A stretch of DNA of 61,636 nt, from positions 1-61,636 of the forward strand of contig NATW01000111.1 in assembly GCA_003094555.1 (NCBI GenBank), given 5' to 3'. A model generated the notes under the pieces. That model was not told where the DNA came from. It worked only from the letters and a program-made list of their open reading frames with translations, and did not search any database. Positions 1-61,636 of the stretch are shown piece by piece (the stretch's first letter is position 1; every line of letters begins with the position of its first letter). Both the position numbers and the translations under genes were made by a program. The stretch is from a gamma proteobacterium symbiont of Ctena orbiculata (GTDB taxonomy: Bacteria > Pseudomonadota > Gammaproteobacteria > Chromatiales > Chromatiaceae).

Positions 1-138
1 CGGAGCGGTATCGCCACGGTGTTCCAGGCTCACCTCGAACTCATAGCGCTGCAGATACTCCTGCACCAGTTCGGCAAGCTCCACATCGTCCTCGACCAGC
101 AGGATCCTCGCGGGTCCCGATTCGGTATTGATCTGCAT
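1..138 (-). CDS. Response regulator, N-terminal receiver part (cut by window edge)
   Basis: Only the first 46 codons lie in the window; the gene continues beyond position 1. The visible part begins at an ATG (136-138) and reads as beta1/alpha1 of a CheY-like receiver: a short lead, then ILLVEDDVELAELVQEYL with the acidic pair Asp17-Asp18 that binds magnesium. The phospho-acceptor Asp and the output domain are outside the window. The following stretch (EHRGD) resembles RstA-type OmpR-family regulators, but this is a weak hint. It is divergent from the AraC-type regulator at 400, with 261 bp of shared upstream DNA. The receiver identity is clear; the output type is unknown. Confidence 0.8.
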   Translation of the reverse strand, partial: MQINTESGPARILLVEDDVELAELVQEYLQRYEFEVSLEHRGDTAP

Positions 139-399
139 CGAATGCCTCACACCAGATAAATCCCATGCCTTATCATCATTGCACCATCCCTGGTTACACG
201 CTATCTAAACCACAGCACCGTAAGCATCCTGCCAACTCTACATTAGCATGATCAGGGTGTTCTGCCTGTTACCGCAGGTATTGCTCTGTAACAGAATGTA
301 GAAACTACCATTATCAGTCAGGCGGAATAGATTGTTATGATTGCCTCCCTTGTTGAAACAGCCAAGATAGGGCCTTGCACAGAGAACGACAGTTAGACC

Positions 400-1626
400 A
401 TGCAACCTGCAATCGACCTCTATGCCGTCATCCTGTTGCTGGGTGCGGCACATGGACTCTTTCTTTCGATTATCCTGTTCAACGCAAAGGGAGGCGACGG
501 GATGGCCCATCGCATTCTGGCCCTGTTGACCCTGGTCTTCACCATCGACCTGGGACTCGAGTTTCTCGAACACTCCCGTTACCTCATCCATGCCCCCCTG
601 CTCCTGGCCTTCGATCTCAATATCGATTATCTCTTCGGTCCCCTGACCTATCTCTATGTGCGCGCCCTAAGCGACAGGGGTGACTATAGATTCAAGCAAA
701 ACCAATGGCTCCATTTCCTCCCGTTCGCCTTAGGCTTTTTAGTGGTTGCCCCGCTCTATGGGTTGGAGCGGGAGCAGCTAATCGCACTTATCTATGCGAA
801 CGGGGACTCATTCCAGACCGGGCAACTCTGGGCGGAGGTCTCGGGCTTTCTGGTCGGCATCACATCCATCCTGCAGATGGCGATCTACCTCTTCATCGCC
901 ATCCGCAGACTGATCCGCCATCGACACAAGATCCAGGAGCAGTTCTCCTACCTCGAGCGCATCAGTCTTACCTGGCTGAGAAATCTGCTCATCGCCCTGG
1001 CGCTGCTCTATCTGCTCTATATCGCGGAAATCTTTATGATCGGGATATTCGAGCTGTATGAGGAGATGCTTGGCATCCACTATCCCATGATTGTGATCCT
1101 GATCTACATCATGGGTTATATGGGTCTGCGGCAACCCGCCATATTTTCCCGCAACCGGCATACCCACCCTGAACCGTCTGAACCGCGGCTAACCGCAAGT
1201 GATACATCAGCGGAACCGTTGCAGGATCAAGAGAAGAAAAAGTACGAGAAATCGGCACTGGACAGGGAGACAAGCTCCCTGCTGTTCGCGGATCTGCAGA
1301 GCCACATGGAGGAGCAAAAGCCCTATCTCGACAGCAAGCTGAACCTCTCTCAACTGGCCGCCCAGCTGAAAATCTCCGCCAACTATCTCTCCCAGATCAT
1401 CAATGAGCAGGCTGAGCAACACTTCTTCGACTTCGTCAACCGCTATCGGGTGGAGGCGGCAAAGCAAGCCTTAACCGACTCGGTGCAGCGAGGCAATATT
1501 CTCACCATTGCACTGGACGCTGGATTCAACTCGAAGTCCGCCTTCTACACCGCCTTCAAGCGCCATACCGGGCAGACACCCTCACAATACCGACACGCCA
1601 GTGATATTCCAGACAACCAAAACTAA
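400..1626 (+). CDS. AraC-family transcriptional regulator with membrane N-terminal domain
   Basis: A 408-aa protein. Residues 1 to about 235 contain six or seven hydrophobic segments (for example DLYAVILLLGAAHGLFLSII and LIALALLYLLYIAEIFMIGI), so the sensor part is in the inner membrane. A charged linker follows (about 245-290), then an AraC-type DNA-binding domain at about 300-400: first helix-turn-helix around LSQLAAQLKISANYLSQII, second around ILTIALDAGFNSKSAFYTAF, closing with the family signature HTGQTPSQYR. Such proteins usually sense an envelope or small-molecule signal and control a neighbouring gene. The exported beta-lactamase-like lipoprotein 140 bp downstream on the same strand is the obvious candidate target, by inference. 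The ligand cannot be told from sequence. Confidence 0.88.
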   Translation: MQPAIDLYAVILLLGAAHGLFLSIILFNAKGGDGMAHRILALLTLVFTIDLGLEFLEHSRYLIHAPLLLAFDLNIDYLFGPLTYLYVRALSDRGDYRFKQNQWLHFLPFALGFLVVAPLYGLEREQLIALIYANGDSFQTGQLWAEVSGFLVGITSILQMAIYLFIAIRRLIRHRHKIQEQFSYLERISLTWLRNLLIALALLYLLYIAEIFMIGIFELYEEMLGIHYPMIVILIYIMGYMGLRQPAIFSRNRHTHPEPSEPRLTASDTSAEPLQDQEKKKYEKSALDRETSSLLFADLQSHMEEQKPYLDSKLNLSQLAAQLKISANYLSQIINEQAEQHFFDFVNRYRVEAAKQALTDSVQRGNILTIALDAGFNSKSAFYTAFKRHTGQTPSQYRHASDIPDNQN

Positions 1627-1765
1627 GCTATTGATCCTAAAAGAATACAAATAAGTCCAACCCTACAGGGAAGGACGAAACATACGCCGGATTGCCACAA
1701 ACTTCTCCCATCAGCAACCGCTGTCCAAAAACACTTTTCACGACACAACAGATGGGAGAATTACC

Positions 1766-2929
1766 ATGTTTCAACAACTACCGATCTTCACCAAACAGCT
1801 GACACAAATCGTCTGCATGACCAGCCTTACCCTCTCCATGCTGACCGGTTGCAACTCCTCCAACATCCAGCAGGTCACTCCCGATGAGCAGTTTCAGGCG
1901 GTCCTCGATGAGGCGGTGGAGCGGGGCCTACCGGCGATATCGGTCACCATCCAGGGACGCAACATCGATTTCTCAGGGGTCTCCGGGGTCAGCGACCTCA
2001 GCAGTGGAGAACAGGTACGCCAGGACAACCGCTTCTATGTGGCCAGTACCGGCAAGACCATCCTGGCCGCCACCCTGGTGCAGATGGCCGGAGATGGGTT
2101 GCTCGGCCTGGATGATCCGATTCACCGCTGGCTGCCGCTGGCGATCACGGACCGCATCCCATCCAGTGAGCAGATGAGCGTACGCATGCTGCTCAATCAC
2201 ACCACCGGGATCTACGATTTCCAGAACGATGGGGAGGAGTGGGACAATGACTTCTTCCTGGTCTCGGGCCCCGATCGCCAGTGGACCCAGGCGGACGCCC
2301 TCCCCTATTTCCTCGACAAGCCACTGCACTTTGAGCCCGGCAACGACTACAGCTATTCCAACTCCAACTACATCCTCGCGGCACTAGTCATCGAAGCAGT
2401 ATCCGGACAACCCGTGCAACATGCCATTCGCCAACGCATCATCGATCCACTCGGCCTGACGCATACCCTGCACGGCGACGAGGCGATCGGCCAGGCCGGG
2501 CTTGTTCACGGCTACTTCAGTGAGGAAGGCGAGCGCTATGATTCCCATCCCTGGTACAGCCACTATGGTCTGGCGGACGGGGGTATCCAGAGCAACAGCC
2601 AGGATCTGGCACGCTTTATCCGCGGCCTGTTGACCAGCGATCTGGCGCTCAACGACAGCATGCGTTCAGAGATGCTGCAACCCTCCCTGCTCGGCACCCC
2701 TCCCTCGAGCTACGGCCTGGGGATCAATATCAGAGAGATCGAACAGAGCGGCGAAACGATCTATTCACATAGCGGCAAGGATCCGGGTTATCAGACAAAG
2801 ATGCTCTATCTGGAGAGCAAGGATACGGTGATCACCCTCTGCGCCAGCGGCAGTTTCGGTGCATACGATGAAACCGTGGAGCAGTTACTGCTGGAGATAT
2901 TCACCCTGCTGGAAGAGTTACAGTCTTAG
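1766..2929 (+). CDS. Serine hydrolase, beta-lactamase/class C PBP family, lipoprotein
   Basis: 387 aa with a lipoprotein signal peptide: a hydrophobic stretch ends in LTGC, giving Cys29 as the lipidated residue. The family triad is visible: S-T-G-K at 94-97 (nucleophile Ser94, Lys97), Y-S-N at 197-199, and H-S-G near 333 in place of K-T-G. This is the Pfam Beta-lactamase fold (class C beta-lactamases, D-aminopeptidases, esterases EstB, PBP4*). HSG instead of KTG is common in the non-lactamase members, so a peptidase or esterase at the envelope is more likely than antibiotic resistance. An SD-like GGGAGAA lies just before the ATG. The AraC-type regulator lies upstream on the same strand. Family call is firm; substrate unknown. 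Confidence 0.88.
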   Translation: MFQQLPIFTKQLTQIVCMTSLTLSMLTGCNSSNIQQVTPDEQFQAVLDEAVERGLPAISVTIQGRNIDFSGVSGVSDLSSGEQVRQDNRFYVASTGKTILAATLVQMAGDGLLGLDDPIHRWLPLAITDRIPSSEQMSVRMLLNHTTGIYDFQNDGEEWDNDFFLVSGPDRQWTQADALPYFLDKPLHFEPGNDYSYSNSNYILAALVIEAVSGQPVQHAIRQRIIDPLGLTHTLHGDEAIGQAGLVHGYFSEEGERYDSHPWYSHYGLADGGIQSNSQDLARFIRGLLTSDLALNDSMRSEMLQPSLLGTPPSSYGLGINIREIEQSGETIYSHSGKDPGYQTKMLYLESKDTVITLCASGSFGAYDETVEQLLLEIFTLLEELQS

Positions 2930-3135
2930 GATCCCAATCCAGAGGAGTACGGGTGGTAACCCGTATTCCTCATATTCATCTGAGACACAGTCTGGGAATT
3001 TACTTAACTGCGCCGCCTGGTGGCCGATGTAAGAATGTGATCATGTCAGAATCAGACTCAGTAACTTTGGATAAAACAGATTTCCTACAATCAAGGCAAC
3101 GCAATTAACACCGGCAGTTCGCTTTAGGCAGGGTA

Positions 3136-4869
3136 ATGAGAAGAGAAAAACGTATACGCAGCTGGCTTCTGGCAATCTTCGGCCTGCCTTTTTTTGCTGT
3201 TGGTCTCTTCTTTATTTATAAAACGGCGATCTCTGTTTTTGACGCTGTGCAGATGGCCTCCTGGGAACAGGCCCAGGGTACCCTGATCTCGGCAGAGGTG
3301 AGCCACCATCGTTCAGACGACACTACCACTTACCAAGCCGAGGCCCGCTATCGCTATCAGGTGAATGGGGTCGAATATACCGGTGACCGGGTGGCGATAC
3401 ACGGCGGCAGTGACAATATCGGCGACTTTCAGCAACAACTTGGCCGCCAGCTTCAAAAGTTATATCGCAGACAACAACCGGTGCCGGTCTACTACGATCC
3501 CTCAGATCCCAACCAGGCGGTGCTTAACCGTGACTTACGCTGGGGCATGATCGGATTCAACACCATCTTCATCATCGTATTTGGCGGCGCCGGTCTGGGT
3601 CTGATCCTATTCGGCCTGCGTGGCAAGCGTGTCATCGATACACCGGAGGCCAAACAGAAACCCTGGCTGGCACGCCCCGAGTGGGCCGATAACCGCATCC
3701 TTTCCGGGGCCCGTCTTGGGATGTATCTGTTCTGGGGTTTCACCATCTTTTGGAATGCCCTGAGTATCCCGGCCGCGATTGCCGTACCGGAGGTTTGGCG
3801 CAAGGAGGGCGCCCTGGCGCTGTTGATCCTGCTCTTCCCCCTGATCGGCATGGGGCTCTTATACTGGACTGTGAAACAGACCCTGGAGTGGCGCCGTTTT
3901 GGCTATACCCCGCTGACCCTGGATCCCTTTCCCGGCTCAATCGGGGGTGACGTGGGTGGCGAGATCCAGATCGATCTGCCTTATGTGTCCGATCTGGTCT
4001 GTGAGGTGACCCTGAGTTGCATCTACAGCTATGTCACCGGCAGCGGTAAGAACCGTTCCCGGAGTGAAGAGGTGAAGTGGCAAGACAGCGGATACGCCCA
4101 GGTGGAGCCGGCAGCCCGGGGGATGCGATTGGGTTTTCGCTTCAGCGTGCCGGAGGGTCTAAACCCCAGTGAGGAGGAGACGGGTAACCACTTTTTCTGG
4201 CGACTGAATATCAAAGCGGAACAGCCGGGGATCGATCTGGATCGCTCTTACACCATACCGGTCTACGCCACCGCTGAGCAGTCCCGTTTCCAGCACCTGG
4301 ACTCCGGCAAGGAGACGCCCCGCGGCATGCCCGAATTGACCGCCGAAATGGTGCTGCCCCTGCGTCGCAACGGTATGCTGCAGGAGCTCTACTACCCGAT
4401 GCTGCGCCAACCGGTGTTATCCTCTGTGTTCACGGTGGTGGGTGTGGTGTTTGCCATTGCCGGTGTAGTTCTCTGGGGCAAGGCGGCGCAAGAGGGTGGG
4501 ATGCTCTATTTCATGGGTGGCATATTCACCTTTCTGGGCAGCATGGCGGCGCTGGTTGGTCTCTACACTGCCTTGAACAGCCTCTACATAGCCTGGGATG
4601 GCAGACAAGTGGTGACCATTCGGCGCCTGCTGGGTATCACTGTGCGCTGGAAGAACGCCCGCTACCATGAACTACGCAAAATAGAGTTCGAGAAGGGTTC
4701 CACATCGACCCAGAATGGTAATACCCATAAGATCGAATATCAGGTAATAGCGCGGACCCAAAAAGGGGACATAGTATTGGCGGAGCATCTGGACTCACAC
4801 AGCAAGGCGAAACTGGTAACGGAGTTCTTCCGCGAGCAGTTCAATCTGCATGAACAGAGGGAAAACTGA
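3136..4869 (+). CDS. DUF3592 domain membrane protein
   Basis: 577 aa. One transmembrane helix at about 10-32, then an extracytoplasmic stretch of about 100 aa (ASWEQAQGTLISAEV ... PVPVYYDPSDPNQAVL) with the typical DUF3592 pattern, then further helices around 140-160, 195-215, 225-245, 430-450 and 460-490. The middle region (about 260-400) is soluble and beta-rich, and the C-terminal part after the last helices (RRLLGITVRWKNARYHELRK) looks like a small membrane-associated domain. No catalytic motif is visible. Nothing nearby points to its job. Function unknown. Confidence 0.8.
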   Translation: MRREKRIRSWLLAIFGLPFFAVGLFFIYKTAISVFDAVQMASWEQAQGTLISAEVSHHRSDDTTTYQAEARYRYQVNGVEYTGDRVAIHGGSDNIGDFQQQLGRQLQKLYRRQQPVPVYYDPSDPNQAVLNRDLRWGMIGFNTIFIIVFGGAGLGLILFGLRGKRVIDTPEAKQKPWLARPEWADNRILSGARLGMYLFWGFTIFWNALSIPAAIAVPEVWRKEGALALLILLFPLIGMGLLYWTVKQTLEWRRFGYTPLTLDPFPGSIGGDVGGEIQIDLPYVSDLVCEVTLSCIYSYVTGSGKNRSRSEEVKWQDSGYAQVEPAARGMRLGFRFSVPEGLNPSEEETGNHFFWRLNIKAEQPGIDLDRSYTIPVYATAEQSRFQHLDSGKETPRGMPELTAEMVLPLRRNGMLQELYYPMLRQPVLSSVFTVVGVVFAIAGVVLWGKAAQEGGMLYFMGGIFTFLGSMAALVGLYTALNSLYIAWDGRQVVTIRRLLGITVRWKNARYHELRKIEFEKGSTSTQNGNTHKIEYQVIARTQKGDIVLAEHLDSHSKAKLVTEFFREQFNLHEQREN

Positions 4870-5038
4870 GAATACCGACGCGATTACGCCAGGCGCTTCT
4901 TGCTGTACCTGGTTTATGCCCCAACCAAAACGACACCAGATCACTGTAGCCCACTCTGCATCATGCGACTCGAAATTACTTAACATGCCATCTACCATGT
5001 AAGATGAGCTATACCACTCCACCAGCCGAGAGAATGTT

Positions 5039-6049
5039 ATGGATCTGACAAGCCATTACCTGGGCATGCGGTTGAAAAACCCCCTGGTGCCCTCCGCATC
5101 CCCCCTCTCCCGCAGCATCGATGATGCACGCCGCATGGAAGATGCCGGTGCCGCTGCCATAATCATGTATTCCCTGTTCGAGGAGTCCGTCACTCAGGAA
5201 GAGGAGACCATGGTGCGCTTTCTCCACCACCAGGAGACCGGCTTCTCCGAGGCGGATGGCTTCCTGCCAGACCATTACGATTTCTCCAATGGTCAGGAGC
5301 GCTATCTGGAGAATCTGCGGGGGTTGAAACAGGCCCTGGAGATCCCTGTCATCGCCAGTCTCAACGGCACGACTCCAGGCGGCTGGATTGCCCATGCCCG
5401 GGAGATGGAGCGGGCGGGTGCGGATGCACTGGAATTGAACATCTATCAGGTCGCCGCCGACATCACGGTCAGCGGCCGCGAGATCGAACAGCGCTATATC
5501 GAACTGCTCAAGCAGCTGAAACAGCAGGTTTCCATACCCATCAACATGAAACTCTCACCGGCCTTCAGCGCCATGGCAAATATGGTGAAACAGCTGGAAT
5601 TGGCGGGCGCCAGTGGCGTTTCACTGTTCAACCGCTTCTATCAGCCCGACATCAACATCGATAATCTGCGTCTCACCTCCAGCCTGCAGACCTCCACATC
5701 CGCTGAATCCTTGCTGGCGATGCGCTGGATCGCCATCCTGCATGGCCGCACCCTGCTCTCGCTCGGGGCCACCGGTGGTGTACATACCCCGGAGGATGCC
5801 ATCAAGCTGCTGTTGGCCGGCGCCGATGTGGTCCACCTCTGCAGCCTGCTGCTGGAACAGGGTCCCAAGGCAATCCAGTCCATCATTGCAGGTATCGAGG
5901 CATGGATGGAAGAGCAGGGATTCGAATCGGTCGAGGAGTTTCGCGGCAGGGTCAGTCAGATCAGTGTTGCCGATCCCAGCGCCTTCGAACGGATAAACTA
6001 TGTGAATATAATAGACGGCTTCACTGTCAGTCCCGGCGTGCGTGGTTAA
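5039..6049 (+). CDS. Dihydroorotate dehydrogenase-like FMN TIM-barrel protein
   Basis: 336 aa with the DHO_dh fold: N-terminal MDLTSHYLGMRLKNPLVPSA (class 1 type start), the barrel strand ALELNIYQVAAD, MKLSPAFSAMANMVKQLELAG, and the phosphate-binding end GATGGVHTPEDAIKLLLAGAD. This is the family often annotated dihydroorotate dehydrogenase-like and found beside pyruvate:ferredoxin oxidoreductase or PreA-like genes. The active-site loop after SLNGTTPGGW does not show the canonical catalytic Cys or Ser of true PyrD, so real dihydroorotate oxidation is doubtful. No pyr gene is adjacent. It probably binds FMN; substrate unknown. Confidence 0.85.
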   Translation: MDLTSHYLGMRLKNPLVPSASPLSRSIDDARRMEDAGAAAIIMYSLFEESVTQEEETMVRFLHHQETGFSEADGFLPDHYDFSNGQERYLENLRGLKQALEIPVIASLNGTTPGGWIAHAREMERAGADALELNIYQVAADITVSGREIEQRYIELLKQLKQQVSIPINMKLSPAFSAMANMVKQLELAGASGVSLFNRFYQPDINIDNLRLTSSLQTSTSAESLLAMRWIAILHGRTLLSLGATGGVHTPEDAIKLLLAGADVVHLCSLLLEQGPKAIQSIIAGIEAWMEEQGFESVEEFRGRVSQISVADPSAFERINYVNIIDGFTVSPGVRG

Positions 6050-6205
6050 ATATCTGTAGTTGCAAACCCGATAACAAAAGCGACCATTAATCCGCTCGAG
6101 GTTAGCAGTAATCCTCAAGCCCTGACATAATAATGACAAATAAATCCGGGGCGCTGCGGCAGCGTCACAGTGGTATTCGGATATTCTTTTTACTTTCAAC
6201 AGCTA

Positions 6206-6991
6206 ATGGATAACAGATCTCTCGTGACCGATTTGATTCACTTTGAGCATCCGTTGAACGAAAGGATTCGCACCTTTCTTCGACTCGAACATCTGTTTCT
6301 GCATGTGGATCATTTCCGCCCGATGGCTGACATCTGGAGTAACCGGGCCGCCATAGACGGCCTGCTGAGTATCATCACCATCTTCAGCCGCTCCGACCTG
6401 AAGACCGAGATTCTCAAGGAGTTGGAGCGCCACACAGCGAACCTTGAACGGGTACGCCAGCAACCGGGCGTCGACATGCAGGCGTTGGGACAGGTATTGG
6501 ATGATCTGGAACAGGCGATTCATCAGGTATATCGCATGGATGGCCAGATTGCCCGCAAGCTGCGCAGTAATGAATTTCTCACCGCTATTTTGCAGCGCAG
6601 CAGCATCCCGGGAGGGGGCTGCAATTTCGATCTGCCCCAGTACCACCACTGGTTGAACCAGTCCCACGAGTTACGCCAAAACCAGATGAGCGAATGGATG
6701 CATGAGCTGCACCCGGTGCGTGAGGCCGTGGTACTGCTATTGAATCTGGTACGCGCCAGCAACCTTCCGACCCAGGAGCTGGCCGCGCAGGGATTCTTCC
6801 AGAAAACCCTCGATAGCTCATCTCCGGCCCAGTTGATTCGCGTCGGACTCCCCAGAAATACGGCAACCTTCACCGAGATCAGCGGTAACAAGCACCGTTT
6901 CAGCATCCGCTTTCTGGAGGTTGGGGAAACCAGCAAACCCGTGCAAACCACGCAAGATGTGGATTTCCAGCTAACCGCCTGTATTTTTTAA
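6206..6991 (+). CDS. zapD: Cell division protein ZapD
   Basis: 261 aa. The reading frame is open from 6170, but the ATG at 6206 is chosen because homologues begin shortly before the conserved [19 protein letters not shown]. ZapD (formerly YacF/DUF1342) binds the C-terminal tail of FtsZ and bundles FtsZ filaments at mid-cell. Helical N-terminal domain at about 1-120, then a beta-rich domain with conserved positions such as [15 protein letters not shown]. It is followed 4 bp later by yacG, the same order as in many gammaproteobacteria. Cytoplasmic. Confidence 0.93.
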
Positions 6992-6995
6992 CACC

Positions 6996-7187
6996 ATGTG
7001 CAGCAACCAGCAGCGAACCGTCCCATGCCCCACATGCGGTAAACCTGTCGTCTGGTCGGAGGGCTCACCCTGGCGCCCTTTCTGTAGTGAACGCTGTCGT
7101 CTCATCGACCTGGGAGACTGGTTTGATGAGAATCACCGTATCTCGGAACCCCTGGAAGACCACTCCGAGGATGAGACGGGTAATTAA
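6996..7187 (+). CDS. yacG: DNA gyrase inhibitor YacG (zinc-ribbon)
   Basis: 63 aa with the full YacG signature: [20 protein letters not shown] followed by [12 protein letters not shown]. The four cysteines (C-x2-C ... C-x3-C) hold one zinc ion. YacG binds the GyrB C-terminal domain and inhibits gyrase in E. coli. It lies 4 bp after zapD and is surely cotranscribed. Its last 4 bp overlap the end of the convergent gene on the other strand. The acidic tail (EDHSEDE) is usual for the family. Confidence 0.95.
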
Positions 7188-7846
7188 GAGAGGTGTTGAG
7201 CAACCTGCTGGCATAACTGATCTGCCTCCTGTCGCCAGGCATTGAGCTGATCACTCTGCATATCCATATTTTTCAACAATGACTTAACCTGCTCGCAGTG
7301 CCATTGGGCCTGATGGAGTTGTCTGCCCTCTAATAACCGTTTCCCTTCACGCAAATGATAGCTGTAGAGGGTTTCGGTTCGCCGTGCGACGATCATCTCC
7401 AGCAACTGCCCCTTCTCCTGATCGTCTATGGCTACCAGCAGCCTGTCCTCGTTCAGCAGCCACTCGATCTCGCCAATCAGGCGGGAAAAGCGCTCCACAT
7501 TCTGTTCACTCATAGGGCCAGAGGCCGGGCTTGCGACTACCTGTTCAAGCGCATGCTGCGCCTGGGCAATCATCTCGTTGATCCCCTTATAGCGGGCATG
7601 CACACCTTTCACCGCGTGCAAGCGGGCAATGATATCGCGGCGTAAAACCCGCTCCAGCTCAACCGGTATTGGCAATCCGACCATGCGCCTGATTAGCCCA
7701 TCGATCTCTGCCACCCGCTTCAGGATGCGCTGCACATGCTGTCGGCGCTCTTCCACGAAGGCATGATAGCGGTGAGCAACACTCGCCAATATCAAGGTGA
7801 GGGCCAATAACCCCCCAACGGCAAAGATAATCGTCATCTGATCCAT
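7184..7846 (-). CDS. Conserved hypothetical membrane-anchored helical protein
   Basis: 220 aa. One N-terminal transmembrane helix ([19 protein letters not shown], about 5-23), then an all-helical, charged, coiled-coil-like cytoplasmic part with repeated Glu/Arg/Gln heptads through to the C-terminus. No catalytic motif. It is convergent with yacG and shares 4 bp with it. I do not recognise a named family. A bitopic protein with a helical cytoplasmic body could act in envelope organisation or division, but that rests only on its shape and on the zapD-yacG neighbourhood. Confidence 0.7.
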
Positions 7847-8105
7847 CTAACAACCCATTCGTTCGCAAGGGGCGAGTCTTTCAGTGAACCGCTCACAGCG
7901 CCAAACAACCCTCTGTCTGGCTCATAATCTGCCTGACAGGGGAACCCTGCAGACCACGCCGATGAGGGAACATATCGTAAGACGTTGGAAAACTGATAAC
8001 CTTTTACTCGATAATACGGTTAGAATCAGATTGACATTGTATCTGGCCTGCATGAAAAAACCATAAACGCATCTTGAACCTGTACACACGGGGTAGACTA
8101 TCGCT

Positions 8106-8477
8106 ATGTCCTGGGTAATGATCATACTGCTGTTGGTTGCAAGTTTTCTCATACTTGTGCCCCTGTTCAGCTACCTGTCTGCAAAGCGCCTGGTAGGCAA
8201 GAAGATAATCAGCAATCTAAGCAACAAGCGGATGCTCTATTTCTATAGTGAAAACTGTCCGCCTTGCCGCACCATGACCCCGATCATCGAGCGTTTGGCA
8301 AAACAGCACGATGGCATTGTGAAGGTGGATGTGCGCAAGGATCCCGAAACCGGCAGACAATTCAATATCAGGGCAACACCCACCCTGGTGTTGATGAAAG
8401 ACAGTGTGGTCACCGATGTGGCACTGGGCGCAAAAACAGAATCACAGCTTATGTCTCTGTTACAGAAGATAACCTGA
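8106..8477 (+). CDS. Membrane-anchored thioredoxin-like protein
   Basis: 123 aa. An N-terminal transmembrane anchor (about 3-22) is followed by a thioredoxin domain with YSENCPPCRTMTPIIERLA: active site C-P-P-C instead of the usual C-G-P-C, and the cis-proline stretch IRATPTLVLM. It resembles the family of short thioredoxins that reduce disulfides. The side of the membrane cannot be fixed from sequence alone. The stop codon TGA overlaps the ATG of the next gene by one base, so the pair is translationally coupled. Confidence 0.88.
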   Translation: MSWVMIILLLVASFLILVPLFSYLSAKRLVGKKIISNLSNKRMLYFYSENCPPCRTMTPIIERLAKQHDGIVKVDVRKDPETGRQFNIRATPTLVLMKDSVVTDVALGAKTESQLMSLLQKIT

Positions 8478-9115
8478 TGCACTACAAGATCATCCCAGTC
8501 ACTCCCTTTCAGCAGAACTGCACCCTATTCTGGTGCGACAAGACCCAGCATGCGGCTATCATCGATCCGGGGGGTGACACCCAACAGGTGGTGAGTCAAC
8601 TCGACGCCCTCGATCTCATACCGGAATGCATCCTGCTCACCCATGGCCATCTCGATCATGCCGGCGGTGCCAATGAACTGGCTCAACGTCTAAGCCTGCC
8701 GATTGTGGGACCGCACCGTGATGACGCCTTCCTGCTGGATAATATGCAGCAACAGACCGCCATGTTCGGATTTGGCGATGGTACAAACTGCAAACCGGAC
8801 CAATGGCTCGACCAGGGTGATGAAATCACCATTGGGGAGGAGCGCCTGGAGGTCTTTCACTGCCCCGGTCACACCCCGGGACACATAATCTTCTTTCATC
8901 GAGCCACACAAATTGCCCAGGTCGGTGACGTACTGTTCAACGGTTCCATCGGGCGCACCGATTTCCCCCGTGGCGATTACGCTGCGCTCATCCAATCCAT
9001 CCGAGGTCGACTTTGGCCCCTGGGCAATGAAGTCAGGTTCATTCCCGGACATGGCCCGGAATCGACCTTCGCTGAAGAACGCCGCAGCAATCCCTTTGTC
9101 TGCGATGGTTGCTAG
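8477..9115 (+). CDS. gloC: Glyoxalase II-type metallo-beta-lactamase-fold hydrolase (YcbL/GloC-like)
   Basis: 212 aa. The frame is open from 8264, but the ATG at 8477 is chosen: it overlaps the thioredoxin stop (TGATG), and MHYKIIPVTPFQQNCTLFWC is the start seen in E. coli YcbL. Metal ligands are visible: H-G-H-L-D-H in LLTHGHLDHAGG, the later CPGHTPGH, the Asp in QVGDVLF, and the closing IPGHGPES. YcbL (GloC) is a single-domain type II glyoxalase that hydrolyses S-lactoylglutathione. Coupling with a thioredoxin suggests thiol-linked detoxification. Confidence 0.9.
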   Translation: MHYKIIPVTPFQQNCTLFWCDKTQHAAIIDPGGDTQQVVSQLDALDLIPECILLTHGHLDHAGGANELAQRLSLPIVGPHRDDAFLLDNMQQQTAMFGFGDGTNCKPDQWLDQGDEITIGEERLEVFHCPGHTPGHIIFFHRATQIAQVGDVLFNGSIGRTDFPRGDYAALIQSIRGRLWPLGNEVRFIPGHGPESTFAEERRSNPFVCDGC

Positions 9116-9212
9116 TGTAACGCCCCCAAACACTTAGGGTTATTTATCAACACCCATTTCTAACTTGTTGAATCAACAATAAGCTCTCATCTGAAAAAGA
9201 TTTGAAGGGCAA

Positions 9213-9255
9213 TTGACTTGAGTCAAAGAATAGCCTTGTAAACACAACATATAGT
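9213..9255 (+). promoter_or_regulatory. FNR/Anr-type box and -10 element of the anaerobic RNR operon
   Basis: TTGACTTGAGTCAA at 9213-9226 is a perfect 5-4-5 inverted repeat differing from the FNR consensus TTGAT-N4-ATCAA by one symmetric base per arm. TATAGT at 9250-9255 is a good -10 element. With a start point near 9261 the box centre sits at about -41.5, the class II position at which FNR activates. The start codon of nrdD is at 9321, so the leader would be about 60 nt. Oxygen-controlled activation of a class III RNR is expected. A Dnr or CRP-type regulator could read the same box. Confidence 0.7.
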
Positions 9256-9320
9256 GTTTTACTTCATATACATTCCTACATCTAGTAGATAAAGCTAAAT
9301 TACCTGGAGGGTCGCAGGTC

Positions 9321-11366
9321 ATGCATGCCCACGCCTTGAAGAGAGAATCCTGGTTACCCATTAAAGTCACCAAGCGTAATGGCACTGAGGTGGAATTCAA
9401 TCGGGTGAAGATAGAAAACGCCATCCTCAAGGCGGGTGAAGCCAGCGGTGAATTCAGCAGCGAAGAGGCCGGACTCCTGACTGCCCATGTGATCAAGGTA
9501 TTGAGCCATACCGGTTATCGCGAACAGACCCCGGGTATCGAACGTATCCAGGATATCGTCGAGCAAGTGTTGATCAGTGCCAACCACCTGAAAACAGCCC
9601 GTGCCTATATCGTCTATCGTGAACAACACAAAAAGCTGAGGGAGGACCGCCGTACCCTGCTGGATGTGAGCGCCTCGGTCACCGAATATCTGCAGCGCAC
9701 CGACTGGCGGGTATCGGCCAATGCGAACCAAGGCTACTCCCTGGGTGGGTTGATACTCAATGCCTCCGGCAAGATGATCGCCAACTACTGGCTGAATCAC
9801 GTCTATCCCCCGGAAATCGGCGAAGCGCACCGATTGGGGGAGATCCACATCCACGACCTGGACATGTTGGCAGGCTACTGCGCGGGCTGGTCCCTGCGCA
9901 CCCTGTTGCATGAAGGTTTGAACGGGGTACCCGGCAAGGTGGAGTCGGGCCCGCCCAAGCACATGAACAGCGCCGTCGGTCAGATAGTCAATTTTCTCGG
10001 TACCCTGCAGAACGAGTGGGCCGGAGCCCAGGCCTTCAGCTCATTCGATACCTACATGGCACCCTTCGTGCGCAAAGACAGGCTCAGCTATGAGCAGGTT
10101 TACCAGGCCATACAGGAGCTGATATATAACCTGAATGTGCCCTCACGCTGGGGAACCCAGACCCCGTTCACCAACCTGACCTTCGACTGGGTCTGTCCCG
10201 AGGACCTGCGCCACCAGGTCCCCATCGTCGCTGGCCAGGAGATGCCTTTCTGCTACGGCGACCTGCAACTTGAGATGGACCTCATCAACCGCGCCTATAT
10301 CGAGGTGATGACCGCCGGGGACGCGAAAGGCCGGGTCTTCACCTTCCCCATACCGACCTACAACATCACCCCCGATTTCCCTTGGGAGAGTGAAAACGCC
10401 AGGCGGCTGTTCAGGATGACCGCAAAATATGGCCTGCCCTATTTCCAGAACTTTCTCAATTCCGAGTTGAGCCCGAATATGGTCCGCTCCATGTGCTGCC
10501 GTCTACAGCTCGATTTGCGCGAACTGCAAAAGCGTGGAAATGGGCTCTTCGGATCGGCTGAACAGACCGGCTCGTTGGGTGTGGTGACCCTCAATTGCGC
10601 GCGGCTGGGGTATCTCTATCCCGGGGATGAGGCGGCCCTGATGGTACGGCTGGATGAGCTCCTGAGGCTGGCCCGCAACAGTCTCGAGATCAAACGCAAA
10701 GTGATCCAACGCCACATGGACGCCGGTCTTTTCCCCTATACAAAGCGCTATCTCGGTACCCTGAGGAACCACTTCTCCACCCTTGGGGTGAATGGCATCA
10801 ACGAGATGATCCGCAATTTCACCCATGACCGGGAGGATATCGCCACAGCCGAAGGTTCGGCGTTCGCAATGCGCTTCCTCGACCATATTCGTCACACCCT
10901 GGTGGCATTTCAGGAAGAGACGGGCAATCTCTACAACCTGGAGGCGACCCCCGCAGAGGGGACCACATACCGCTTCGCCAAGGAGGACAGAAAGCGCTAT
11001 CCAGATATACTCCAGGCGGGGAGTATCGATAGACCCTACTACACCAACTCATCCCAGCTCCCAGTGGGTTTTACCGATGATCCCTTCGCCGCCCTGCACC
11101 ACCAGGAACCACTGCAGCGTAAATATACTGGCGGTACCGTGCTGCACCTCTACATGAACGAACATATCAGCAGCGAAGAGGCCTGCGCAAAACTGGTTAA
11201 ACGGGCACTGGAGAACTTCCGCATCCCCTATATGACCGTCACCCCCACATTCTCCATCTGCCCGCGACACGGCTACATCAGTGGTGAACACGAATTCTGC
11301 CCCAAATGCGATCAGGAACTCATCCTGCGCAAACAACAGGAGATCAACCATGCACCTAAGCATTGA
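9321..11366 (+). CDS. nrdD: Anaerobic ribonucleoside-triphosphate reductase, catalytic part lacking the glycyl-radical domain
   Basis: 681 aa. Residues 15-105 form an ATP-cone (IKVTKRNGTEVEFNRVKIEN), the allosteric activity site. The ten-stranded barrel follows, with the substrate-site cysteines in the contexts GYCAGWSL and SMCCRLQLDL. Near the C-terminus CPRHG ... CPKC is a zinc-knuckle region with one His where class III enzymes usually have a fourth Cys. The protein then stops (tail EINHAPKH) without the R-V-x-G-Y glycyl-radical motif that the chemistry needs. That motif is encoded by the next, overlapping gene. An SD (GGAGG, 9306-9310) precedes the ATG. It reduces NTPs to dNTPs without oxygen, using formate or another reductant. 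Confidence 0.93.
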   Translation: MHAHALKRESWLPIKVTKRNGTEVEFNRVKIENAILKAGEASGEFSSEEAGLLTAHVIKVLSHTGYREQTPGIERIQDIVEQVLISANHLKTARAYIVYREQHKKLREDRRTLLDVSASVTEYLQRTDWRVSANANQGYSLGGLILNASGKMIANYWLNHVYPPEIGEAHRLGEIHIHDLDMLAGYCAGWSLRTLLHEGLNGVPGKVESGPPKHMNSAVGQIVNFLGTLQNEWAGAQAFSSFDTYMAPFVRKDRLSYEQVYQAIQELIYNLNVPSRWGTQTPFTNLTFDWVCPEDLRHQVPIVAGQEMPFCYGDLQLEMDLINRAYIEVMTAGDAKGRVFTFPIPTYNITPDFPWESENARRLFRMTAKYGLPYFQNFLNSELSPNMVRSMCCRLQLDLRELQKRGNGLFGSAEQTGSLGVVTLNCARLGYLYPGDEAALMVRLDELLRLARNSLEIKRKVIQRHMDAGLFPYTKRYLGTLRNHFSTLGVNGINEMIRNFTHDREDIATAEGSAFAMRFLDHIRHTLVAFQEETGNLYNLEATPAEGTTYRFAKEDRKRYPDILQAGSIDRPYYTNSSQLPVGFTDDPFAALHHQEPLQRKYTGGTVLHLYMNEHISSEEACAKLVKRALENFRIPYMTVTPTFSICPRHGYISGEHEFCPKCDQELILRKQQEINHAPKH

Positions 11367-11535
11367 ACTAAAAGACGAAGAACGCACCCGGTGTGAAATC
11401 TGGACACGTGTGATGGGCTACCACCGCCCCATCTCCGCATTCAATCCCGGCAAACAGGCGGAGCACGCGGAACGCCGCTACTTCACTCAGGCCCAGACGT
11501 CAGGTTCGATCCATTCCCCTGTAGACGACACATAA
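11350..11535 (+). CDS. Stand-alone glycyl-radical domain of the anaerobic RNR
   Basis: 61 aa, too short for many gene finders. It starts at ATG 11350 behind its own strong SD (AGGAG, 11338-11342, 7-nt spacer) and overlaps the 3' end of nrdD by 17 bp in the +1 frame. RCEIWTRVMGYHRP contains the class III glycyl-radical signature R-V-x-G-Y with Gly23 as the radical residue, followed by SAFNPGKQAEHAERRYF, the usual NrdD C-terminal stretch. It must pair with the 681-aa NrdD, and NrdG (21 bp downstream) must place the radical on Gly23. Because it has its own SD and start codon, a real split gene is more likely than a sequencing frameshift. Translation is probably coupled to nrdD. Confidence 0.85.
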   Translation: MHLSIELKDEERTRCEIWTRVMGYHRPISAFNPGKQAEHAERRYFTQAQTSGSIHSPVDDT

Positions 11536-11556
11536 CAGGCCATTTTGGGTTAAACC

Positions 11557-12183
11557 ATGCCAGGCGAGGGACTCCAGGTTGGGGGGCTGACCCCCATCAC
11601 CACCATCGACTACCCCGACAATCTTTCAGCCGTGATCTTTTGTCAGGGGTGTCCCATGCGTTGCCACTACTGCCACAATCGCCAACTGCGACCGAGGCTG
11701 ACCGATAACCCTGTGTCGTGGAAGGATATTATTGACTTTCTCACTACCCGTATCGGTTTGCTGGATGCGGTTGTATTCAGCGGCGGTGAACCGACACTGC
11801 AGCGATCCATCGGAAAGGCTATTGAGGAGATCAAAAGACTGGGATATCGAGTCGGATTGCATACGGCCGGCATCTATCCTCAGCGCTTCGAGCAACTGCT
11901 CTCCATGATTGACTGGGTAGGATTGGATATCAAGGCGCTGGCGGCAGATTATCCCTCACTGACCGGAATAACCAACTCCGGGGAGTCTGCCTGGCAATCC
12001 GCCCGCCTGTTGGTGGCCAGCGGCGTGGCATACGAAATACGCACCACCCTCTATCCCGGCATAGACAATCCCGGGTACAAGCATCGCCTGCTAGGGGAAC
12101 TCATGCGCCTGGGTGAGATCAATCACAGGTGGCAGCCCTACCGGCAATTGCCAGGGAATGACCCGACCCAGCGGCTGGGATAG
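11557..12183 (+). CDS. nrdG: Anaerobic RNR activating enzyme, radical SAM
   Basis: 208 aa. The radical SAM cluster motif is FCQGCPMRCHYCHN (C-x3-C-x2-C), followed by the GGEP motif in VFSGGEPTLQ. Small size and start (LQVGGLTPITTIDYPDNLSAV) fit the short NrdG/PflA-like activases of the non-enterobacterial type. It uses S-adenosylmethionine and a [4Fe-4S] cluster to abstract hydrogen from the glycine of the RNR, here carried by the 61-aa protein just upstream. It is the last gene of the nrdD operon; the 21-bp gap fits cotranscription. Confidence 0.93.
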   Translation: MPGEGLQVGGLTPITTIDYPDNLSAVIFCQGCPMRCHYCHNRQLRPRLTDNPVSWKDIIDFLTTRIGLLDAVVFSGGEPTLQRSIGKAIEEIKRLGYRVGLHTAGIYPQRFEQLLSMIDWVGLDIKALAADYPSLTGITNSGESAWQSARLLVASGVAYEIRTTLYPGIDNPGYKHRLLGELMRLGEINHRWQPYRQLPGNDPTQRLG

Positions 12184-12372
12184 GACTAAATTAGTTCCTA
12201 CTAATAATTTCACATGCAATTGTTTACATGGTATTTTTTGCATTGACATTCGACTTGACGTAACATCCTCCAGTCTAGAAAAAATACCCTGTATGCAGCA
12301 AAATTGATGGGGTAGCAAAAAACGACACTGGGGAAGCTGACAACTTTCCTTGGATAATATTGAGGGTGGAGT

Positions 12373-12945
12373 ATGTTCAAAGAGCGTGCTGGCTACGGAT
12401 CCGCGGGTAAAATATCTATAATTTTAGCGGGCATTATTTTCATTGGTGGCATCATATTCTCTGGCCTGTTCAGCATGGGCCTTGCCTACACTAATGAGAT
12501 GGAGTTTTGTACATCCTGTCACTCTATGAAAGTCAATCTTGAAGAGTATAAAGAGACTCTGCACTATAAGAATGCTTCGGGTGTACAGGCTACCTGTTCG
12601 GATTGCCATGTACCGAAACCGTTTATCCCGAAGATGATCGCCAAGGTCATGGCTGCCAAGGATGTGTATCATGAGATCATGGGCACTATAGACACCAGGG
12701 AAAAGTATGAGGCCCACCGTTGGGATATGGCGACAAGGGTTTGGGAAAAGATGCGCGCTTCAGACTCCCGTGAGTGCCGCTCCTGCCATGAGTTTACCAA
12801 TATGGACCTGAGTGAGCAGGATCGCAGCGCCCGTAAACGCCACCCGAAGGCAATGGACGAGGGCAAGGCCTGTATCGATTGCCATAAAGGTGTAGCACAC
12901 GAGGAACCGGATGAGCCAGAAGAAGAAGAAACTGATGAGTCTTGA
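12373..12945 (+). CDS. NapC/NirT-family tetraheme cytochrome c
   Basis: 190 aa. A single N-terminal transmembrane anchor (about 13-35) is followed by a periplasmic part with four CxxCH heme sites: CTSCH, CSDCH, CRSCH and CIDCH. The start MGLAYTNEMEFCTSCHSM and the end CIDCHKGVAH are typical of NapC/NirT/NrfH quinol dehydrogenases, which take electrons from the quinol pool and pass them to periplasmic partners. No nap, nrf or tor genes are adjacent, so the partner is unknown; the c-type cytochromes downstream are candidates. SD GGTGGAG precedes the ATG. The acidic C-terminal tail (EEEETDES) is unusual. Confidence 0.93.
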   Translation: MFKERAGYGSAGKISIILAGIIFIGGIIFSGLFSMGLAYTNEMEFCTSCHSMKVNLEEYKETLHYKNASGVQATCSDCHVPKPFIPKMIAKVMAAKDVYHEIMGTIDTREKYEAHRWDMATRVWEKMRASDSRECRSCHEFTNMDLSEQDRSARKRHPKAMDEGKACIDCHKGVAHEEPDEPEEEETDES

Positions 12946-13025
12946 CCGGTCTGAAAACTGCTCTGCAATAATTTAACGGCTTCTCTTAGATGAAATATGA
13001 AGTTAAGTCTCCTTACAGGAATGCA

Positions 13026-13958
13026 ATGAAAAACACCAGACTGCTCTTTGCAATCATTGTGATTCTTCTGACAACACCCCTGTATGGTGGTGATACACAG
13101 GACGAGAAAGACCTGCGCCTGGCCGCTAGCGTTGGCGATGTTGAGTCCATGACAGTCCTGTTGGACAAAGGCCTCCCGGTCGACACTGCAAACAAGTTCG
13201 GCAAGACAGCCCTGATGATGGCAGTGGAGAACGATAATTTCGAAGCGGTGGTACTGCTGCTGAATCGTGGTGCGGATGTGAATGCGCGGACCAAGGTCGG
13301 CTGCACGGCTTTGACCTTCGCCGCTGAGAACGGCCATCCCGCCCTGACAGCCATGCTGTTGGAACGTGGCGCATACATTCATGATCGCACCCGGGCCGGT
13401 TGGGATGCACTGATGATTTCGTCCCGCTATGGCATAACCGATATGGTCGAACAGTTACTTTTCAAGGGGGCCGACCCCAAGGCTTCTGACAAGCATGGTC
13501 ACAACGCCTTGATGATGGCAGCCGAAAAAGGACATGCCGACACCTGTGCTATGCTGCTCAAACATGGCGCTGAAATCGACAGCCGGGACAGAAACGGTTC
13601 AACAGCATTGATACTTGCCGCCGATAGCGGCCATAACGATGTGGTTAAAACCCTCATCGACCACTATGCGGACGTTAATGCTCAAGACCAGGATGGGGCT
13701 ACCGCTTTGATCTGGGCTGTAGGTCAGGACAGATTAGAGACAACGAGATTGCTGCTCGAGGGCGGTGCCGATATCAATCTGGCGGATGCTGACGGCGTTA
13801 CAGCATTGATGGAAGCTGCAAGAAAAGGTTCAAAGCCGATGGTGAAGCTGCTGCTTCAACACGGCGCAAACAAAATGAATAAAGACAATGAGGGCCACAC
13901 CGCCCTGGACATCGCTAAAAAGAAAAAGCATGTCGAGGTTTCGAGCCTTCTAAAATAA
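13026..13958 (+). CDS. Exported ankyrin-repeat protein
   Basis: 310 aa from ATG 13026 (SD AGGA five bases upstream; an upstream in-frame ATG at 12990 would bury the signal peptide). Signal peptide MKNTRLLFAIIVILLTTPLY, then about nine ankyrin repeats of 33 aa covering the whole mature protein, each with the pattern G-x-T-A-L-x-x-A-A-x-x-G-H. No catalytic domain. A periplasmic ankyrin protein between a NapC-type cytochrome and the fcc genes suggests a scaffold or chaperone for periplasmic redox proteins, by inference; compare AnkB-type periplasmic ankyrins next to catalases in pseudomonads. Confidence 0.88.
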   Translation: MKNTRLLFAIIVILLTTPLYGGDTQDEKDLRLAASVGDVESMTVLLDKGLPVDTANKFGKTALMMAVENDNFEAVVLLLNRGADVNARTKVGCTALTFAAENGHPALTAMLLERGAYIHDRTRAGWDALMISSRYGITDMVEQLLFKGADPKASDKHGHNALMMAAEKGHADTCAMLLKHGAEIDSRDRNGSTALILAADSGHNDVVKTLIDHYADVNAQDQDGATALIWAVGQDRLETTRLLLEGGADINLADADGVTALMEAARKGSKPMVKLLLQHGANKMNKDNEGHTALDIAKKKKHVEVSSLLK

Positions 13959-14143
13959 AAAGGGCATTACCCAGGTGGGGGAACGCGTTTCCCAATAATT
14001 GCCTTACATGAGGCGTGGAGGATACCCATCTGAGTCTACTGCAACAGGAACAGTCCTAATCACTGCTCCGGTTCGAACGGCAGGGCGCACCTTGTACCCT
14101 GTTCTAATAATGTAAGCCTGTTTTCAATACCAAAGGAGGTAAC

Positions 14144-14761
14144 ATGGCGTACAAAAAACTACAGAGAGCCCTGATCGGCGCACTGGTTATCGGTGCTTCA
14201 TCTGCGGCCTTCGCTGCTGACAAGCCCAAGACGATGACGGGCGCCAGTGCCAATATGCTGGCCGTTACCTGTGCTGGTTGCCATGGCACTAACGGTGCAA
14301 GCGCAGGCCCGGCCACCCCGAGCATTGCCGGAATCTCCGCTATCTACTTCGAAGAAGTAATGCTGGGTTTCAAAGATGGCTCGATTAAAAACACCATCAT
14401 GGGTCGTATCGCCAAAGGCTATTCCGATGACGAGATCAAGGCCATGGGCGAACTCTTCAGCAAACAACCCTTCGTTGTAGCCAAGCAAGACTTCGATGCC
14501 AAGCTAGCCAAGAAAGGTGCCAAGCTGCATGACAAGTATTGCGAAAAGTGTCATGCCGAGGGTGGTACTTCAGCGGAAGACGATTCCGGCATCCTGATGG
14601 GTCAGCTGACACCTTATCTTCACTACACCATGTCCGATTACAAGGCGGGTGATCGTGAGATGACGAAGAAGATGAAGAAAAAAGTCAACCAGTTGATCAA
14701 GAAAGAGGGCGATGCCGGCTTCGAGGCGCTCTTCAACTACTATGCCCAAGGCAAGAAATAA
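14144..14761 (+). CDS. fccA: Diheme cytochrome c subunit of flavocytochrome c sulfide dehydrogenase
   Basis: 205 aa with a Sec signal peptide (cleavage after AAFA near residue 24). Two heme sites: C43-AGC-H47 and C133-EKC-H137, giving the two-domain arrangement of FccA. An SD (AGGAGG) lies just before the ATG. It is followed by fccB at 16 bp, so the two make one operon. FccA accepts electrons from the flavin of FccB during periplasmic sulfide oxidation and passes them to a soluble cytochrome and on to the oxidase or reductase chain. Confidence 0.93.
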
Positions 14762-14777
14762 GAGGGGAATAAGAGAT

Positions 14778-16076
14778 ATGAAGATTACCCGAAGAGGATT
14801 TGTTAAAGGCGCGGGTGCGGCTACTGCCATAGGCATGATGGGCACCCCCTATATCGCCATGGGCGCTTCTAAGAAGGTTGTGGTTGTCGGCGGCGGTACC
14901 GGTGGTGCCACAGCGGCAAAATATCTGCGAATGGCCGATCCGAACATCGAAGTTACCTTGATCGAAGCCAACAAGCACTACTACACATGCTACATGTCCA
15001 ATGAAGTACTGGGTGGTGGACGCAGCATCGATTCCATTAAGTTCGGCTACAGCGGACTAGGTGGTCATGGCGTCAAAGTGGTCCATGATGTGGTCACCGA
15101 AATCGACGCCAAGGGCCAAACCGTAAAGACAGCTGGAGGTCAAAGCTTCGCTTACGACCGCTGCATCGTTGCACCTGGTATCGACTTCAAGTGGGAAGGC
15201 ATCGAGGGCTACGACGCCAAGGTTGCCGAGGATATTCCTCACGCCTGGAAGGCTGGTTCTCAGACCGTCACCCTACGTAAGCAACTGGAAGCCATGAAGG
15301 ATGGCGGCACAGTCGTCATTGCACCACCAGGCAATCCATTCCGTTGCCCTCCCGGACCCTACGAGCGTGCCTCTCAGATTGCACACTACCTGCAACAGCA
15401 CAAGCCGAAGTCGAAGATCATCATCCTCGATCCAAAGCCGAAATTTTCCAAGATGGGTCTCTTCACCCAGGGCTGGAAAGCACTCTACGGCTATGAGACC
15501 GACAACTCAATGATCGAGTGGCGTGGCAGTGCCCAGGGTTCCAACGACAATGCCGTTGTCAAGGTGGACGCAGGTTCCAGATCTGTCACTACCGGTTTTG
15601 ATGACACCGTCAAGGCTGACGTTCTGAACGTCATCCCCAACCAGAAGGCAGGTAAGATTGCCTTCGCCGCGGGTCTGACCAATGACAGCGGCTGGTGCCC
15701 CATCAACCTGCACACCTTCGAGTCCACCATTCACAAAAACATCCATGTGATCGGTGATGCCTCGATTGCCAAGGGTATGCCGAAATCCGGTTACGCCGCC
15801 AACTCTGAAGCCAAGGTCTGCGCCGCAAGCGTTGCAGCCCTGCTGAACGGTCAAGAGCCCGGCACACCGGCCTATGTCAACACCTGCTACTCCATCGTTG
15901 GCAAGGACTGGGGTATCTCAGTTGCGGCTGTCTATCAGCTGGCCGAGGACGGCTCAAAGATCACCAAGGTATCTGGTGGCTTGACCCCAACCGAGGCAAC
16001 ACCGGAGATGCGTGCACGGGAAGTTGCATACGCCCACAGCTGGTTTACAAATATCACCAACGATATCTTCATGTAA
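14778..16076 (+). CDS. fccB: Flavocytochrome c sulfide dehydrogenase, flavoprotein subunit
   Basis: 432 aa from ATG 14778. The N-terminus [15 protein letters not shown] is a twin-arginine signal, as known for FccB. FAD-binding motif VVGGGTGG at about 37-44. Cys71 in HYYTCYMSN corresponds to the covalent flavin-binding cysteine of Allochromatium FCSD. Cys190 (GNPFRCPPG) and Cys370 (NTCYSIVG) match the redox disulfide pair. The C-terminal FCSD-flavin-binding domain (about 360-430) is complete. The enzyme oxidises sulfide to sulfur or polysulfide in the periplasm. It ends before a strong terminator. Confidence 0.96.
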
Positions 16077-16103
16077 ATCGACTGAGGCCAAGGATTGGCG
16101 CAA

Positions 16104-16134
16104 TAAAAAAGCGGGGTTTAACCCCGCTTTTTTT
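16104..16134. terminator. Bidirectional rho-independent terminator between fccB and a convergent cytochrome gene
   Basis: Stem AGCGGGGT / ACCCCGCT (16110-16128, loop TTA), flanked by an A-run on the left and a T-run on the right, so it can stop transcription from both sides. It lies 28 bp after fccB and about 70 bp after the end of the minus-strand cytochrome gene. Confidence 0.93.
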
Positions 16135-16205
16135 ATTCCCTAAGAAATCGGTTAAACACCGATGACTAAACTTTTATGCCCACTCATTGCGTATAAACTG
16201 TCTGG

Positions 16206-16982
16206 CTATTTCGGGCGCATAGGCCTGACAGGCCGCCTATCGATGGCGTAACCGGCACCTGAGTGCAGATCTGCCGGCCTGGCAAAATTGGGAAAGTCGG
16301 GATTTCGCCATCCCTCTTTAGCAATCTTTTCCGACGGTGGTTTGATGCGTGATACATAGTCGAGCACCGCGCGTATATCCCGATGGGTGAAGTTATGAAT
16401 CTGCTTGACCATCTTTTTATCCGCATTCCGACGACGCTCAAGTTTTATCCATTCGAACTGGCGCAGCAGATAGCGATAGTGTTGACCATAGATAGCCGGG
16501 ATATGATCCTCCAGATTACCCTCCCCCATATCACCATGACACTCGGTACAGTTGTCCTGGTAGAGCGCCTTACCCCTTTCAAGGTCATTACCGTGTCCCA
16601 CCCCATTGTATGGTGACATGGGCAAGCGTGAGATATAGGCGGCCACATCGGCGATCTCCTGCGCTCCCCCAAGCAGGGTTGGTGAGGTGAACGGCAACAT
16701 GGTTGGATTGTCTCTGTTGCGGGCGCGAATATCAGCCAACTGTTTGATCAGTACAGTCGGCAACTGACCGGCCACCTGGGGATAGGCGCCGCTTTCGAGA
16801 CCCCATCCTTCCGGTGTATGGCAGACAGAGCAGATTCTGTAAACCCGCTTGCCATTTTCAACATTCGGCGTCAGTTCCAATGCCTGTTCATATTCGCGCA
16901 TTGCATCGCTGGCGGGTTCTGCAACCGCTTGCCCCGTCAGCATCATGACCACTGAGGAGACTACCAAGATAGACTTTCTCAT
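16206..16982 (-). CDS. Periplasmic diheme cytochrome c (c4-like)
   Basis: 258 aa. Signal peptide with cleavage near GQAVA. Two class I heme domains: CSVCH at about 52-56 and CTECH at about 153-157, each followed by conserved c553/c4 features (PQVAGQLPTVLIKQL, GHGDM-type stretch). An Arg/Pro-rich tail (RRPVRPMRPK) is unusual. It is convergent with fccAB and divergent from a second diheme cytochrome at 17488, which it resembles in layout. Likely an electron carrier between FccAB and terminal acceptors, by inference. Confidence 0.88.
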   Translation of the reverse strand: MRKSILVVSSVVMMLTGQAVAEPASDAMREYEQALELTPNVENGKRVYRICSVCHTPEGWGLESGAYPQVAGQLPTVLIKQLADIRARNRDNPTMLPFTSPTLLGGAQEIADVAAYISRLPMSPYNGVGHGNDLERGKALYQDNCTECHGDMGEGNLEDHIPAIYGQHYRYLLRQFEWIKLERRRNADKKMVKQIHNFTHRDIRAVLDYVSRIKPPSEKIAKEGWRNPDFPNFARPADLHSGAGYAIDRRPVRPMRPK

Positions 16983-17487
16983 TGAAACTCCATATGTGAT
17001 TTATCGTTATAGTGCCGTCCCACCAGAAGTAGTACGCCTTTTAATCCACTTAACAACCGGCGTTCTGCCTGATAGCGGTGTACGCCCCGGTTCGGGCTCC
17101 AGTCACCGCTTTGGATCTTGTCCAATATAACATTGTAATATAGCGAGGGTATCGCAATGACACAATAAAGAAAGCTCAAATCAGTCTTATTCCACCATTT
17201 TATTAAGGGTTGAAAGGAATAAGAATAATTGAAAGCGACAGACAATTTTGTGAGAATTGAACGCGATAATAAAAGATCGAATTTAACGATCGACGGCTCA
17301 TACAAAGTCGGATTAATAATCCTAATAACAAACCATCAGCCAAGGGTGCCAAGAGGGCCAGGAAATCTAATTTGACCTCATTCCTTTAAAGAAATGGGGC
17401 ATGAGTTCTCTTTGCTCCGCTGTTGGATTTATATACCAAAAAAACTTTTTTATAACGACCATCCTCTATAGAAGGAGCCGCAGAACT
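16983..17487. other. Divergent control region between two cytochrome genes
   Basis: 505 bp with no supportable gene. The middle is AT-rich and must hold the promoters of both flanking cytochrome genes. A GAAGGAG SD sits at 17471-17477 for the plus-strand gene. I see no clear FNR, NarL or other named operator. Confidence 0.5.
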
Positions 17488-18099
17488 ATGAACAGGCTAC
17501 TCATAACCCTCCTGTTAACCATCCCCATGTTTGCCCACGCCATCGATCTGGAAAACGGCAAAAAGCAGGCTCGCAGTTGCGCCCTCTGCCATGGCCATTA
17601 TGGACAAGGAACCCCAGGGCCCGCCTCACCCAGACTCGCAGGCACGCCAGCCGGATACATGATCAAGCAGATCGAGGCCTATATCAAAGAAGAGAGAATC
17701 AATCCTCGTATGCTCATCACCTCCTCCCTCCACTCCATCAGCGAGGAGGATATCGACGACATCGCCGCCTACTACGAAAGTATCAATCTGGATAAGATCA
17801 ATCCGGTTTTGAATAATATTCCGCTCTGGCCGGGTGATATGGAACTGGGTAAAGAGCTCTATAATGGTGACTGTAAAAGCTGCCACCGGAAAAACGGCAT
17901 GGGTAGATCGCGTAAGGGTATCCCTGCGCTGGCACTGCAATACCCACGCTACCTGTTCCGCCAGATCAAGATGTTCCAGTGGGATAAACGGGTACACGAT
18001 GACGATCCTGAGGATGAAACCTTCGATGAATTGAAGGACAAAGAGATAGAGGCCCTGCTCGCCTATATCTCATCACTTGCGCCCAATAACAAAAAGTAA
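17488..18099 (+). CDS. Periplasmic diheme cytochrome c (c4-like)
   Basis: 203 aa from ATG 17488, chosen because GAAGGAG precedes it and a clean signal peptide follows (MNRLLITLLLTIPMFAHA); the frame is open from 17401. Two heme sites: CALCH near the N-terminus and CKSCH in the middle, with the class I motifs PRLAGTPAGYMIKQIEAY and PALALQYPRYLFRQIKMF, the two-domain pattern of cytochrome c4/c553 diheme proteins. It is followed at 50 bp by an exported DUF302 gene, likely in one operon. Role: periplasmic electron transfer, probably tied to sulfide oxidation. Confidence 0.9.
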   Translation: MNRLLITLLLTIPMFAHAIDLENGKKQARSCALCHGHYGQGTPGPASPRLAGTPAGYMIKQIEAYIKEERINPRMLITSSLHSISEEDIDDIAAYYESINLDKINPVLNNIPLWPGDMELGKELYNGDCKSCHRKNGMGRSRKGIPALALQYPRYLFRQIKMFQWDKRVHDDDPEDETFDELKDKEIEALLAYISSLAPNNKK

Positions 18100-18149
18100 C
18101 CCTGACCCATTCACAATAATTTAAGAACCGAAATACTCGGGAGAATGCT

Positions 18150-18659
18150 ATGAAATCGATACAAGCACTGGGACTCGCTCTGGTGTTGGGCCTGATCATC
18201 TCCACAACTGTAGTGGCTGGGGATCAACCTGAAATCAACATCACCGACATCAATCAGACAGTCGTGCAGATGAGCGTCAAGGATGGGATCACAAAAGATG
18301 ACGCTATACAGGCATTGATGTCCCGCGCCGCGGAGATCAACCTGAAATACGTAGCCAGACAAGAGGTATCAAAAGAGCTGGAGGCACGGGGACTTAAAAC
18401 CCCATATCTGGACATCTTTCAGTTCTGTAATCCGGAAGATGCGCGCAAGATGATCATGCATGATCCCATCTATGCCGCTTATATGCCCTGCCGTATCGCC
18501 ATGGTGGAGGACAAAAAGGGCAAGCTCTGGCTGATGATGTTGAATCTGGACATGCTGATCAACAGTGAACTTCTACCACCAGAACTGACCGAGATCGCCA
18601 TTCGGGTCAACCAGGCGATGCTCGACGTGATGGTTGCCGGTGCGACCGGGGAGTTTTGA
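18150..18659 (+). CDS. Exported DUF302 protein
   Basis: 169 aa. Signal peptide MKSIQALGLALVLGLIIST..., cleavage near VVAG. The mature part carries the DUF302 pattern: IFQFCNPEDARKMIMHDPIY, then MPCRIAMVEDKKGKLWL, and a C-terminal helix. The two cysteines in those stretches (FCN and PCR) may bind a ligand. DUF302 proteins are small homodimers of unknown function that often sit beside cytochromes and sulfur genes; this one follows a diheme cytochrome. A second, cytoplasmic DUF302 protein lies at 45891. Confidence 0.83.
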   Translation: MKSIQALGLALVLGLIISTTVVAGDQPEINITDINQTVVQMSVKDGITKDDAIQALMSRAAEINLKYVARQEVSKELEARGLKTPYLDIFQFCNPEDARKMIMHDPIYAAYMPCRIAMVEDKKGKLWLMMLNLDMLINSELLPPELTEIAIRVNQAMLDVMVAGATGEF

Positions 18660-18660
18660 T

Positions 18661-18820
18661 TCACCGCAAATGGACGCGAATCACCGCAAATTAACGCAAA
18701 AAATGTTTGAAATTCTTTTGTATCGGGTTACTGCCACAAAGGCATGGATTGACTTGAAAGCAATGCTTTTCCCTTTTTATATTTGCGAGTCTTGGCGGTG
18801 ATTTGCGTTAATTCGCGGCT
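18661..18820. repeat. Modular inverted repeat of GCGTTAATT / GCGGTGATT units
   Basis: The left arm (18661-18700) carries CACCGCAAA, ACGCGAATCACCGCAAA and TTAACGCAAA on the plus strand. The right arm (18783-18818) carries the same words in reverse complement (GGCGGTGATTTGCG, TTAATTCGCG). The modules are permuted rather than mirrored exactly, as in dispersed intergenic repeats seen in many proteobacteria. About 80 bp separate the arms. It lies between a plus-strand and a minus-strand gene end and could help terminate both. Confidence 0.7.
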
Positions 18821-18843
18821 TGAATTCTTAACCGCTTGAATCG

Positions 18844-19296
18844 TTAACCGATACTCTCCGCCATGTTGGCCTGAAAGATCGCCTTGTGGATGTCACCCAG
18901 GCTGAGCATTCCCACCAGTTGCCCGGCATCGGCAACAGGAATCCGGCGGAACTTGTGGCGAACCATGATGGTGGCGGCACGCAGTATGTGCATGTCGGGG
19001 CTGACCGTAATCACACTTGGGGTCATGAGATCTGACACCTTGAGATTCACCACATCCTTATACTGCAGCATCATACTGTCGTAGTCTGGTGAGGATATTC
19101 CATCCATGATCTCCTCCAGGGTGGGAAACATCCGATGCAATACATCCTTCTCTGCAATTATGCCAATTAATTTATCATCCTCCACCACCGGAAGACCGCT
19201 GTAACGAAACAGGCACATTAGAGAAACCACCTCCAGAAGCTTGGTATCCGGCGTCACCGTTTTAGGTGTTCTTGTCATGATTTCGCTTACCAGCAT
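18844..19296 (-). CDS. Two-CBS-domain protein
   Basis: 150 aa made of two CBS domains: MLVSEIMTRTPKTVTPDTKL at 1-20 begins the first, VSDLMTPSVITVSPDMHI at about 87-105 the second, each with the closing G-x-x-x-x-x-D motif (GIIAEKDV, GMLSLGDI). Such stand-alone pairs bind adenine nucleotides (AMP, ATP, SAM) and modulate partners. There is no enzyme domain and no obvious partner next door. Cytoplasmic. Confidence 0.9.
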   Translation of the reverse strand: MLVSEIMTRTPKTVTPDTKLLEVVSLMCLFRYSGLPVVEDDKLIGIIAEKDVLHRMFPTLEEIMDGISSPDYDSMMLQYKDVVNLKVSDLMTPSVITVSPDMHILRAATIMVRHKFRRIPVADAGQLVGMLSLGDIHKAIFQANMAESIG

Positions 19297-19457
19297 TTAA
19301 AAACTCCTCGTCAGTTCAACTGTATTTTAGTTATCCAAGCCCTGATCCACATCAAGCGATCATTCGCTGATGATTGCCACCCTATCGTCCAGATTGACAA
19401 TCCAGGGACGCAAGCCTTTAAACGCAGGATATACATCCAGGACTTGTTCTGAGCTTA

Positions 19458-19749
19458 GGGCCTGTTAACACTAATCCAATGCACTCTGTTGTGCCTGAAA
19501 GAGCGCCAATCAAGGCGCGAGGAGAGAAGTTTGGTCACTCCAAATGAACGACGAGCAACGCTGAGTGGCGCTCTTTCAGGCGCACCCCAAGGGCACTTCC
19601 TTCGGGGCGCAACCCGAAGGGCTGGGGCTGTTTTTGCGCCCAGCGGCGTTATCATTCGCTCATGTAGCCGGGCTACACCACGCTCATTCTGCCTTGCTGG
19701 GTGCAAAAACAGCCCCAGCAGAGTGCATTGGATTAGTGTTAACAGGCCC
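19458..19749. mobile_element. Miniature inverted-repeat element (MITE-like) with TA flanks
   Basis: A 292-bp element with perfect 31-bp terminal inverted repeats (19458-19488 and 19719-19749), starting GGGCCTGTTAACACTAATCC. TA stands directly outside both ends (19456-19457 and 19750-19751), as expected for a TA target duplication (IS630/mariner-like or IS427-type enzymes). Inside are two more stems: TGAAAGAGCGCC pairing with GGCGCTCTTTCA, and GGGGCTGTTTTTGC pairing with GCAAAAACAGCCCC. No transposase is encoded; open frames across it are by-products. A second copy begins at 61561, so it is dispersed. Likely mobilised in trans. Confidence 0.82.
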
Positions 19750-19751
19750 TA

Positions 19752-20064
19752 GTTAAATATTGTTGTTTTCCAGACTCTTAACAATACGCATTCTGGATGT
19801 GGTTGCCAACCCTTTTCCCACCCCCGGTCACATCGGCCACTGCATCAAATTCACCAGCCGTGGGAAAAGTCCCGGATGTGGATTTGTATCTGGAGAGCCT
19901 GGAATCAAACAATATCACAGGAACAAAATTCCTGATTATCAGGCAGCATGTCTACCCCAATCTAAAATCCTCAACCCTCCCTGTCCAAGCGATCCCCCGG
20001 GGTAACTTTCACCTGGCAATGTAAGCTAATGATTTAACGGAAAAAGGAGATAACAATCCATAAC
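19752..20064. other. Non-coding stretch between the miniature element and the nrdA control region
   Basis: About 310 bp. Two overlapping open frames (19760-20005 and 19797-20024) exist, but neither has a convincing SD or family features, and they overlap each other in different frames. I cannot support a gene here. Confidence 0.4.
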
Positions 20065-20105
20065 TTATCCACAATTCACGCACAGACTGGAGCTGCTTTT
20101 CCACA
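20065..20105 (+). promoter_or_regulatory. Two DnaA boxes upstream of nrdA
   Basis: TTATCCACA at 20065-20073 is a perfect consensus DnaA box; TTTTCCACA at 20097-20105 fits the relaxed consensus TTWTNCACA. Both face the same way, 32 bp apart. In E. coli, DnaA boxes upstream of nrdAB tie class I RNR transcription to replication initiation, so the same logic is likely. No AT-rich unwinding element or oriC gene set is nearby, so this is not an origin. Confidence 0.75.
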
Positions 20106-20112
20106 ACTTCAT

Positions 20113-20160
20113 ACACAATATATTGTGGTTGACATCGAGCAAATAGGATATATATTGTGT
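20113..20160 (+). promoter_or_regulatory. Pair of NrdR boxes upstream of nrdA
   Basis: Box 1 ACACAATATATTGTGG (20113-20128) and box 2 AGGATATATATTGTGT (20145-20160) match the 16-bp NrdR palindrome (acaCwATATaTwGtgt); box 1 is nearly perfect, the left arm of box 2 is weaker. Their centres are 32 bp apart, three helical turns, the usual spacing for NrdR repression of RNR operons. Overlap with the nrdA promoter is expected. The anaerobic nrdD operon in this window lacks such boxes. Confidence 0.88.
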
Positions 20161-20443
20161 TTACTGGTTTTGAAGTCCGGATCCTGATTTCCCACTTCAA
20201 CAATCAGATAACAAGGCCGGAGATAACCGGCCGGGATGAGATAAAGATCAGCCTCCGGAACAGCCGTTCCCATGGCAACAGGCTTGACGCAGACAGGGGA
20301 TGCAGCGATCCGCACACACCGGCCTCCCTGTCAGCCGAATAAAGACAACAATGTAACCACCAACAGACAATCGACAGCCAGGACAGTCAGTTCATAGACC
20401 CGGCGCAATAATGGCTACGATGCGAACATATTCAGGAGAAGAG

Positions 20444-23329
20444 ATGGCCACACAAGCAGCCAATAGCGACGCTTCCATTTCAGTTACCCAGCCACCCTTG
20501 ATGCAAGAGCCTCAAACACAGGCTCGATCCAGCAACAGCAGTGGCATCCAGGTCATTCGCCGTAACGGCAAGGTCACCCATTTCGACCCCGGTAAGATCA
20601 GCGTCGCCATGACCAAGGCCTTCCTCGCTGTCGAGGGCGGCAGCGCCGCCGCCTCCAGCCGCATTCACGATACCGTCCAGGCACTCACCGATCAGGTGCT
20701 CAGTGCACTCACCCGTCGCCTGTCCGACAACGCCACGGTGCATATCGAGGATATCCAGGATCAGGTGGAGCTGTCCCTGATGCGCTCCGGTGAACACAAG
20801 GCTGCCCGCGCCTATGTCCTGTATCGTGAGCGCCAATCACAAAAGCGCATCGAAGAGGAGGCCAAGCGCGCCGAGGTCGAGGGTATTCCCCAGGAGCATA
20901 TTGTCAATGTCACCCTGGAAGACGGTACCACCCGCCCCCTCGACGTGGAGCGTCTGCAAGCCCTGGTCAACGAGGCCTGTAACGATCTGGAGGAGGTGGA
21001 TGCCGGCCTCATCCTGCAGGATGCCTGCCGCAACCTGTTCGACGGGGTGAAAGAGAACGATGTCTCCCAGACCCTGGTAATGAGCGCCCGCACCCTGATC
21101 GATCAGGAACCCAACTACTCCCAGGTCGCCGCGCGCCTGCTGCTCGACATCCTGCGTCGGGAGGCCCTTGGCTTTCTCGGTCTGGATACCCCGGTCAACA
21201 CCCAGGCGGAAATGGCCGAAAGCTACTGCAGCTATTTCAAACGTTACATCCAACAGGCCGAGGAACTGGATCTGTTGGATAGCCGCCTCGGTCAATACGA
21301 CCTGGACCATCTGATCGCCGCGATGAAACCTGAGCGGGACCTGCAGTTCACCTACCTGGGCCTGCAGACCCTCTACGACCGCTACTTCATCCACAGCGAG
21401 GATGGTATCCGCTTCGAGCTGCCCCAGGCCTTCTTCATGCGGGTCGCCATGGGTCTGGCCATCAACGAGATCAACCGGGAGGCGCGAGCCATCGAGTTCT
21501 ACAATCTGCTCTCCTCCTTCGACTTCATGAGCTCCACCCCGACCCTGTTCAACTCCGGCACCCTGCGCCCCCAGCTCTCCAGCTGTTACCTGACCACGGT
21601 GCCCGACGACCTGGACGGCATCTACAGCAGCATCAAGGACAACGCCCTGCTCTCCAAGTTCGCCGGCGGCCTGGGCAACGACTGGACCCGGGTACGCGGC
21701 CTCGGCGCCCACATCAAAGGCACCAATGGCAAATCCCAGGGTGTGGTCCCCTTCCTCAAGGTGGCCAACGACACCGCGGTGGCGGTCAACCAGGGGGGCA
21801 AGCGCAAGGGCGCGGTCTGCGCCTACCTGGAGACCTGGCACATCGACATCGAGGAGTTCCTGGAACTGCGCAAGAACACCGGTGACGAACGCCGCCGCAC
21901 CCACGACATGAATACCGCCAACTGGATACCCGACCTGTTCATGAAACGGGTCGCGGAAGATGGTATGTGGACCCTGTTTTCGCCCAATGACACCCCAGAC
22001 CTGCACGACCTCACCGGCAAGGCCTTCGAAGCGGTCTACCTGGCCTATGAGGAGAAGGCGGCCAAGGGCGTGCTGGATGTGAGCAAGAGCATCAAGGCGG
22101 TGGATCTGTGGCGCAAGATGCTCGGCCTGCTGTTCGAGACCGGCCATCCCTGGATCACCTTCAAGGATCCCTGCAACCTGCGCTACAGCAACCAGCACAT
22201 GGGAGTGGTGCACAGTTCCAACCTCTGTACCGAGATCACCCTGCATACCAACGATCATGAGATCGCGGTGTGTAACCTGGGCTCGGTCAACCTGACCGCC
22301 CACGTCAACGAGAACGGCCTCGACCTGGAGAAGTTGGAAAAGACCGTGAGCACCGCCATGCGCATGCTCGACAATGTCATCGACTACAACTACTACAGCG
22401 TCCCCCAGGCGCGCAACTCCAACCTGCGCCACCGCCCTGTGGGCCTCGGCATCATGGGTTTCCAGGACGCCCTGTATAAACAACGCCTGGCCTACACCTC
22501 CGAAGAGGCCCTGGCCTTCGCCGACCGCTCCATGGAGGCAGTCAGCTACTTTGCCATCCAGGCCTCTTCCGACCTGGCGGCGGAGCGCGGACGCTACTCC
22601 AGCTATGAGGGTTCCCTGTGGAGCCAGGGCATCCTGCCCATCGACTCCCTCAAGCTGCTGAAGGCCGAGCGGGGGGACTATCTGCAGGTGGACGAGAGCC
22701 AGACCCTGGACTGGGACGCCCTGCGCGAAAAGATCAAGTACCAGGGGATGCGCAATTCAAACACCATGGCGATCGCCCCCACCGCGACCATCTCCAACAT
22801 CTGCGGTGTCAGCCAGTCCATCGAACCCACCTACCAGAACCTGTTCGTCAAATCGAACCTCTCCGGTGAGTTCACCGTGGTCAACCCCTACATGGTGCAC
22901 GACCTGAAGAAGCTGGGGCTGTGGGACGAGGTGATGATCAACGACCTCAAATACTACGACGGCTCCCTGCAACCCATCGATCGCATCCCGGACGAGATCA
23001 AGGCAATCTATGCCACCGCCTTCGAGATCGATGCCCGTTGGCTGGTGGAGGCCGGCTCCCGGCGCCAGAAATGGATCGACCAGGGTCAGTCCCTCAATCT
23101 CTATATGGCCGAACCCTCCGGCAAGAAACTGGACAACCTCTACAAGCTGGCCTGGGTGCGTGGTCTCAAGACCACCTACTACCTGCGCTCCATCGGCGCC
23201 ACCGGCGCGGAGAAGACCTCGGTCCAGCAGGGAGGCAGCGGTAACGGTGTCGACATGATCGGCACCGGCGGTAGCGAAGCGCCCCAAGCCTGCTCGATCA
23301 TCGATCCGGATTGCGAAGCCTGCCAATAA
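20444..23329 (+). CDS. nrdA: Class I ribonucleoside-diphosphate reductase, alpha subunit
   Basis: 961 aa from ATG 20444, chosen because AGGAGA lies just upstream; ATG 20411 in the same frame is an alternative. Two ATP-cone domains in tandem at the N-terminus (around IQVIRRNGKVTHFDPGKI and VTLEDGTTRPLDVERLQALV), as in Pseudomonas NrdA. Active-site cysteines occur in SSCYLTTVPDD and NLCTEITLHTND; the radical-transfer Tyr pair in KTTYYLRSIG; the C-terminal shuttle cysteines in CSIIDPDCEAC. With NrdB it makes dNDPs under oxic conditions. nrdB follows at 53 bp. Confidence 0.97.
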   Translation: MATQAANSDASISVTQPPLMQEPQTQARSSNSSGIQVIRRNGKVTHFDPGKISVAMTKAFLAVEGGSAAASSRIHDTVQALTDQVLSALTRRLSDNATVHIEDIQDQVELSLMRSGEHKAARAYVLYRERQSQKRIEEEAKRAEVEGIPQEHIVNVTLEDGTTRPLDVERLQALVNEACNDLEEVDAGLILQDACRNLFDGVKENDVSQTLVMSARTLIDQEPNYSQVAARLLLDILRREALGFLGLDTPVNTQAEMAESYCSYFKRYIQQAEELDLLDSRLGQYDLDHLIAAMKPERDLQFTYLGLQTLYDRYFIHSEDGIRFELPQAFFMRVAMGLAINEINREARAIEFYNLLSSFDFMSSTPTLFNSGTLRPQLSSCYLTTVPDDLDGIYSSIKDNALLSKFAGGLGNDWTRVRGLGAHIKGTNGKSQGVVPFLKVANDTAVAVNQGGKRKGAVCAYLETWHIDIEEFLELRKNTGDERRRTHDMNTANWIPDLFMKRVAEDGMWTLFSPNDTPDLHDLTGKAFEAVYLAYEEKAAKGVLDVSKSIKAVDLWRKMLGLLFETGHPWITFKDPCNLRYSNQHMGVVHSSNLCTEITLHTNDHEIAVCNLGSVNLTAHVNENGLDLEKLEKTVSTAMRMLDNVIDYNYYSVPQARNSNLRHRPVGLGIMGFQDALYKQRLAYTSEEALAFADRSMEAVSYFAIQASSDLAAERGRYSSYEGSLWSQGILPIDSLKLLKAERGDYLQVDESQTLDWDALREKIKYQGMRNSNTMAIAPTATISNICGVSQSIEPTYQNLFVKSNLSGEFTVVNPYMVHDLKKLGLWDEVMINDLKYYDGSLQPIDRIPDEIKAIYATAFEIDARWLVEAGSRRQKWIDQGQSLNLYMAEPSGKKLDNLYKLAWVRGLKTTYYLRSIGATGAEKTSVQQGGSGNGVDMIGTGGSEAPQACSIIDPDCEACQ

Positions 23330-23382
23330 GCAATGCAATGAGAAGCCACCACTCAAGCGATAAAGACAGAGAGGAATAGAAG

Positions 23383-24540
23383 ATGCTGAACTGGGACGAT
23401 CCACTCGCTAAACCGGTACTCCAGGAAGTCACCCCGGCACCCGCGTCAACCGAGACAACGCCGGCCCATCCCCACGTGGTGGAAGAGGCAGCCCGCGCCC
23501 TGGAGGTGGAACAGCAGAGCGAAGCCATGGCCTCCATGGAACCGGTCAACCCGGATGACAAGCGGGTCATCAACGGCATGACCGACATCAATCAGCTGGC
23601 CCCCTTCAAATATCCCTGGGCCTGGGAGTACTTCCTCAACGCGAATAAGAATCACTGGACCCCACTCGACATCAACATGGCCCAGGATGTCCACGACTAT
23701 CAGTACAAGCTGACCCTGGAGGAGCGCCACGTCTACGAGAACGTGCTCTCCTACCTGACCACCTCCGACATCCTGGCGATGCGCAATATCGGCCTGGCGG
23801 TGATGGAGAAGATGTCCGCCCCCGAGCTGCAGATCTACCAGGCGCGCCAGGTCTACGAAGAGTCCCTGCACACCTGGACCTACCAGCACTGCATCGAGAC
23901 CATCGGCCTCGACCAGGGGGAGATCTATAACCGTTATCGGGTGGTGCCGGAGATCAACAAGAAGATCCAGATCACCAACCGCCGCCTCTCCTCCATCCTG
24001 CGCGCCGATATCAACCTGCGCGACCCGGACGAGCTGCACAACTTCGTCATGGCCTACATCTTCTTCGGCGCCATCTTCGAAGGCTGCTGGTTCTACAACG
24101 GCTTCAGCCCCATCTTCGCCCTGCAGCGTCGCGGCCTGATGAAAGGCACCGCGGAACAGCTGCAGTACATCATGCGTGACGAAGTGCTGCATGCCTCATT
24201 CGGCATCCGCGTGGTCAAGCAGATCATCCAGGAAGAGAACATCACCCTGGATAAACAGGCAATGCGCGACATGTGGGATGAGGCCGAAGCCGCCGAAATC
24301 GGCTATGCGAGCTACATCATGCGCGACCCAATCCTGGGTTACTCCAAAGAGGATCACATCGGCCAGTTCCGTTTCACCGCCAACCGCCGTGCACGGCAGC
24401 TGGGTATGGATGAGCCTTTCCCCGGTGCCGAGGCAACCCTGCCCTGGCTGGATGAGCAGGCGAATCTACGCAAAGAGAAGAACTTCTTTGAAACACGGGT
24501 CACCGAGTATCAAACGGGTGGCGCGCTCAAATGGGATTGA
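23383..24540 (+). CDS. nrdB: Class I ribonucleoside-diphosphate reductase, beta subunit
   Basis: 385 aa. An N-terminal extension of about 60 aa is rich in Ala/Glu/Pro and probably disordered. The ferritin-like fold carries the diiron ligands, including E-E-S-L-H in QVYEESLHTWTYQHC with the radical Tyr four residues after that His, and later EGCWFYNGF and RDEVLHASFG. The C-terminal tail EYQTGGALKWD holds the interface Tyr and is the alpha-binding peptide of the Pseudomonas-like type. SD GAGAGGAA precedes the ATG. The second gene of the nrdAB operon. Confidence 0.97.
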   Translation: MLNWDDPLAKPVLQEVTPAPASTETTPAHPHVVEEAARALEVEQQSEAMASMEPVNPDDKRVINGMTDINQLAPFKYPWAWEYFLNANKNHWTPLDINMAQDVHDYQYKLTLEERHVYENVLSYLTTSDILAMRNIGLAVMEKMSAPELQIYQARQVYEESLHTWTYQHCIETIGLDQGEIYNRYRVVPEINKKIQITNRRLSSILRADINLRDPDELHNFVMAYIFFGAIFEGCWFYNGFSPIFALQRRGLMKGTAEQLQYIMRDEVLHASFGIRVVKQIIQEENITLDKQAMRDMWDEAEAAEIGYASYIMRDPILGYSKEDHIGQFRFTANRRARQLGMDEPFPGAEATLPWLDEQANLRKEKNFFETRVTEYQTGGALKWD

Positions 24541-24623
24541 TCGGCAATAGCCGATAGAAAATGCCGCCATAAGGGAGGTGGCTTAATGATAAGGAGTTTT
24601 TTAAAGTTACTCGGAGAGTAAAA

Positions 24624-24815
24624 ATGCATTGTTCACACTGTTCTTCGTTGATGGCCGAAGTTGAATCCCAGAAGGAAGGACGAACGGAACAGTCGCTGTT
24701 TGAGTGTCCGGTTTGTGGACGCACCCAGTTGATTACAAGGACGCTGGACCAATGGAAAGAGAATTTAACCTTACAGATGGGACGTTTGGCGAGGCAGACG
24801 CTGCGGCATACATAA
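24624..24815 (+). CDS. Small zinc-ribbon protein
   Basis: 63 aa with two C-x2-C knuckles: HCSHCSS at the N-terminus and ECPVCGRTQ in the middle, a likely single zinc site. The remaining helix (DQWKENLTLQMGRLARQTL) is basic. It lies 83 bp after nrdB on the same strand and ends before a terminator, so it may be the last gene of the nrdAB transcript. Function unknown. Confidence 0.65.
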   Translation: MHCSHCSSLMAEVESQKEGRTEQSLFECPVCGRTQLITRTLDQWKENLTLQMGRLARQTLRHT

Positions 24816-24856
24816 CAGGGTTTTCAACACTTCTCCTCACTTCCTGCCACTGCAGG

Positions 24857-24903
24857 CGGGCGATGTTGCAGCAGCGAGCACATCGCCCGGTTTTTCCTTT
24901 TTT
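24857..24903 (+). terminator. Rho-independent terminator after the nrdAB / zinc-ribbon transcript
   Basis: Stem CGGGCGATGT (24857-24866) pairs with ACATCGCCCG (24880-24889), loop 13 nt, followed by a T-rich tract (24891-24903). It is 42 bp after the zinc-ribbon gene. Confidence 0.88.
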
Positions 24904-24993
24904 ATAAGCTTTAAACTAAGATATAAGTTATAGCCATCTCAAAATTAGTCCAAATAATTAGAGATCCAAACATTGACAACCGAGGTTACTGAA

Positions 24994-25227
24994 ATGGCAT
25001 TTCCAACTGCTGTCAACGATCAAATAACAGATTCTGTCACACAGGCATTTACCACGGGCGGTGACGATGCACTGAATGTGATTGCTGAATTGATGGCGGA
25101 GATCGCCAAAGGCCTGGAAAATGCCAAGCAGGGCTATGCGACGATCGATGAACTCTCGGACGCTTTTGAGAATGCTGAAGTAGCAATGCATGGGATTGTT
25201 GCAAAGCTGGCAACTGGCCGGGATTGA
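24994..25227 (+). CDS. RebB-like protein (R-body / killing-trait family), orphan
   Basis: 77 aa from ATG 24994; a TTG at 24973 in frame is less likely. The start MAFPTAVNDQITDSVTQ is the hallmark of the RebB family, the subunits that assemble the coiled R-bodies of Caedibacter and occur in many proteobacteria. The rest is helical and alanine-rich, ending in a charged tail. Reb loci usually hold several paralogues plus a regulator; here only one copy is seen, with a broken thioredoxin gene convergent to it. Whether it makes any structure is unknown. The family call rests mainly on the N-terminal motif. Confidence 0.65.
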   Translation: MAFPTAVNDQITDSVTQAFTTGGDDALNVIAELMAEIAKGLENAKQGYATIDELSDAFENAEVAMHGIVAKLATGRD

Positions 25228-25238
25228 TGGTTTGGGAC

Positions 25239-25684
25239 CTAGTCGCCAGGTACAGCATCGTTTTGATTTACTGATATCAATGAACGCACCTGCGCCAGTA
25301 TCGATAACTCATCCCAATCAATACCACCGACCACACGTGCTACAACCAATCCCCGGGTATTGACGATATATGAAGTATGCAGTGCCAACACCTGCCATTG
25401 CCTCAGCATATGGGAGTCCCGGTCCAAAAGCACCGAGTATATCAGCTGCACGTTGCAGATCCGGCAGCTCTATTGATGCAGGGTGAACACCAGGTCGCCC
25501 AAAAACTGACTATGTACGCACGCTCCCGGTAATCAAGCCTTTGGTGTATCTCTCCCATCATATCGGCCAGGAAAAAGTCTGCTGCCGGTTTTTGTACTGT
25601 GTAGGCACGTATACCCAATCCGGTAGACCATGCGAGCGTTGGTGCAAACCGGATATAGAGTGTTACCAGCGTGACGGCTTTCAT
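25239..25684 (-). pseudogene. Broken TlpA-like thioredoxin gene
   Basis: The reading from CAT 25682-25684 (minus strand) gives the front of an exported TlpA-like thioredoxin, with AADFFLADMMGEIHQRLDY and the active site FWATWCSPC. Just after the CPC site, around 25470, the frame is lost (one extra base) and stops near 25442. The C-terminal half (VLLDRDSHMLRQWQVLALHT, VVGGIDWDELSIL) continues in yet another frame from about 25451 to 25239. Roughly 30 residues expected between ELPDLQ and VLLDRD are missing. So there is at least one frameshift plus a deletion. The gene is probably dead. Confidence 0.75.
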
Positions 25685-25775
25685 GCGAATCATCCAGTGA
25701 CAGATTAAGCTGGGTTCAGCCAGTTTCAGAACCCAGTTTGAATAACACTTCGGTTTCTCGTTTTTTTGCCCGGGC

Positions 25776-26210
25776 TTAGTAGGCTTTCTGTCCGGGAAAG
25801 GCCAACCCATCTCTATACAGGGCTTCATATTCAAATGCTGCCTGTTTCCGGGACCAGACCGTGACGAATTTGCCACCCTTCTTGACACGAAACTCATCGA
25901 CCTGAATCGCATTGAACCGTGGATGTTTTTCACCCTTCACCTGCACGTTATCCAGTACATATCTGACTTTAATATCTCTGGACAGGTTCGGCATGAAGAG
26001 ATAATCACCCTCGCCCACCATCAAGACAAAATAGGACTCGAGTGCAACATGCGGATCAAGTTTTTCAACTGGACAGGTAACGCCATTGTGTGCGCTGTCA
26101 TGACCATTGACCGTACCAGTGAATGTTTCAGCATAAACCCACGGTGGTGTAGCAATCATGGCTACCGTTGCCAATGCCATTTTGATCCCGGCAAGTGATC
26201 TGAATTTCAT
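25776..26210 (-). CDS. Hypothetical exported protein
   Basis: 144 aa from the ATG at 26208-26210, with AGGTAAT upstream on the coding strand and a signal peptide MKFRSLAGIKMALATVAMIA... cleaved near VYA. The mature part (about 117 aa) is beta-rich with one cysteine (VTCPVEKLDPH) and a region with basic residues near the end. Its downstream neighbour is the broken TlpA-like gene, perhaps its former redox partner. Not a family I recognise. Confidence 0.65.
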   Translation of the reverse strand: MKFRSLAGIKMALATVAMIATPPWVYAETFTGTVNGHDSAHNGVTCPVEKLDPHVALESYFVLMVGEGDYLFMPNLSRDIKVRYVLDNVQVKGEKHPRFNAIQVDEFRVKKGGKFVTVWSRKQAAFEYEALYRDGLAFPGQKAY

Positions 26211-26569
26211 TCTATTACCTTCCTCCACAATAAACATGTTGTGAGATATATAAAAACCAGAAGTTTCTGTTACAACAGCTCTGGAAACTCCCATCACATG
26301 AATTTGCGAGTTAGAGGGGAAGACGGATTCAATAAATTTGGAAAGTGCTAATAAATAACAATAGCCAGTCCTCTACAGCTTTATGTAAGTCGAGTGATGA
26401 CTTAGACAGCTTAAAAGCAAGCTAATTTAAATGCGCTATAGCGTGATTTTCTTATTCATCACATTGCCCTGAAAATATTTATCCATTAACACCCGCAGAC
26501 TCTCAGGTATCGCTATCTCAGATTATAATGCAGGGTATCGATATATTGTAAAGAATGGAGCGACTGGGG
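26211..26569. other. AT-rich intergenic stretch
   Basis: About 360 bp between two minus-strand genes. Low GC compared with the core genes around it. No supportable gene; it must hold the promoter of the exported protein ending at 25776. Confidence 0.4.
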
Positions 26570-26875
26570 TTAACGATCATTGTCACTGGTACACTGCCAG
26601 CCCTTTGATTCCAGGTTGTTAATGAACTCGACAGCTTTTCGTTCACAATAAGTATCTTCATGTTCAGCTTTCCATAATGTACGCGGCATAATATTTTCCT
26701 TGGGCTTTGTATAGTAGACTTTGCAGGGTAATGTGTTTGGTTCATTTGGATAGAAGATAACCACATTCCTTGTTAGTTCAGCATAGTGACATGTCCATGA
26801 ATTCGCAAAACTCTCTGATGGCATCACAAGAAAGGTTAGTAGAGACACCAATGATTTGAAAATAAGATTCTTCAT
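26570..26875 (-). CDS. Small exported cysteine-containing protein
   Basis: 101 aa from the ATG at 26873-26875. Signal peptide MKNLIFKSLVSLLTFLVMP..., cleavage near SFA. The mature protein has four cysteines (WTCHYAE, PCKVYY, TYCERK, WQCTS), an even number that could form two disulfides. The layout is that of small exported proteins of unknown function. The GC content is low, suggesting acquired DNA. No function can be assigned. Confidence 0.6.
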   Translation of the reverse strand: MKNLIFKSLVSLLTFLVMPSESFANSWTCHYAELTRNVVIFYPNEPNTLPCKVYYTKPKENIMPRTLWKAEHEDTYCERKAVEFINNLESKGWQCTSDNDR

Positions 26876-27110
26876 GACATCTCTCAAAGTACAATCAAAC
26901 ATAGACCATATTCCCAGTATATTAGTGTCTATCATCAAGTCATGCTCTCTCACAAATATTGCATGATTTAACTAGGATCGACCATATGAACCGAGCATCC
27001 TGTTCAGGTGTCATAGACAGATGGTTATATTTGGGTGTCCGCACCCTGTCATTATTAAGCAGACAATCAAAAAATCAGGACAATGGAACAGATTACATTC
27101 ATTAATCGGA

Positions 27111-27626
27111 TTATCCTTTTGTTTTCTGTAATTTGCGTACCGCATCGCGTACTGATTCAAAACCTATGCTATCAAGTGTAACTTCCTTAAGCTTTATCCA
27201 TACCGCATCTGCCACATCATCACTGGAGACTATATCGGGCCTAGTCTCCAGTTCTTTGAGAAAGAAAGCATCAGCTGTGTAATAGGAAATCCCGGCATAT
27301 GGATAACGATTGGCAAAGGAGAACAGGTAACGCCAGTCACTCACATCAACAACAACATTCAATTCTTCATTTACTTCCCTGGTCAACGCCTGTTCAAGAG
27401 ATTCACAGTGATCGACAAAACCGCCTGGCAGATCCAATGCTCCCTGCCCTGGGCCATGCTTTCTTACTGTCATCAAAACCTCATCACGATACAGCAGCAC
27501 CGCGCCGACGGCTGCTGCTGTATTATGATAATAAGTTAAGCCGCAATGATGGCAGACCCATTGCTTGCCTTCTCTCCACGCCAGTCCGTCGTGTCCACAC
27601 TTAGGGCAATACTCAAACACCTTCAT
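27111..27626 (-). CDS. Nudix hydrolase with N-terminal zinc ribbon
   Basis: 171 aa. An N-terminal zinc ribbon (YCPKCGHDG ... CHHCGLTYY) is followed by a Nudix domain with the box G-x5-E-x7-R-E-x2-E-E read in GGFVDHCESLEQALTREVNE. The zinc-ribbon-plus-Nudix order is that of NudC-like pyrophosphatases, but the protein is shorter than NudC (about 257 aa) and lacks its middle domain. It likely cleaves a nucleoside diphosphate derivative; substrate unknown. Cytoplasmic. Confidence 0.88.
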   Translation of the reverse strand: MKVFEYCPKCGHDGLAWREGKQWVCHHCGLTYYHNTAAAVGAVLLYRDEVLMTVRKHGPGQGALDLPGGFVDHCESLEQALTREVNEELNVVVDVSDWRYLFSFANRYPYAGISYYTADAFFLKELETRPDIVSSDDVADAVWIKLKEVTLDSIGFESVRDAVRKLQKTKG

Positions 27627-27640
27627 ATTTCTTCAAACAA

Positions 27641-28633
27641 CTACTCCCAGGGCCACCTTACACGCGACCAGACCCATTTTACCGGTTTATCATCCCCGGC
27701 GGAATTGACAGCATGGCCTACGATGACACCGTTGTTATTTACAGCTCTGGCAGAACCACTACCAATATTCATCAACTCTGTCATATCCCCATCCGAAAGC
27801 TTGTAGTAGAACGGGACCGTGGCGTCATCGGCCTTTTTCGCCGCTCCGACGATTGTTCCTGAGTTGTTGATATCGTTTGCCCTACTATACGGACCGCCCA
27901 AAGAGCCCAGTAATACAGGTGGGGCACCGCCCTCCCAGATGGCGGCCTGTTCCTCATGGCTATCGGGATCGACCACATTGCCGACCACCTGACCTGCGTT
28001 ATTGATCCCATACGCCCTGGAACGATTGATACCAAGATGAGGAAGGATCTCCATCAATCCATCCTCCCAAATAAAGGCCTCATCACTTGAGTGGTGCCAA
28101 CCGACCACCTGATTGGAGTCGTTGATATCATGGGCATCCGATGGCCCGCTGAGGCCGCTCCCATCCAAGAGCCAGACGTAATCGTCCGGCGTTCGCCACA
28201 TTACACCCCCATACCCAACTGTTCCTGCAATTGACTCACCAATATTGATAGCGCGAGCATAACTTTCATTAATGGGTGGCAATTCAGTATCATGGATATC
28301 GGTCATGATGCCATCCCGCCACATAAAGGCATGCATTTTACCATCGGCCGTGTGACTGTAACCCACGACCACACCGTCATCATTGATAGCAAACGCATAG
28401 CTGTTATCCCCGCCCAGGGTTCCCAGGTCGGTAGCAGCGCCACCCTCCCACAATACGGCATGAAAATCTCCAGCCCCGGTTTCACAATAACCGACAATGT
28501 CACCTCGATTATTGATACCCATGGCTCTGCCCGAAGGGCCGTCGAGGTCTGGCAGGGTATGGAAAACATAGCCTGAGCAACTGATTAAAAACGGCGCAAA
28601 TATTAAGAAATAGAATAATTTACCCTTCATCAT
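27641..28633 (-). CDS. HAF-repeat extracellular lipoprotein
   Basis: 330 aa with a lipoprotein signal (FLISC near residue 19). The mature protein consists of repeated units with the pattern D-L-G-T-L-G-G, S-x-A-x-x-I-N and G-x-V-V-G-x (for example LGTLGGDNSYAFAINDDGVV and INNAGQVVGNV), the HAF repeat of probable extracellular beta-propeller-like proteins. No catalytic residues are evident. It lies 14 bp upstream of the Nudix gene in transcription order. Ligand and role unknown. Confidence 0.85.
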   Translation of the reverse strand: MMKGKLFYFLIFAPFLISCSGYVFHTLPDLDGPSGRAMGINNRGDIVGYCETGAGDFHAVLWEGGAATDLGTLGGDNSYAFAINDDGVVVGYSHTADGKMHAFMWRDGIMTDIHDTELPPINESYARAINIGESIAGTVGYGGVMWRTPDDYVWLLDGSGLSGPSDAHDINDSNQVVGWHHSSDEAFIWEDGLMEILPHLGINRSRAYGINNAGQVVGNVVDPDSHEEQAAIWEGGAPPVLLGSLGGPYSRANDINNSGTIVGAAKKADDATVPFYYKLSDGDMTELMNIGSGSARAVNNNGVIVGHAVNSAGDDKPVKWVWSRVRWPWE

Positions 28634-28688
28634 CGCACCTCCCTAATTCCCGCTCTCCTTTATAGTCACTATTAAGTATAGATGCTTA

Positions 28689-29576
28689 CTACAAACCTCT
28701 TTGCCATTCAGCACGAAAACTCGTCGACTCGGGGTGTGAGAGTGCAGTCCGGACCTGGCTCAAAAGCCGTTCCTTATCCTTGTTGAGTACGCCTTTGAGG
28801 ATCAGATAATTGGATGCATGATCGCTGCGGAATATGGTCTTTTCGAGATTAAGCGCGGATAACATCACCTCCATCTCTTCAAGTAATTGACGCAGATTCA
28901 ACATCTGAAACTCCCCGGCATAACCCTGCTGCAGGCGTTGCTGCCCCTTTGGGAAGCTGACAACCAGTGTAGCGAGATATTCAGGTTGCGATTCGTTCAT
29001 CAGGGAAGCGGAATTGAGCGCATGCTGTTCGCTGTGGCGCACCCCACCAAGACCGTTCAGGATCATCACCGACCGTCTGATACCTGCCTGCTGAAGTTTC
29101 TGCAGGGCATCCAGTGAGGTTTGCCAGGTCTCACCCTTGTTGACCCGTTCCAGCACCAGGTCATCGCCGGTTTCGCAACCGATATATACCAGCTCCAATC
29201 CCATCTGACGCAATCTCTGCAACTCCTCGACAGACTTGTTATTGATGTTGCGCGGCAGACAGTAAGCGGATACCCGTTGTATATCCGGGAGGTATTCATT
29301 TATAGCCTGCATGATCTCATGTAAGCGACGATATGAGAGTGTCATCGCATCCCCGTCGGCGAGAAACACACGACGCACAGGGATACCCAGGCTGAGGAAC
29401 TGCTGCAACTCCTTGCGGGTCTCTGCGATAGGTTTGGGTTTGAATCTCTTCTGTGGCTCAGTATACATTTCACAGAAGGTGCATTTATTCCAGGAACATC
29501 CGTTGCTGACCTGCAGGATCAGTGACTGCGCCTCACTGGGCGGACGGAAAACGGGTTGTATGTAATTGAGCAACAT
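28689..29576 (-). CDS. Radical SAM protein
   Basis: 295 aa. The cluster motif SNGCSWNKCTFCEMYT has C-x4-C-x2-C spacing, different from the classical C-x3-C-x2-C but seen in Elp3/HemN-like and related radical SAM groups. Strands of the partial barrel follow (RVFLADGDAMTLSYRRL, ELVYIGCETGDDLVLERVNKG, SVMILNGLGG). The last 80 aa are helical. No second Cys cluster (no SPASM). Substrate unknown. Confidence 0.88.
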   Translation of the reverse strand: MLLNYIQPVFRPPSEAQSLILQVSNGCSWNKCTFCEMYTEPQKRFKPKPIAETRKELQQFLSLGIPVRRVFLADGDAMTLSYRRLHEIMQAINEYLPDIQRVSAYCLPRNINNKSVEELQRLRQMGLELVYIGCETGDDLVLERVNKGETWQTSLDALQKLQQAGIRRSVMILNGLGGVRHSEQHALNSASLMNESQPEYLATLVVSFPKGQQRLQQGYAGEFQMLNLRQLLEEMEVMLSALNLEKTIFRSDHASNYLILKGVLNKDKERLLSQVRTALSHPESTSFRAEWQRGL

Positions 29577-29743
29577 AAATGGGCGAGGCTCTCTGGTTAA
29601 GGATAAACCACAAAGTAGCCGGTTGAGTGCACGTAAGCAAAGGCTTTAGCGGGCGATCCTCATCCTAACCTGCAATTCAATTATGGTTTATCGCACTTTA
29701 TCGATCTCGTATAATCATCGCCTTTTACTGGATCTGTTCCCTT

Positions 29744-30313
29744 ATGCCATTATCCCTCGCTGTCACACGTAAACCGCTGCATACCCGTAAACTGGCGCTT
29801 CAAGGCTATCTCAGGGACGACGGTCTCTTGGATATCGAAGGCCACCTGGTCGACACCAAGCCGTTTCACATCCCGAATACCGATCGTGGCGGCCAGATTC
29901 GGGCAGGCGAATCCCTGCACGAGATGTGGATTCGGCTGACCCTGGATATGGATTTCCATATCGTCGCTGCGGAAGCCGTCACCGATTGGGCACCCTATGA
30001 TCACTGTCAGGGTGGAACCCGTTCTTTCCCCAGCCTCGTAGGAGAGCGGATTGGACCCGGCTGGAACATGCGCATCAGATCGATTCTTGGGGGCAACAAA
30101 GGCTGCACCCACATCACGGAAATGCTGGCGCAGATGGCAACCACTGCATTTCAGACATTGAATAGCCTGCAAAATCCAGGGAAACCACATAGTGACAAGC
30201 AGGAAAAGCCGGTTATTCTGGACACCTGCTTCGCCCTGGCCACCGATGGTCCGGTCGTTGCGCGCGAGTGGCCTGAGTTCTACCGCCCTGAAGATGAGGA
30301 AAAGGCTCTTTAA
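29744..30313 (+). CDS. DUF2889 protein
   Basis: 189 aa. It matches the DUF2889 layout: an N-terminal YLRDDGLLDIEGHLVDTKPF, then GESLHEMWIRLTLDMDFHI, AVTDWAPYDHCQG, and the C-terminal GCTHITEMLAQMATTAFQTL. The family is widespread in beta- and gammaproteobacteria, function unknown. Conserved His and Cys residues (YDHC, GCTH) could bind metal. Its last 4 bp overlap the end of the convergent gene. Confidence 0.88.
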   Translation: MPLSLAVTRKPLHTRKLALQGYLRDDGLLDIEGHLVDTKPFHIPNTDRGGQIRAGESLHEMWIRLTLDMDFHIVAAEAVTDWAPYDHCQGGTRSFPSLVGERIGPGWNMRIRSILGGNKGCTHITEMLAQMATTAFQTLNSLQNPGKPHSDKQEKPVILDTCFALATDGPVVAREWPEFYRPEDEEKAL

Positions 30314-30666
30314 TCGATAATGTTGACGCAGTCTCCACCCTCACAACCACCGCTTGCGTCATACACAGTGTTGGGACTGACGTAGGAACGACCGCCCCAG
30401 GAACCGCCCCGTGAGCTCTGTGCGTCCCTGTAGGTATTCCCCCGATGCATGGGATTATTGGCATTGACCCAGTTACCATATTGGTCCATCAGATAGTCAC
30501 CTGGTATGACCTGCCCATAAACCTGCATACTCAGGGCACACTCCTGTTGGCTCATTGGACGCCCGTTCACGGTTGAGTTACAGGCTGCAAGGACAGTATC
30601 GCTCGATATAACGGTCATAACTGCCAATACAAGGGAGGAGTAAGTTACTCTATATATTGAGGCCAT
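30310..30666 (-). CDS. Small exported Gly/Asn/Ser-rich protein
   Basis: 118 aa. Signal peptide MASIYRVTYSSLVLAVMTVI..., cleavage near VLA. The mature part is polar, rich in Gly, Ser and Asn, with a short region RGGSWGGRSYVSPNTVYDAS and four cysteines (ACNST, QECAL, GCEGGDC). Convergent with the DUF2889 gene, sharing 4 bp. Unknown family. Confidence 0.62.
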   Translation of the reverse strand: MASIYRVTYSSLVLAVMTVISSDTVLAACNSTVNGRPMSQQECALSMQVYGQVIPGDYLMDQYGNWVNANNPMHRGNTYRDAQSSRGGSWGGRSYVSPNTVYDASGGCEGGDCVNIID

Positions 30667-30875
30667 ATTGTAGTCTCCTCTGTGCTTATCTCAATTTAAC
30701 CTATGCACATGACAATCCAGTTTCAGTCCGCACAACACCCATGCACTCACTATATACATAGTAAATGAATTATTTCAGGGTAAAATTACCTTTACCAGGA
30801 TTATATCGATCGGTTAGAGGGTTCGATCTAGCTGTTGAGGCCAAGCCCGATATATTATGTTTACCTGGCTCTCTA

Positions 30876-31739
30876 TCAGTAGATCCGACTCACTGTATAG
30901 CCTCGCTGGCGTAACAGTGAAATCAATCCTTCCTCGCCAACGAGATGTAGCGCTCCAACAGCAATAAAAACTTTACCCTGGTTAAAATACGCTTCCATCC
31001 GTTCAAGCATGCGATGGTTTCTCCGGGTCAGCAGCTGCTCCATGACCTTGTCCTGTAAAGCAGGATCGTCACTCATAGGGTTGGCGAAGCTGATCTCCAC
31101 CAGCTTATCAAGATCTCTTGCCAAATATGCCTTGGTCAACTGTTCATACATTCCCGGGTAACTTTGATACTCATCCAACACATTGTGCAACAGCGATTTC
31201 TGCTCCTTAATTGTCATTGAGGTAAAAACCGATATTTGCTCCTCAGGACTCTCCAATGGCTGAAATTGTTTACCGGCTTCAATAGCCTTGCTGTAGAGCT
31301 GCTTGTCAAGAAACTGCCCACTCACCTGAGGCGGCGCACTCAAGGTCATGACAACTGCCCAAGGCTGCAAAAATTCAGTTACCTGCGGAGGAACACCCAG
31401 CGATTGCATTGCCTCTGTAGCCTCCTGTGCCAAAGACTCGCCCACCTGTTTACTGAGAGAGCCATCCGCACCTTGTAGCATCAGACCTGCCACTCTAGCG
31501 GAAGTCATTAGATCGAGAGACATCTCCAGCATCAGGATATCCGCGTTATTAAAATAGGTTTCAACAGCTTCAGGCAGTCGTGTAACGCGGGGATCCTCAC
31601 TGTGGATGGTGCCAAACAAGCAGGAATCCACATTGCTCCCTTTGATTTGCCATAACAGTCCCTTCTCATCGGCAAAAGCAAACTGGACCTGTAGCAGGTA
31701 AATTATTAATCCAAGAATGATATGTGATATGCACTTCAT
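30876..31739 (-). CDS. TraB/GumN family protein, exported
   Basis: 287 aa. Signal peptide to about residue 23. The TraB/GumN fold is seen in LLWQIKGSNVDSCLFGTIHS near the start (GTxH motif), LMLEMSLD and the closing FIAVGALHLVGEEGLISLLRQRGY with the conserved G-x-L-H. The family includes a eukaryotic GPI-linked Wnt protease (Tiki), so a metal-dependent peptidase in the periplasm is possible. Typical full length. No operon partner. Confidence 0.88.
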   Translation of the reverse strand: MKCISHIILGLIIYLLQVQFAFADEKGLLWQIKGSNVDSCLFGTIHSEDPRVTRLPEAVETYFNNADILMLEMSLDLMTSARVAGLMLQGADGSLSKQVGESLAQEATEAMQSLGVPPQVTEFLQPWAVVMTLSAPPQVSGQFLDKQLYSKAIEAGKQFQPLESPEEQISVFTSMTIKEQKSLLHNVLDEYQSYPGMYEQLTKAYLARDLDKLVEISFANPMSDDPALQDKVMEQLLTRRNHRMLERMEAYFNQGKVFIAVGALHLVGEEGLISLLRQRGYTVSRIY

Positions 31740-32330
31740 AAATTAATCCTTTATCTAAAATCAGGGCAAACACTGGCATACTCATCGCTGCTGGTCAGCA
31801 TGATATCAGCCTGCAGCCAATTGCACCTGGTGTAAATACCGGACTTGGCGCCGCGCTGAGAATCGGTTATCTGTTTTGATCCTTCAATCGGGAAAAGAGC
31901 TATGAAAAGCAGATTCCAACCTAAGCATATTATCTCTCGTCAGTTCAGCCTAAGCATGAGGCTGCATTGACAGATGAACGACCAGGCCGCACCTGCATAG
32001 CATGGCCAGGATAGCAGTATGGGGAGTGACGTCAGAATAAGAATAAACAGCTGGCGGACGGGCATGACAGATTGTCAGTATCCGGGATTTTTACTGCCAA
32101 ATTGGCAAGTATTTCAATATTTTTGGTTAATGATTATTCTCTTCAATTATCTATCCCCTCATATCAACTCAGTTATTAATTCTAGATAATTCAATAGTAT
32201 AGGACTCTTAGCGCTTACAGATTCGATAGCAGTATCGCTTCTTGGTGTGGTTATTGCGAACTGCTTATGCCGATAAGGCATAAACATATCTGAATTACAC
32301 AATTATAAATACTATTTTGGAGATCGAATC
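31740..32330. other. Long upstream region of the Met-rich protein gene
   Basis: 591 bp without a supportable gene. Near its 3' end are two short inverted repeats: CGATA-N4-TATCG (32224-32237) and TTATGCC-GATAA-GGCATAA (32265-32283). They could be an operator or a 5'-leader hairpin for the gene starting at 32331. The DNA is AT-rich from about 32090. Confidence 0.5.
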
Positions 32331-32822
32331 ATGAAGAAACTAGCCTCAGTCATCACTCTCGCATTGACCCTCTCAAGTGCACCAATCGCGTTTGCGGATA
32401 AGCAATCTGGCATGAGCGGTATGTCCGGTATGGATGGCATGAGTGGCATGTCGGGTATGGGTGGTATGTCCGGCATGTCCGGTATGGGCGGCATGTCCGG
32501 CATGGGCGGTATGTCCGGCATGTCCGGCATGTCCGGCATGTCCGGCATGGGCGGCATGTCCGGCATGGGCGGTATGTCTGGCATGGGTGGCATGTCCGGC
32601 ATGAGCGGTATGTCCGGCATGAGCGGTATGTCGGGGATGTATGGTACCTATAAGGTGACACCTCAAGGTGTTCATCTATATCCAGCTGGTATGAGCGGGA
32701 TGTCCGGCATGAGTGGTATGTCCGGCATGGGCGGTATGTCCGGCATGAGTGGTATGTCCGGCATGGGCGGCATGTCAGGCATGGGCGGTATGTCCGGCAT
32801 GGGCGGCATGTCAGGGCAATAA
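32331..32822 (+). CDS. Exported methionine-rich tripeptide-repeat protein (MSG/MGG)n
   Basis: 163 aa. Sec signal peptide MKKLASVITLALTLSSAPIA with cleavage after AFA at about residue 22. The mature protein is 25 consecutive triplets of the form Met-Ser-Gly or Met-Gly-Gly (one Met-Asp-Gly), an 18-aa non-repeat spacer (MYGTYKVTPQGVHLYPAG), then 14 more triplets and a final Gln. Apart from the spacer there are no aromatic, basic or Cys residues, so Met makes up about a third of the chain. SD TTTGGAGAT lies upstream. Possible jobs: oxidant sink (compare MrpX of Azospira), copper(I) binding, or surface polymer. The convergent neighbour is a lipoprotein MsrA, which favours the first. The family is not known to me. 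Confidence 0.88.
   Translation: MKKLASVITLALTLSSAPIAFADKQSGMSGMSGMDGMSGMSGMGGMSGMSGMGGMSGMGGMSGMSGMSGMSGMGGMSGMGGMSGMGGMSGMSGMSGMSGMSGMYGTYKVTPQGVHLYPAGMSGMSGMSGMSGMGGMSGMSGMSGMGGMSGMGGMSGMGGMSGQ
32408..32819 (+). repeat. 9-bp coding repeat array (ATGTCCGGC type)
   Basis: Near-perfect 9-bp units with variants ATGTCCGGC, ATGAGCGGT and ATGGGCGGC, each coding Met-Ser-Gly or Met-Gly-Gly. They occupy two blocks interrupted at about 32639-32690. The codons vary synonymously, so selection keeps the peptide while the DNA drifts. Such an array should change length by slippage. Confidence 0.88.
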
Positions 32823-32985
32823 AAAGAAGAGATTAATAATTGAAACCTAACAACAATGACACTTAGCTGACTGACTAGCGCTTAATACAATAGGAGAGAG
32901 AAAAGAGACATTCAGGACTACAAAGGTCTCTTATTGATAAAGGGTAGATATAAAAAGATACAAAACAGATTACCCCATTTGGTAT

Positions 32986-33034
32986 AATCGCATATCAGCC
33001 GATTTTCATAATCGGCGTTATGCGATTTTTTTTT
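32986..33034. terminator. Strong bidirectional terminator between the Met-rich gene and msrA
   Basis: Nested stems AATCGCATA / TATGCGATT (32986-32994, 33019-33027) and GCCGATT / AATCGGC (32998-33004, 33010-33016), followed by nine T. It separates the convergent genes. Confidence 0.92.
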
Positions 33035-33091
33035 GTAGTTCCCATACCACTTCTATTCCTAGCAGGCGTTTTCTAAAGACGGCTCTGTGAG

Positions 33092-33850
33092 TCATTGGTT
33101 TTGCATCGGGGTTGGCATATGCCTGACAACTTCCTCGGACGGTTTGCTATGGTTAACAGGCTTGTCAGCTGTTCCGGTCTCCGTTACAGGTTCGTCACGA
33201 TATTCTGTGTAATCCACATAACGCTCTTCACCCCAATTCTCGTCCACGAACTGATAACGACCTGAGTTGAATGTATAGAAGTTATATCGTATCGGGTTCT
33301 TCTTGTAGTAATCCTGGTGTCTCTCTTCAGCCTTGTAGAATTTTTTGAATGGAACAATCTCAATTGTCACCGGTTTCTCATAGCGTCCCGAGGCGATCAA
33401 CTCATCGCGGGAACGTTCCGCTATTTTTTTCTGTTTGGTATTGTGATAGAAGATGGCCGGTCGGTATTGCTTGCCACGGTCGTAGAACTGGCCCTGAGAA
33501 TCGGTGGGATCCATCATCCGCCATAGGCCCTGAATCAAACCCGAATAGCTGATGATATTTGGATCGTAATAGACCTGCACAGCTTCCGTATGTCCAGTTC
33601 CTCCTCTTGCGACTTTCCGGTAGGTCGGGTTTTTATCCCTGCCTCCACTATAACCGGAAACAGCCTGTTTAACCCCGGGAAGCATTTCAAATCCGGCTTC
33701 GACACACCAGAAGCAGCCGCCGGCAAAAGTCGCAACCGACAATCCCCGCAGTTTCTCTTCAGACAATCCCGCCTGTTCAGTAACCGAATTGGCGCAGCCT
33801 GAAAACAATCCCATCAATCCCAGCAGGCCACTCCACACAATTAATCTCAT
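33092..33850 (-). CDS. msrA: Peptide methionine sulfoxide reductase A, lipoprotein form
   Basis: 252 aa, longer than a plain MsrA because it adds an N-terminal lipoprotein signal (LLGLMGLFSGC, lipid at about Cys19) and an acidic-to-basic tail of about 35 aa after the domain. The MsrA active site ATFAGGCFWCVEAGFEMLPG (catalytic first Cys of GCFWC) and the substrate-site GTGHTEAVQVYYDP are intact. It reduces Met-S-sulfoxide in proteins; as a lipoprotein it works in the periplasm or at the outer membrane. Convergent to the Met-rich exported protein, its most obvious substrate by inference. Confidence 0.93.
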   Translation of the reverse strand: MRLIVWSGLLGLMGLFSGCANSVTEQAGLSEEKLRGLSVATFAGGCFWCVEAGFEMLPGVKQAVSGYSGGRDKNPTYRKVARGGTGHTEAVQVYYDPNIISYSGLIQGLWRMMDPTDSQGQFYDRGKQYRPAIFYHNTKQKKIAERSRDELIASGRYEKPVTIEIVPFKKFYKAEERHQDYYKKNPIRYNFYTFNSGRYQFVDENWGEERYVDYTEYRDEPVTETGTADKPVNHSKPSEEVVRHMPTPMQNQ

Positions 33851-34159
33851 CGTATCACCCTCTAAATACCCAATATGTTAGTTGTAAATATGGATAGCAA
33901 AGTTCACTGGCCTATCACGAGAATATCACGATTTTATCGCCAGAAATCACGCGTAATAATTGCGACCTCAACTCACAGTAAATTATTGAAGTAACCATAT
34001 ATTCAATGCTGGTATCAGATGTAATATCACTTGACAGTTAACTCAATCCAGGCGAATTCACACAATTCAATTGAGCTATATTCAACAGCTCAAGCATTTT
34101 GCCACATAGCCGCAAATAATTAATCGCGTTTATTCAACTGGAATTATCTGTGAGGCGTC

Positions 34160-34240
34160 ATGCACACTGCATGCAAATTCTTGGGAATCATATTCTTTTC
34201 ATTATTACTCGATGCCTGCGGTGACAAACGCCGTCTATAG
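34160..34240 (+). CDS. Possible 26-aa lipoprotein (tiny ORF)
   Basis: ATG 34160 with GAGG four bases upstream encodes a 26-aa peptide: a positively charged start is missing, but there is a hydrophobic stretch (FLGIIFFSLLL) and a lipobox L-L-D-A-C at the end, leaving a mature lipopeptide of only seven residues (CGDKRRL) before TAG. Past the stop the frame stays open to about 34335, so it may instead be the broken front of a longer gene. The surrounding 33851-34316 region is AT-rich, has no other supportable gene, and holds an imperfect inverted repeat (TGCCT...CAAAC near 34213-34230 against GTTTG...AGGCA near 34297-34316). Confidence 0.35.
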   Translation: MHTACKFLGIIFFSLLLDACGDKRRL

Positions 34241-34316
34241 CGTTGCCAGTGCGGAGCCCTCCTTAGACTTCGAAGTCGCAATGGGCGGAGCACCTCGTTT
34301 GTGGCGGGTCTAGGCA

Positions 34317-35012
34317 TTAAGACTCAGGTAATATGAGCGATTTTAGCTCTTGGATATGTTTAATCGTCCCTTTTGATCCTCGACCGCGGTGATGTAAATC
34401 TTCTCTATTATCCCTATCCAGAAAATAGGTCACCAACAGGCTGTCTATACCGCACCCATGTGCCCCGAGATGTTCGTCACTGCTGCCATCCCCGACAAAC
34501 AGCGCCTGATCAGGTTCCATTGCCATCTCTGACAGTGCCATCCGGTATATTTCCGGATACGGCTTTTTCACCCCACACTCCCAACTGAAATGAACCGAAT
34601 CAAAGAGTGGAGCAAGGGGTGACTCGGTCCAGGCCCGAACTTCCCCGGTTGAAGCGTTGGATATAAGACCCAGGGATAAACCATCTTGTTTCAGTGACTC
34701 CAGGGTCGCGAGAATCCCAGGTTCTATTTGGGTCAATGCCATATCAAAACGCTGCTGGCGTATCTCCGCTGCCTCTTGAATTCTGCTGACCGGGATGGAG
34801 GGGTCGAGACTGTGGGCCATGCGTTTCACTGTCTCAGCATGGTCGGTTACATTCAGAATATCGTGATGTTCACCAAAGCATGTACTGTTCCAGAGTTTGC
34901 GATCCAATCCCAATATATCAGCCGTGTAGCGACCCTCGCTCCCTGCGGTTTTTGCAACGCTGATCAGCGTACCGAAAAGATCAAAAAGAATTGCCTTGTA
35001 ACAAGATTTCAT
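34317..35012 (-). CDS. HAD-family hydrolase
   Basis: 231 aa. Motif I is ILFDLFGTL (nucleophile Asp, with a Phe-Gly spacer), motif II the Ser/Asn of GLISNAST, motif III the Lys of GVKKPYPEIY, and motif IV GDGSSDE. The helical cap inserted after motif I is short, as in phosphoglycolate-phosphatase or haloacid-dehalogenase-like members. The second acid of motif I (DxD) is replaced by Phe, as in dehalogenase-type members, so phosphatase activity is not certain. Substrate unknown. Cytoplasmic. Confidence 0.85.
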   Translation of the reverse strand: MKSCYKAILFDLFGTLISVAKTAGSEGRYTADILGLDRKLWNSTCFGEHHDILNVTDHAETVKRMAHSLDPSIPVSRIQEAAEIRQQRFDMALTQIEPGILATLESLKQDGLSLGLISNASTGEVRAWTESPLAPLFDSVHFSWECGVKKPYPEIYRMALSEMAMEPDQALFVGDGSSDEHLGAHGCGIDSLLVTYFLDRDNREDLHHRGRGSKGTIKHIQELKSLILPES

Positions 35013-35216
35013 GGTTTAGCATTGACTCGACCGATAACCCGGGATGCTTCGTGTTGGAATCATAACCAACAGGAATTTTGTTCTACTCCATATTGGTAAC
35101 TTTAAAAAATCGTCATATATCCTGTCCAGGGTCAAATCTTTTTCATCCGGTTTGTCATATTATTGTTTTTAAGTAGTCGATGTAGGGCATGACGACTCAC
35201 ATGTTAGTCACATCAA

Positions 35217-36500
35217 GTGTCTGATTTCTCTACGAAAGTAGGCCGGACACTTGTGGATACTCATACATTTTTCGTCCATCTTCTCCTTATTCTGATAGTC
35301 TCACGTCTCCTCGCTGAGTTGGCGGTGCGGTTGCAGGCACCCGCGGTGCTTGGCGAACTTACCGCCGGCGTGATCCTTGGCCCAAGTCTGTTGGGCTGGA
35401 TCGAACCGACTACAACCATCCAGCTATTGGCTGAGATCGGCATTATCCTGTTGCTGTTCAAGGTAGGTATTGAGACTGATATCCGTCGCCTCATCCATGC
35501 CGGCAGACAATCCCTGATCGTTGCCATGGGTGGCTTTTTCATGCCCCTGGTAAGCGGCTTTGTACTGAGCTACTGGGTTTTCGATTTGAGTGGTCTGGTT
35601 TCACTTTTCATTGGTGGAACACTCACAGCAACCAGTATCGGTATCACAATCAGGGTTCTAAGTGATTTGAATCGACAGCATGAAAAAGAGGGTGAGATTG
35701 TTCTTGGCGCTGCGGTTCTCGATGATGTAATGGGCGTTATTCTACTCGCAATTCTTTACGAGTTTTCCGTCAGTGGTGGTGTTAGTGTTATTAATGTCAG
35801 CAAGGTATTGACCTTTATTATGCTGTTTTTCATTTTGGCCCCCATCGCTGCAAAGCTCATCTCGGTATTGATCAGGCGTTTTGATGACTACTCGGAAACC
35901 CCAGGCTTGATACCTATCATGATCATCTCCCTGGTGCTCTTCTTCGCCTGGTTGGCCCATGTGGTGGGCGCCCCGGAGCTGCTGGGTGGTTTCGCTGCCG
36001 GCCTGGCCCTGTCAAGAAGATTTTTTCTTCCCTTCGGAGTTGCACTGCATAACGACAGAAAGTTCGCCGGACGCATTGAGGTTCAAATGAACCCAATAGT
36101 CTACATCTTCAGTCCTATCTTTTTCGTCACGGTGGGGCTGTCACTGAGTCTCAGGGAGATCGACTGGACCTCCCCCTTTATCTGGTCCTTCGCATTGAGC
36201 TTCTTCTTCGTTTCCGTTGCCGCCAAGTTTACCGGAGCCTTGCTGATCCAAGCCAGTATCAAACAAAAAATTGCAGTTGGACTTGCAATGGTACCACGGG
36301 GTGAGGTTGGCTTGATCTTTGCGGAGCTGGGGAGATCTACCGGAATATTCAACGTAGAAGTTTACGCCGGCATGGTGATTGTCATCACTCTAACCACACT
36401 GTTATCACCTTTTGCTCTAAAATGGTTCTATTCCCATCATGTGGGACTTACCACGAATCCGCGCAAACACTATATTCAGAACGGACCAACTGTTAGGTGA
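35217..36500 (+). CDS. Cation:proton antiporter, CPA2/Kef type
   Basis: 427 aa from GTG 35217; GTG 35253 in frame is an alternative start. About 12 hydrophobic segments. The family motifs are RLQAPAVLGELTAGVILGPS, LLLFKVGIETD, and the ion-binding Asp pair in AAVLDDVMGVI. It ends soon after the membrane part, with no TrkA-N/RCK regulatory domain, so it is a short KefB/NapA-like Na+/H+ or K+/H+ exchanger. Inner membrane. No KefF/KefG-like partner is present. Confidence 0.92.
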   Translation: MSDFSTKVGRTLVDTHTFFVHLLLILIVSRLLAELAVRLQAPAVLGELTAGVILGPSLLGWIEPTTTIQLLAEIGIILLLFKVGIETDIRRLIHAGRQSLIVAMGGFFMPLVSGFVLSYWVFDLSGLVSLFIGGTLTATSIGITIRVLSDLNRQHEKEGEIVLGAAVLDDVMGVILLAILYEFSVSGGVSVINVSKVLTFIMLFFILAPIAAKLISVLIRRFDDYSETPGLIPIMIISLVLFFAWLAHVVGAPELLGGFAAGLALSRRFFLPFGVALHNDRKFAGRIEVQMNPIVYIFSPIFFVTVGLSLSLREIDWTSPFIWSFALSFFFVSVAAKFTGALLIQASIKQKIAVGLAMVPRGEVGLIFAELGRSTGIFNVEVYAGMVIVITLTTLLSPFALKWFYSHHVGLTTNPRKHYIQNGPTVR

Positions 36501-36544
36501 GAAAAAACCCTCAGCAACAGCTATAAAGTCATCGATATAGTGCT

Positions 36545-38512
36545 TTATTGAGAGTGCTTTTTTGCCTGAAGACTCAACAGTTTCAGGATCTCATCTGCTG
36601 GTAGTGCCTTCGAATATAAATAGCCCTGCATATATCTACAATCCAATTGTTGTAATACTTGGCTCTGCTCCTCCGTCTCTACACCTTCTGCGACGACTTC
36701 GAGTCCCAATGCCTTGCCAAGGGAAAGAATGGCATTCACGAGTGCTGACTGCTTATCCTGTTGTGCCTGCGCATCGTTTTCATCATGCAGGTGCAGATGC
36801 GTGATAAAGCGTTTATCAATTTTCAGCTGACCTATAGGCGCGTTTTGGATGGTTGCAAGAGAGGAGTAACCTGTGCCGAAATCATCCACCGAGAAGGTCA
36901 GTCCGATATCAGACAGGCGCGTGAGCACACCCTCTGCTATTTCATCATTTTGTATCAAAAGTGATTCGGTTATCTCCAGTACCAGGTATTTTGGACTCAC
37001 ATCATAACGACCAAGTACTTCCTCTACATGTTCACAAAAAGAGGCTGTCTCCAGTTGTTTGGCACTTACATTGATGGCAAATCGAACATCTGGAGCAACA
37101 CTTTCAGTTTGCTGCCATTCAGCAATTTGTTTGACAGTATGCTCAAATACCCACTCACCCAGGGGCACGATCATGCCGGTATCTTCGGCTACACCGATAA
37201 ACTTATCAGGGGCCACAACACCTCGATAGGGATGTTGCCATCGAAGCAGCGCCTCTAGTGCATGTAACTCACCATCAGCTGTAACCTGTGGTTGAAAGTA
37301 GAGTTCAAACTGCCCATCAATCAAGGCTACGCGCAGCTCCGCTTCCATTGTCATACGCTGCCGGGCAGTGTCCTGCATGCTCATATGGAAAAAACGCACA
37401 AGTCCGCGGCCATTTTTTTTTGCCTGATACATGGCTGTATCCGACTGGCGGACCACATCATTCATGGTGTCGTCTTTAACAAACGGAAATATGCTAACAC
37501 CAATACTCACAGACACCTGAAAAACATGCTCCTGCACGACAATCGGCTCTGACAGTGACTCATTGATATGTTCGGCAAAGCGTTGCGCCTTCACAGCCAT
37601 TACATGTTTATCTGAATGTTGTTCCGCAAGCAGGACCACAAACTCATCCCCACCCATCCTGGCCAACATATCCTCACGCCGGATATGCGTACGCAACCGT
37701 TGGGTGAACTCCTTGAGCAGCTGATCACCAGCGTGATGACCCAGAGAATCATTGACATTCTTGAATCGATCGAGATCCATAAAAAGCAGCGCACCATAAC
37801 TGCGCTGACGCCTGGCCAGGTGCAGGGAATTCTCAAGCTGATCATAGAGTGTAGCGCGATTCGGTACCCCGGTGAGAGCATCATGATGCGCCTGATAATG
37901 GATTCTCTCTTCTGACTTTTTCAATTCGGTTACATCGCTTATCACCACCAACAGCGTCTCGGACCATTTCGCAGCGTCAGTAGTCTCATTACTCTTGTCG
38001 ATGCGCCGTCCGCGTATTCTACCGACAAAGTCCCCTGCAGGGCTGCTACCATCCAGTTGCTTAAAGGTTATATCGATGTGCTTATTATCCGGCTGTTTGG
38101 CAAAGGCGTTGAATCGACTCCTGAATATGGATTGATCACTTGGCAGCATGTATTCCACAATTGCCCTACCCGTCAAAGTGAATTTCTCAACACCCAACAT
38201 ATTGGCGAGCATTTGGTTGGCGCGAATAATGATACCCTTGTCATCCAGGCTGGCGTAGCCTATGGGGGCCTCGTTATAGAGGTCTAGATATTGCTGATGA
38301 GTATACTCCAACCTCGCCTGGGCCTGGCGTAACTCTTCATTTTGCAGTTCCAGCTCTATCTGATGTACATGCAACTCCTGTAACAATTTATCCCGGTCGG
38401 CCAACTTGCGTTCAAATTGGGTTCTCTGCTGGCTGCGTGCGATCTCTTCCGCCCGATCGCGCATGAACTGCTTCTCGATTGCGTTGGATTTATCTTTACT
38501 CTGCTCACTCAC
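36545..38512 (-). CDS. PAS-GGDEF-EAL bifunctional c-di-GMP enzyme
   Basis: 655 aa from a GTG at 38510-38512; an ATG at 38560 would overlap the upstream gene by 34 bp. A coiled-coil region at the N-terminus is followed by a PAS domain (YNEAPIGYASLDDKGIIIRA). The GGDEF domain has an intact active site (RMGGDEFVVLL) and an I-site R-R-E-D five residues before it. The EAL domain is complete (LEALLRWQHP, EITESLL, DDFGTGYSSL). So both c-di-GMP synthesis and breakdown are possible. It lies directly after the CheB-CheR gene in the same operon and probably shares its signal. Confidence 0.93.
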   Translation of the reverse strand: MSEQSKDKSNAIEKQFMRDRAEEIARSQQRTQFERKLADRDKLLQELHVHQIELELQNEELRQAQARLEYTHQQYLDLYNEAPIGYASLDDKGIIIRANQMLANMLGVEKFTLTGRAIVEYMLPSDQSIFRSRFNAFAKQPDNKHIDITFKQLDGSSPAGDFVGRIRGRRIDKSNETTDAAKWSETLLVVISDVTELKKSEERIHYQAHHDALTGVPNRATLYDQLENSLHLARRQRSYGALLFMDLDRFKNVNDSLGHHAGDQLLKEFTQRLRTHIRREDMLARMGGDEFVVLLAEQHSDKHVMAVKAQRFAEHINESLSEPIVVQEHVFQVSVSIGVSIFPFVKDDTMNDVVRQSDTAMYQAKKNGRGLVRFFHMSMQDTARQRMTMEAELRVALIDGQFELYFQPQVTADGELHALEALLRWQHPYRGVVAPDKFIGVAEDTGMIVPLGEWVFEHTVKQIAEWQQTESVAPDVRFAINVSAKQLETASFCEHVEEVLGRYDVSPKYLVLEITESLLIQNDEIAEGVLTRLSDIGLTFSVDDFGTGYSSLATIQNAPIGQLKIDKRFITHLHLHDENDAQAQQDKQSALVNAILSLGKALGLEVVAEGVETEEQSQVLQQLDCRYMQGYLYSKALPADEILKLLSLQAKKHSQ

Positions 38513-38526
38513 TAAAAAAATCTCAA

Positions 38527-41460
38527 CTAGTTGGGTGACTTTAGCAGTCCTACAAACCAATGGCGTTTACCGATGATCATTTCCGCCACAGAGAGTACTT
38601 GACTGATCAACTCCCCATCCTGGCGCCTGACCGTTATTTCTCTGCTGGTACCTACAATCTCAGACTTGCCTCCATTCAGATATTCATCGATATACCTGTC
38701 ATGTTCATCCGCCACATTATTTGGCATCAGGATAGAAACATTTTTTCCCAACAGGGCATTCTCCTCATAGCCAACCAATTCGGTTAAGGCCTCATTCACC
38801 TCTTGAATGAGCCCTTTTTCATTAATCAGCACATAGGCATCGGTTACACTCAACAATGTTTCCATACGCATGGTCCGCTCAATCAAATCATTGCGTACCT
38901 TGCGCGTACTACTGGTATTGATGAAGGTAAAAACCACACCGGAATAGGTATCGGGTGCAATCTGATAGGGGAACACCCGCAGCATGAACTCCTCGCCATC
39001 ACCGGTTGTGACATTCCCCCGTTCCAGAACCGTTCCACTCTCCTGCACGCTCTTCGCCAGCTCAATCACATCCACGCCCTTCAACTTATGCGAGAGATGA
39101 CTGAGGGGACGACCGACATCCTGTTCCAGGATCTGGAAGAGATGGGATATTTCCGGGGTGAATCTGCGTATATCCAGGTTTTCATCGAGGAACAGGGTCG
39201 CAACCCGGGTATTGCACAGCAGGTTGTCCAGATCGTTGTTAACCTCTGTCAACTCAGTGATCTTACCCTGATATTCCGAGTTTACCGTGTACAGCTCTTC
39301 GTTGACCGATTGCAACTCCTCGTTGGTACTTTGCAATTCCTCATTGCTGGCCAGCAACTCCTCATTGGTAGCCTGTAGCTCCTCATTTGACGTCTCCAGC
39401 TCTTCAACCGTCGCCTGTAGATTCTCCCGCGTAAATTGAAGTTCATTTTCAAGATCGACAATGCGTTGTTGCGCCTCTTTACCAACATTATAAGTCTCTG
39501 GCTCAGAGACATCCGGACCGGGAGATGAACGTACCTCTTCGATAAAGATCGCAATCAGCAATACCTGTTGCTTTTTCGTAGGCAAGGGCTTGAGGCGCAT
39601 ATTGACGATCTTATGCTGACCATTATTGTTCAAATGTATATTGGAATAGAGTAACTCTTCCTTACTCTTAAAGACCTTCTGTAGCCCTGTAGTCAAGGGT
39701 ATCGCCAAATCCTTGATGGCCAGTTTGGAGACATCATTGATAACTTTACCGGTGGAAAAATGCAGATACTCCTTCGCATCGCCAGCCACATGCATCAGTT
39801 CCAGGGTCTCACTCACGACCATGCAGAAAGGCAGATAATCACCTGCGACACCCTCCACAAGACGCTCAAGCAGCCGCTCCTCTTCATGGATACGGGTGGT
39901 AACTCCGCGCCCGACCATACGATTGGTACTATGCCAGCGTTTGGCATCGAAACTGAGCGCAGGCTCTGACAGCTCTGCTTGCCGCCTGCGTCCCTTGGAT
40001 TGATAGATACGCCACTTGTGATCCAGGGGATCGAAATACTCGGCCATTTCACCCGTTGTTTCACTGCTGCCAAGGAACAGTATGCCCCTGGGGTTGAGGG
40101 CGAAATTGAAGAGATCCAAAACCCGTTTCTGCAGCACCGGTTGCAGATAGATAAGCAGGTTGCGGCAACTAACCAGGTCGATATTGGTGAAAGGTGGATC
40201 CTTGACCAGGTTGTGCTGGGCGAACACAACCATCTCCCTGACCTGCCGACTGATGTAGAAACCATCTTCTTTGCGGTAGAAATACTTGGTCAGCAGGTTA
40301 GGCTCGATATCCGCAACCGCACTCTCTGCGAAAATACCTGCGCTGGCAGTTACAATCGCCTCCCGGTCCACATCAGTGGCGAATATCTTGACATCGGTAT
40401 GCAGATTCTCCCTCTCGCTCACCTCACAACAGAGGATAGCCAGACTATAGGCCTCTTCACCGGTCGAACAACCTGTCACCCAGAGACGCATCTTGTCATC
40501 CTTGGCATCTTGCATCAGCTTCGGTAGATGCTTGGATAGGATGGCATCGAAGGCCTCAGGGTCACGAAAAAAACTGGTGACGCCAATCAACAGATCTTTA
40601 TGCAGGCTATTGAGCTCAACAGGATAACTCTCGAGAAATCGCACATAGTCGTTAAGCTCATGAATCTGGTTGACGGCCATGCGACGCTCGATACGGCGAA
40701 TGATGGTTGTGGGTTTATAATAGGTGAAATCGATCTTGTTGCCTTCCCGCAGCAGCGCGAATATACGCGTCACCCCATCCTCATCAGTCAGCACGCTACT
40801 GGTATATTCGTCCTTGGTGGCGAAGGGGTGTTTCAGATATGAGAGCAGCTGGGCGGGCATCTCTTCCGGTGGCAATATATAGTCCACCAACCCGGTCGCG
40901 ATCGCGCTTCGCGGCATACCGTCAAAGGCTGCCGTCTCCTCCACCTGCACCATGGCCATGCCAAGCTCTTCCTTGATGGCGCGTATGCCGCTGGTGCCGT
41001 CGCTACCCGTACCCGAGAGTACGATGGCTATCGCCTTGGCACCCTGATCCTCAGCCAGGGAACGGAAAAAGATATCGATGGGCAGATTGATACCCCGGGA
41101 ATCCCTATCCTGCTCGGAGAGGATGATACGACCGTGAAACAACCTGAGATTCTTGTTGGGGGGTATCAGATAGACTGAGTTCATCTCCACCCACATGCCA
41201 TCCTCCGCCCTGTGTACCGGCATATGGGTCCGTTTCGAGAGCAGTTCCGCCATCAGGCTTTTGTGATCGGGGGAGAGATGCTGAATCACCACGAAAGCGA
41301 CGCCACTGTCGGGTGGCATGGTCTTGAAAAAGGCCTCGATGGCCTCCAGCCCTCCTGCGGAGGCGCCAATCCCCACTATATGGGTAGGTTTAGCCTGTTC
41401 ATCATTATCTTCAGAAAGTTCCAACTCGGACCCAACTTCATCATTCATACCAGGACTCAC
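38527..41460 (-). CDS. CheB-CheR-PAS fusion protein (chemotaxis-like methylesterase/methyltransferase)
   Basis: 977 aa. CheB methylesterase domain with catalytic Ser34 (GIGASAGG), His61 (IQHLSPDH) and the Asp in [10 protein letters not shown]. CheR methyltransferase domain at about 215-490, with FFRDPEAF and the SAM-binding [16 protein letters not shown]. Then a long coiled coil of repeated E-E-L-Q-x-T-N units (about 660-745) and two PAS domains at about 750-850 and 865-975. There is no CheY-like receiver and no chemoreceptor nearby, so it is unlikely to serve classical chemotaxis; such fusions often act as c-di-GMP-linked signalling proteins. Cotranscribed with the GGDEF-EAL gene. Confidence 0.93.
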
Positions 41461-41810
41461 CCTAAATCAAATTTCCATCCGAAGTATACCAACCACAATA
41501 GTAATGATTTTGATTAATGGCAATAAAACCTCAATACTCTGAGCAAATTAGGTGCCTTCAGACTCAGGCCATGTTCGATCCACCTCGATTCGATTGCAGA
41601 TACTGCAGCGGGCGTTGCCCTCTGTTGCACGCCTTGATGCGGGCTGAATATAGATCGGCGGGTCCAGCGGGTTCGATCAAGATCACCATGAAGCGCTTTA
41701 GTTCGGGAGAATCGCAACGGTAATTGATTGATTTCCTGAGTTTTGTTTGCCTAACACCCGCTATCACAGTGTTGATTAGCATGCGTGTCGTATCATCATG
41801 GATATGGGAC
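41461..41810. other. Intergenic stretch upstream of the CheB-CheR operon
   Basis: About 350 bp. Several overlapping open frames on both strands exist here, but none shows an SD, family motif or consistent codon use. It must hold the promoter of the minus-strand CheB-CheR operon. Confidence 0.4.
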
Positions 41811-42035
41811 TCAAGGCTGGTCATTGGAGGTGTTATCGCCCAGGAAATCATCCCACTCCCCTGCTATGCGATAGATTCGATTCTCTGCATCAAGCTCATA
41901 TACGGTGTTTCCAACGGCTCTCATCGCATTTGCCATAATGAGATAATCTAGCAGATTTGATTGACTAAATTGTCTATATTCATACTCAGTACTGCCACAT
42001 AATAAAATGAGTAAATCACTAGCTTGCTCTGACAA
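41811..42035 (-). CDS. Small PAS-like protein or fragment
   Basis: 74 aa starting at TTG. The second half, TVYELDAENRIYRIAGEWDD, looks like the front of a PAS domain (strand-turn-strand followed by the D/N-x-W-D-x-F position), but it ends there. It is either a free-standing small protein or the remnant of a PAS-type sensor, divergent from a PAS-GGDEF gene 130 bp away. Low confidence because the start codon is weak. Confidence 0.35.
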   Translation of the reverse strand: MSEQASDLLILLCGSTEYEYRQFSQSNLLDYLIMANAMRAVGNTVYELDAENRIYRIAGEWDDFLGDNTSNDQP

Positions 42036-42167
42036 GAATACTATTTCATTTGTACTGAAACTGGTTTTTTTGGGGAATTATATTCCGCTATACACTGGCA
42101 ACAATTCACTGCTTCAGTGCAGCTTTTTCGAGAGCAAACAAATACAACAACTCAGGTAGCGATCTCC

Positions 42168-43094
42168 ATGTCCATCTCCACCGATTTTCTCACATCCATT
42201 CTCGATACGCTTACTGACCACATCGCTGTCATAGACCTCGAGGGCAAGATTCTCTATGTCAATCAGAGCTGGGTCTTTTTTGGTATAGAGAACAGCTTCT
42301 CGGCATCGAAAAACTGGATCGGCACAAATTACCTGGAGGCCTGCAGCCTCGCTGCTGATAGGGGGGATAGCCTGGGAGGTGAAGCGGAGGAAGGCATCCT
42401 AAGTGTGATCGATAAGACAAGGGATCGGTTTTATTACGAATATCCTTGTCACAGCCCTCAGGAGCAGCGTTGGTTTCAGATGCGGGTGACTCCCTTCGAT
42501 CTCAACAGCGAGAGATATCTTGTCATATCACACAGCATTATCACAGAAAGAAAACTGGCTGAAGAGCAGATAGTGCGACTCTCACGCCTCGACAGCCTGA
42601 CCGGTCTGGCAAACCGAAGATATTTCGATGAGTGGTTCGCCAATGAGTGGAATCGTTGTACCCGGGAGCAGGCACCCATCAGCCTGGCCATAATCGATAT
42701 CGACCATTTCAAGTGCCTGAATGATAGTCATGGTCATAGTGCCGGTGATGAGTGCCTCAAGGCCGTCAGCGATGTACTCCGCTCATTCACCAAACGACCG
42801 AACGATATTTGCGCCCGATATGGCGGGGATGAGTTCATGCTCGTGTACAGCAATAGCAACTTGGACGACTCCCTGGTGCTGATTCTCAAATTAATGGATA
42901 GCATACGTAAACTCGAGATCCCGAATCCCGATGCCCCCAGCGGTCCGAACGTCACTGTTTCCGTGGGCTTATCAAATATCTATCCCGAGATGGAGAGTAA
43001 TCGTGATGACCTGATACGTAGCGCAGACCACCTGCTCTACACTGTAAAGGATACGGGCAGGGACAGTGTCGAATTTGAAACCTTGAATAGCTGA
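42168..43094 (+). CDS. PAS-GGDEF diguanylate cyclase
   Basis: 308 aa from ATG 42168 (GTG 42117 is also in frame). PAS domain at about 5-130 (DTLTDHIAVIDLEGKILYVN, RWFQMRVTPF), then a GGDEF domain with intact A-site ARYGGDEFMLVY and I-site R-P-N-D exactly five residues before, so product inhibition is expected. Soluble; no membrane segment. It makes c-di-GMP in response to a PAS ligand, perhaps redox or a small molecule. Divergent from the CheB-CheR / GGDEF-EAL operon. Confidence 0.93.
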   Translation: MSISTDFLTSILDTLTDHIAVIDLEGKILYVNQSWVFFGIENSFSASKNWIGTNYLEACSLAADRGDSLGGEAEEGILSVIDKTRDRFYYEYPCHSPQEQRWFQMRVTPFDLNSERYLVISHSIITERKLAEEQIVRLSRLDSLTGLANRRYFDEWFANEWNRCTREQAPISLAIIDIDHFKCLNDSHGHSAGDECLKAVSDVLRSFTKRPNDICARYGGDEFMLVYSNSNLDDSLVLILKLMDSIRKLEIPNPDAPSGPNVTVSVGLSNIYPEMESNRDDLIRSADHLLYTVKDTGRDSVEFETLNS

Positions 43095-43142
43095 ATCCAA
43101 CCCGCTATTTGGGGGATTTTTACAGAAACATACCAAGCGCTT

Positions 43143-44528
43143 TCATTGATAGGCACAGTTCGCGCCGTCAGGGATCGTTTCGCTACCTAGCCATGCCTCC
43201 GCACATGCACCAGGATCATAATCACTATTCCCGGCGATCAAATCCAGAAAATCCTGCATCGTGACTGCTGTTCCTCTATTTACTGCATAAAATTCAGCAA
43301 GCATCTGGTCTAAAGATTCCACACCCAGTACATACTCCAGGTGCTTGAAGAAGAATGCCCCCTTCATGTAGGGCGCAGTGCCAAAAAGCCCATCCTCCAA
43401 TATGTCAACTTCATTACACCCCTCTGGCCAGGCGACCTTGTTCTCATTACTGTTTTGCAAATGGGTCAGTCTATCTTCATATGATGACCAGACCTGGGTA
43501 CCGAAATCCGCTCCCGCAACCTCACTCATTGCCCGCGCAGCCAGATAAGAGGCAATCCCCTCGGATAGGACGAAATCCTCCCAGCAGGCGATACGCACAC
43601 CGTTGCCAAACCAACCATGAACCGCCTCATGGGCATGTACTACCGGATCAGATAAGGCGTCATCCTCTATGTGCCAGGAAGGGTGGTGCTCCATACCGCC
43701 GAATCCACCTGCAAGCCAATCCACTGACACGCTGGCCACCTTGCTGCCAAACGCATACTCGCCATATGTCTGTTCATACCAATCGAAGACATCCCGCAGG
43801 TATTGTGTGCCGGCGAATGCATTCTCCTCCTGACCTGGCAGGTAATAGACACCTACCTCAGTACCATTGGATGTCACACCGAGCATACTATAGGTGTAAT
43901 CACCGACAGCCCAGGCCATCATATATGCAGGTGCATCAGTTGGAATGGATTCAGGGTATATGCTGAGCATGTCATCAGGAACCCCGCTAAGCATAAGTTC
44001 ATAACTGCTACCCTCAGCAGGTATTGATTTACATGGAAAAATATTGCCGCAGTAATATGGCCAGGAAAAGGTTACACCACTGGCAAGGATGCCATTAAGG
44101 TCGTCGTGCAAGCTAAAGTTATATTCAATCGTCAGTGTCTGTGCGTCAGCAGATGCGGGAACACCTACATCGAGACGACCGAGTTCTGACATGAAATCAA
44201 GTTGAATTGCATTTGATGTTACATTCGTTATCAGCAAATCGCCAACTTCGAAGGAGGCACCAGTCGATGAGAGTGAACCCGACATGACAACATCGGCACT
44301 ACCGGTCATTGTTGCAAGATCGATATGCAGGCTGGTTAGCAGGATATCCCGGTTCCAGTCAGTTGACGCATCGGGAAGAATCACAACATCCGAATCACCC
44401 CCATCACTGTTACAACCAGACAAGAAAGCAACGATAATCAGCAGCGAGGCGGATACCTGGATGATATTTTCATATAGCTGCGTCAGCTTGCACCAGCTAT
44501 GTGTTTTATGCTTGATGAAGACATCCAT
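43143..44528 (-). CDS. M1-family zinc metallopeptidase, lipoprotein
   Basis: 461 aa. A lipoprotein signal is visible (VAFLSGC). The M1 zinc site is H-E-A-V-H in HAHEAVHGWFGNG with the third ligand Glu in LSEGIASYL, 18 residues on. The exopeptidase G-x-M-E-N motif appears altered as GGFGGMEHH. It is shorter than full aminopeptidase N (about 870 aa), lacking the C-terminal helical domain, like other short M1 members. Probably acts in the periplasm or on the outer membrane on small peptides. Confidence 0.9.
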   Translation of the reverse strand: MDVFIKHKTHSWCKLTQLYENIIQVSASLLIIVAFLSGCNSDGGDSDVVILPDASTDWNRDILLTSLHIDLATMTGSADVVMSGSLSSTGASFEVGDLLITNVTSNAIQLDFMSELGRLDVGVPASADAQTLTIEYNFSLHDDLNGILASGVTFSWPYYCGNIFPCKSIPAEGSSYELMLSGVPDDMLSIYPESIPTDAPAYMMAWAVGDYTYSMLGVTSNGTEVGVYYLPGQEENAFAGTQYLRDVFDWYEQTYGEYAFGSKVASVSVDWLAGGFGGMEHHPSWHIEDDALSDPVVHAHEAVHGWFGNGVRIACWEDFVLSEGIASYLAARAMSEVAGADFGTQVWSSYEDRLTHLQNSNENKVAWPEGCNEVDILEDGLFGTAPYMKGAFFFKHLEYVLGVESLDQMLAEFYAVNRGTAVTMQDFLDLIAGNSDYDPGACAEAWLGSETIPDGANCAYQ

Positions 44529-44692
44529 GAATTTGTAACCCTACACCCAAATAATAAACTATCGATCAAGCCTTCGTTTAAAACCTATTCACTTTACCGG
44601 CAAAGCATACGCTATTCCGTTACAATCGAAAAACAGAACCACTATTCCAATTACCATGAACAGGCTGTCATGCATAGCTTATTGGAGGAGAG

Positions 44693-45367
44693 ATGAACTG
44701 GAAACAGACATATCGTTCTTTCTACTATGATGGTGCACCCGAACCTCAGGACCTGGCGCTTGCCTATCAATCCACCGCATTATTGACCATAGATATACAG
44801 AACATCTACCTGCAACCTGCGGATGATCCACATGAACGGGATCGCTGGGCTCCATTCAGAAAGCGCATGCATGATATCGTCATTCCCACTACCCGTGATC
44901 TGCAAAACCGTTTTCGCCAGAGAGGCATGGACGTCCTGCATGCCCGTATTGCGTGCCTGCTCGAAGATGGACGGGATCGGTCACTCAGCCAGAAGAAGCC
45001 GGGCTGGAACTATCTGCTGCTACCAAAGAATAGTGATGAATCACAGATAGTTCCAGATTTGACTCCCGCAGCGGGCGAGATCGTCATTACCAAGACTACC
45101 GATAGCGCGCTTACAGGTACCAATCTGAGATTGGTACTACACAACATGGGGATCGAAAATATCATTCTGTGCGGTATATTTACCGACCAATGCGTCTCTT
45201 CCACAGTGAGGAGCCTGGCCGACGAGAGTTTCAATGTAATCGTGGTGGAAGATTGCTGTGCCGCGGGTACTGATGAACTGCACTATCGGGAACTGGAAAT
45301 CATCAATATGATCTACTGCCATGTGGTATCCAGCAGTGAGCTGATAGAAATAATGGGACTGACCTGA
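44693..45367 (+). CDS. Cysteine hydrolase of the isochorismatase family
   Basis: 224 aa. Catalytic triad positions are visible: Asp in LLTIDIQNIYL, Lys in IVITKTTDSALTGTNL, and Cys in GIFTDQCVSSTVRSLADE. The family covers isochorismatases, nicotinamidases and biuret hydrolases; the specific substrate is not evident. SD GGAGGAG lies just before the ATG. A DUF427 gene follows after 4 bp, so the two share an operon. Confidence 0.9.
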   Translation: MNWKQTYRSFYYDGAPEPQDLALAYQSTALLTIDIQNIYLQPADDPHERDRWAPFRKRMHDIVIPTTRDLQNRFRQRGMDVLHARIACLLEDGRDRSLSQKKPGWNYLLLPKNSDESQIVPDLTPAAGEIVITKTTDSALTGTNLRLVLHNMGIENIILCGIFTDQCVSSTVRSLADESFNVIVVEDCCAAGTDELHYRELEIINMIYCHVVSSSELIEIMGLT

Positions 45368-45371
45368 AACC

Positions 45372-45653
45372 ATGAAAGCGATCTGGAACGACAGGATAGT
45401 GGCTGAGAGCGAAGAGACCCTGGTTGTTGAAGGCAACCACTACTTTCCCCCTACATCTTTAAACCGCGACTATTTCCAAAACAGCGACACCACATCACTT
45501 TGCGCCTGGAAAGGTATGGCCAGCTACTACACAATCTGTGTCGACGGCAAGACCAACCCGGATGCCGCATGGTACTACCCTTCTCCTTTAGCCGCCGCGG
45601 CACAGATAAAGGACTATGTTGCATTCTGGCGTGGCGTAGAGATCACCGAGTGA
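45372..45653 (+). CDS. DUF427 protein
   Basis: 93 aa. It has the DUF427 pattern: MKAIWNDRIVAESEETLVVE, YFPPTSLN, CAWKGMASYYTI and the closing AWYYPSPLAAAAQIKDYVAF. This family forms small beta-barrel-like proteins of unknown function in many aerobic bacteria. It starts 4 bp after the cysteine hydrolase gene and is surely cotranscribed. The conserved Trp/Tyr-rich surface suggests ligand binding. Confidence 0.9.
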   Translation: MKAIWNDRIVAESEETLVVEGNHYFPPTSLNRDYFQNSDTTSLCAWKGMASYYTICVDGKTNPDAAWYYPSPLAAAAQIKDYVAFWRGVEITE

Positions 45654-45683
45654 TCAAAAACCCCATGGCCGGATTACCCGGCC

Positions 45684-45896
45684 ATGCCATTTACCGCCAT
45701 CCATCCGTTCTATATTCCCCCGGTAAGGGCACACAATCTATTCCAGCGCGGAGATCAGTCTGTGGCTCAAGTAGCGGAACTCTCCGGCTACCCATCGGAA
45801 GCCGCATTTGCAAAGGCATTCAAAAAGCAGTTTGGCTACGGCCCGGGTGCAGCAAGAAAAGCGGCCCGGCATACACCGCTCAAGGCTGGTTCATAA
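45684..45896 (+). pseudogene. Remnant of an AraC-family regulator (second helix-turn-helix only)
   Basis: The 70-aa frame contains the C-terminal HTH of AraC/XylS proteins: SVAQVAELSGYPSEAAFAKA followed by FKKQFGYGPGAARK. The first HTH and the ligand domain are absent, and the preceding 15 residues are not AraC-like. It overlaps the end of the convergent DUF302 gene by 6 bp. It is most likely a gene fragment left by a deletion. Confidence 0.7.
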
Positions 45897-46274
45897 TGCG
45901 TCACGCACCCGTTCCAAGCGACCTTTCACTTCCCTCGCCATGGCTGCGATCTTCTCACCTTCCACGAGTTGCAAAACAGCGACCGGATCCATGAAGGCAA
46001 CGGTAACAGTGCCATCCTCCTCCTGACGAATAACCACATTACAAGGCAAGAGCAGACCGATATTCGGCTCGGCGTCGATGGCCTGATTCGCCAGTGATGG
46101 ATTACAGGCGCCGAGTATCTTATAGGGGCGTTTATCCAAATCCAGTTTCGCCTTCATGGTGGCCTGGACGTCGATCTCCGTCAGAACCCCGAACCCCTCT
46201 TCCTTCAGTGCCGCCACAACCCGCGCTTCCGCACCCTCCATATCGCCTTCAACAGTAGTATTGAAACTGTACAT
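45891..46274 (-). CDS. DUF302 protein, cytoplasmic
   Basis: 127 aa from the ATG at 46272-46274 (the frame is open further upstream). Full DUF302: GFGVLTEIDVQATMKAKLDL, YKILGACNPSLANQAIDAEP, LLPCNVVIRQEEDGTVTVAF. The second and third blocks hold the conserved Cys residues (ACN, PCN). No signal peptide, unlike the paralogue at 18150. Function unknown; the family is common in sulfur-oxidising and facultative bacteria. Confidence 0.9.
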   Translation of the reverse strand: MYSFNTTVEGDMEGAEARVVAALKEEGFGVLTEIDVQATMKAKLDLDKRPYKILGACNPSLANQAIDAEPNIGLLLPCNVVIRQEEDGTVTVAFMDPVAVLQLVEGEKIAAMAREVKGRLERVRDAL

Positions 46275-46444
46275 TACAGACACCTCTTTGTTATTTGCCT
46301 GGATAGCATGGATTTTCAAGGATAACATCGCCAAGCGCTGAAGATGCCCTATGAGTAGTATGTGTTGTCATTCGCAATAGAAGTGATTGAAGAATTGGAA
46401 CCTAGTGCCGACAATAGTGATTGACTACTATTGATTAAGTCAAC

Positions 46445-46777
46445 ATGAGGACTATGCCAGTGAATCTCGGACCCCTTCGCTATATCAAAAACCAGGCACG
46501 CAGCCTGTTTGTCCTGCTGCTGCTCACCGAACCACTGCTGGCGAATAAATTTGAAACCATCGGCGGCGGGGTTGCAGGCTCGACCCGGGTCAAGGTGGAA
46601 TACCTGCAGATCATCGCCTATGTTGCGGGCGGTATTTTTATCATCGCCGGCATCCTCGCGATTGTGCTGCATGATAGAAATGCGCAGACATTGAACTATA
46701 CGATGTGGAAACCCTCAGCCACGATATTCTTTCTGCTGGGTATCGCTGCAATCGCGGCCGCTGTGTTTATGAAGTAG
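46445..46777 (+). CDS. Small membrane protein
   Basis: 110 aa (or from ATG 46454). The first 35 aa include a hydrophobic stretch (SLFVLLLLTEPLLA) that may be a signal peptide. Two further hydrophobic segments follow: LQIIAYVAGGIFIIAGILAI at about 55-75 and IFFLLGIAAIAAAVFM at the C-terminus. Likely inner membrane with two or three helices. No family recognised. Confidence 0.68.
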   Translation: MRTMPVNLGPLRYIKNQARSLFVLLLLTEPLLANKFETIGGGVAGSTRVKVEYLQIIAYVAGGIFIIAGILAIVLHDRNAQTLNYTMWKPSATIFFLLGIAAIAAAVFMK

Positions 46778-46781
46778 CGGC

Positions 46782-47279
46782 CTAGTCGGCGAATTCGAGA
46801 CGATCCTGAACCTTGTCGATCGCTTTTGTTGCGCATTTTTCATCCTTGTCGCCACCCGGCGCACCGCTCACTCCAATCGCTCCCAGCTGGTAACCACCGG
46901 CAGCGATGGGCAGACCGCCCTGCAAAACCAATACGCCCTTCACATGGTTCATCTCTTGCTGGATATCACGCCGGTTGTCACGAAACGCTCCTGACGGAAC
47001 GCCAGACAGGATCACGGCATTTGCCTTTTCACGGGCAATTTGAATGGTGAATCTACTCGCGTGGGCATCGCGCATCAGTGCAACTTCAGCCCCATCACTG
47101 GCCACCACCAGCGCTGTTACCTGATATCCATCCTGCCTGCATGCCTCCACTGCATGCTTGACCATTTCAAGGGCAAGGTCGGGACTGATACGCTTTTGGG
47201 TAACAATATCCCCGGCATGCAGTGGTAGAAACACCACACTGAGGAATACACTTAATATCTTCACGACACTATCATGCAT
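46782..47279 (-). CDS. GlcG/HbpS family heme-binding protein, exported
   Basis: 165 aa. Signal peptide to about residue 22. The GlcG/HbpS domain is recognisable: MVKHAVEACRQDGYQVTALV, VASDGAEVALMRDAHAS, REKANAVILSGVPSG, and the glycine-rich end GGLPIAAGGYQLGAIGVSGA. HbpS binds heme and acts with a sensor kinase in Streptomyces; many proteobacterial members are exported, function uncertain. Convergent to the small membrane protein. Confidence 0.9.
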   Translation of the reverse strand: MHDSVVKILSVFLSVVFLPLHAGDIVTQKRISPDLALEMVKHAVEACRQDGYQVTALVVASDGAEVALMRDAHASRFTIQIAREKANAVILSGVPSGAFRDNRRDIQQEMNHVKGVLVLQGGLPIAAGGYQLGAIGVSGAPGGDKDEKCATKAIDKVQDRLEFAD

Positions 47280-47296
47280 GGGTTATCCCGAACTCT

Positions 47297-47704
47297 TCAT
47301 GAGGGAAATTCATCGGCATACCTGTCTATCCATTCCAAGGCTGCCTCTTCTCCTGTCAACTCCCGTCCCTGGGACTGCTTAATATTTTGCTTGTAGTGCT
47401 CTATATAACAGAGTTGCTCCACCATACGTACCGCATACGCTGTCTCTTCCTCTGAGAACTTAAGCCCAATCAGGTAATTACCCCGCTCCTCGCGGCACCA
47501 TACCACGATGCCCGTGGCGTGAAATTGGGGTGGTGTAATGGGGATTGCGATATGGATCTCGGTTCCAGCTTCCACCTTTGTATCGGATGTAAAACAGAGC
47601 CCGCCTTCGCTATAGTTGGTCAGCAGCTCGCGACTGGTGGAGGCCTGACCACCAATCTGAAAATCTATCGGAACATCTGTCGGGTGTCTGATATACAGGC
47701 GCAT
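47297..47704 (-). CDS. PilZ domain c-di-GMP receptor
   Basis: 135 aa from ATG 47702-47704. The c-di-GMP-binding motifs are both present: RxxxR as RLYIR at the start, and the D/N-x-S-x-x-G motif as NYSEGG at about residue 32. The remainder forms the PilZ beta-barrel (HIAIPITPPQFHATGIVVWC) followed by a helical tail. It is a stand-alone receptor in a region with several c-di-GMP enzymes. Partner unknown. Confidence 0.9.
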   Translation of the reverse strand: MRLYIRHPTDVPIDFQIGGQASTSRELLTNYSEGGLCFTSDTKVEAGTEIHIAIPITPPQFHATGIVVWCREERGNYLIGLKFSEEETAYAVRMVEQLCYIEHYKQNIKQSQGRELTGEEAALEWIDRYADEFPS

Positions 47705-47883
47705 TGCTATTTTTCTCACCACAATTTTCGCTGGCGGTCACTCCTGGCAACTCTATCGGCAGTGTAACTCCTGTAATAATGACCTTGTTTATAACAAAAG
47801 CAAAGGAAGCGGATTTTTTCAAGTTACGATGAGATGCCACATACCGGTTGCAAGATACCACCCAGGGCTACAGAATCTGAGCC

Positions 47884-49029
47884 ATGAAAAGACTGACTCT
47901 ACAAGAGATGCTGAGCCGATTGATCAATGCCGCTTCAGTAAGCAGCGTCAATCCTGCCTGGGATATGAGCAATCGGGAGGTCATCCAACATCTGCATGCC
48001 TGGTTTAACGAATTGGGATTCACAACCGAGGTGCTAGCCATACCCGGTCATTCCGACAAATTCAATCTCATCGCCAGTGCCGGTGAGGGTGATGAGGGTC
48101 TGGTGCTCTCGGGACATACCGATACCGTTCCCTTTGATGAACAGAAGTGGCACAGCGATCCGTTGATCCTGCAACAGCGGGATGATCGTTTCTACGGCAT
48201 GGGCAGCGCTGACATGAAGGGGTTCTTCGCCGTAATCCTCGAAGCGATCCGGGAGCTGCCACTACAGCAACTGAAGCAGCCATTGGTGATCATCGCCACC
48301 GCGGATGAAGAGAGTACCATGTGTGGAGCAAAGTCCCTCACCGACCTGCAGCGCCGGCTGGGGCGGCATGCGATGATAGGCGAGCCTACCAACATGCAGC
48401 CTGTGCGTATGCACAAAGGCATCTCAATGGAGTCGATTCGTCTGCACGGCCACGCGGGACACTCAAGCGATCCCAGCCTGGGAGTCAATGCCCTTGACGG
48501 AATGCATCAGGTTCTGGGTGAAGTCATCCAATGGCGTGGCGAGCTGCAACAACGTTATCAAAACCAGGCCTTCAAGGTCGCTTTCCCCACCCTCAATCTT
48601 GGCCATATCCACGGGGGCGACAATCCTAATCGGATATGTGGCGAGTGTGAATTGCAGTTCGACCTGCGGCCGCTGCCGGGGATGTCAGTGGAGCATCTGC
48701 GCAGCGAGCTGAAAGAAAGGCTCGGTAAGCGTCTGCACGACACCGGTCTGAGTTGGGAGCTGATCCCGGTCTTCGAGGGTATCCCGGCCATGGAGACACC
48801 CCGGGAGGCAGCGATAGTACAAGCCGTGGAGAAACTTACCGGCTCGCCGGCTGGCGCGGTCGCCTTCGGTACCGAAGGTCCCTATCTCAACAGTATGGGC
48901 ATGCAGACTGTCATCTGTGGCCCAGGCAGTATCGATCAGGCCCATCAGCCGGACGAATATCTGCCACTAAAGCATATTCAACCCGCGATCAACCTGATAC
49001 AGTCTCTGATCAGGCAATTCTGTTTATAG
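47884..49029 (+). CDS. argE: Acetylornithine deacetylase
   Basis: 381 aa, full length for ArgE. M20-type zinc-peptidase fold: first metal-binding site LSGHTDTVPFD, second FYGMGSADMKGFFAVILEAI, general base Glu pair in TADEESTMCGAK, and the dimerisation domain with GHAGHSSDPSLGVNAL. It removes acetate from N-acetylornithine in arginine synthesis. argA starts 17 bp later, so this is an argEA operon. No Arg box is obvious upstream. Confidence 0.94.
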   Translation: MKRLTLQEMLSRLINAASVSSVNPAWDMSNREVIQHLHAWFNELGFTTEVLAIPGHSDKFNLIASAGEGDEGLVLSGHTDTVPFDEQKWHSDPLILQQRDDRFYGMGSADMKGFFAVILEAIRELPLQQLKQPLVIIATADEESTMCGAKSLTDLQRRLGRHAMIGEPTNMQPVRMHKGISMESIRLHGHAGHSSDPSLGVNALDGMHQVLGEVIQWRGELQQRYQNQAFKVAFPTLNLGHIHGGDNPNRICGECELQFDLRPLPGMSVEHLRSELKERLGKRLHDTGLSWELIPVFEGIPAMETPREAAIVQAVEKLTGSPAGAVAFGTEGPYLNSMGMQTVICGPGSIDQAHQPDEYLPLKHIQPAINLIQSLIRQFCL

Positions 49030-49046
49030 ACAATGGGTTAAACCGT

Positions 49047-50375
49047 ATGACACAACCCACGAACGAATCATCGAACAGCTTCGTCGAGTGGTTTCGGGGC
49101 TCATCCCCCTATATCCATGCCCACCGAGGCCGTACCTTCGTCATCTCCTTTGGGGGAGAAGCGGTAGTGGATGCCGGTTTTGCCAATCTGGTACATGACA
49201 TCGCCCTATTACACGGTTTGGGCATACGTCTGGTGCTGGTTCACGGCGCCCGTCCGCAAATCGAGGAACGCCTCAAGACCCGGGGTGTGAAAACAGAGTA
49301 CGTCGATGGCCTGCGGATCACCGACGATGCAGCATTGACCTGTGTAAAGGAGGCCGCCGGTTCGGTACGGGTCGAGATCGAGGCCCTGCTCTCCATGGGA
49401 TTGGCAAACTCACCCATGGCAGGCGTCCGCATCCGGGCGGCGTCGGGTAACTTTGTCACCGCAAAGCCAATCGGGGTCAGAAACGGTATCGACTTCTGTC
49501 ACACCGGTAAGGTTCGGCGTGTGGATTCGGACGGGCTGGAACAACGTTTGCAGGCAGGCGCTATCGCCATAGTGCCGCCACTGGGCTATTCACCTACAGG
49601 CGAGGTATTCAATCTCAGTGCCGCTGATGTGGCCGCCTCGGTCGCGGTTGCATTGGGCGCTGAAAAGCTGATCTCTCTTGTGGAAGCAAAAGGATTGACT
49701 GACTCTCGTAACAGACTGATCACGAACATTGTTCCGAAGCAGGTTGATGCTCTGTTGCAACGGCGTAAAAAAATGCCACAGGATCTGCAGCAACACCTCA
49801 AGGCTGCAGTCAGCGCCTGTCGCAGCGGGGTCAAACGCATACACATCATCGACCGTAAGCAGGACGGTGCGTTGCTGAGAGAGCTCTTCACCCGGGATGG
49901 CATCGGCACACTTATCACTGCAGAGCCCTATGAAGAGACCCGTACCGCGCGTATCGATGATGTGGGCGGTCTGCTCGAACTGCTAACACCACTTGAGAAA
50001 TCGGGTGTATTGGTGCGTCGTTCCCGGGAACTGTTGGAGACAGAGATCGAGGGTTTCACCCTGATGGAGCGGGATGGCATGGCAATCGCCTGCGCCGCGC
50101 TCTTTCCCTACCCGAAGGAGTCGATGGCGGAACTGGCCTGTGTGGTGGTTCACCCCGACTACAGGGGCAGTGACCGGGGCGACAGGCTATTGACGCATAT
50201 GGAGAATAAAGCACAACGGCTGGGAATCGAGCAGCTGTTCATATTGACCACCCAGACGGCACACTGGTTCAGGGAGCGGGGGTTTGTACAGGCCGACCTG
50301 AAGGGTCTGCCAATGCGCAAACTGGCGCTCTACAACTACCGCCGCAATTCCAAGGTCTTTATCAAAAAGATCTGA
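49047..50375 (+). CDS. argA: N-acetylglutamate synthase
   Basis: 442 aa from ATG 49047, just after argE; the frame is open far upstream inside argE, but that part is a by-product. N-terminal amino-acid-kinase domain (FVISFGGEAVVDAGFANLVH, LVLVHGARPQIEERL) with arginine-binding role, then a C-terminal GNAT acetyltransferase domain at about 295-430 (VVVHPDYRGSDRGDRLLTHM). The classical gammaproteobacterial ArgA layout. First step of arginine synthesis, feedback-inhibited by arginine. Confidence 0.95.
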   Translation: MTQPTNESSNSFVEWFRGSSPYIHAHRGRTFVISFGGEAVVDAGFANLVHDIALLHGLGIRLVLVHGARPQIEERLKTRGVKTEYVDGLRITDDAALTCVKEAAGSVRVEIEALLSMGLANSPMAGVRIRAASGNFVTAKPIGVRNGIDFCHTGKVRRVDSDGLEQRLQAGAIAIVPPLGYSPTGEVFNLSAADVAASVAVALGAEKLISLVEAKGLTDSRNRLITNIVPKQVDALLQRRKKMPQDLQQHLKAAVSACRSGVKRIHIIDRKQDGALLRELFTRDGIGTLITAEPYEETRTARIDDVGGLLELLTPLEKSGVLVRRSRELLETEIEGFTLMERDGMAIACAALFPYPKESMAELACVVVHPDYRGSDRGDRLLTHMENKAQRLGIEQLFILTTQTAHWFRERGFVQADLKGLPMRKLALYNYRRNSKVFIKKI

Positions 50376-50499
50376 AACAGCCGGACATGGGGAGACCGGG
50401 CCGGAACGCCCCCTATTTCCCTACTAAAATACTCTGTTATATTGGCGGATCTACTGCTATTAATAGCCTCGTGGCCTGAAAATAGACAAGGAGACGACC

Positions 50500-50640
50500 A
50501 TGACAGAGGCAGCGGTGGACCTTCAGCGACTATCCGGTTATGTCCTGCTGTTAATGGGCTTTGTGTTGTTGTTCGTCAACCACGTGAGTGTGGTAGTAGG
50601 CGATCCATGGCTGATACCGGAGTTCCTGAGACTGCAATAG
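50500..50640 (+). CDS. 46-aa single-span membrane microprotein
   Basis: ATG 50500 with a strong SD (AAGGAG, 50488-50493, 6-nt spacer), 46 codons, stop TAG 50638-50640. The sequence has an amphipathic start (TEAAVDLQRLSG), one transmembrane helix (YVLLLMGFVLLFVNHVSVVV) and a short tail. It is too short for routine gene calling. It lies 124 bp after argA on the same strand. Good SD plus clean hydrophobic design support it; role unknown. Confidence 0.65.
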   Translation: MTEAAVDLQRLSGYVLLLMGFVLLFVNHVSVVVGDPWLIPEFLRLQ

Positions 50641-50672
50641 CCAATGGGTAGAAGATGTGGACGCTTAAGGAT

Positions 50673-51842
50673 TTAATACGTAGCCGCGCCACTCTCTTCG
50701 CCGCAAAGTACATACCGGTCCTTGCCCTGCCGCTTCGCATCATCCCTACGCGTATCGACCAGTTCCAGCATGCCGGACCACTCCGCCACATCATCCATTG
50801 ATCTTTCGCTGACACCGATACTTGCCGTTACCGGACGTCCGTCCGGTAGCGTGCCGAGACTCTGATTGAGGATTCTTTGCGCAATGATCTTTGCACCCTT
50901 GCAGTCCGTACCCGGCAGTATCAACATGAAAACCTTTTCCCCCCAATGCACCAGCATATCGTTGTTGCGCAGATCCTCAGACAATATTTCCGCCGCCTCC
51001 AAAACAACATGGTCATAAGTCGCATAGTCATACTCTGCAATGATATTCTGTACATTATCGATATCCACAAGGGCAATACTCAGAAACTCATTATGCAGTT
51101 TTGCCTGCTGAAACGCCTTCGCCAGACTCTGCACTCCTGACTTGCGGGTCTGTGCCCCAGTCACGGGATCATGATCGGCACGGGTAATCATGGTGATCAT
51201 GTATTGCAACTGTATCGTGGATGTGAATAACACGATCCCGAGGATTATGATCAACAGCCACAGGGTCGGGAGCAAGTCCAGGCCGGGTAGCGCCGAGTAG
51301 TACCCCCAACCTGTCATAGTCAACACGGCCACCAACAGGGCCAAAACCGAACACTCCAGCAGTGTCAGCGGAAACAGACCCAAAATGGCGACCGCGATAT
51401 AGGGCAACAGCGTATATAACTGTACGGGCAGATGATAAATAGTCTCGGGTGGCACCAATGCCAGATAGTGTGCCGAGGCAAAGAAGGTCAAAGGCAGGTT
51501 GATCAACATCCCCGTCAAAAGAATCAGACTCGATTTAAGTGATATCTGCTCGGTACGATAGCGCGCCAGATAGACGAAGTGCAGGGTCGATAACAACCTG
51601 ATCAGAACGATTGGCCAGAACAGGTTTAAAGGCAACAGAAAAAAGTCAACGACCAGCCAGAGGGGGACCAATATCGCAAACAGTGAAGCGAGAAAACGTA
51701 TGCGCTCAAGCAGCAGTTCGGCACGATGCTTGAGCATGTAGCCCGGATGATCATCAGCGGATATGAGATTATCCAACTCCTGTGTCGAGTAGATATGGGA
51801 ATTTTCACCGAGATGGTGAATAAACGATTTAAATACCGCCAT
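50673..51842 (-). CDS. Membrane protein with degenerate GGDEF domain
   Basis: 389 aa from ATG 51840-51842. The N-terminal half has about six hydrophobic segments (MASE-like sensor). The GGDEF domain keeps the fold (DPVTGAQTRKSGVQSLA, IALVDIDNVQNII) but its active site reads HWGEKVF instead of RYGGDEF, and the metal/substrate residues are lost. The inhibitory I-site R-N-N-D stands exactly five residues before, intact. So the protein cannot make c-di-GMP but may bind it. Convergent with the 46-aa microprotein. Confidence 0.85.
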   Translation of the reverse strand: MAVFKSFIHHLGENSHIYSTQELDNLISADDHPGYMLKHRAELLLERIRFLASLFAILVPLWLVVDFFLLPLNLFWPIVLIRLLSTLHFVYLARYRTEQISLKSSLILLTGMLINLPLTFFASAHYLALVPPETIYHLPVQLYTLLPYIAVAILGLFPLTLLECSVLALLVAVLTMTGWGYYSALPGLDLLPTLWLLIIILGIVLFTSTIQLQYMITMITRADHDPVTGAQTRKSGVQSLAKAFQQAKLHNEFLSIALVDIDNVQNIIAEYDYATYDHVVLEAAEILSEDLRNNDMLVHWGEKVFMLILPGTDCKGAKIIAQRILNQSLGTLPDGRPVTASIGVSERSMDDVAEWSGMLELVDTRRDDAKRQGKDRYVLCGEESGAATY

Positions 51843-52139
51843 TATAATGATCCACGGGGTGTTGGGGACTCCGTTCCTGATTAATCTGCAAGGGCAAGAG
51901 ACACCCGCAATTACATCAAGCACTGATCATAAAAGCATAACAACCACATTACCATAGGCAAATCCCAAAGCCTGTGCGCATGATCTGGTTTAGTGCTGAA
52001 GCACACAACCCGCCGGTGCGATTCAACATAGACATATACTGGCCCTAACGAAAAAATGGCAGCAGATACCCTTTTACGATGTACCTGCTGCCAAGCTCTG
52101 GCAAAAGTTTAAAGTATAAAAGCTATACAAATTACTGGC

Positions 52140-53597
52140 TTAAGAACCTGAGTGCTCCAACTCAATCTCTTCGATGGAAGCGTCCCAGTCACTGTCCTTG
52201 ATCTCGGCCCTGTCACCAACACTTACCTGATTGAAAAAAGTGTCAGCGTCAGTATGAACATCATCCAGCTCGTACTCAGTGGCTTCATAGACAGTAAAGA
52301 CAGCACCCACCAATGTGACTGAAACATGGTCGCTGACCGCCTCTATGGGAGCCTCGATTTTGGTCGCGGACGACTCATCTTCACGCTCCACGCTTACAGC
52401 CACATAAAGATCGCCCATGCGCCTCAGTTCAACCTCGACATAATCCCCATCCATGAGTTCATCCAGGTTGAAGCTGCCATCGCCATCTTGGTCAAAATCA
52501 GAGCTGTCCTCGAACAGGGTGGAATTGTCTGTCACCACATCCAAACTCTGGCTATTCCCCAGATCCAGGGTAATCGTGCCATTCTTGGCATCGCTACTTT
52601 GAATGCCACTTACCCGGGCTTCGATCTCGATCTCGCCATCTTCCGCCTCGACTTTTTCAGCGATCAAGATATCACCCTGCATGTAGCCTTCCACTTCCAA
52701 CTCCATTCCCGCACTGATACTCCCCTCAAGTGATTCAGGTTCATAATAGGTGTCCGGGGTAACTTCGAACAGGACACCATTCACCGATAGGCCGCCACTG
52801 CCGTCGTTAGCGACTATGCCACGCAGTGAAACCTCTTGATCATCGTCATCGATCAGATCGCTATCGTCACTCTCGATGCGTACAACCTCTAGCGACCCAC
52901 CGCTATTATCGAGCTTCAGCTCAACGAAAAGCCCAAGGGGATCGGCAGGTATGTCCAGATCGACACTGGAACCGAGTGGGAAAGGACCGGCTACGACGCC
53001 ATTTTGCAACACCAGGGATATTTCACTGCCGTCATAGCTGGTTACGGTGCCTTTTATCTCGTAATCACTGTCACTGTCGGTTTGTAACTCGATACGTGAT
53101 GCCACAATCTGAGTGCCATCAAAAAACCCGCTAACCTCGATCTCCTGCCCTTCAGCCAGACCATCGAAGGAGGCACCGTCATCGAACACTGTGCTATTGG
53201 CATCCACCAGAACCGCCATTCTCAACACAGTCAGAGTAGCTGTTTCACCACTCTTCACAAGCGAACCGCTGTCGATGGGGCCTTCCAGGTCATCGTCGTA
53301 TGTAATGATATCGGCAACACCAGTAGTGCCATCCTGGTTCACAGTGCCTTCCACACGAACCTTCATTCCCACCGCCAATGAGGAATCATCGTAGCTCTGC
53401 TCATCATCCACCTGGTATTGGGCATGTGAGGTATCGAATTTGATCCCGTTGACATACACGCTACCAAAGCCATCTATCCTACCCACGGTTATAAAGTCAC
53501 CGTTGCTGCTGGCACTGTCACCGCCACCACCACCGCAGGCACCAAGTAGAACCAAGAGTAAAATAGTGATAAATAATCCTGATTTTGACTGATTCAT
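52140..53597 (-). CDS. DUF5666 repeat lipoprotein
   Basis: 485 aa from ATG 53595-53597 (an upstream ATG at 53621 is in frame). Lipoprotein signal FITILLLVLLGAC followed by a Gly run and Asp/Ser linker. The mature part holds four or five DUF5666-type beta units with patterns like VGMKVRVEGTVNQDG, GQEIEVSGFFDGTQIVASRI and GMELEVEGYMQGDILIAEKVE. Very acidic, as expected for a surface or periplasmic protein. No enzymatic motif. Function unknown. Confidence 0.85.
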   Translation of the reverse strand: MNQSKSGLFITILLLVLLGACGGGGGDSASSNGDFITVGRIDGFGSVYVNGIKFDTSHAQYQVDDEQSYDDSSLAVGMKVRVEGTVNQDGTTGVADIITYDDDLEGPIDSGSLVKSGETATLTVLRMAVLVDANSTVFDDGASFDGLAEGQEIEVSGFFDGTQIVASRIELQTDSDSDYEIKGTVTSYDGSEISLVLQNGVVAGPFPLGSSVDLDIPADPLGLFVELKLDNSGGSLEVVRIESDDSDLIDDDDQEVSLRGIVANDGSGGLSVNGVLFEVTPDTYYEPESLEGSISAGMELEVEGYMQGDILIAEKVEAEDGEIEIEARVSGIQSSDAKNGTITLDLGNSQSLDVVTDNSTLFEDSSDFDQDGDGSFNLDELMDGDYVEVELRRMGDLYVAVSVEREDESSATKIEAPIEAVSDHVSVTLVGAVFTVYEATEYELDDVHTDADTFFNQVSVGDRAEIKDSDWDASIEEIELEHSGS

Positions 53598-53621
53598 GTT
53601 CACATCCTCCGCTATATGCAT

Positions 53622-54093
53622 GCCTGTCTAAAACACTGGATATAGCGATGAGACAAGATTAAAAATGGGAATTATTTCCCATTTATAGCGAAAGTATATG
53701 ACCAATCTTCAAATCTTCAAGTAGATTTTTATTAATTTCCCCTTAAGGCGATAATCGGCGGATTATCCATAAGATATTGTAATAATTAAATATTTATTAA
53801 ATTCCATCCCTGTTTGGAGATTGATTGAGCAAACATCAGGGGTGAAAATTATGCGAGGCAGCACACATTTCCCAGGCGTTAATCCCTCCAGGACTCGATT
53901 ACGCACCCCAGGAGCGGCTTAACCATATCAGTATCAAGGGATATACTTTCGACGACTTCGCGGATCCAATTCATCTGCACCAGGCATATCAGAACCCAGT
54001 CTGGCGCCCGCCTTGAAACCTGGCCTATTCCCATCTGTAAACCATTCAGAACGTCAGAATCCATACAGCTAAGATCGACTATAATTAACTGTC
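53622..54093. other. Low-GC divergent region with a hairpin near the DUF5666 promoter
   Basis: 472 bp. A near-perfect inverted repeat AAATGGGAA-TTA-TTTCCCATTT lies at 53663-53684, about 70 bp upstream of the DUF5666 start codon, suggesting an operator. A 61-aa open frame on the minus strand (53879-54064) is possible but has no supporting motif. Confidence 0.5.
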
Positions 54094-54501
54094 ATGGATA
54101 TGCTCGACACCGGAAAAGTCACGCTTTGTATAGTGGATGGTCGTTACCTGCATGTTGTCATCTACACGAATGGCGAACTGGAAGAACAGGACATCAAACC
54201 CGTCACCGACTATTTGGACAGGTTCAATACCCCCCTTCCCGCGCTGATGGAAAGAAAGGGACGTTATTCCATATCGATCCCTGTGCAGATTGCCATGCTG
54301 CAACAGACAAAAAGTCGCTTAAAAGCGGTTGCGTTCATCGAAAGAGACCATAAGGACGTGATCATGACGCGCATCGCGGCCAGCACCTATTTCAAGGATA
54401 TTGCGGTTAAATCTTTCTTTGACATGGATCAGGCGATCGACTGGCTGTCGCAGCACTTTTGCCAGACCCCATTGTTGCCTGATGCCCAGAACAGTGCATA
54501 A
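54094..54501 (+). CDS. STAS/SEC14-like small protein
   Basis: 135 aa, alpha/beta. Strand TLCIVDGRYLHVVIYTNG, then a helix-turn unit and a mid-part SRLKAVAFIERDHKDVIMTRI, closing with AIDWLSQHF. The layout is that of the SpoIIAA/STAS-like proteins that end in an AxxWL helix. No phospho-acceptor Ser is obvious. No operon partner; function unknown. Confidence 0.6.
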   Translation: MDMLDTGKVTLCIVDGRYLHVVIYTNGELEEQDIKPVTDYLDRFNTPLPALMERKGRYSISIPVQIAMLQQTKSRLKAVAFIERDHKDVIMTRIAASTYFKDIAVKSFFDMDQAIDWLSQHFCQTPLLPDAQNSA

Positions 54502-54574
54502 AAGACCGGCAACACCTTTTAGACAACCGAGGCTGTAATCCCAATTTCAGTCTTATCAAATCAGGTTTACAGCT

Positions 54575-55036
54575 TCATACAGGCAGTGCAGTGGTGTTCA
54601 CAACCTTGCGCATGACAAAACTGGAATGGACCCCTGTAACCCCTTCGATTCGAGTGATCTTGTTCAATAACAGGATTTGATAGGCCTCCATATCCCGCAC
54701 CACCACCTTGACCTGATAGTCCGCATCCTGGCCAGTTATCAACAGGCACTCCAGGACCTCCGGCAGGCTCATGATTTTGCGCTCAAAGTTTTCAAATCGC
54801 TCGGGGGTATGTCGATCCATGGAGATGTGAATCAGCGCCATCAGATCAAGCTCCAGTTTGTTTGCATCCAGGAGAGCCCTGTATCCGGTGATAATGCCGA
54901 ACTCCTCCAAAGCGCGCACACGACGCAGGCAGGGAGAGGGAGAGAGACCAATCCGTTCAGCCAGATCCTGATTACTGATGCGTCCATCCCGTTGCAGCTC
55001 TTCAAGTATCCGGCGATCGAATCGATCAAGTTTCAT
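54575..55036 (-). CDS. Lrp/AsnC-family transcriptional regulator
   Basis: 153 aa, full length for the family. N-terminal HTH (LDRFDRRILEELQRDGRISN, LAERIGLSPSPCLRRVRAL), C-terminal RAM domain (LITGQDADYQVKVVVRDMEA, ITRIEGVTGVHSSFVMRKVV) that binds an amino acid effector. Divergent from leuA, with a palindrome 25 bp upstream of its start codon. A feast/famine-type regulator of leucine or general amino acid metabolism is likely. Confidence 0.94.
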   Translation of the reverse strand: MKLDRFDRRILEELQRDGRISNQDLAERIGLSPSPCLRRVRALEEFGIITGYRALLDANKLELDLMALIHISMDRHTPERFENFERKIMSLPEVLECLLITGQDADYQVKVVVRDMEAYQILLLNKITRIEGVTGVHSSFVMRKVVNTTALPV

Positions 55037-55060
55037 CTGATTGCCCTCTCTTTTTAATCA

Positions 55061-55077
55061 TTGATATATTATATCAA
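55061..55077. promoter_or_regulatory. Palindromic operator-like site upstream of lrp
   Basis: TTGATATA-T-TATATCAA, perfect 8-bp arms around one central base, 25 bp upstream of the lrp start codon. The AT-rich half-sites suit Lrp/AsnC autoregulation. leuA starts 285 bp further on the other side. Confidence 0.6.
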
Positions 55078-55169
55078 GTTTTTGATTATTTATGGCATTT
55101 ATTTCTTTTTTATATGGAATATGGATTATATTCGCAATCACCTGCCGGCCACTCTGCATTAATCTTTCA

Positions 55170-55345
55170 CCATCGGCCACAAGCCGAACAAGTGAGGCCC
55201 GGGATCACAAGTCCCGGGTGGAGAGCAGCAACCCCATAAGGGTATACGCAGCGGAGACCTCACCGCCGAAGGCGGCCAACTGCATGGCAAAGTCGGGTGA
55301 GAAGACTCCAACCTTCGAGTAAGGCGCAGATGTAACACCAAACCA
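55170..55345 (+). promoter_or_regulatory. Structured 5' leader of leuA (candidate riboswitch or attenuator)
   Basis: Successive stems on the leuA strand: CGGC/GCCG near 55174-55187, CCCGGGA/TCCCGGG (55198-55218), ACCC/GGGT (55231-55243), CCGCC/GGCGG (55263-55275). GTGAGG (55192-55197) can pair with CCTCAC (55258-55263), enclosing two of the hairpins, while CTCACC (55259-55264) can instead pair with GGTGAG (55296-55301). This three-way choice is the logic of a switch. The leuA SD AGGAG follows at about 55349-55353. No run of Leu codons is seen, so a leader peptide is unlikely. Confidence 0.5.
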
Positions 55346-55361
55346 GCACAGGAGATTCAGC

Positions 55362-57029
55362 GTGAACCGCTTTGACCACCGCAAATACCGCCCTATGCAG
55401 ACGCTGCCCATGCAGCACCGCCAGTGGCCCAACTCCAGGATTGACAAGGCACCTATCTGGGCCAGCGTCGATCTACGCGATGGCAACCAGGCACTGCTTG
55501 AACCCATGAATGTGGCACACAAGCGCCGCATGTGGGAACTCCTGGTGAAGCTTGGGTTAAAGCAGATCGAAATCGGTTTCCCTGCCGCCAGCCAGCCGGA
55601 TTTTGATTTCGTTCGCTGGTTGATCGAGAAGGACCGGATACCCCAGGACGTCACCATACAGGTTCTGGTGCAGGCCCGTGAAGGATTGATCCGCAGAACC
55701 TTTGAGGCACTCAAGGGAGTGCCCAGGGCAATTGTGCATGTCTACAACTCCACCTCCACGGTACAACGTGAGAGGGTGTTCAAAAGCGATCGTGAAGGTA
55801 TCAAACAGATCGCTGTCCAAGGCGCGGCAATGCTGCAAAAGGAGGCTGCAAACCACCCGGATACTGACTGGGTGTTCCAATACTCACCGGAGAGTTTTTC
55901 CAATACCGAATGGGATTATGCGGTGGAGGTCTGCGAAGCGGTCATCGACGTATGGCAGCCCACGCCACAACACCGATGCATTATCAATCTGCCAGCAACG
56001 GTTGAGAGCACTACACCCAACCTGTTTGCAGACCAGGTAGAGTATTTCTGCCAACACCTGCAGCAACGCGACTCGGTGATCATCTCTGTGCATACCCATA
56101 ATGATCGCGGGTGTGCGGTAGCCGCCGCAGAACTGGCGCTGCTTGCGGGTGCCGATCGGGTAGAGGGCACATTGATGGGGAATGGTGAACGTACCGGTAA
56201 TATGGACCTGGTTACCCTGGCGATGAATCTCTACAGTCAGGGTATTGATCCGGAAATCGATCTCTCACAACCCGATGAGATCATTCAGGTCTATGCTCAA
56301 TGCACAGGCCTCCCGGTACACCCACGCCACCCATGGGTGGGTGAGCTGGTGTATACGGCCTTTTCCGGCTCTCACCAGGATGCGATTCGTAAATGCCTGC
56401 ATCAGCAACAGCCGGATGAACCCTGGCAGGTGGCCTATCTGCCCATCGATCCCCGGGATATCGGGCGAGACTACCAGGCCGTGGTCAGGGTCAACAGTCA
56501 ATCCGGGAAGGGAGGTGTCGCTTATGTGCTGGAGCGTGACTACGGACTCGTACTGCCACGCTGGCTTCAACTGGAACTCGCTGCACTGGTGCAACAAGCA
56601 AGCGAAACCCATGCGGGAGAGATCGAAAGTGCCACCATCCATACCATGTTCCGACAGCAATTTGTCGCTGATTCGACACCGGTTCGACTCGACGGTTACC
56701 GCCTCGACCGGCAGCATGGAGTTGATCTTATCGAAGCAGAGATTAGCGACAACAATCGACCGATCACAATCCGCGGCATGGGTGAAGGGGCCATCTCCGC
56801 CTTTGTCGACGCCTGGACCCAGGCCTACGGCATGAGTGCAAAAGTCATCGACTATAGCGAACACGCCATCGGTGAGGGTACCGACGCGGAGGCTGTCGCC
56901 TATGTACTGCTCGAAGTGGATGGTCGGCGTGTCACCGGCGCCGCCTTCGACCAAGACAGCCTGAGCGCCTCTCTGAAATCGATCATCTCCGCCCTCAACC
57001 TGGCGCAGAACGCACGCCGCGCCGCGTGA
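55362..57029 (+). CDS. leuA: 2-isopropylmalate synthase, long (type 2) form
   Basis: 555 aa, the long LeuA type of mycobacteria and some proteobacteria. Catalytic TIM barrel with WASVDLRDGNQALLEPMNV (metal-binding Asp), QIEIGFPAASQPDF, HTHNDRGCAVAAAELALLAG and the glycine loop GTLMGNGERTGNMDL. The C-terminal part (about 430-550) is the leucine-binding regulatory domain. It condenses acetyl-CoA with 2-ketoisovalerate, committing carbon to leucine. SD AGGAG precedes the start (ATG context begins as GTG at 55362). It stands alone; no leuBCD in the window. Confidence 0.95.
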   Translation: MNRFDHRKYRPMQTLPMQHRQWPNSRIDKAPIWASVDLRDGNQALLEPMNVAHKRRMWELLVKLGLKQIEIGFPAASQPDFDFVRWLIEKDRIPQDVTIQVLVQAREGLIRRTFEALKGVPRAIVHVYNSTSTVQRERVFKSDREGIKQIAVQGAAMLQKEAANHPDTDWVFQYSPESFSNTEWDYAVEVCEAVIDVWQPTPQHRCIINLPATVESTTPNLFADQVEYFCQHLQQRDSVIISVHTHNDRGCAVAAAELALLAGADRVEGTLMGNGERTGNMDLVTLAMNLYSQGIDPEIDLSQPDEIIQVYAQCTGLPVHPRHPWVGELVYTAFSGSHQDAIRKCLHQQQPDEPWQVAYLPIDPRDIGRDYQAVVRVNSQSGKGGVAYVLERDYGLVLPRWLQLELAALVQQASETHAGEIESATIHTMFRQQFVADSTPVRLDGYRLDRQHGVDLIEAEISDNNRPITIRGMGEGAISAFVDAWTQAYGMSAKVIDYSEHAIGEGTDAEAVAYVLLEVDGRRVTGAAFDQDSLSASLKSIISALNLAQNARRAA

Positions 57030-57061
57030 GAGTGGGAATCCGCAAATGAACTCAAAACAAT

Positions 57062-57281
57062 GGTAGGGTGGATCTCTAACTGGCAGAACGGAGGCGGCTG
57101 GTGCGCCTCTTTCGCAGCAGCGGCAGGGATGCCGCGAAAGCCCCATCAGCACAAGGACGTGCTGTTGGGGCGGCGGAGAAAGAGGCGCACCAGCCGCCGT
57201 AACTGTTTAACAGATACACAAACAACACCATGGCACCAATTTATCTATTTGTGCTTAACGGTGCGGCAAGCCGCACCCTAC
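57062..57281. repeat. Chained-hairpin intergenic repeat with perfect 21-bp inverted arms
   Basis: Between leuA and argG. GGCGGCTGGTGCGCCTCTTTC (57093-57113, 21 bp; first 20 GGCGGCTGGTGCGCCTCTTT) is matched exactly in reverse complement at 57178-57198. Inside are CGGCA/TGCCG and GCCCCA-CAGCAC against GTGCTG-TGGGGC. To the right is GGTGCGGC-AA-GCCGCACC (57260-57277). The outermost words TAGGGTG and CACCCTA (57063-57069, 57274-57280) also pair. No coding potential. Confidence 0.78.
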
Positions 57282-57343
57282 GCGTTAGAGGTGCCGAGCA
57301 CGATTAACAAAACGCCATTTGCGTTCATTCGCGGACTATATGT

Positions 57344-58564
57344 TCAACGGCCCTTGCTTGCCGCCACCCGCAGGCGCAGTGCATTCAGCTTGATGAATCC
57401 TTCCGCATCCTTCTGATCATAGGCGCCAGCATCGTCCTCGAATGTGGCAATCGACTCGTCGAACAGGCTGTTGGTATTGGAGCGGCGCCCCACCACATCC
57501 ACATTACCCTTGTAGAGCTTGACTCGCACCACACCATTCACCATCTGCTGGGTGTGATCGATAGCGGCCTGTAACATCTCCCGTTCCGGTGTGAACCAGT
57601 AACCGTTGTAGACCAGCTTGGCATAACGGGGCATCAGCTCATCCTTCATGTGGGCAGCTTCCCGGTCCAGGGTCAGTGACTCCATGGCCCGATGCGCCTT
57701 GAGCATGATGGTGCCACCCGGGGTCTCGTAACAGCCACGGGATTTCATGCCTACGTAGCGGTTCTCGACTATATCGGCCCGCCCGATACCATTCGCCCCA
57801 CCCAACTGGTTGAGTTTCAGTAACAGGGCCGCAGCGGAGAGCCTCTCTCCGTCGATGGATACCGGATCGCCATGTTCAAATCCGATCTCCACATAGGTTG
57901 CCCGGTTCGGAGCATCCTCAGGTGCGACAGTCCAGCGCCACATATCGCTACCAGGCTCATTCCATGGATCCTCAAGATCATAACCCTCGTAGGAGATATG
58001 CAGCAGGTTTGCATCCATGGAGTAGGGGGATTTCTTCCCCTCTCGCTTCATCTCGATTGAAATACCGTGGGTCTCCGCGTAAGCCAACAGCTTTTCTCTG
58101 GAGTTAAGATCCCACTCCCGCCAGGGGGCGATGATCCTGATATCGGGTCGCAGGGCGTAGGCGCCCAACTCGAATCGCACCTGATCGTTACCCTTGCCGG
58201 TGGCGCCGTGGGAGATGGCGTCCGCGCCGGTCTCGTTGGCGATCTCAATCAGACGCTTGGCGATAAGGGGTCTTGCGATTGAGGTCCCCAGCAGATACTC
58301 ACCCTCATAGATGGCGTTGGCCCGAAACATGGGGAACACATAATCGAGTACGAACTCCTCTGTCAGGTCTTCTATGTAGATCTCCTTGATTCCCGCCGCC
58401 TCCGCCTTGGCGCGCACAGGTTCGACCTCCTCACCCTGTCCGATATCCGCGGTAAAGGTGACCACTTCACACTGATACTCATCCTGCAACCACTTGACGA
58501 TTATCGATGTGTCGAGACCACCCGAGTAGGCTAGAACCACCTTCTTAATGCCATCTTTTGACAT
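57344..58564 (-). CDS. argG: Argininosuccinate synthase
   Basis: 406 aa, full length. N-type ATP pyrophosphatase P-loop [18 protein letters not shown], then [26 protein letters not shown], and the C-terminal tetramerisation helix. It joins citrulline and aspartate using ATP to make argininosuccinate, the penultimate step of arginine synthesis. Single gene here, opposite to leuA; the argEA operon is 8 kb away. Confidence 0.97.
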
Positions 58565-58775
58565 CTGCTATCCCCCAGGAAAGATGCTTTAAAACAGGCC
58601 ATTATAACCCATCTTGTATCAGATGATATGTCAGTAAAACCCAGAAACCACTGCCGAAACCGCTAGGAACTGCATTCTCTATTTGAAAAGTTATTGATTT
58701 ACAAGCTGCTATAATGTTGCTGTTAGGATCCTCAATGGCAGGACATTCTCGAATTAGTGTTTAAGACGTTGGCTT

Positions 58776-60011
58776 TTGAACTATAAAAAACTCGCCTCTC
58801 TCCTTCTAGCCGGTTGGTGTCTGACAGTCCTGGCCTCTCTTGGTTGGAATACAAAGCACACGCAACAGGAACATCTGCATTTCCTACGAGATACCGCTCG
58901 CTTGATATTTGACCATGTGACCCTGGTCAGGGAGTGGAATGCCAATCATGGTGGCGTCTATGTTCCGATCACTGAGTCCTCCCCGCCCAACCAGTATCTC
59001 GAAATCGAGAATCGGGAAATCGTGGTGAACGATAAGCTGACTCTAACCATGATCAACCCTGCATATATGACCCGCCAGATTGCCGAGCTTGCCAAACAGA
59101 GTAATGGCATCCAATTACACATCACCAGTCTCAATCCGATTCGTCCAAGTAACAAACCCAGCACACAGGAGCGAGTGGCCCTACTCGAATTTGAAGCCGG
59201 AGACAGCGAGGAGTTCTCCCGTTTGCTGGCAGACAAGAACGGCTATCGTTTCTTCTACATGGCACCGTTGTTGACCACACAAGCCTGTCTGCGCTGTCAT
59301 GAAAAGCAGGGTTATGTGGAAGGCGATTTACGCGGCGGGATCAGTGTTACCATCCCGGACATCCATCCAGCCCCAATCCAGGGAATAATTATCGGCCATT
59401 GTGTCATCGGCATAATCGGGATATTGGTAATCCTGACCCTCGCTCAGAAGCTGTCTGAAAGTTATGAAAAGGTTCGGCAACAATCGATTATCGATGTCCT
59501 GACAGGCATCCCCAACCGCCGTCACTTTATTGACCGCCTGGCTACCGAATATCGCCGTGCGAGTCGTAACTCAACCCCATTGACACTGCTGATTACCGAT
59601 ATCGATCATTTCAAGCAATACAACGATTCCCTGGGCCATCTCGAAGGTGATCAATGCATCGTAATAGTGGCTAAAACCGTCAAGGCATCGCTACAACGTG
59701 GCGGCGACCTGTGCGCGCGTTACGGGGGGGAAGAGTTCATAGTCATCCTGCCTAACACGGATACAGCCGGGGGAGAGAAGGTTGCCAGGCGCATTCAAAA
59801 AAATATCGCAGCCTTGGAAATCGAGCATCCGGATACTCCTATCGGAGAGCACATCACCTTGAGCATCGGACTGGCCACAGATTACCGCGACTACCCCTCT
59901 CAATACAATCTGATAAAACGTGCAGATGAAGCACTCTACCGCTGCAAGCAACTGGGACGCAACCGCATCGAATCCAACGATCATGACAACACGGATAACT
60001 CGAAGTCATAG
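58776..60011 (+). CDS. Heme-c-sensing diguanylate cyclase (DUF3365/Tll0287-like sensor, GGDEF)
   Basis: 411 aa from TTG 58776. Membrane anchor at about 6-24; extracytoplasmic sensor domain with a heme c site C-L-R-C-H in TQACLRCHEKQGYVEG, the Tll0287-like DUF3365 pattern; a second transmembrane helix (IIGHCVIGIIGILVILTLA); then a GGDEF domain with intact A-site ARYGGEEFIVIL and I-site R-G-G-D five residues before. It likely makes c-di-GMP in response to a redox or gas signal read by the heme. Followed after 480 bp by a soluble histidine kinase. Confidence 0.92.
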   Translation: MNYKKLASLLLAGWCLTVLASLGWNTKHTQQEHLHFLRDTARLIFDHVTLVREWNANHGGVYVPITESSPPNQYLEIENREIVVNDKLTLTMINPAYMTRQIAELAKQSNGIQLHITSLNPIRPSNKPSTQERVALLEFEAGDSEEFSRLLADKNGYRFFYMAPLLTTQACLRCHEKQGYVEGDLRGGISVTIPDIHPAPIQGIIIGHCVIGIIGILVILTLAQKLSESYEKVRQQSIIDVLTGIPNRRHFIDRLATEYRRASRNSTPLTLLITDIDHFKQYNDSLGHLEGDQCIVIVAKTVKASLQRGGDLCARYGGEEFIVILPNTDTAGGEKVARRIQKNIAALEIEHPDTPIGEHITLSIGLATDYRDYPSQYNLIKRADEALYRCKQLGRNRIESNDHDNTDNSKS

Positions 60012-60493
60012 ATTTTTAGGTAGTTGAGGTGCTGCTCAAGGCAGTCTTAATAGCAAATGTAAACTCAGTTGATTTAGATCAGTCTGATTGAGAACGAGAT
60101 GATTTTTTACCATCGCGGTTCTCTGATCAGGGAATTAAAATTACAGTACCGGGCCAACATCGATGTAACACCCTGAATTAAGGATTTAAGTTAATAAAAA
60201 TCTCAAGTTATTGTGATGGCCAACGCTACATTCGAGTGAATTGCAAAGCAAATCACGAATAAAAATGTGCCTTTGAATCTTTGCAACCCGGTAAAACCAG
60301 GTAAAGAACTATGACACTATGGTTCACCTGCAATTGAAAGAATAAACAATGAAAAACAAAACAGACCTGACATCAAGAATTCTTTTAATCAACTATTCTA
60401 TTTTGCCCAGTTCGAGCGGCAATGGATAGATTAACTTGATACACCATTGAACTTACTTAGGCCTGCACAAGTTAATTTTTAAAGGGAATCAGT
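60012..60493. other. Long upstream region of the histidine kinase with an FNR-like box
   Basis: 482 bp. TTGATTTAGATCAG at 60069-60082 matches the FNR consensus TTGAT-N4-ATCAA except for the last base. It is 412 bp before the kinase start codon, too far for direct activation unless the promoter lies just downstream of the box, leaving a long leader. No gene can be supported inside. Confidence 0.5.
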
Positions 60494-61261
60494 ATGCCGG
60501 TAGCTAAAAAGCATTCAGGACATGACCTCTTTTCTCATGCTCAATTACCAGTTGTAATTAATAACAACTCTCAGCAACGGAAGAGCCCTGCCTCTTCATC
60601 CGCATTCAATGAAGAGGAAGAGAGAAAAAGACTCTCAAGGGAACTGCATGACGGGCTGGGTCAGTTATTGACCACCATAGGATTGCAGGTACAGCAGTGT
60701 CTGGATAACTGTGACAGCACCCCTCTGCCATGCCCGTCACCACAAGAACATAAGGCCTCGTTGCAACAGATTTCAGGCATGGTGAAGGAGGCGATTGGAG
60801 AGGTCAGATCGATATGCAGCGCCATTCGACCTGCCATTCTCGATGACCTGGGAGTCCTGGCCGCCATCTCTTGGCAGTGCAGACAGATCTCACGAGCATC
60901 ACCTTCGTTGAACATTGTGACTGATTACAGGATAGAAGAAGACCAGATACCAACTGATTTCAGAAACGTAATCTACCGCATTGTGCAGGAATCACTGAAC
61001 AATGCCTTGAAATACTCCCATGCCAACAGGATCGAAGTGACCCTCTCCTTGCAAAACGACTCGATTCATTTGAGTGTCATCGACAATGGCATAGGATTCG
61101 ATCTGGCTTCCATGCATGAGACACTTGGAGTGGGATTGCTGAGTATGCGTGAAAGAGCAGCGTCGCTACAGGGCAAATTGGAAATCCGTGCCGCACATAC
61201 AATCGGGGTCGAGATTCGTGCACATTTTCCGCTTAAGACAATCACCCTCTGCAAAGTTTAG
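60494..61261 (+). CDS. Soluble NarX/LiaS-type sensor histidine kinase without sensor domain
   Basis: 255 aa. The HisKA_3 dimerisation helix carries RLSRELHDGLGQLLTTIGLQ with the phospho-acceptor His. The HATPase_c domain follows: N-box IVQESLNNALKYSHANRIEV, G-boxes VIDNGIGFD and LGVGLLSMRERAASL. The first 45 aa are polar and contain no membrane helix, PAS or GAF domain, so the sensor must be elsewhere or another protein. The cognate response regulator is not in the window. Confidence 0.9.
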   Translation: MPVAKKHSGHDLFSHAQLPVVINNNSQQRKSPASSSAFNEEEERKRLSRELHDGLGQLLTTIGLQVQQCLDNCDSTPLPCPSPQEHKASLQQISGMVKEAIGEVRSICSAIRPAILDDLGVLAAISWQCRQISRASPSLNIVTDYRIEEDQIPTDFRNVIYRIVQESLNNALKYSHANRIEVTLSLQNDSIHLSVIDNGIGFDLASMHETLGVGLLSMRERAASLQGKLEIRAAHTIGVEIRAHFPLKTITLCKV

Positions 61262-61558
61262 TCAGTACTTACAAACCTAGTATCCATCTCATCACCCCCA
61301 TACCTATAGTGGGGGATAGCCTAACCCCCTACCTGAATAAATAATCTTCCCCTTCGAACAAGTCAGGATTGTGAACTTTGATGTCACCCTGGCACGGGTG
61401 CCACAAGAGGGTGTATTGTATATCGAGACTTTGCATGTGAGCGGCCTCGGCTTTGAATACAATCCCGGTTAGAATTTCACAATGGATATAGCCGGTATCT
61501 ACCCTGTTGGATACATTTGTGCATTATTCCATAACCGCTCCAGCCACAGCTCGCTTAC
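61262..61558. other. Intergenic region with a G/C-rich hairpin
   Basis: Just after the kinase gene is a hairpin CCCCCA-N9-TGGGGG (61295-61315), which may be a weak terminator (there is no T-run). A 33-aa open frame (GTG 61371 to TAG 61472) has protein-like content but no SD and is not called. Confidence 0.45.
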
Positions 61559-61560
61559 TA

Positions 61561-61636
61561 GGGCCTGTTAACACTAATCCAATGCGCCCCGCAGGAAGTG
61601 CCCTTGGGGTGCGCCCCGCAGGAAGTGCCCTTGGGG
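61561..61636. mobile_element. Start of a second copy of the miniature element, cut by the window end
   Basis: GGGCCTGTTAACACTAATCC and five more bases (25 bp in all, 61561-61585) are identical to the terminal repeat of the element at 19458, and TA precedes it (61559-61560). Inside, a 27-bp unit GCGCCCCGCAGGAAGTGCCC... is repeated directly in tandem (61584-61610, then 61611-61636). The same unit occurs once, inverted and with one mismatch, inside the first element (19580-19610). Confidence 0.8.

Follow-up and report, generated by a model that had tools for sequence, protein, structure and literature searches.

Periplasmic methionine cycling has been described for perchlorate reducers, in which MrpX works with YedYZ (MsrPQ), and the same source also places exported MsrA and MsrB in some MrpX islands (PMC4623255). 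A second study reports reduction of Met sulfoxide in proteins (the S form only, by earlier work) by a periplasmic DMSO reductase, which favours GAGM(O)QAEED over TTPGYM(O)EEWNK (PMC7402097). According to PMC12096835, DmsABC of E. coli is active on Met sulfoxide, and either HOCl or H2O2 induces dmsA; for H. influenzae, PMC8340005 links DmsABC to host survival and describes a dmsA mutant that is more resistant to HOCl than the wild type. A dmsAB pair near a soxY variant is recorded for lucinid symbionts in PMC11237559.

The locus considered here lies in a contig of 61,636 nucleotides, hereafter the window, from a member of Ca. Thiodiazotropha, a genus of symbionts of lucinid clams; the genome is 4.07 Mb. 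A plasmid origin of the window was dropped, there being no match in a plasmid collection. The preliminary description of this DNA had claimed an exported protein of 163 residues with 39 Met-x-Gly triplets and one 18-residue spacer, and a lipoprotein-type MsrA encoded convergently; both were confirmed, the former from the sequence, with the signal read by eye, and the latter by a match to PF01625, its lipoprotein-like start again being read by eye. The reading frame (32331..32822, plus strand, stop included), which has homologues in other genomes, opens with a Sec-type signal, MKKLASVITLALTLSSAPIAFA, that by eye occupies residues 1–22 (32331..32396, plus strand), the cleavage site being placed in the same way. 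The stretch DKQSG then leads into a first array of 25 triplets (32412..32636, plus strand), which is separated from a second of 14 triplets (32691..32816, plus strand) by the 18-residue spacer MYGTYKVTPQGVHLYPAG (32637..32690, plus strand), and a Gln after the second array is the last residue. The spacer motif, [TY][YF]xx[TS]PxG...P, recurs in other genomes and in both other paralogues. The arrays, delimited from the sequence and a repeat search, comprise 28 MSG, 10 MGG, and 1 MDG, and the spacer opens with an additional MYG, so that 40 of the 141 residues of the mature protein are Met. The top row of Tandem Repeats Finder (score 294) spans 32409–32812, and this is a true repeat array. Ser is written with each of its six codons (TCC 16, TCA 4, AGT 4, AGC 4, TCT 2, TCG 2) and Gly with three (GGC 32, GGT 18, GGG 3), a variation of synonymous codons which argues that the array is kept at the protein level.

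Profile searches of the window protein with Pfam and NCBIfam gave collagen-type matches alone. A collagen identity (PF01391, 37.7 bits, cut-off 27.2) was rejected, as the match tracks the Gly at every third residue; the arrays are not the proline-rich Gly-X-Y repeats of a triple helix, Pro accounting for 1.6% of array residues with spacers counted. The mature tryptic pieces of the protein would be of 84 and 55 residues, and the Met-x-Gly protein of Ca. T. endoloripes has no tryptic piece of 7–30 residues; proteomic surveys that use trypsin would therefore easily miss such proteins.

The MsrA gene (33092..33850, minus strand) is separated from the array gene by 269 bp, within which a terminator-like hairpin with a T-run (32986..33034, plus strand) is seen by eye but is absent from the hairpin scan list. 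Its product, of 252 residues, matches PF01625 (E 5.6e-61) and TIGR00401 (189.2 bits, cut-off 108.1), contains the active site GGCFWC, and has the lipoprotein-like start ...GLFSGC. In three related genomes (G007, G096, and G118), the gene that faces the orthologous array gene encodes a lipoprotein-type MsrA-MsrB fusion of 384 residues, and in another genus (G036) an MsrAB of 386 residues is found about 8 kb from an array of the operon type described below. The window MsrA stops where MsrB would start; the window shows no trace of MsrB (best E 2.7), and the one MsrB of the genome is located elsewhere. The window MsrA is a shortened MsrAB, its MsrB half having been lost. The same three relatives have a full TlpA/thioredoxin-like gene 1.8–2.0 kb from the array, and the window has a 70-residue remnant of such a gene (25242..25451, minus strand), of which 59–60 of the 70 residues align, at 77–80% identity, to the C-terminal part only. 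A homologue of a small exported protein of unknown family, which in these relatives is encoded between the array and the thioredoxin-like gene, is present in the window at 25779..26297 (minus strand).

The initial suggestion that MsrA is the repair partner of the array is sustained in part: MsrA or MsrA-MsrB faces the stand-alone array in four of six Thiodiazotropha genomes, but MsrB has been lost in the window, and in Ca. T. endoloripes a 76% identical lipoprotein-type MsrA has no array in the 18 kb fetched. As PF01625 is found in 135 of the 146 genomes of a family sample, the mere presence of MsrA is uninformative. MsrA was rejected as a general partner because it occurs in the flank of only 5 of 60 loci, 4 of which are orthologues in one genus; among genes of the subtype found in the window (TY, see below), it is in the locus for three of eight as well as for the window itself, all four being Thiodiazotropha. 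The pairing of the array with MsrA is therefore not general, and one genus-level inheritance together with one case about 8 kb away is suggestive.

The array has a wider distribution. Two further Met-x-Gly genes are present in the window genome, on contigs C170 and C51; the spacer of the former is SGYFKITPQGQIFFYPASG, and the latter encodes a protein with a front half rich in Tyr, Gly, and Pro and the end motif GTYRISPSGEILLFP. A search over 84,980 species, using a pattern of two triplets followed by the spacer motif, gave at least 80 stretches. Among the matches listed, 58 of 80 bear names of sulfur-oxidising genera, orders, or animal symbionts, lineages for which we assume a sulfur-oxidising physiology; the hosts named include Thiodiazotropha, Sedimenticola, tubeworm and lucinid symbionts, Thiobacillus and other Hydrogenophilales, Thiohalocapsa, Thiolapillus, Thioalkalivibrio, Tepidiphilus, and Chromatiales. 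Also among the 80 matches listed, 19 are titled merely Gammaproteobacteria or “bacterium,” one (L141) is labelled Clostridia and has the operon, and two (L117 and L147) had no array on reading. The distinct Met-x-Gly genes number 141, a count in which only identical arrays were treated as duplicates, so that one species may count twice and relatives are not independent, and from which short repeats of fetched regions (L001–L032 and L173–L199) were left out. The recovered arrays have a median of 43 Met per chain, many being cut by contig ends, and are of low complexity and poor in charge, with regular Met; over all arrays, Met makes up 28.5% of residues, His 0.13%, and Cys 0.06%. Repeat make-up differs among lineages, being MSG/MGG in some, MYG/MRG in L239, QKGMSG in L240, and MNG/MYG/MRG in L241, which indicates that what is kept is Met with Gly and not Ser. 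The commonest spacer, the YF type, occurs in 94 of the 141 distinct genes, and the TY subtype has 8 members.

Neighbourhoods were tabulated for 60 regions around family matches, with the genes clustered, and the set was extended afterwards. The commonest arrangement consists of genes for a CxxCH sensor kinase, a sigma-54-type response regulator, and secreted proteins of 250 and 94 residues, then the Met-x-Gly gene, followed by a penta-haem cytochrome c, a molybdoenzyme with a Tat-like start, a DmsB-type subunit, a TorD-type chaperone, and a ferredoxin-like protein; some operons have an additional cytochrome c. The cytochrome and the molybdoenzyme, which is of the DMSO reductase type, are next downstream on the same strand for 61 of the 64 YF genes with at least 2 kb of downstream sequence. 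Operon linkage is found for 84 of 86 evaluable YF genes, the other two being L119, whose contig also carries the operon-linked L130, and L150. Two of the eight TY genes are operon-linked, and over all subtypes the cytochrome is downstream on the same strand in 79 of 141, many of the others stopping at a contig edge. The preliminary description had envisaged an exported Met pool with its own sulfoxide reductase; that core idea is strongly supported by this linkage, but the main partner is a DmsA/YnfE-type operon rather than MsrA. Its refuting condition, that homologues never co-occur with Met-sulfoxide reductases, is contradicted by the MsrA cases; for the wider family it would be contradicted only if Met sulfoxide is a substrate of the DmsA-type enzyme.

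The operon is present without an array in G133 and G268. In five other genomes (G014, G016, G021, G030, and G056), the fetched operon regions have no array, but arrays are found elsewhere in the same genomes, so a shared genome is not always adjacency. The fetched stretches show no separate array for the second copies of the cytochrome in G020, G068, and G099, which lie some 8 kb away from the first. A domain shared between the spacer and the neighbouring 250-residue protein, which contains GWxxxxxDGSLxLxP repeats, was considered and rejected, for the two look alike but profile comparison gave E values of 0.27 to 3.3. The 123 nt between the array and the cytochrome gene of L054 have an RNA folding z of −1.86. 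A dsrP-like gene is near the array in 2 of the 60 loci, and a multicopper-oxidase-like gene, recognised by eye, in L038.

Co-occurrence was assessed in two genome samples. In the family sample of 146, the array was taken as present in 44 genomes with a best E below 1e-9 (69 match at 1e-3, and G102 was removed for internal stops) and the cytochrome in 42 at a threshold of E 1e-40; 39 have both, 3 the cytochrome only, 5 the array only, and 99 neither (Fisher 2e-26, phylogeny ignored). The three cytochrome-only genomes are G065, where the cytochrome is 156 bases from a contig edge, G067, where it is broken by stops, and G133, where the array is truly absent at the operon. In the class sample of 369, 22 genomes match the array at 1e-8, and 16 were kept after the arrays were read (G157, G261, and G500 have no array, and G200, G268, and G382 have unrelated Met-rich proteins). 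The cytochrome is present in 15 of these 369, and in 14 of the 15 the array is directly upstream or at an adjoining contig edge, G268 being the exception; after inspection, 14 have both, 1 the cytochrome only, 2 the array only, and 352 neither (Fisher 2e-22, phylogeny ignored). The association of array and cytochrome in genomes is thus strong.

The operon molybdoenzyme scores 631.4 bits with TIGR02166 (dmsA_ynfE), under the curated cut-off of 777.7, and the DmsB-type subunit 189 bits with TIGR02951, under the cut-off of 214; the penta-haem cytochrome is weakly DmsE-like. Since these scores fall under curated cut-offs, the enzyme may act on DMSO, an N-oxide, selenate, or another compound. The nearest solved chains are 1eu1, a DMSO reductase (252 bits), and 7l5i (249.5 bits), which we take to be the Met-sulfoxide reductase MtsZ. 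Ser215 of the molybdoenzyme aligns with Ser147 of 1eu1, presumably the Mo ligand, and is conserved without exception in 19 aligned enzymes that are 80–97% identical to the first. In six Thiodiazotropha genomes, TIGR02166 gives one strong match each (624–631 bits, the next being 217–224), none of the six being over the cut-off. The single strong match of Ca. T. endoloripes (G063; 626 bits, next 218) is directly downstream of a Met-x-Gly gene (L050). A DMSO-reductase-like gene is listed among the most highly expressed in this symbiont by Petersen et al. 2016 (PMC6872982), and a 2021 review refers to the highly expressed DMSO-reductase-like enzyme of lucinid symbionts as having an unverified substrate (PMC8090883). 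Because the genome has a single strong match of the DmsA type, the highly expressed enzyme of Ca. T. endoloripes is probably the array-linked molybdoenzyme, and its operon linkage offers a specific, testable substrate for it. Against this, Table 1 of PMC13137333 gives 36 named genes of Ca. T. endolucinida that rank in the top 100 in each of three hosts, and a DMSO reductase is not one of them. A study of the Riftia symbiont (PMC7787665) nowhere mentions DMSO or sulfoxide in its main text.

A sigma-54 (−24/−12)-like site, TGGTGTGGTTATTGCG, identified by motif score at 32243..32258 (plus strand), ends 72 nt before the start codon of the window array gene, and TGGTGTGTTTTTTGCA is the matching site in three Thiodiazotropha orthologues (L033–L035). 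A score of 14.5 is reached by 66 of 103 upstream regions, in which relatives are counted repeatedly, whereas the figure for 3000 random 500-bp stretches is 6.0%. Much of the operon type has a comparable site about 440–520 nt before the array, ahead of the gene for the 94-residue protein. The sites suggest that Met-x-Gly genes may be controlled by the sigma-54-type regulator of the operon.

We propose, with a confidence slightly better than even, that the Met-x-Gly proteins are exported, rechargeable pools of Met whose reductase is the downstream molybdoenzyme in the main form and MsrA or MsrAB in the stand-alone form. Oxidants of the periplasm, such as peroxide, hypohalous acids, or by-products of sulfide oxidation, would turn exposed Met into Met sulfoxide, and a dedicated reductase would restore it, so that each chain could act many times. 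In the main form, Met sulfoxide of the array would be the substrate of the DmsA/YnfE-type molybdoenzyme, fed by way of the penta-haem cytochrome c and the DmsB-type iron-sulfur subunit; in the stand-alone form, the lipoprotein-type MsrA, or MsrAB in relatives, would serve instead. Export is predicted from signals read in the sequences, and the path of the electrons, the nature of the oxidant, and the gain from the pool are our inference. The proposal is made because DMSO reductase and DmsABC act on Met sulfoxide and MrpX/YedYZ provides a precedent, and the presence of two unrelated sulfoxide-reductase families, DmsA-type and MsrA(B), at array loci was counted in its favour. The MsrP-type family PF00174 was found in none of the six Thiodiazotropha genomes and in two of all nine genomes searched. 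Several observations weigh against the proposal: the profile scores under the cut-offs, the operons without an array, the TY subtype being mostly unlinked to the operon, the narrow spread of the MsrA pairing, the H. influenzae dmsA mutant that withstands HOCl better, and the missing DMSO reductase in the gene list of Ca. T. endolucinida. As many of the hosts are sulfur oxidisers, a role specific to sulfur metabolism is possible.

The resemblance of the operon to systems of DMSO or selenate respiration, with its DmsA, DmsB, TorD, and weakly DmsE-like components, raises the alternative that the molybdoenzyme respires a small oxide (DMSO, an N-oxide, or selenate) and that the Met-x-Gly protein has an accessory part, as a scaffold, tether, or assembly factor, and is no redox substrate. 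We consider this unlikely; retention of the operon without the array in G133 and G268 accords with it, but a scaffold would leave unexplained both the constancy of Met beside a varying next residue, at 28.5% Met over all arrays, and the association of MsrA(B) with the stand-alone form. The host names, 58 of 80 among the matches listed being those of presumed sulfur oxidisers or symbionts, would also suit a structural or surface protein of sulfur globules or of the cell envelope, in which Met and the aromatic spacers form a hydrophobic, self-associating coat that the reductases merely repair, and the Tyr/Gly/Pro-rich half of the third paralogue resembles sulfur globule proteins by eye. No sulfur-globule family in Pfam or NCBIfam matches the window protein or the third paralogue, however, and the linkage that recurs is to one reductase operon, dsrP-like genes being near the array in just 2 of 60 loci and no sox family being recognised, partly by eye, in the 26 listed neighbour clusters; such a coat therefore seems quite improbable.

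By analogy with the Met-rich region of yeast Pbp1, whose droplets melt upon Met oxidation and reform with Msr (PMC8394241), the chains might form a condensate or gel that associates when reduced, dissolves when oxidised, and is reset by the reductase. The low-complexity, charge-poor arrays with their regular Met would be suited to this behaviour, which we hold to be a slim prospect and which needs the same Met-sulfoxide chemistry as the rechargeable pool. The regular spacing of Met also gives MxxM, a known Cu(I) motif, and a sponge for copper(I) or silver(I) has this spacing and the multicopper-oxidase-like gene seen by eye at L038 to recommend it; but no copper family was recognised, partly by eye, in the 26 neighbour clusters of at least three loci, and His (0.13%) and Cys (0.06%) are scarce in the arrays, making this role very unlikely. 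A further possibility, to which we assign an equally small likelihood, is that the array is a polymeric store of electron acceptor, converted to poly-Met-sulfoxide under oxic conditions and respired in anoxia by the DmsA-type enzyme at two electrons per residue. A cell would then keep oxidising power bound in protein, as sulfur globules keep reducing power, and this would suit symbionts that alternate between oxic and anoxic conditions.

If the preferred reading, that of a rechargeable Met pool, is right, the MrpX idea would be broadened from defence against chlorine compounds in perchlorate reducers to a respiratory-type system of many sulfur oxidisers. Among the matches listed for an open-access library, no description of the pairing of array and operon was found; PMC11171427 and passages of PMC8269255, PMC13137333, and PMC7787665 contain nothing on a Met-x-Gly array.

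Among the known systems, MrpX/YedYZ is similar in that a small exported Met-rich protein is co-encoded with a Met-sulfoxide reductase, an activity that is putative here for the DmsA-type enzyme. The Met-x-Gly system differs in its strict array, in having a molybdoenzyme of the DmsA rather than the YedY type, and in its cytochromes, kinase, and sigma-54-type regulator. With DmsABC/YnfE and DorA, the operon shares a Mo enzyme with a Tat-like start and Ser at the ligand position, a DmsB-type subunit, and a TorD-type chaperone, but its enzyme scores under the curated cut-offs, has the penta-haem cytochrome gene directly upstream, and has a gene for a Met-rich partner. The window protein and its relatives resemble exported MsrAB in being lipoprotein-type MsrA or MsrA-MsrB, whereas the window copy is without MsrB and faces an array gene. 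The Met-dense region of yeast Pbp1/ataxin-2, in which reversible oxidation of Met, together with Msr, governs the state (PMC8394241), is cytosolic, eukaryotic, and irregular, unlike the Met-x-Gly arrays, and the likeness is drawn without a claim of sequence relation. On the preferred reading, the exported Met-x-Gly proteins and the reductases encoded beside them would work in an MrpX-like scheme built from other parts.

The conserved spacer motif of the exported Met-x-Gly repeat proteins, [TY][YF]xx[TS]PxG...P, is present three times in a 218-residue protein encoded beside the response regulator gene (locus L062, 118-771, minus strand; profile E 6e-9). Because this protein contains no Met-x-Gly array, its sequence indicates that the motif can exist independently of, and apart from, such arrays. 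Proteins of the type of the third Met-x-Gly paralogue of the symbiont's genome (L068, 1415-2215, minus strand; L083, 8660-9280, plus strand) carry the spacer motif together with a front half rich in Tyr, Gly, and Pro and a Met-rich part of looser build, and the DmsA-type molybdoenzyme operon is absent from the surroundings of both genes. Met-rich exported proteins of different kinds were seen by eye in five further loci (L217, L220, L223, L225, and L229): one is fused to an apparent FKBP-type isomerase, two have EF-hand-like parts, two have long Ala-rich tails, and one is encoded next to a P-type-ATPase-like gene.

The 250-residue secreted protein of the operon (L041, 10770-11525; L054, 8741-9523; and relatives) consists of tandem GWxxxxxDGSLxLxP repeats and a conserved C-terminal domain, and searches with Pfam and NCBIfam profiles gave no match to it. 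At the extreme end of its contig, the window carries a perfect 27-bp tandem duplication (61583-61636).

Near the operon in L054, genes at 14235-18140 encode a membrane protein resembling DsrP, a ferredoxin-type protein, and a tri-haem cytochrome, and genes similar to these adjoin an array of the window's subtype (TY-type) in L065; the set possibly constitutes a quinol-oxidising module. A candidate supplier of reductant is a thioredoxin-NHL fusion protein, its identity as such a fusion checked by profile in L046 and L041, which is encoded adjacent to TY-type arrays (L046, 4746-6305; L065, 2979-4592). In six DmsA-type operons a relative is encoded at a distance of 7-8 kb from the array.
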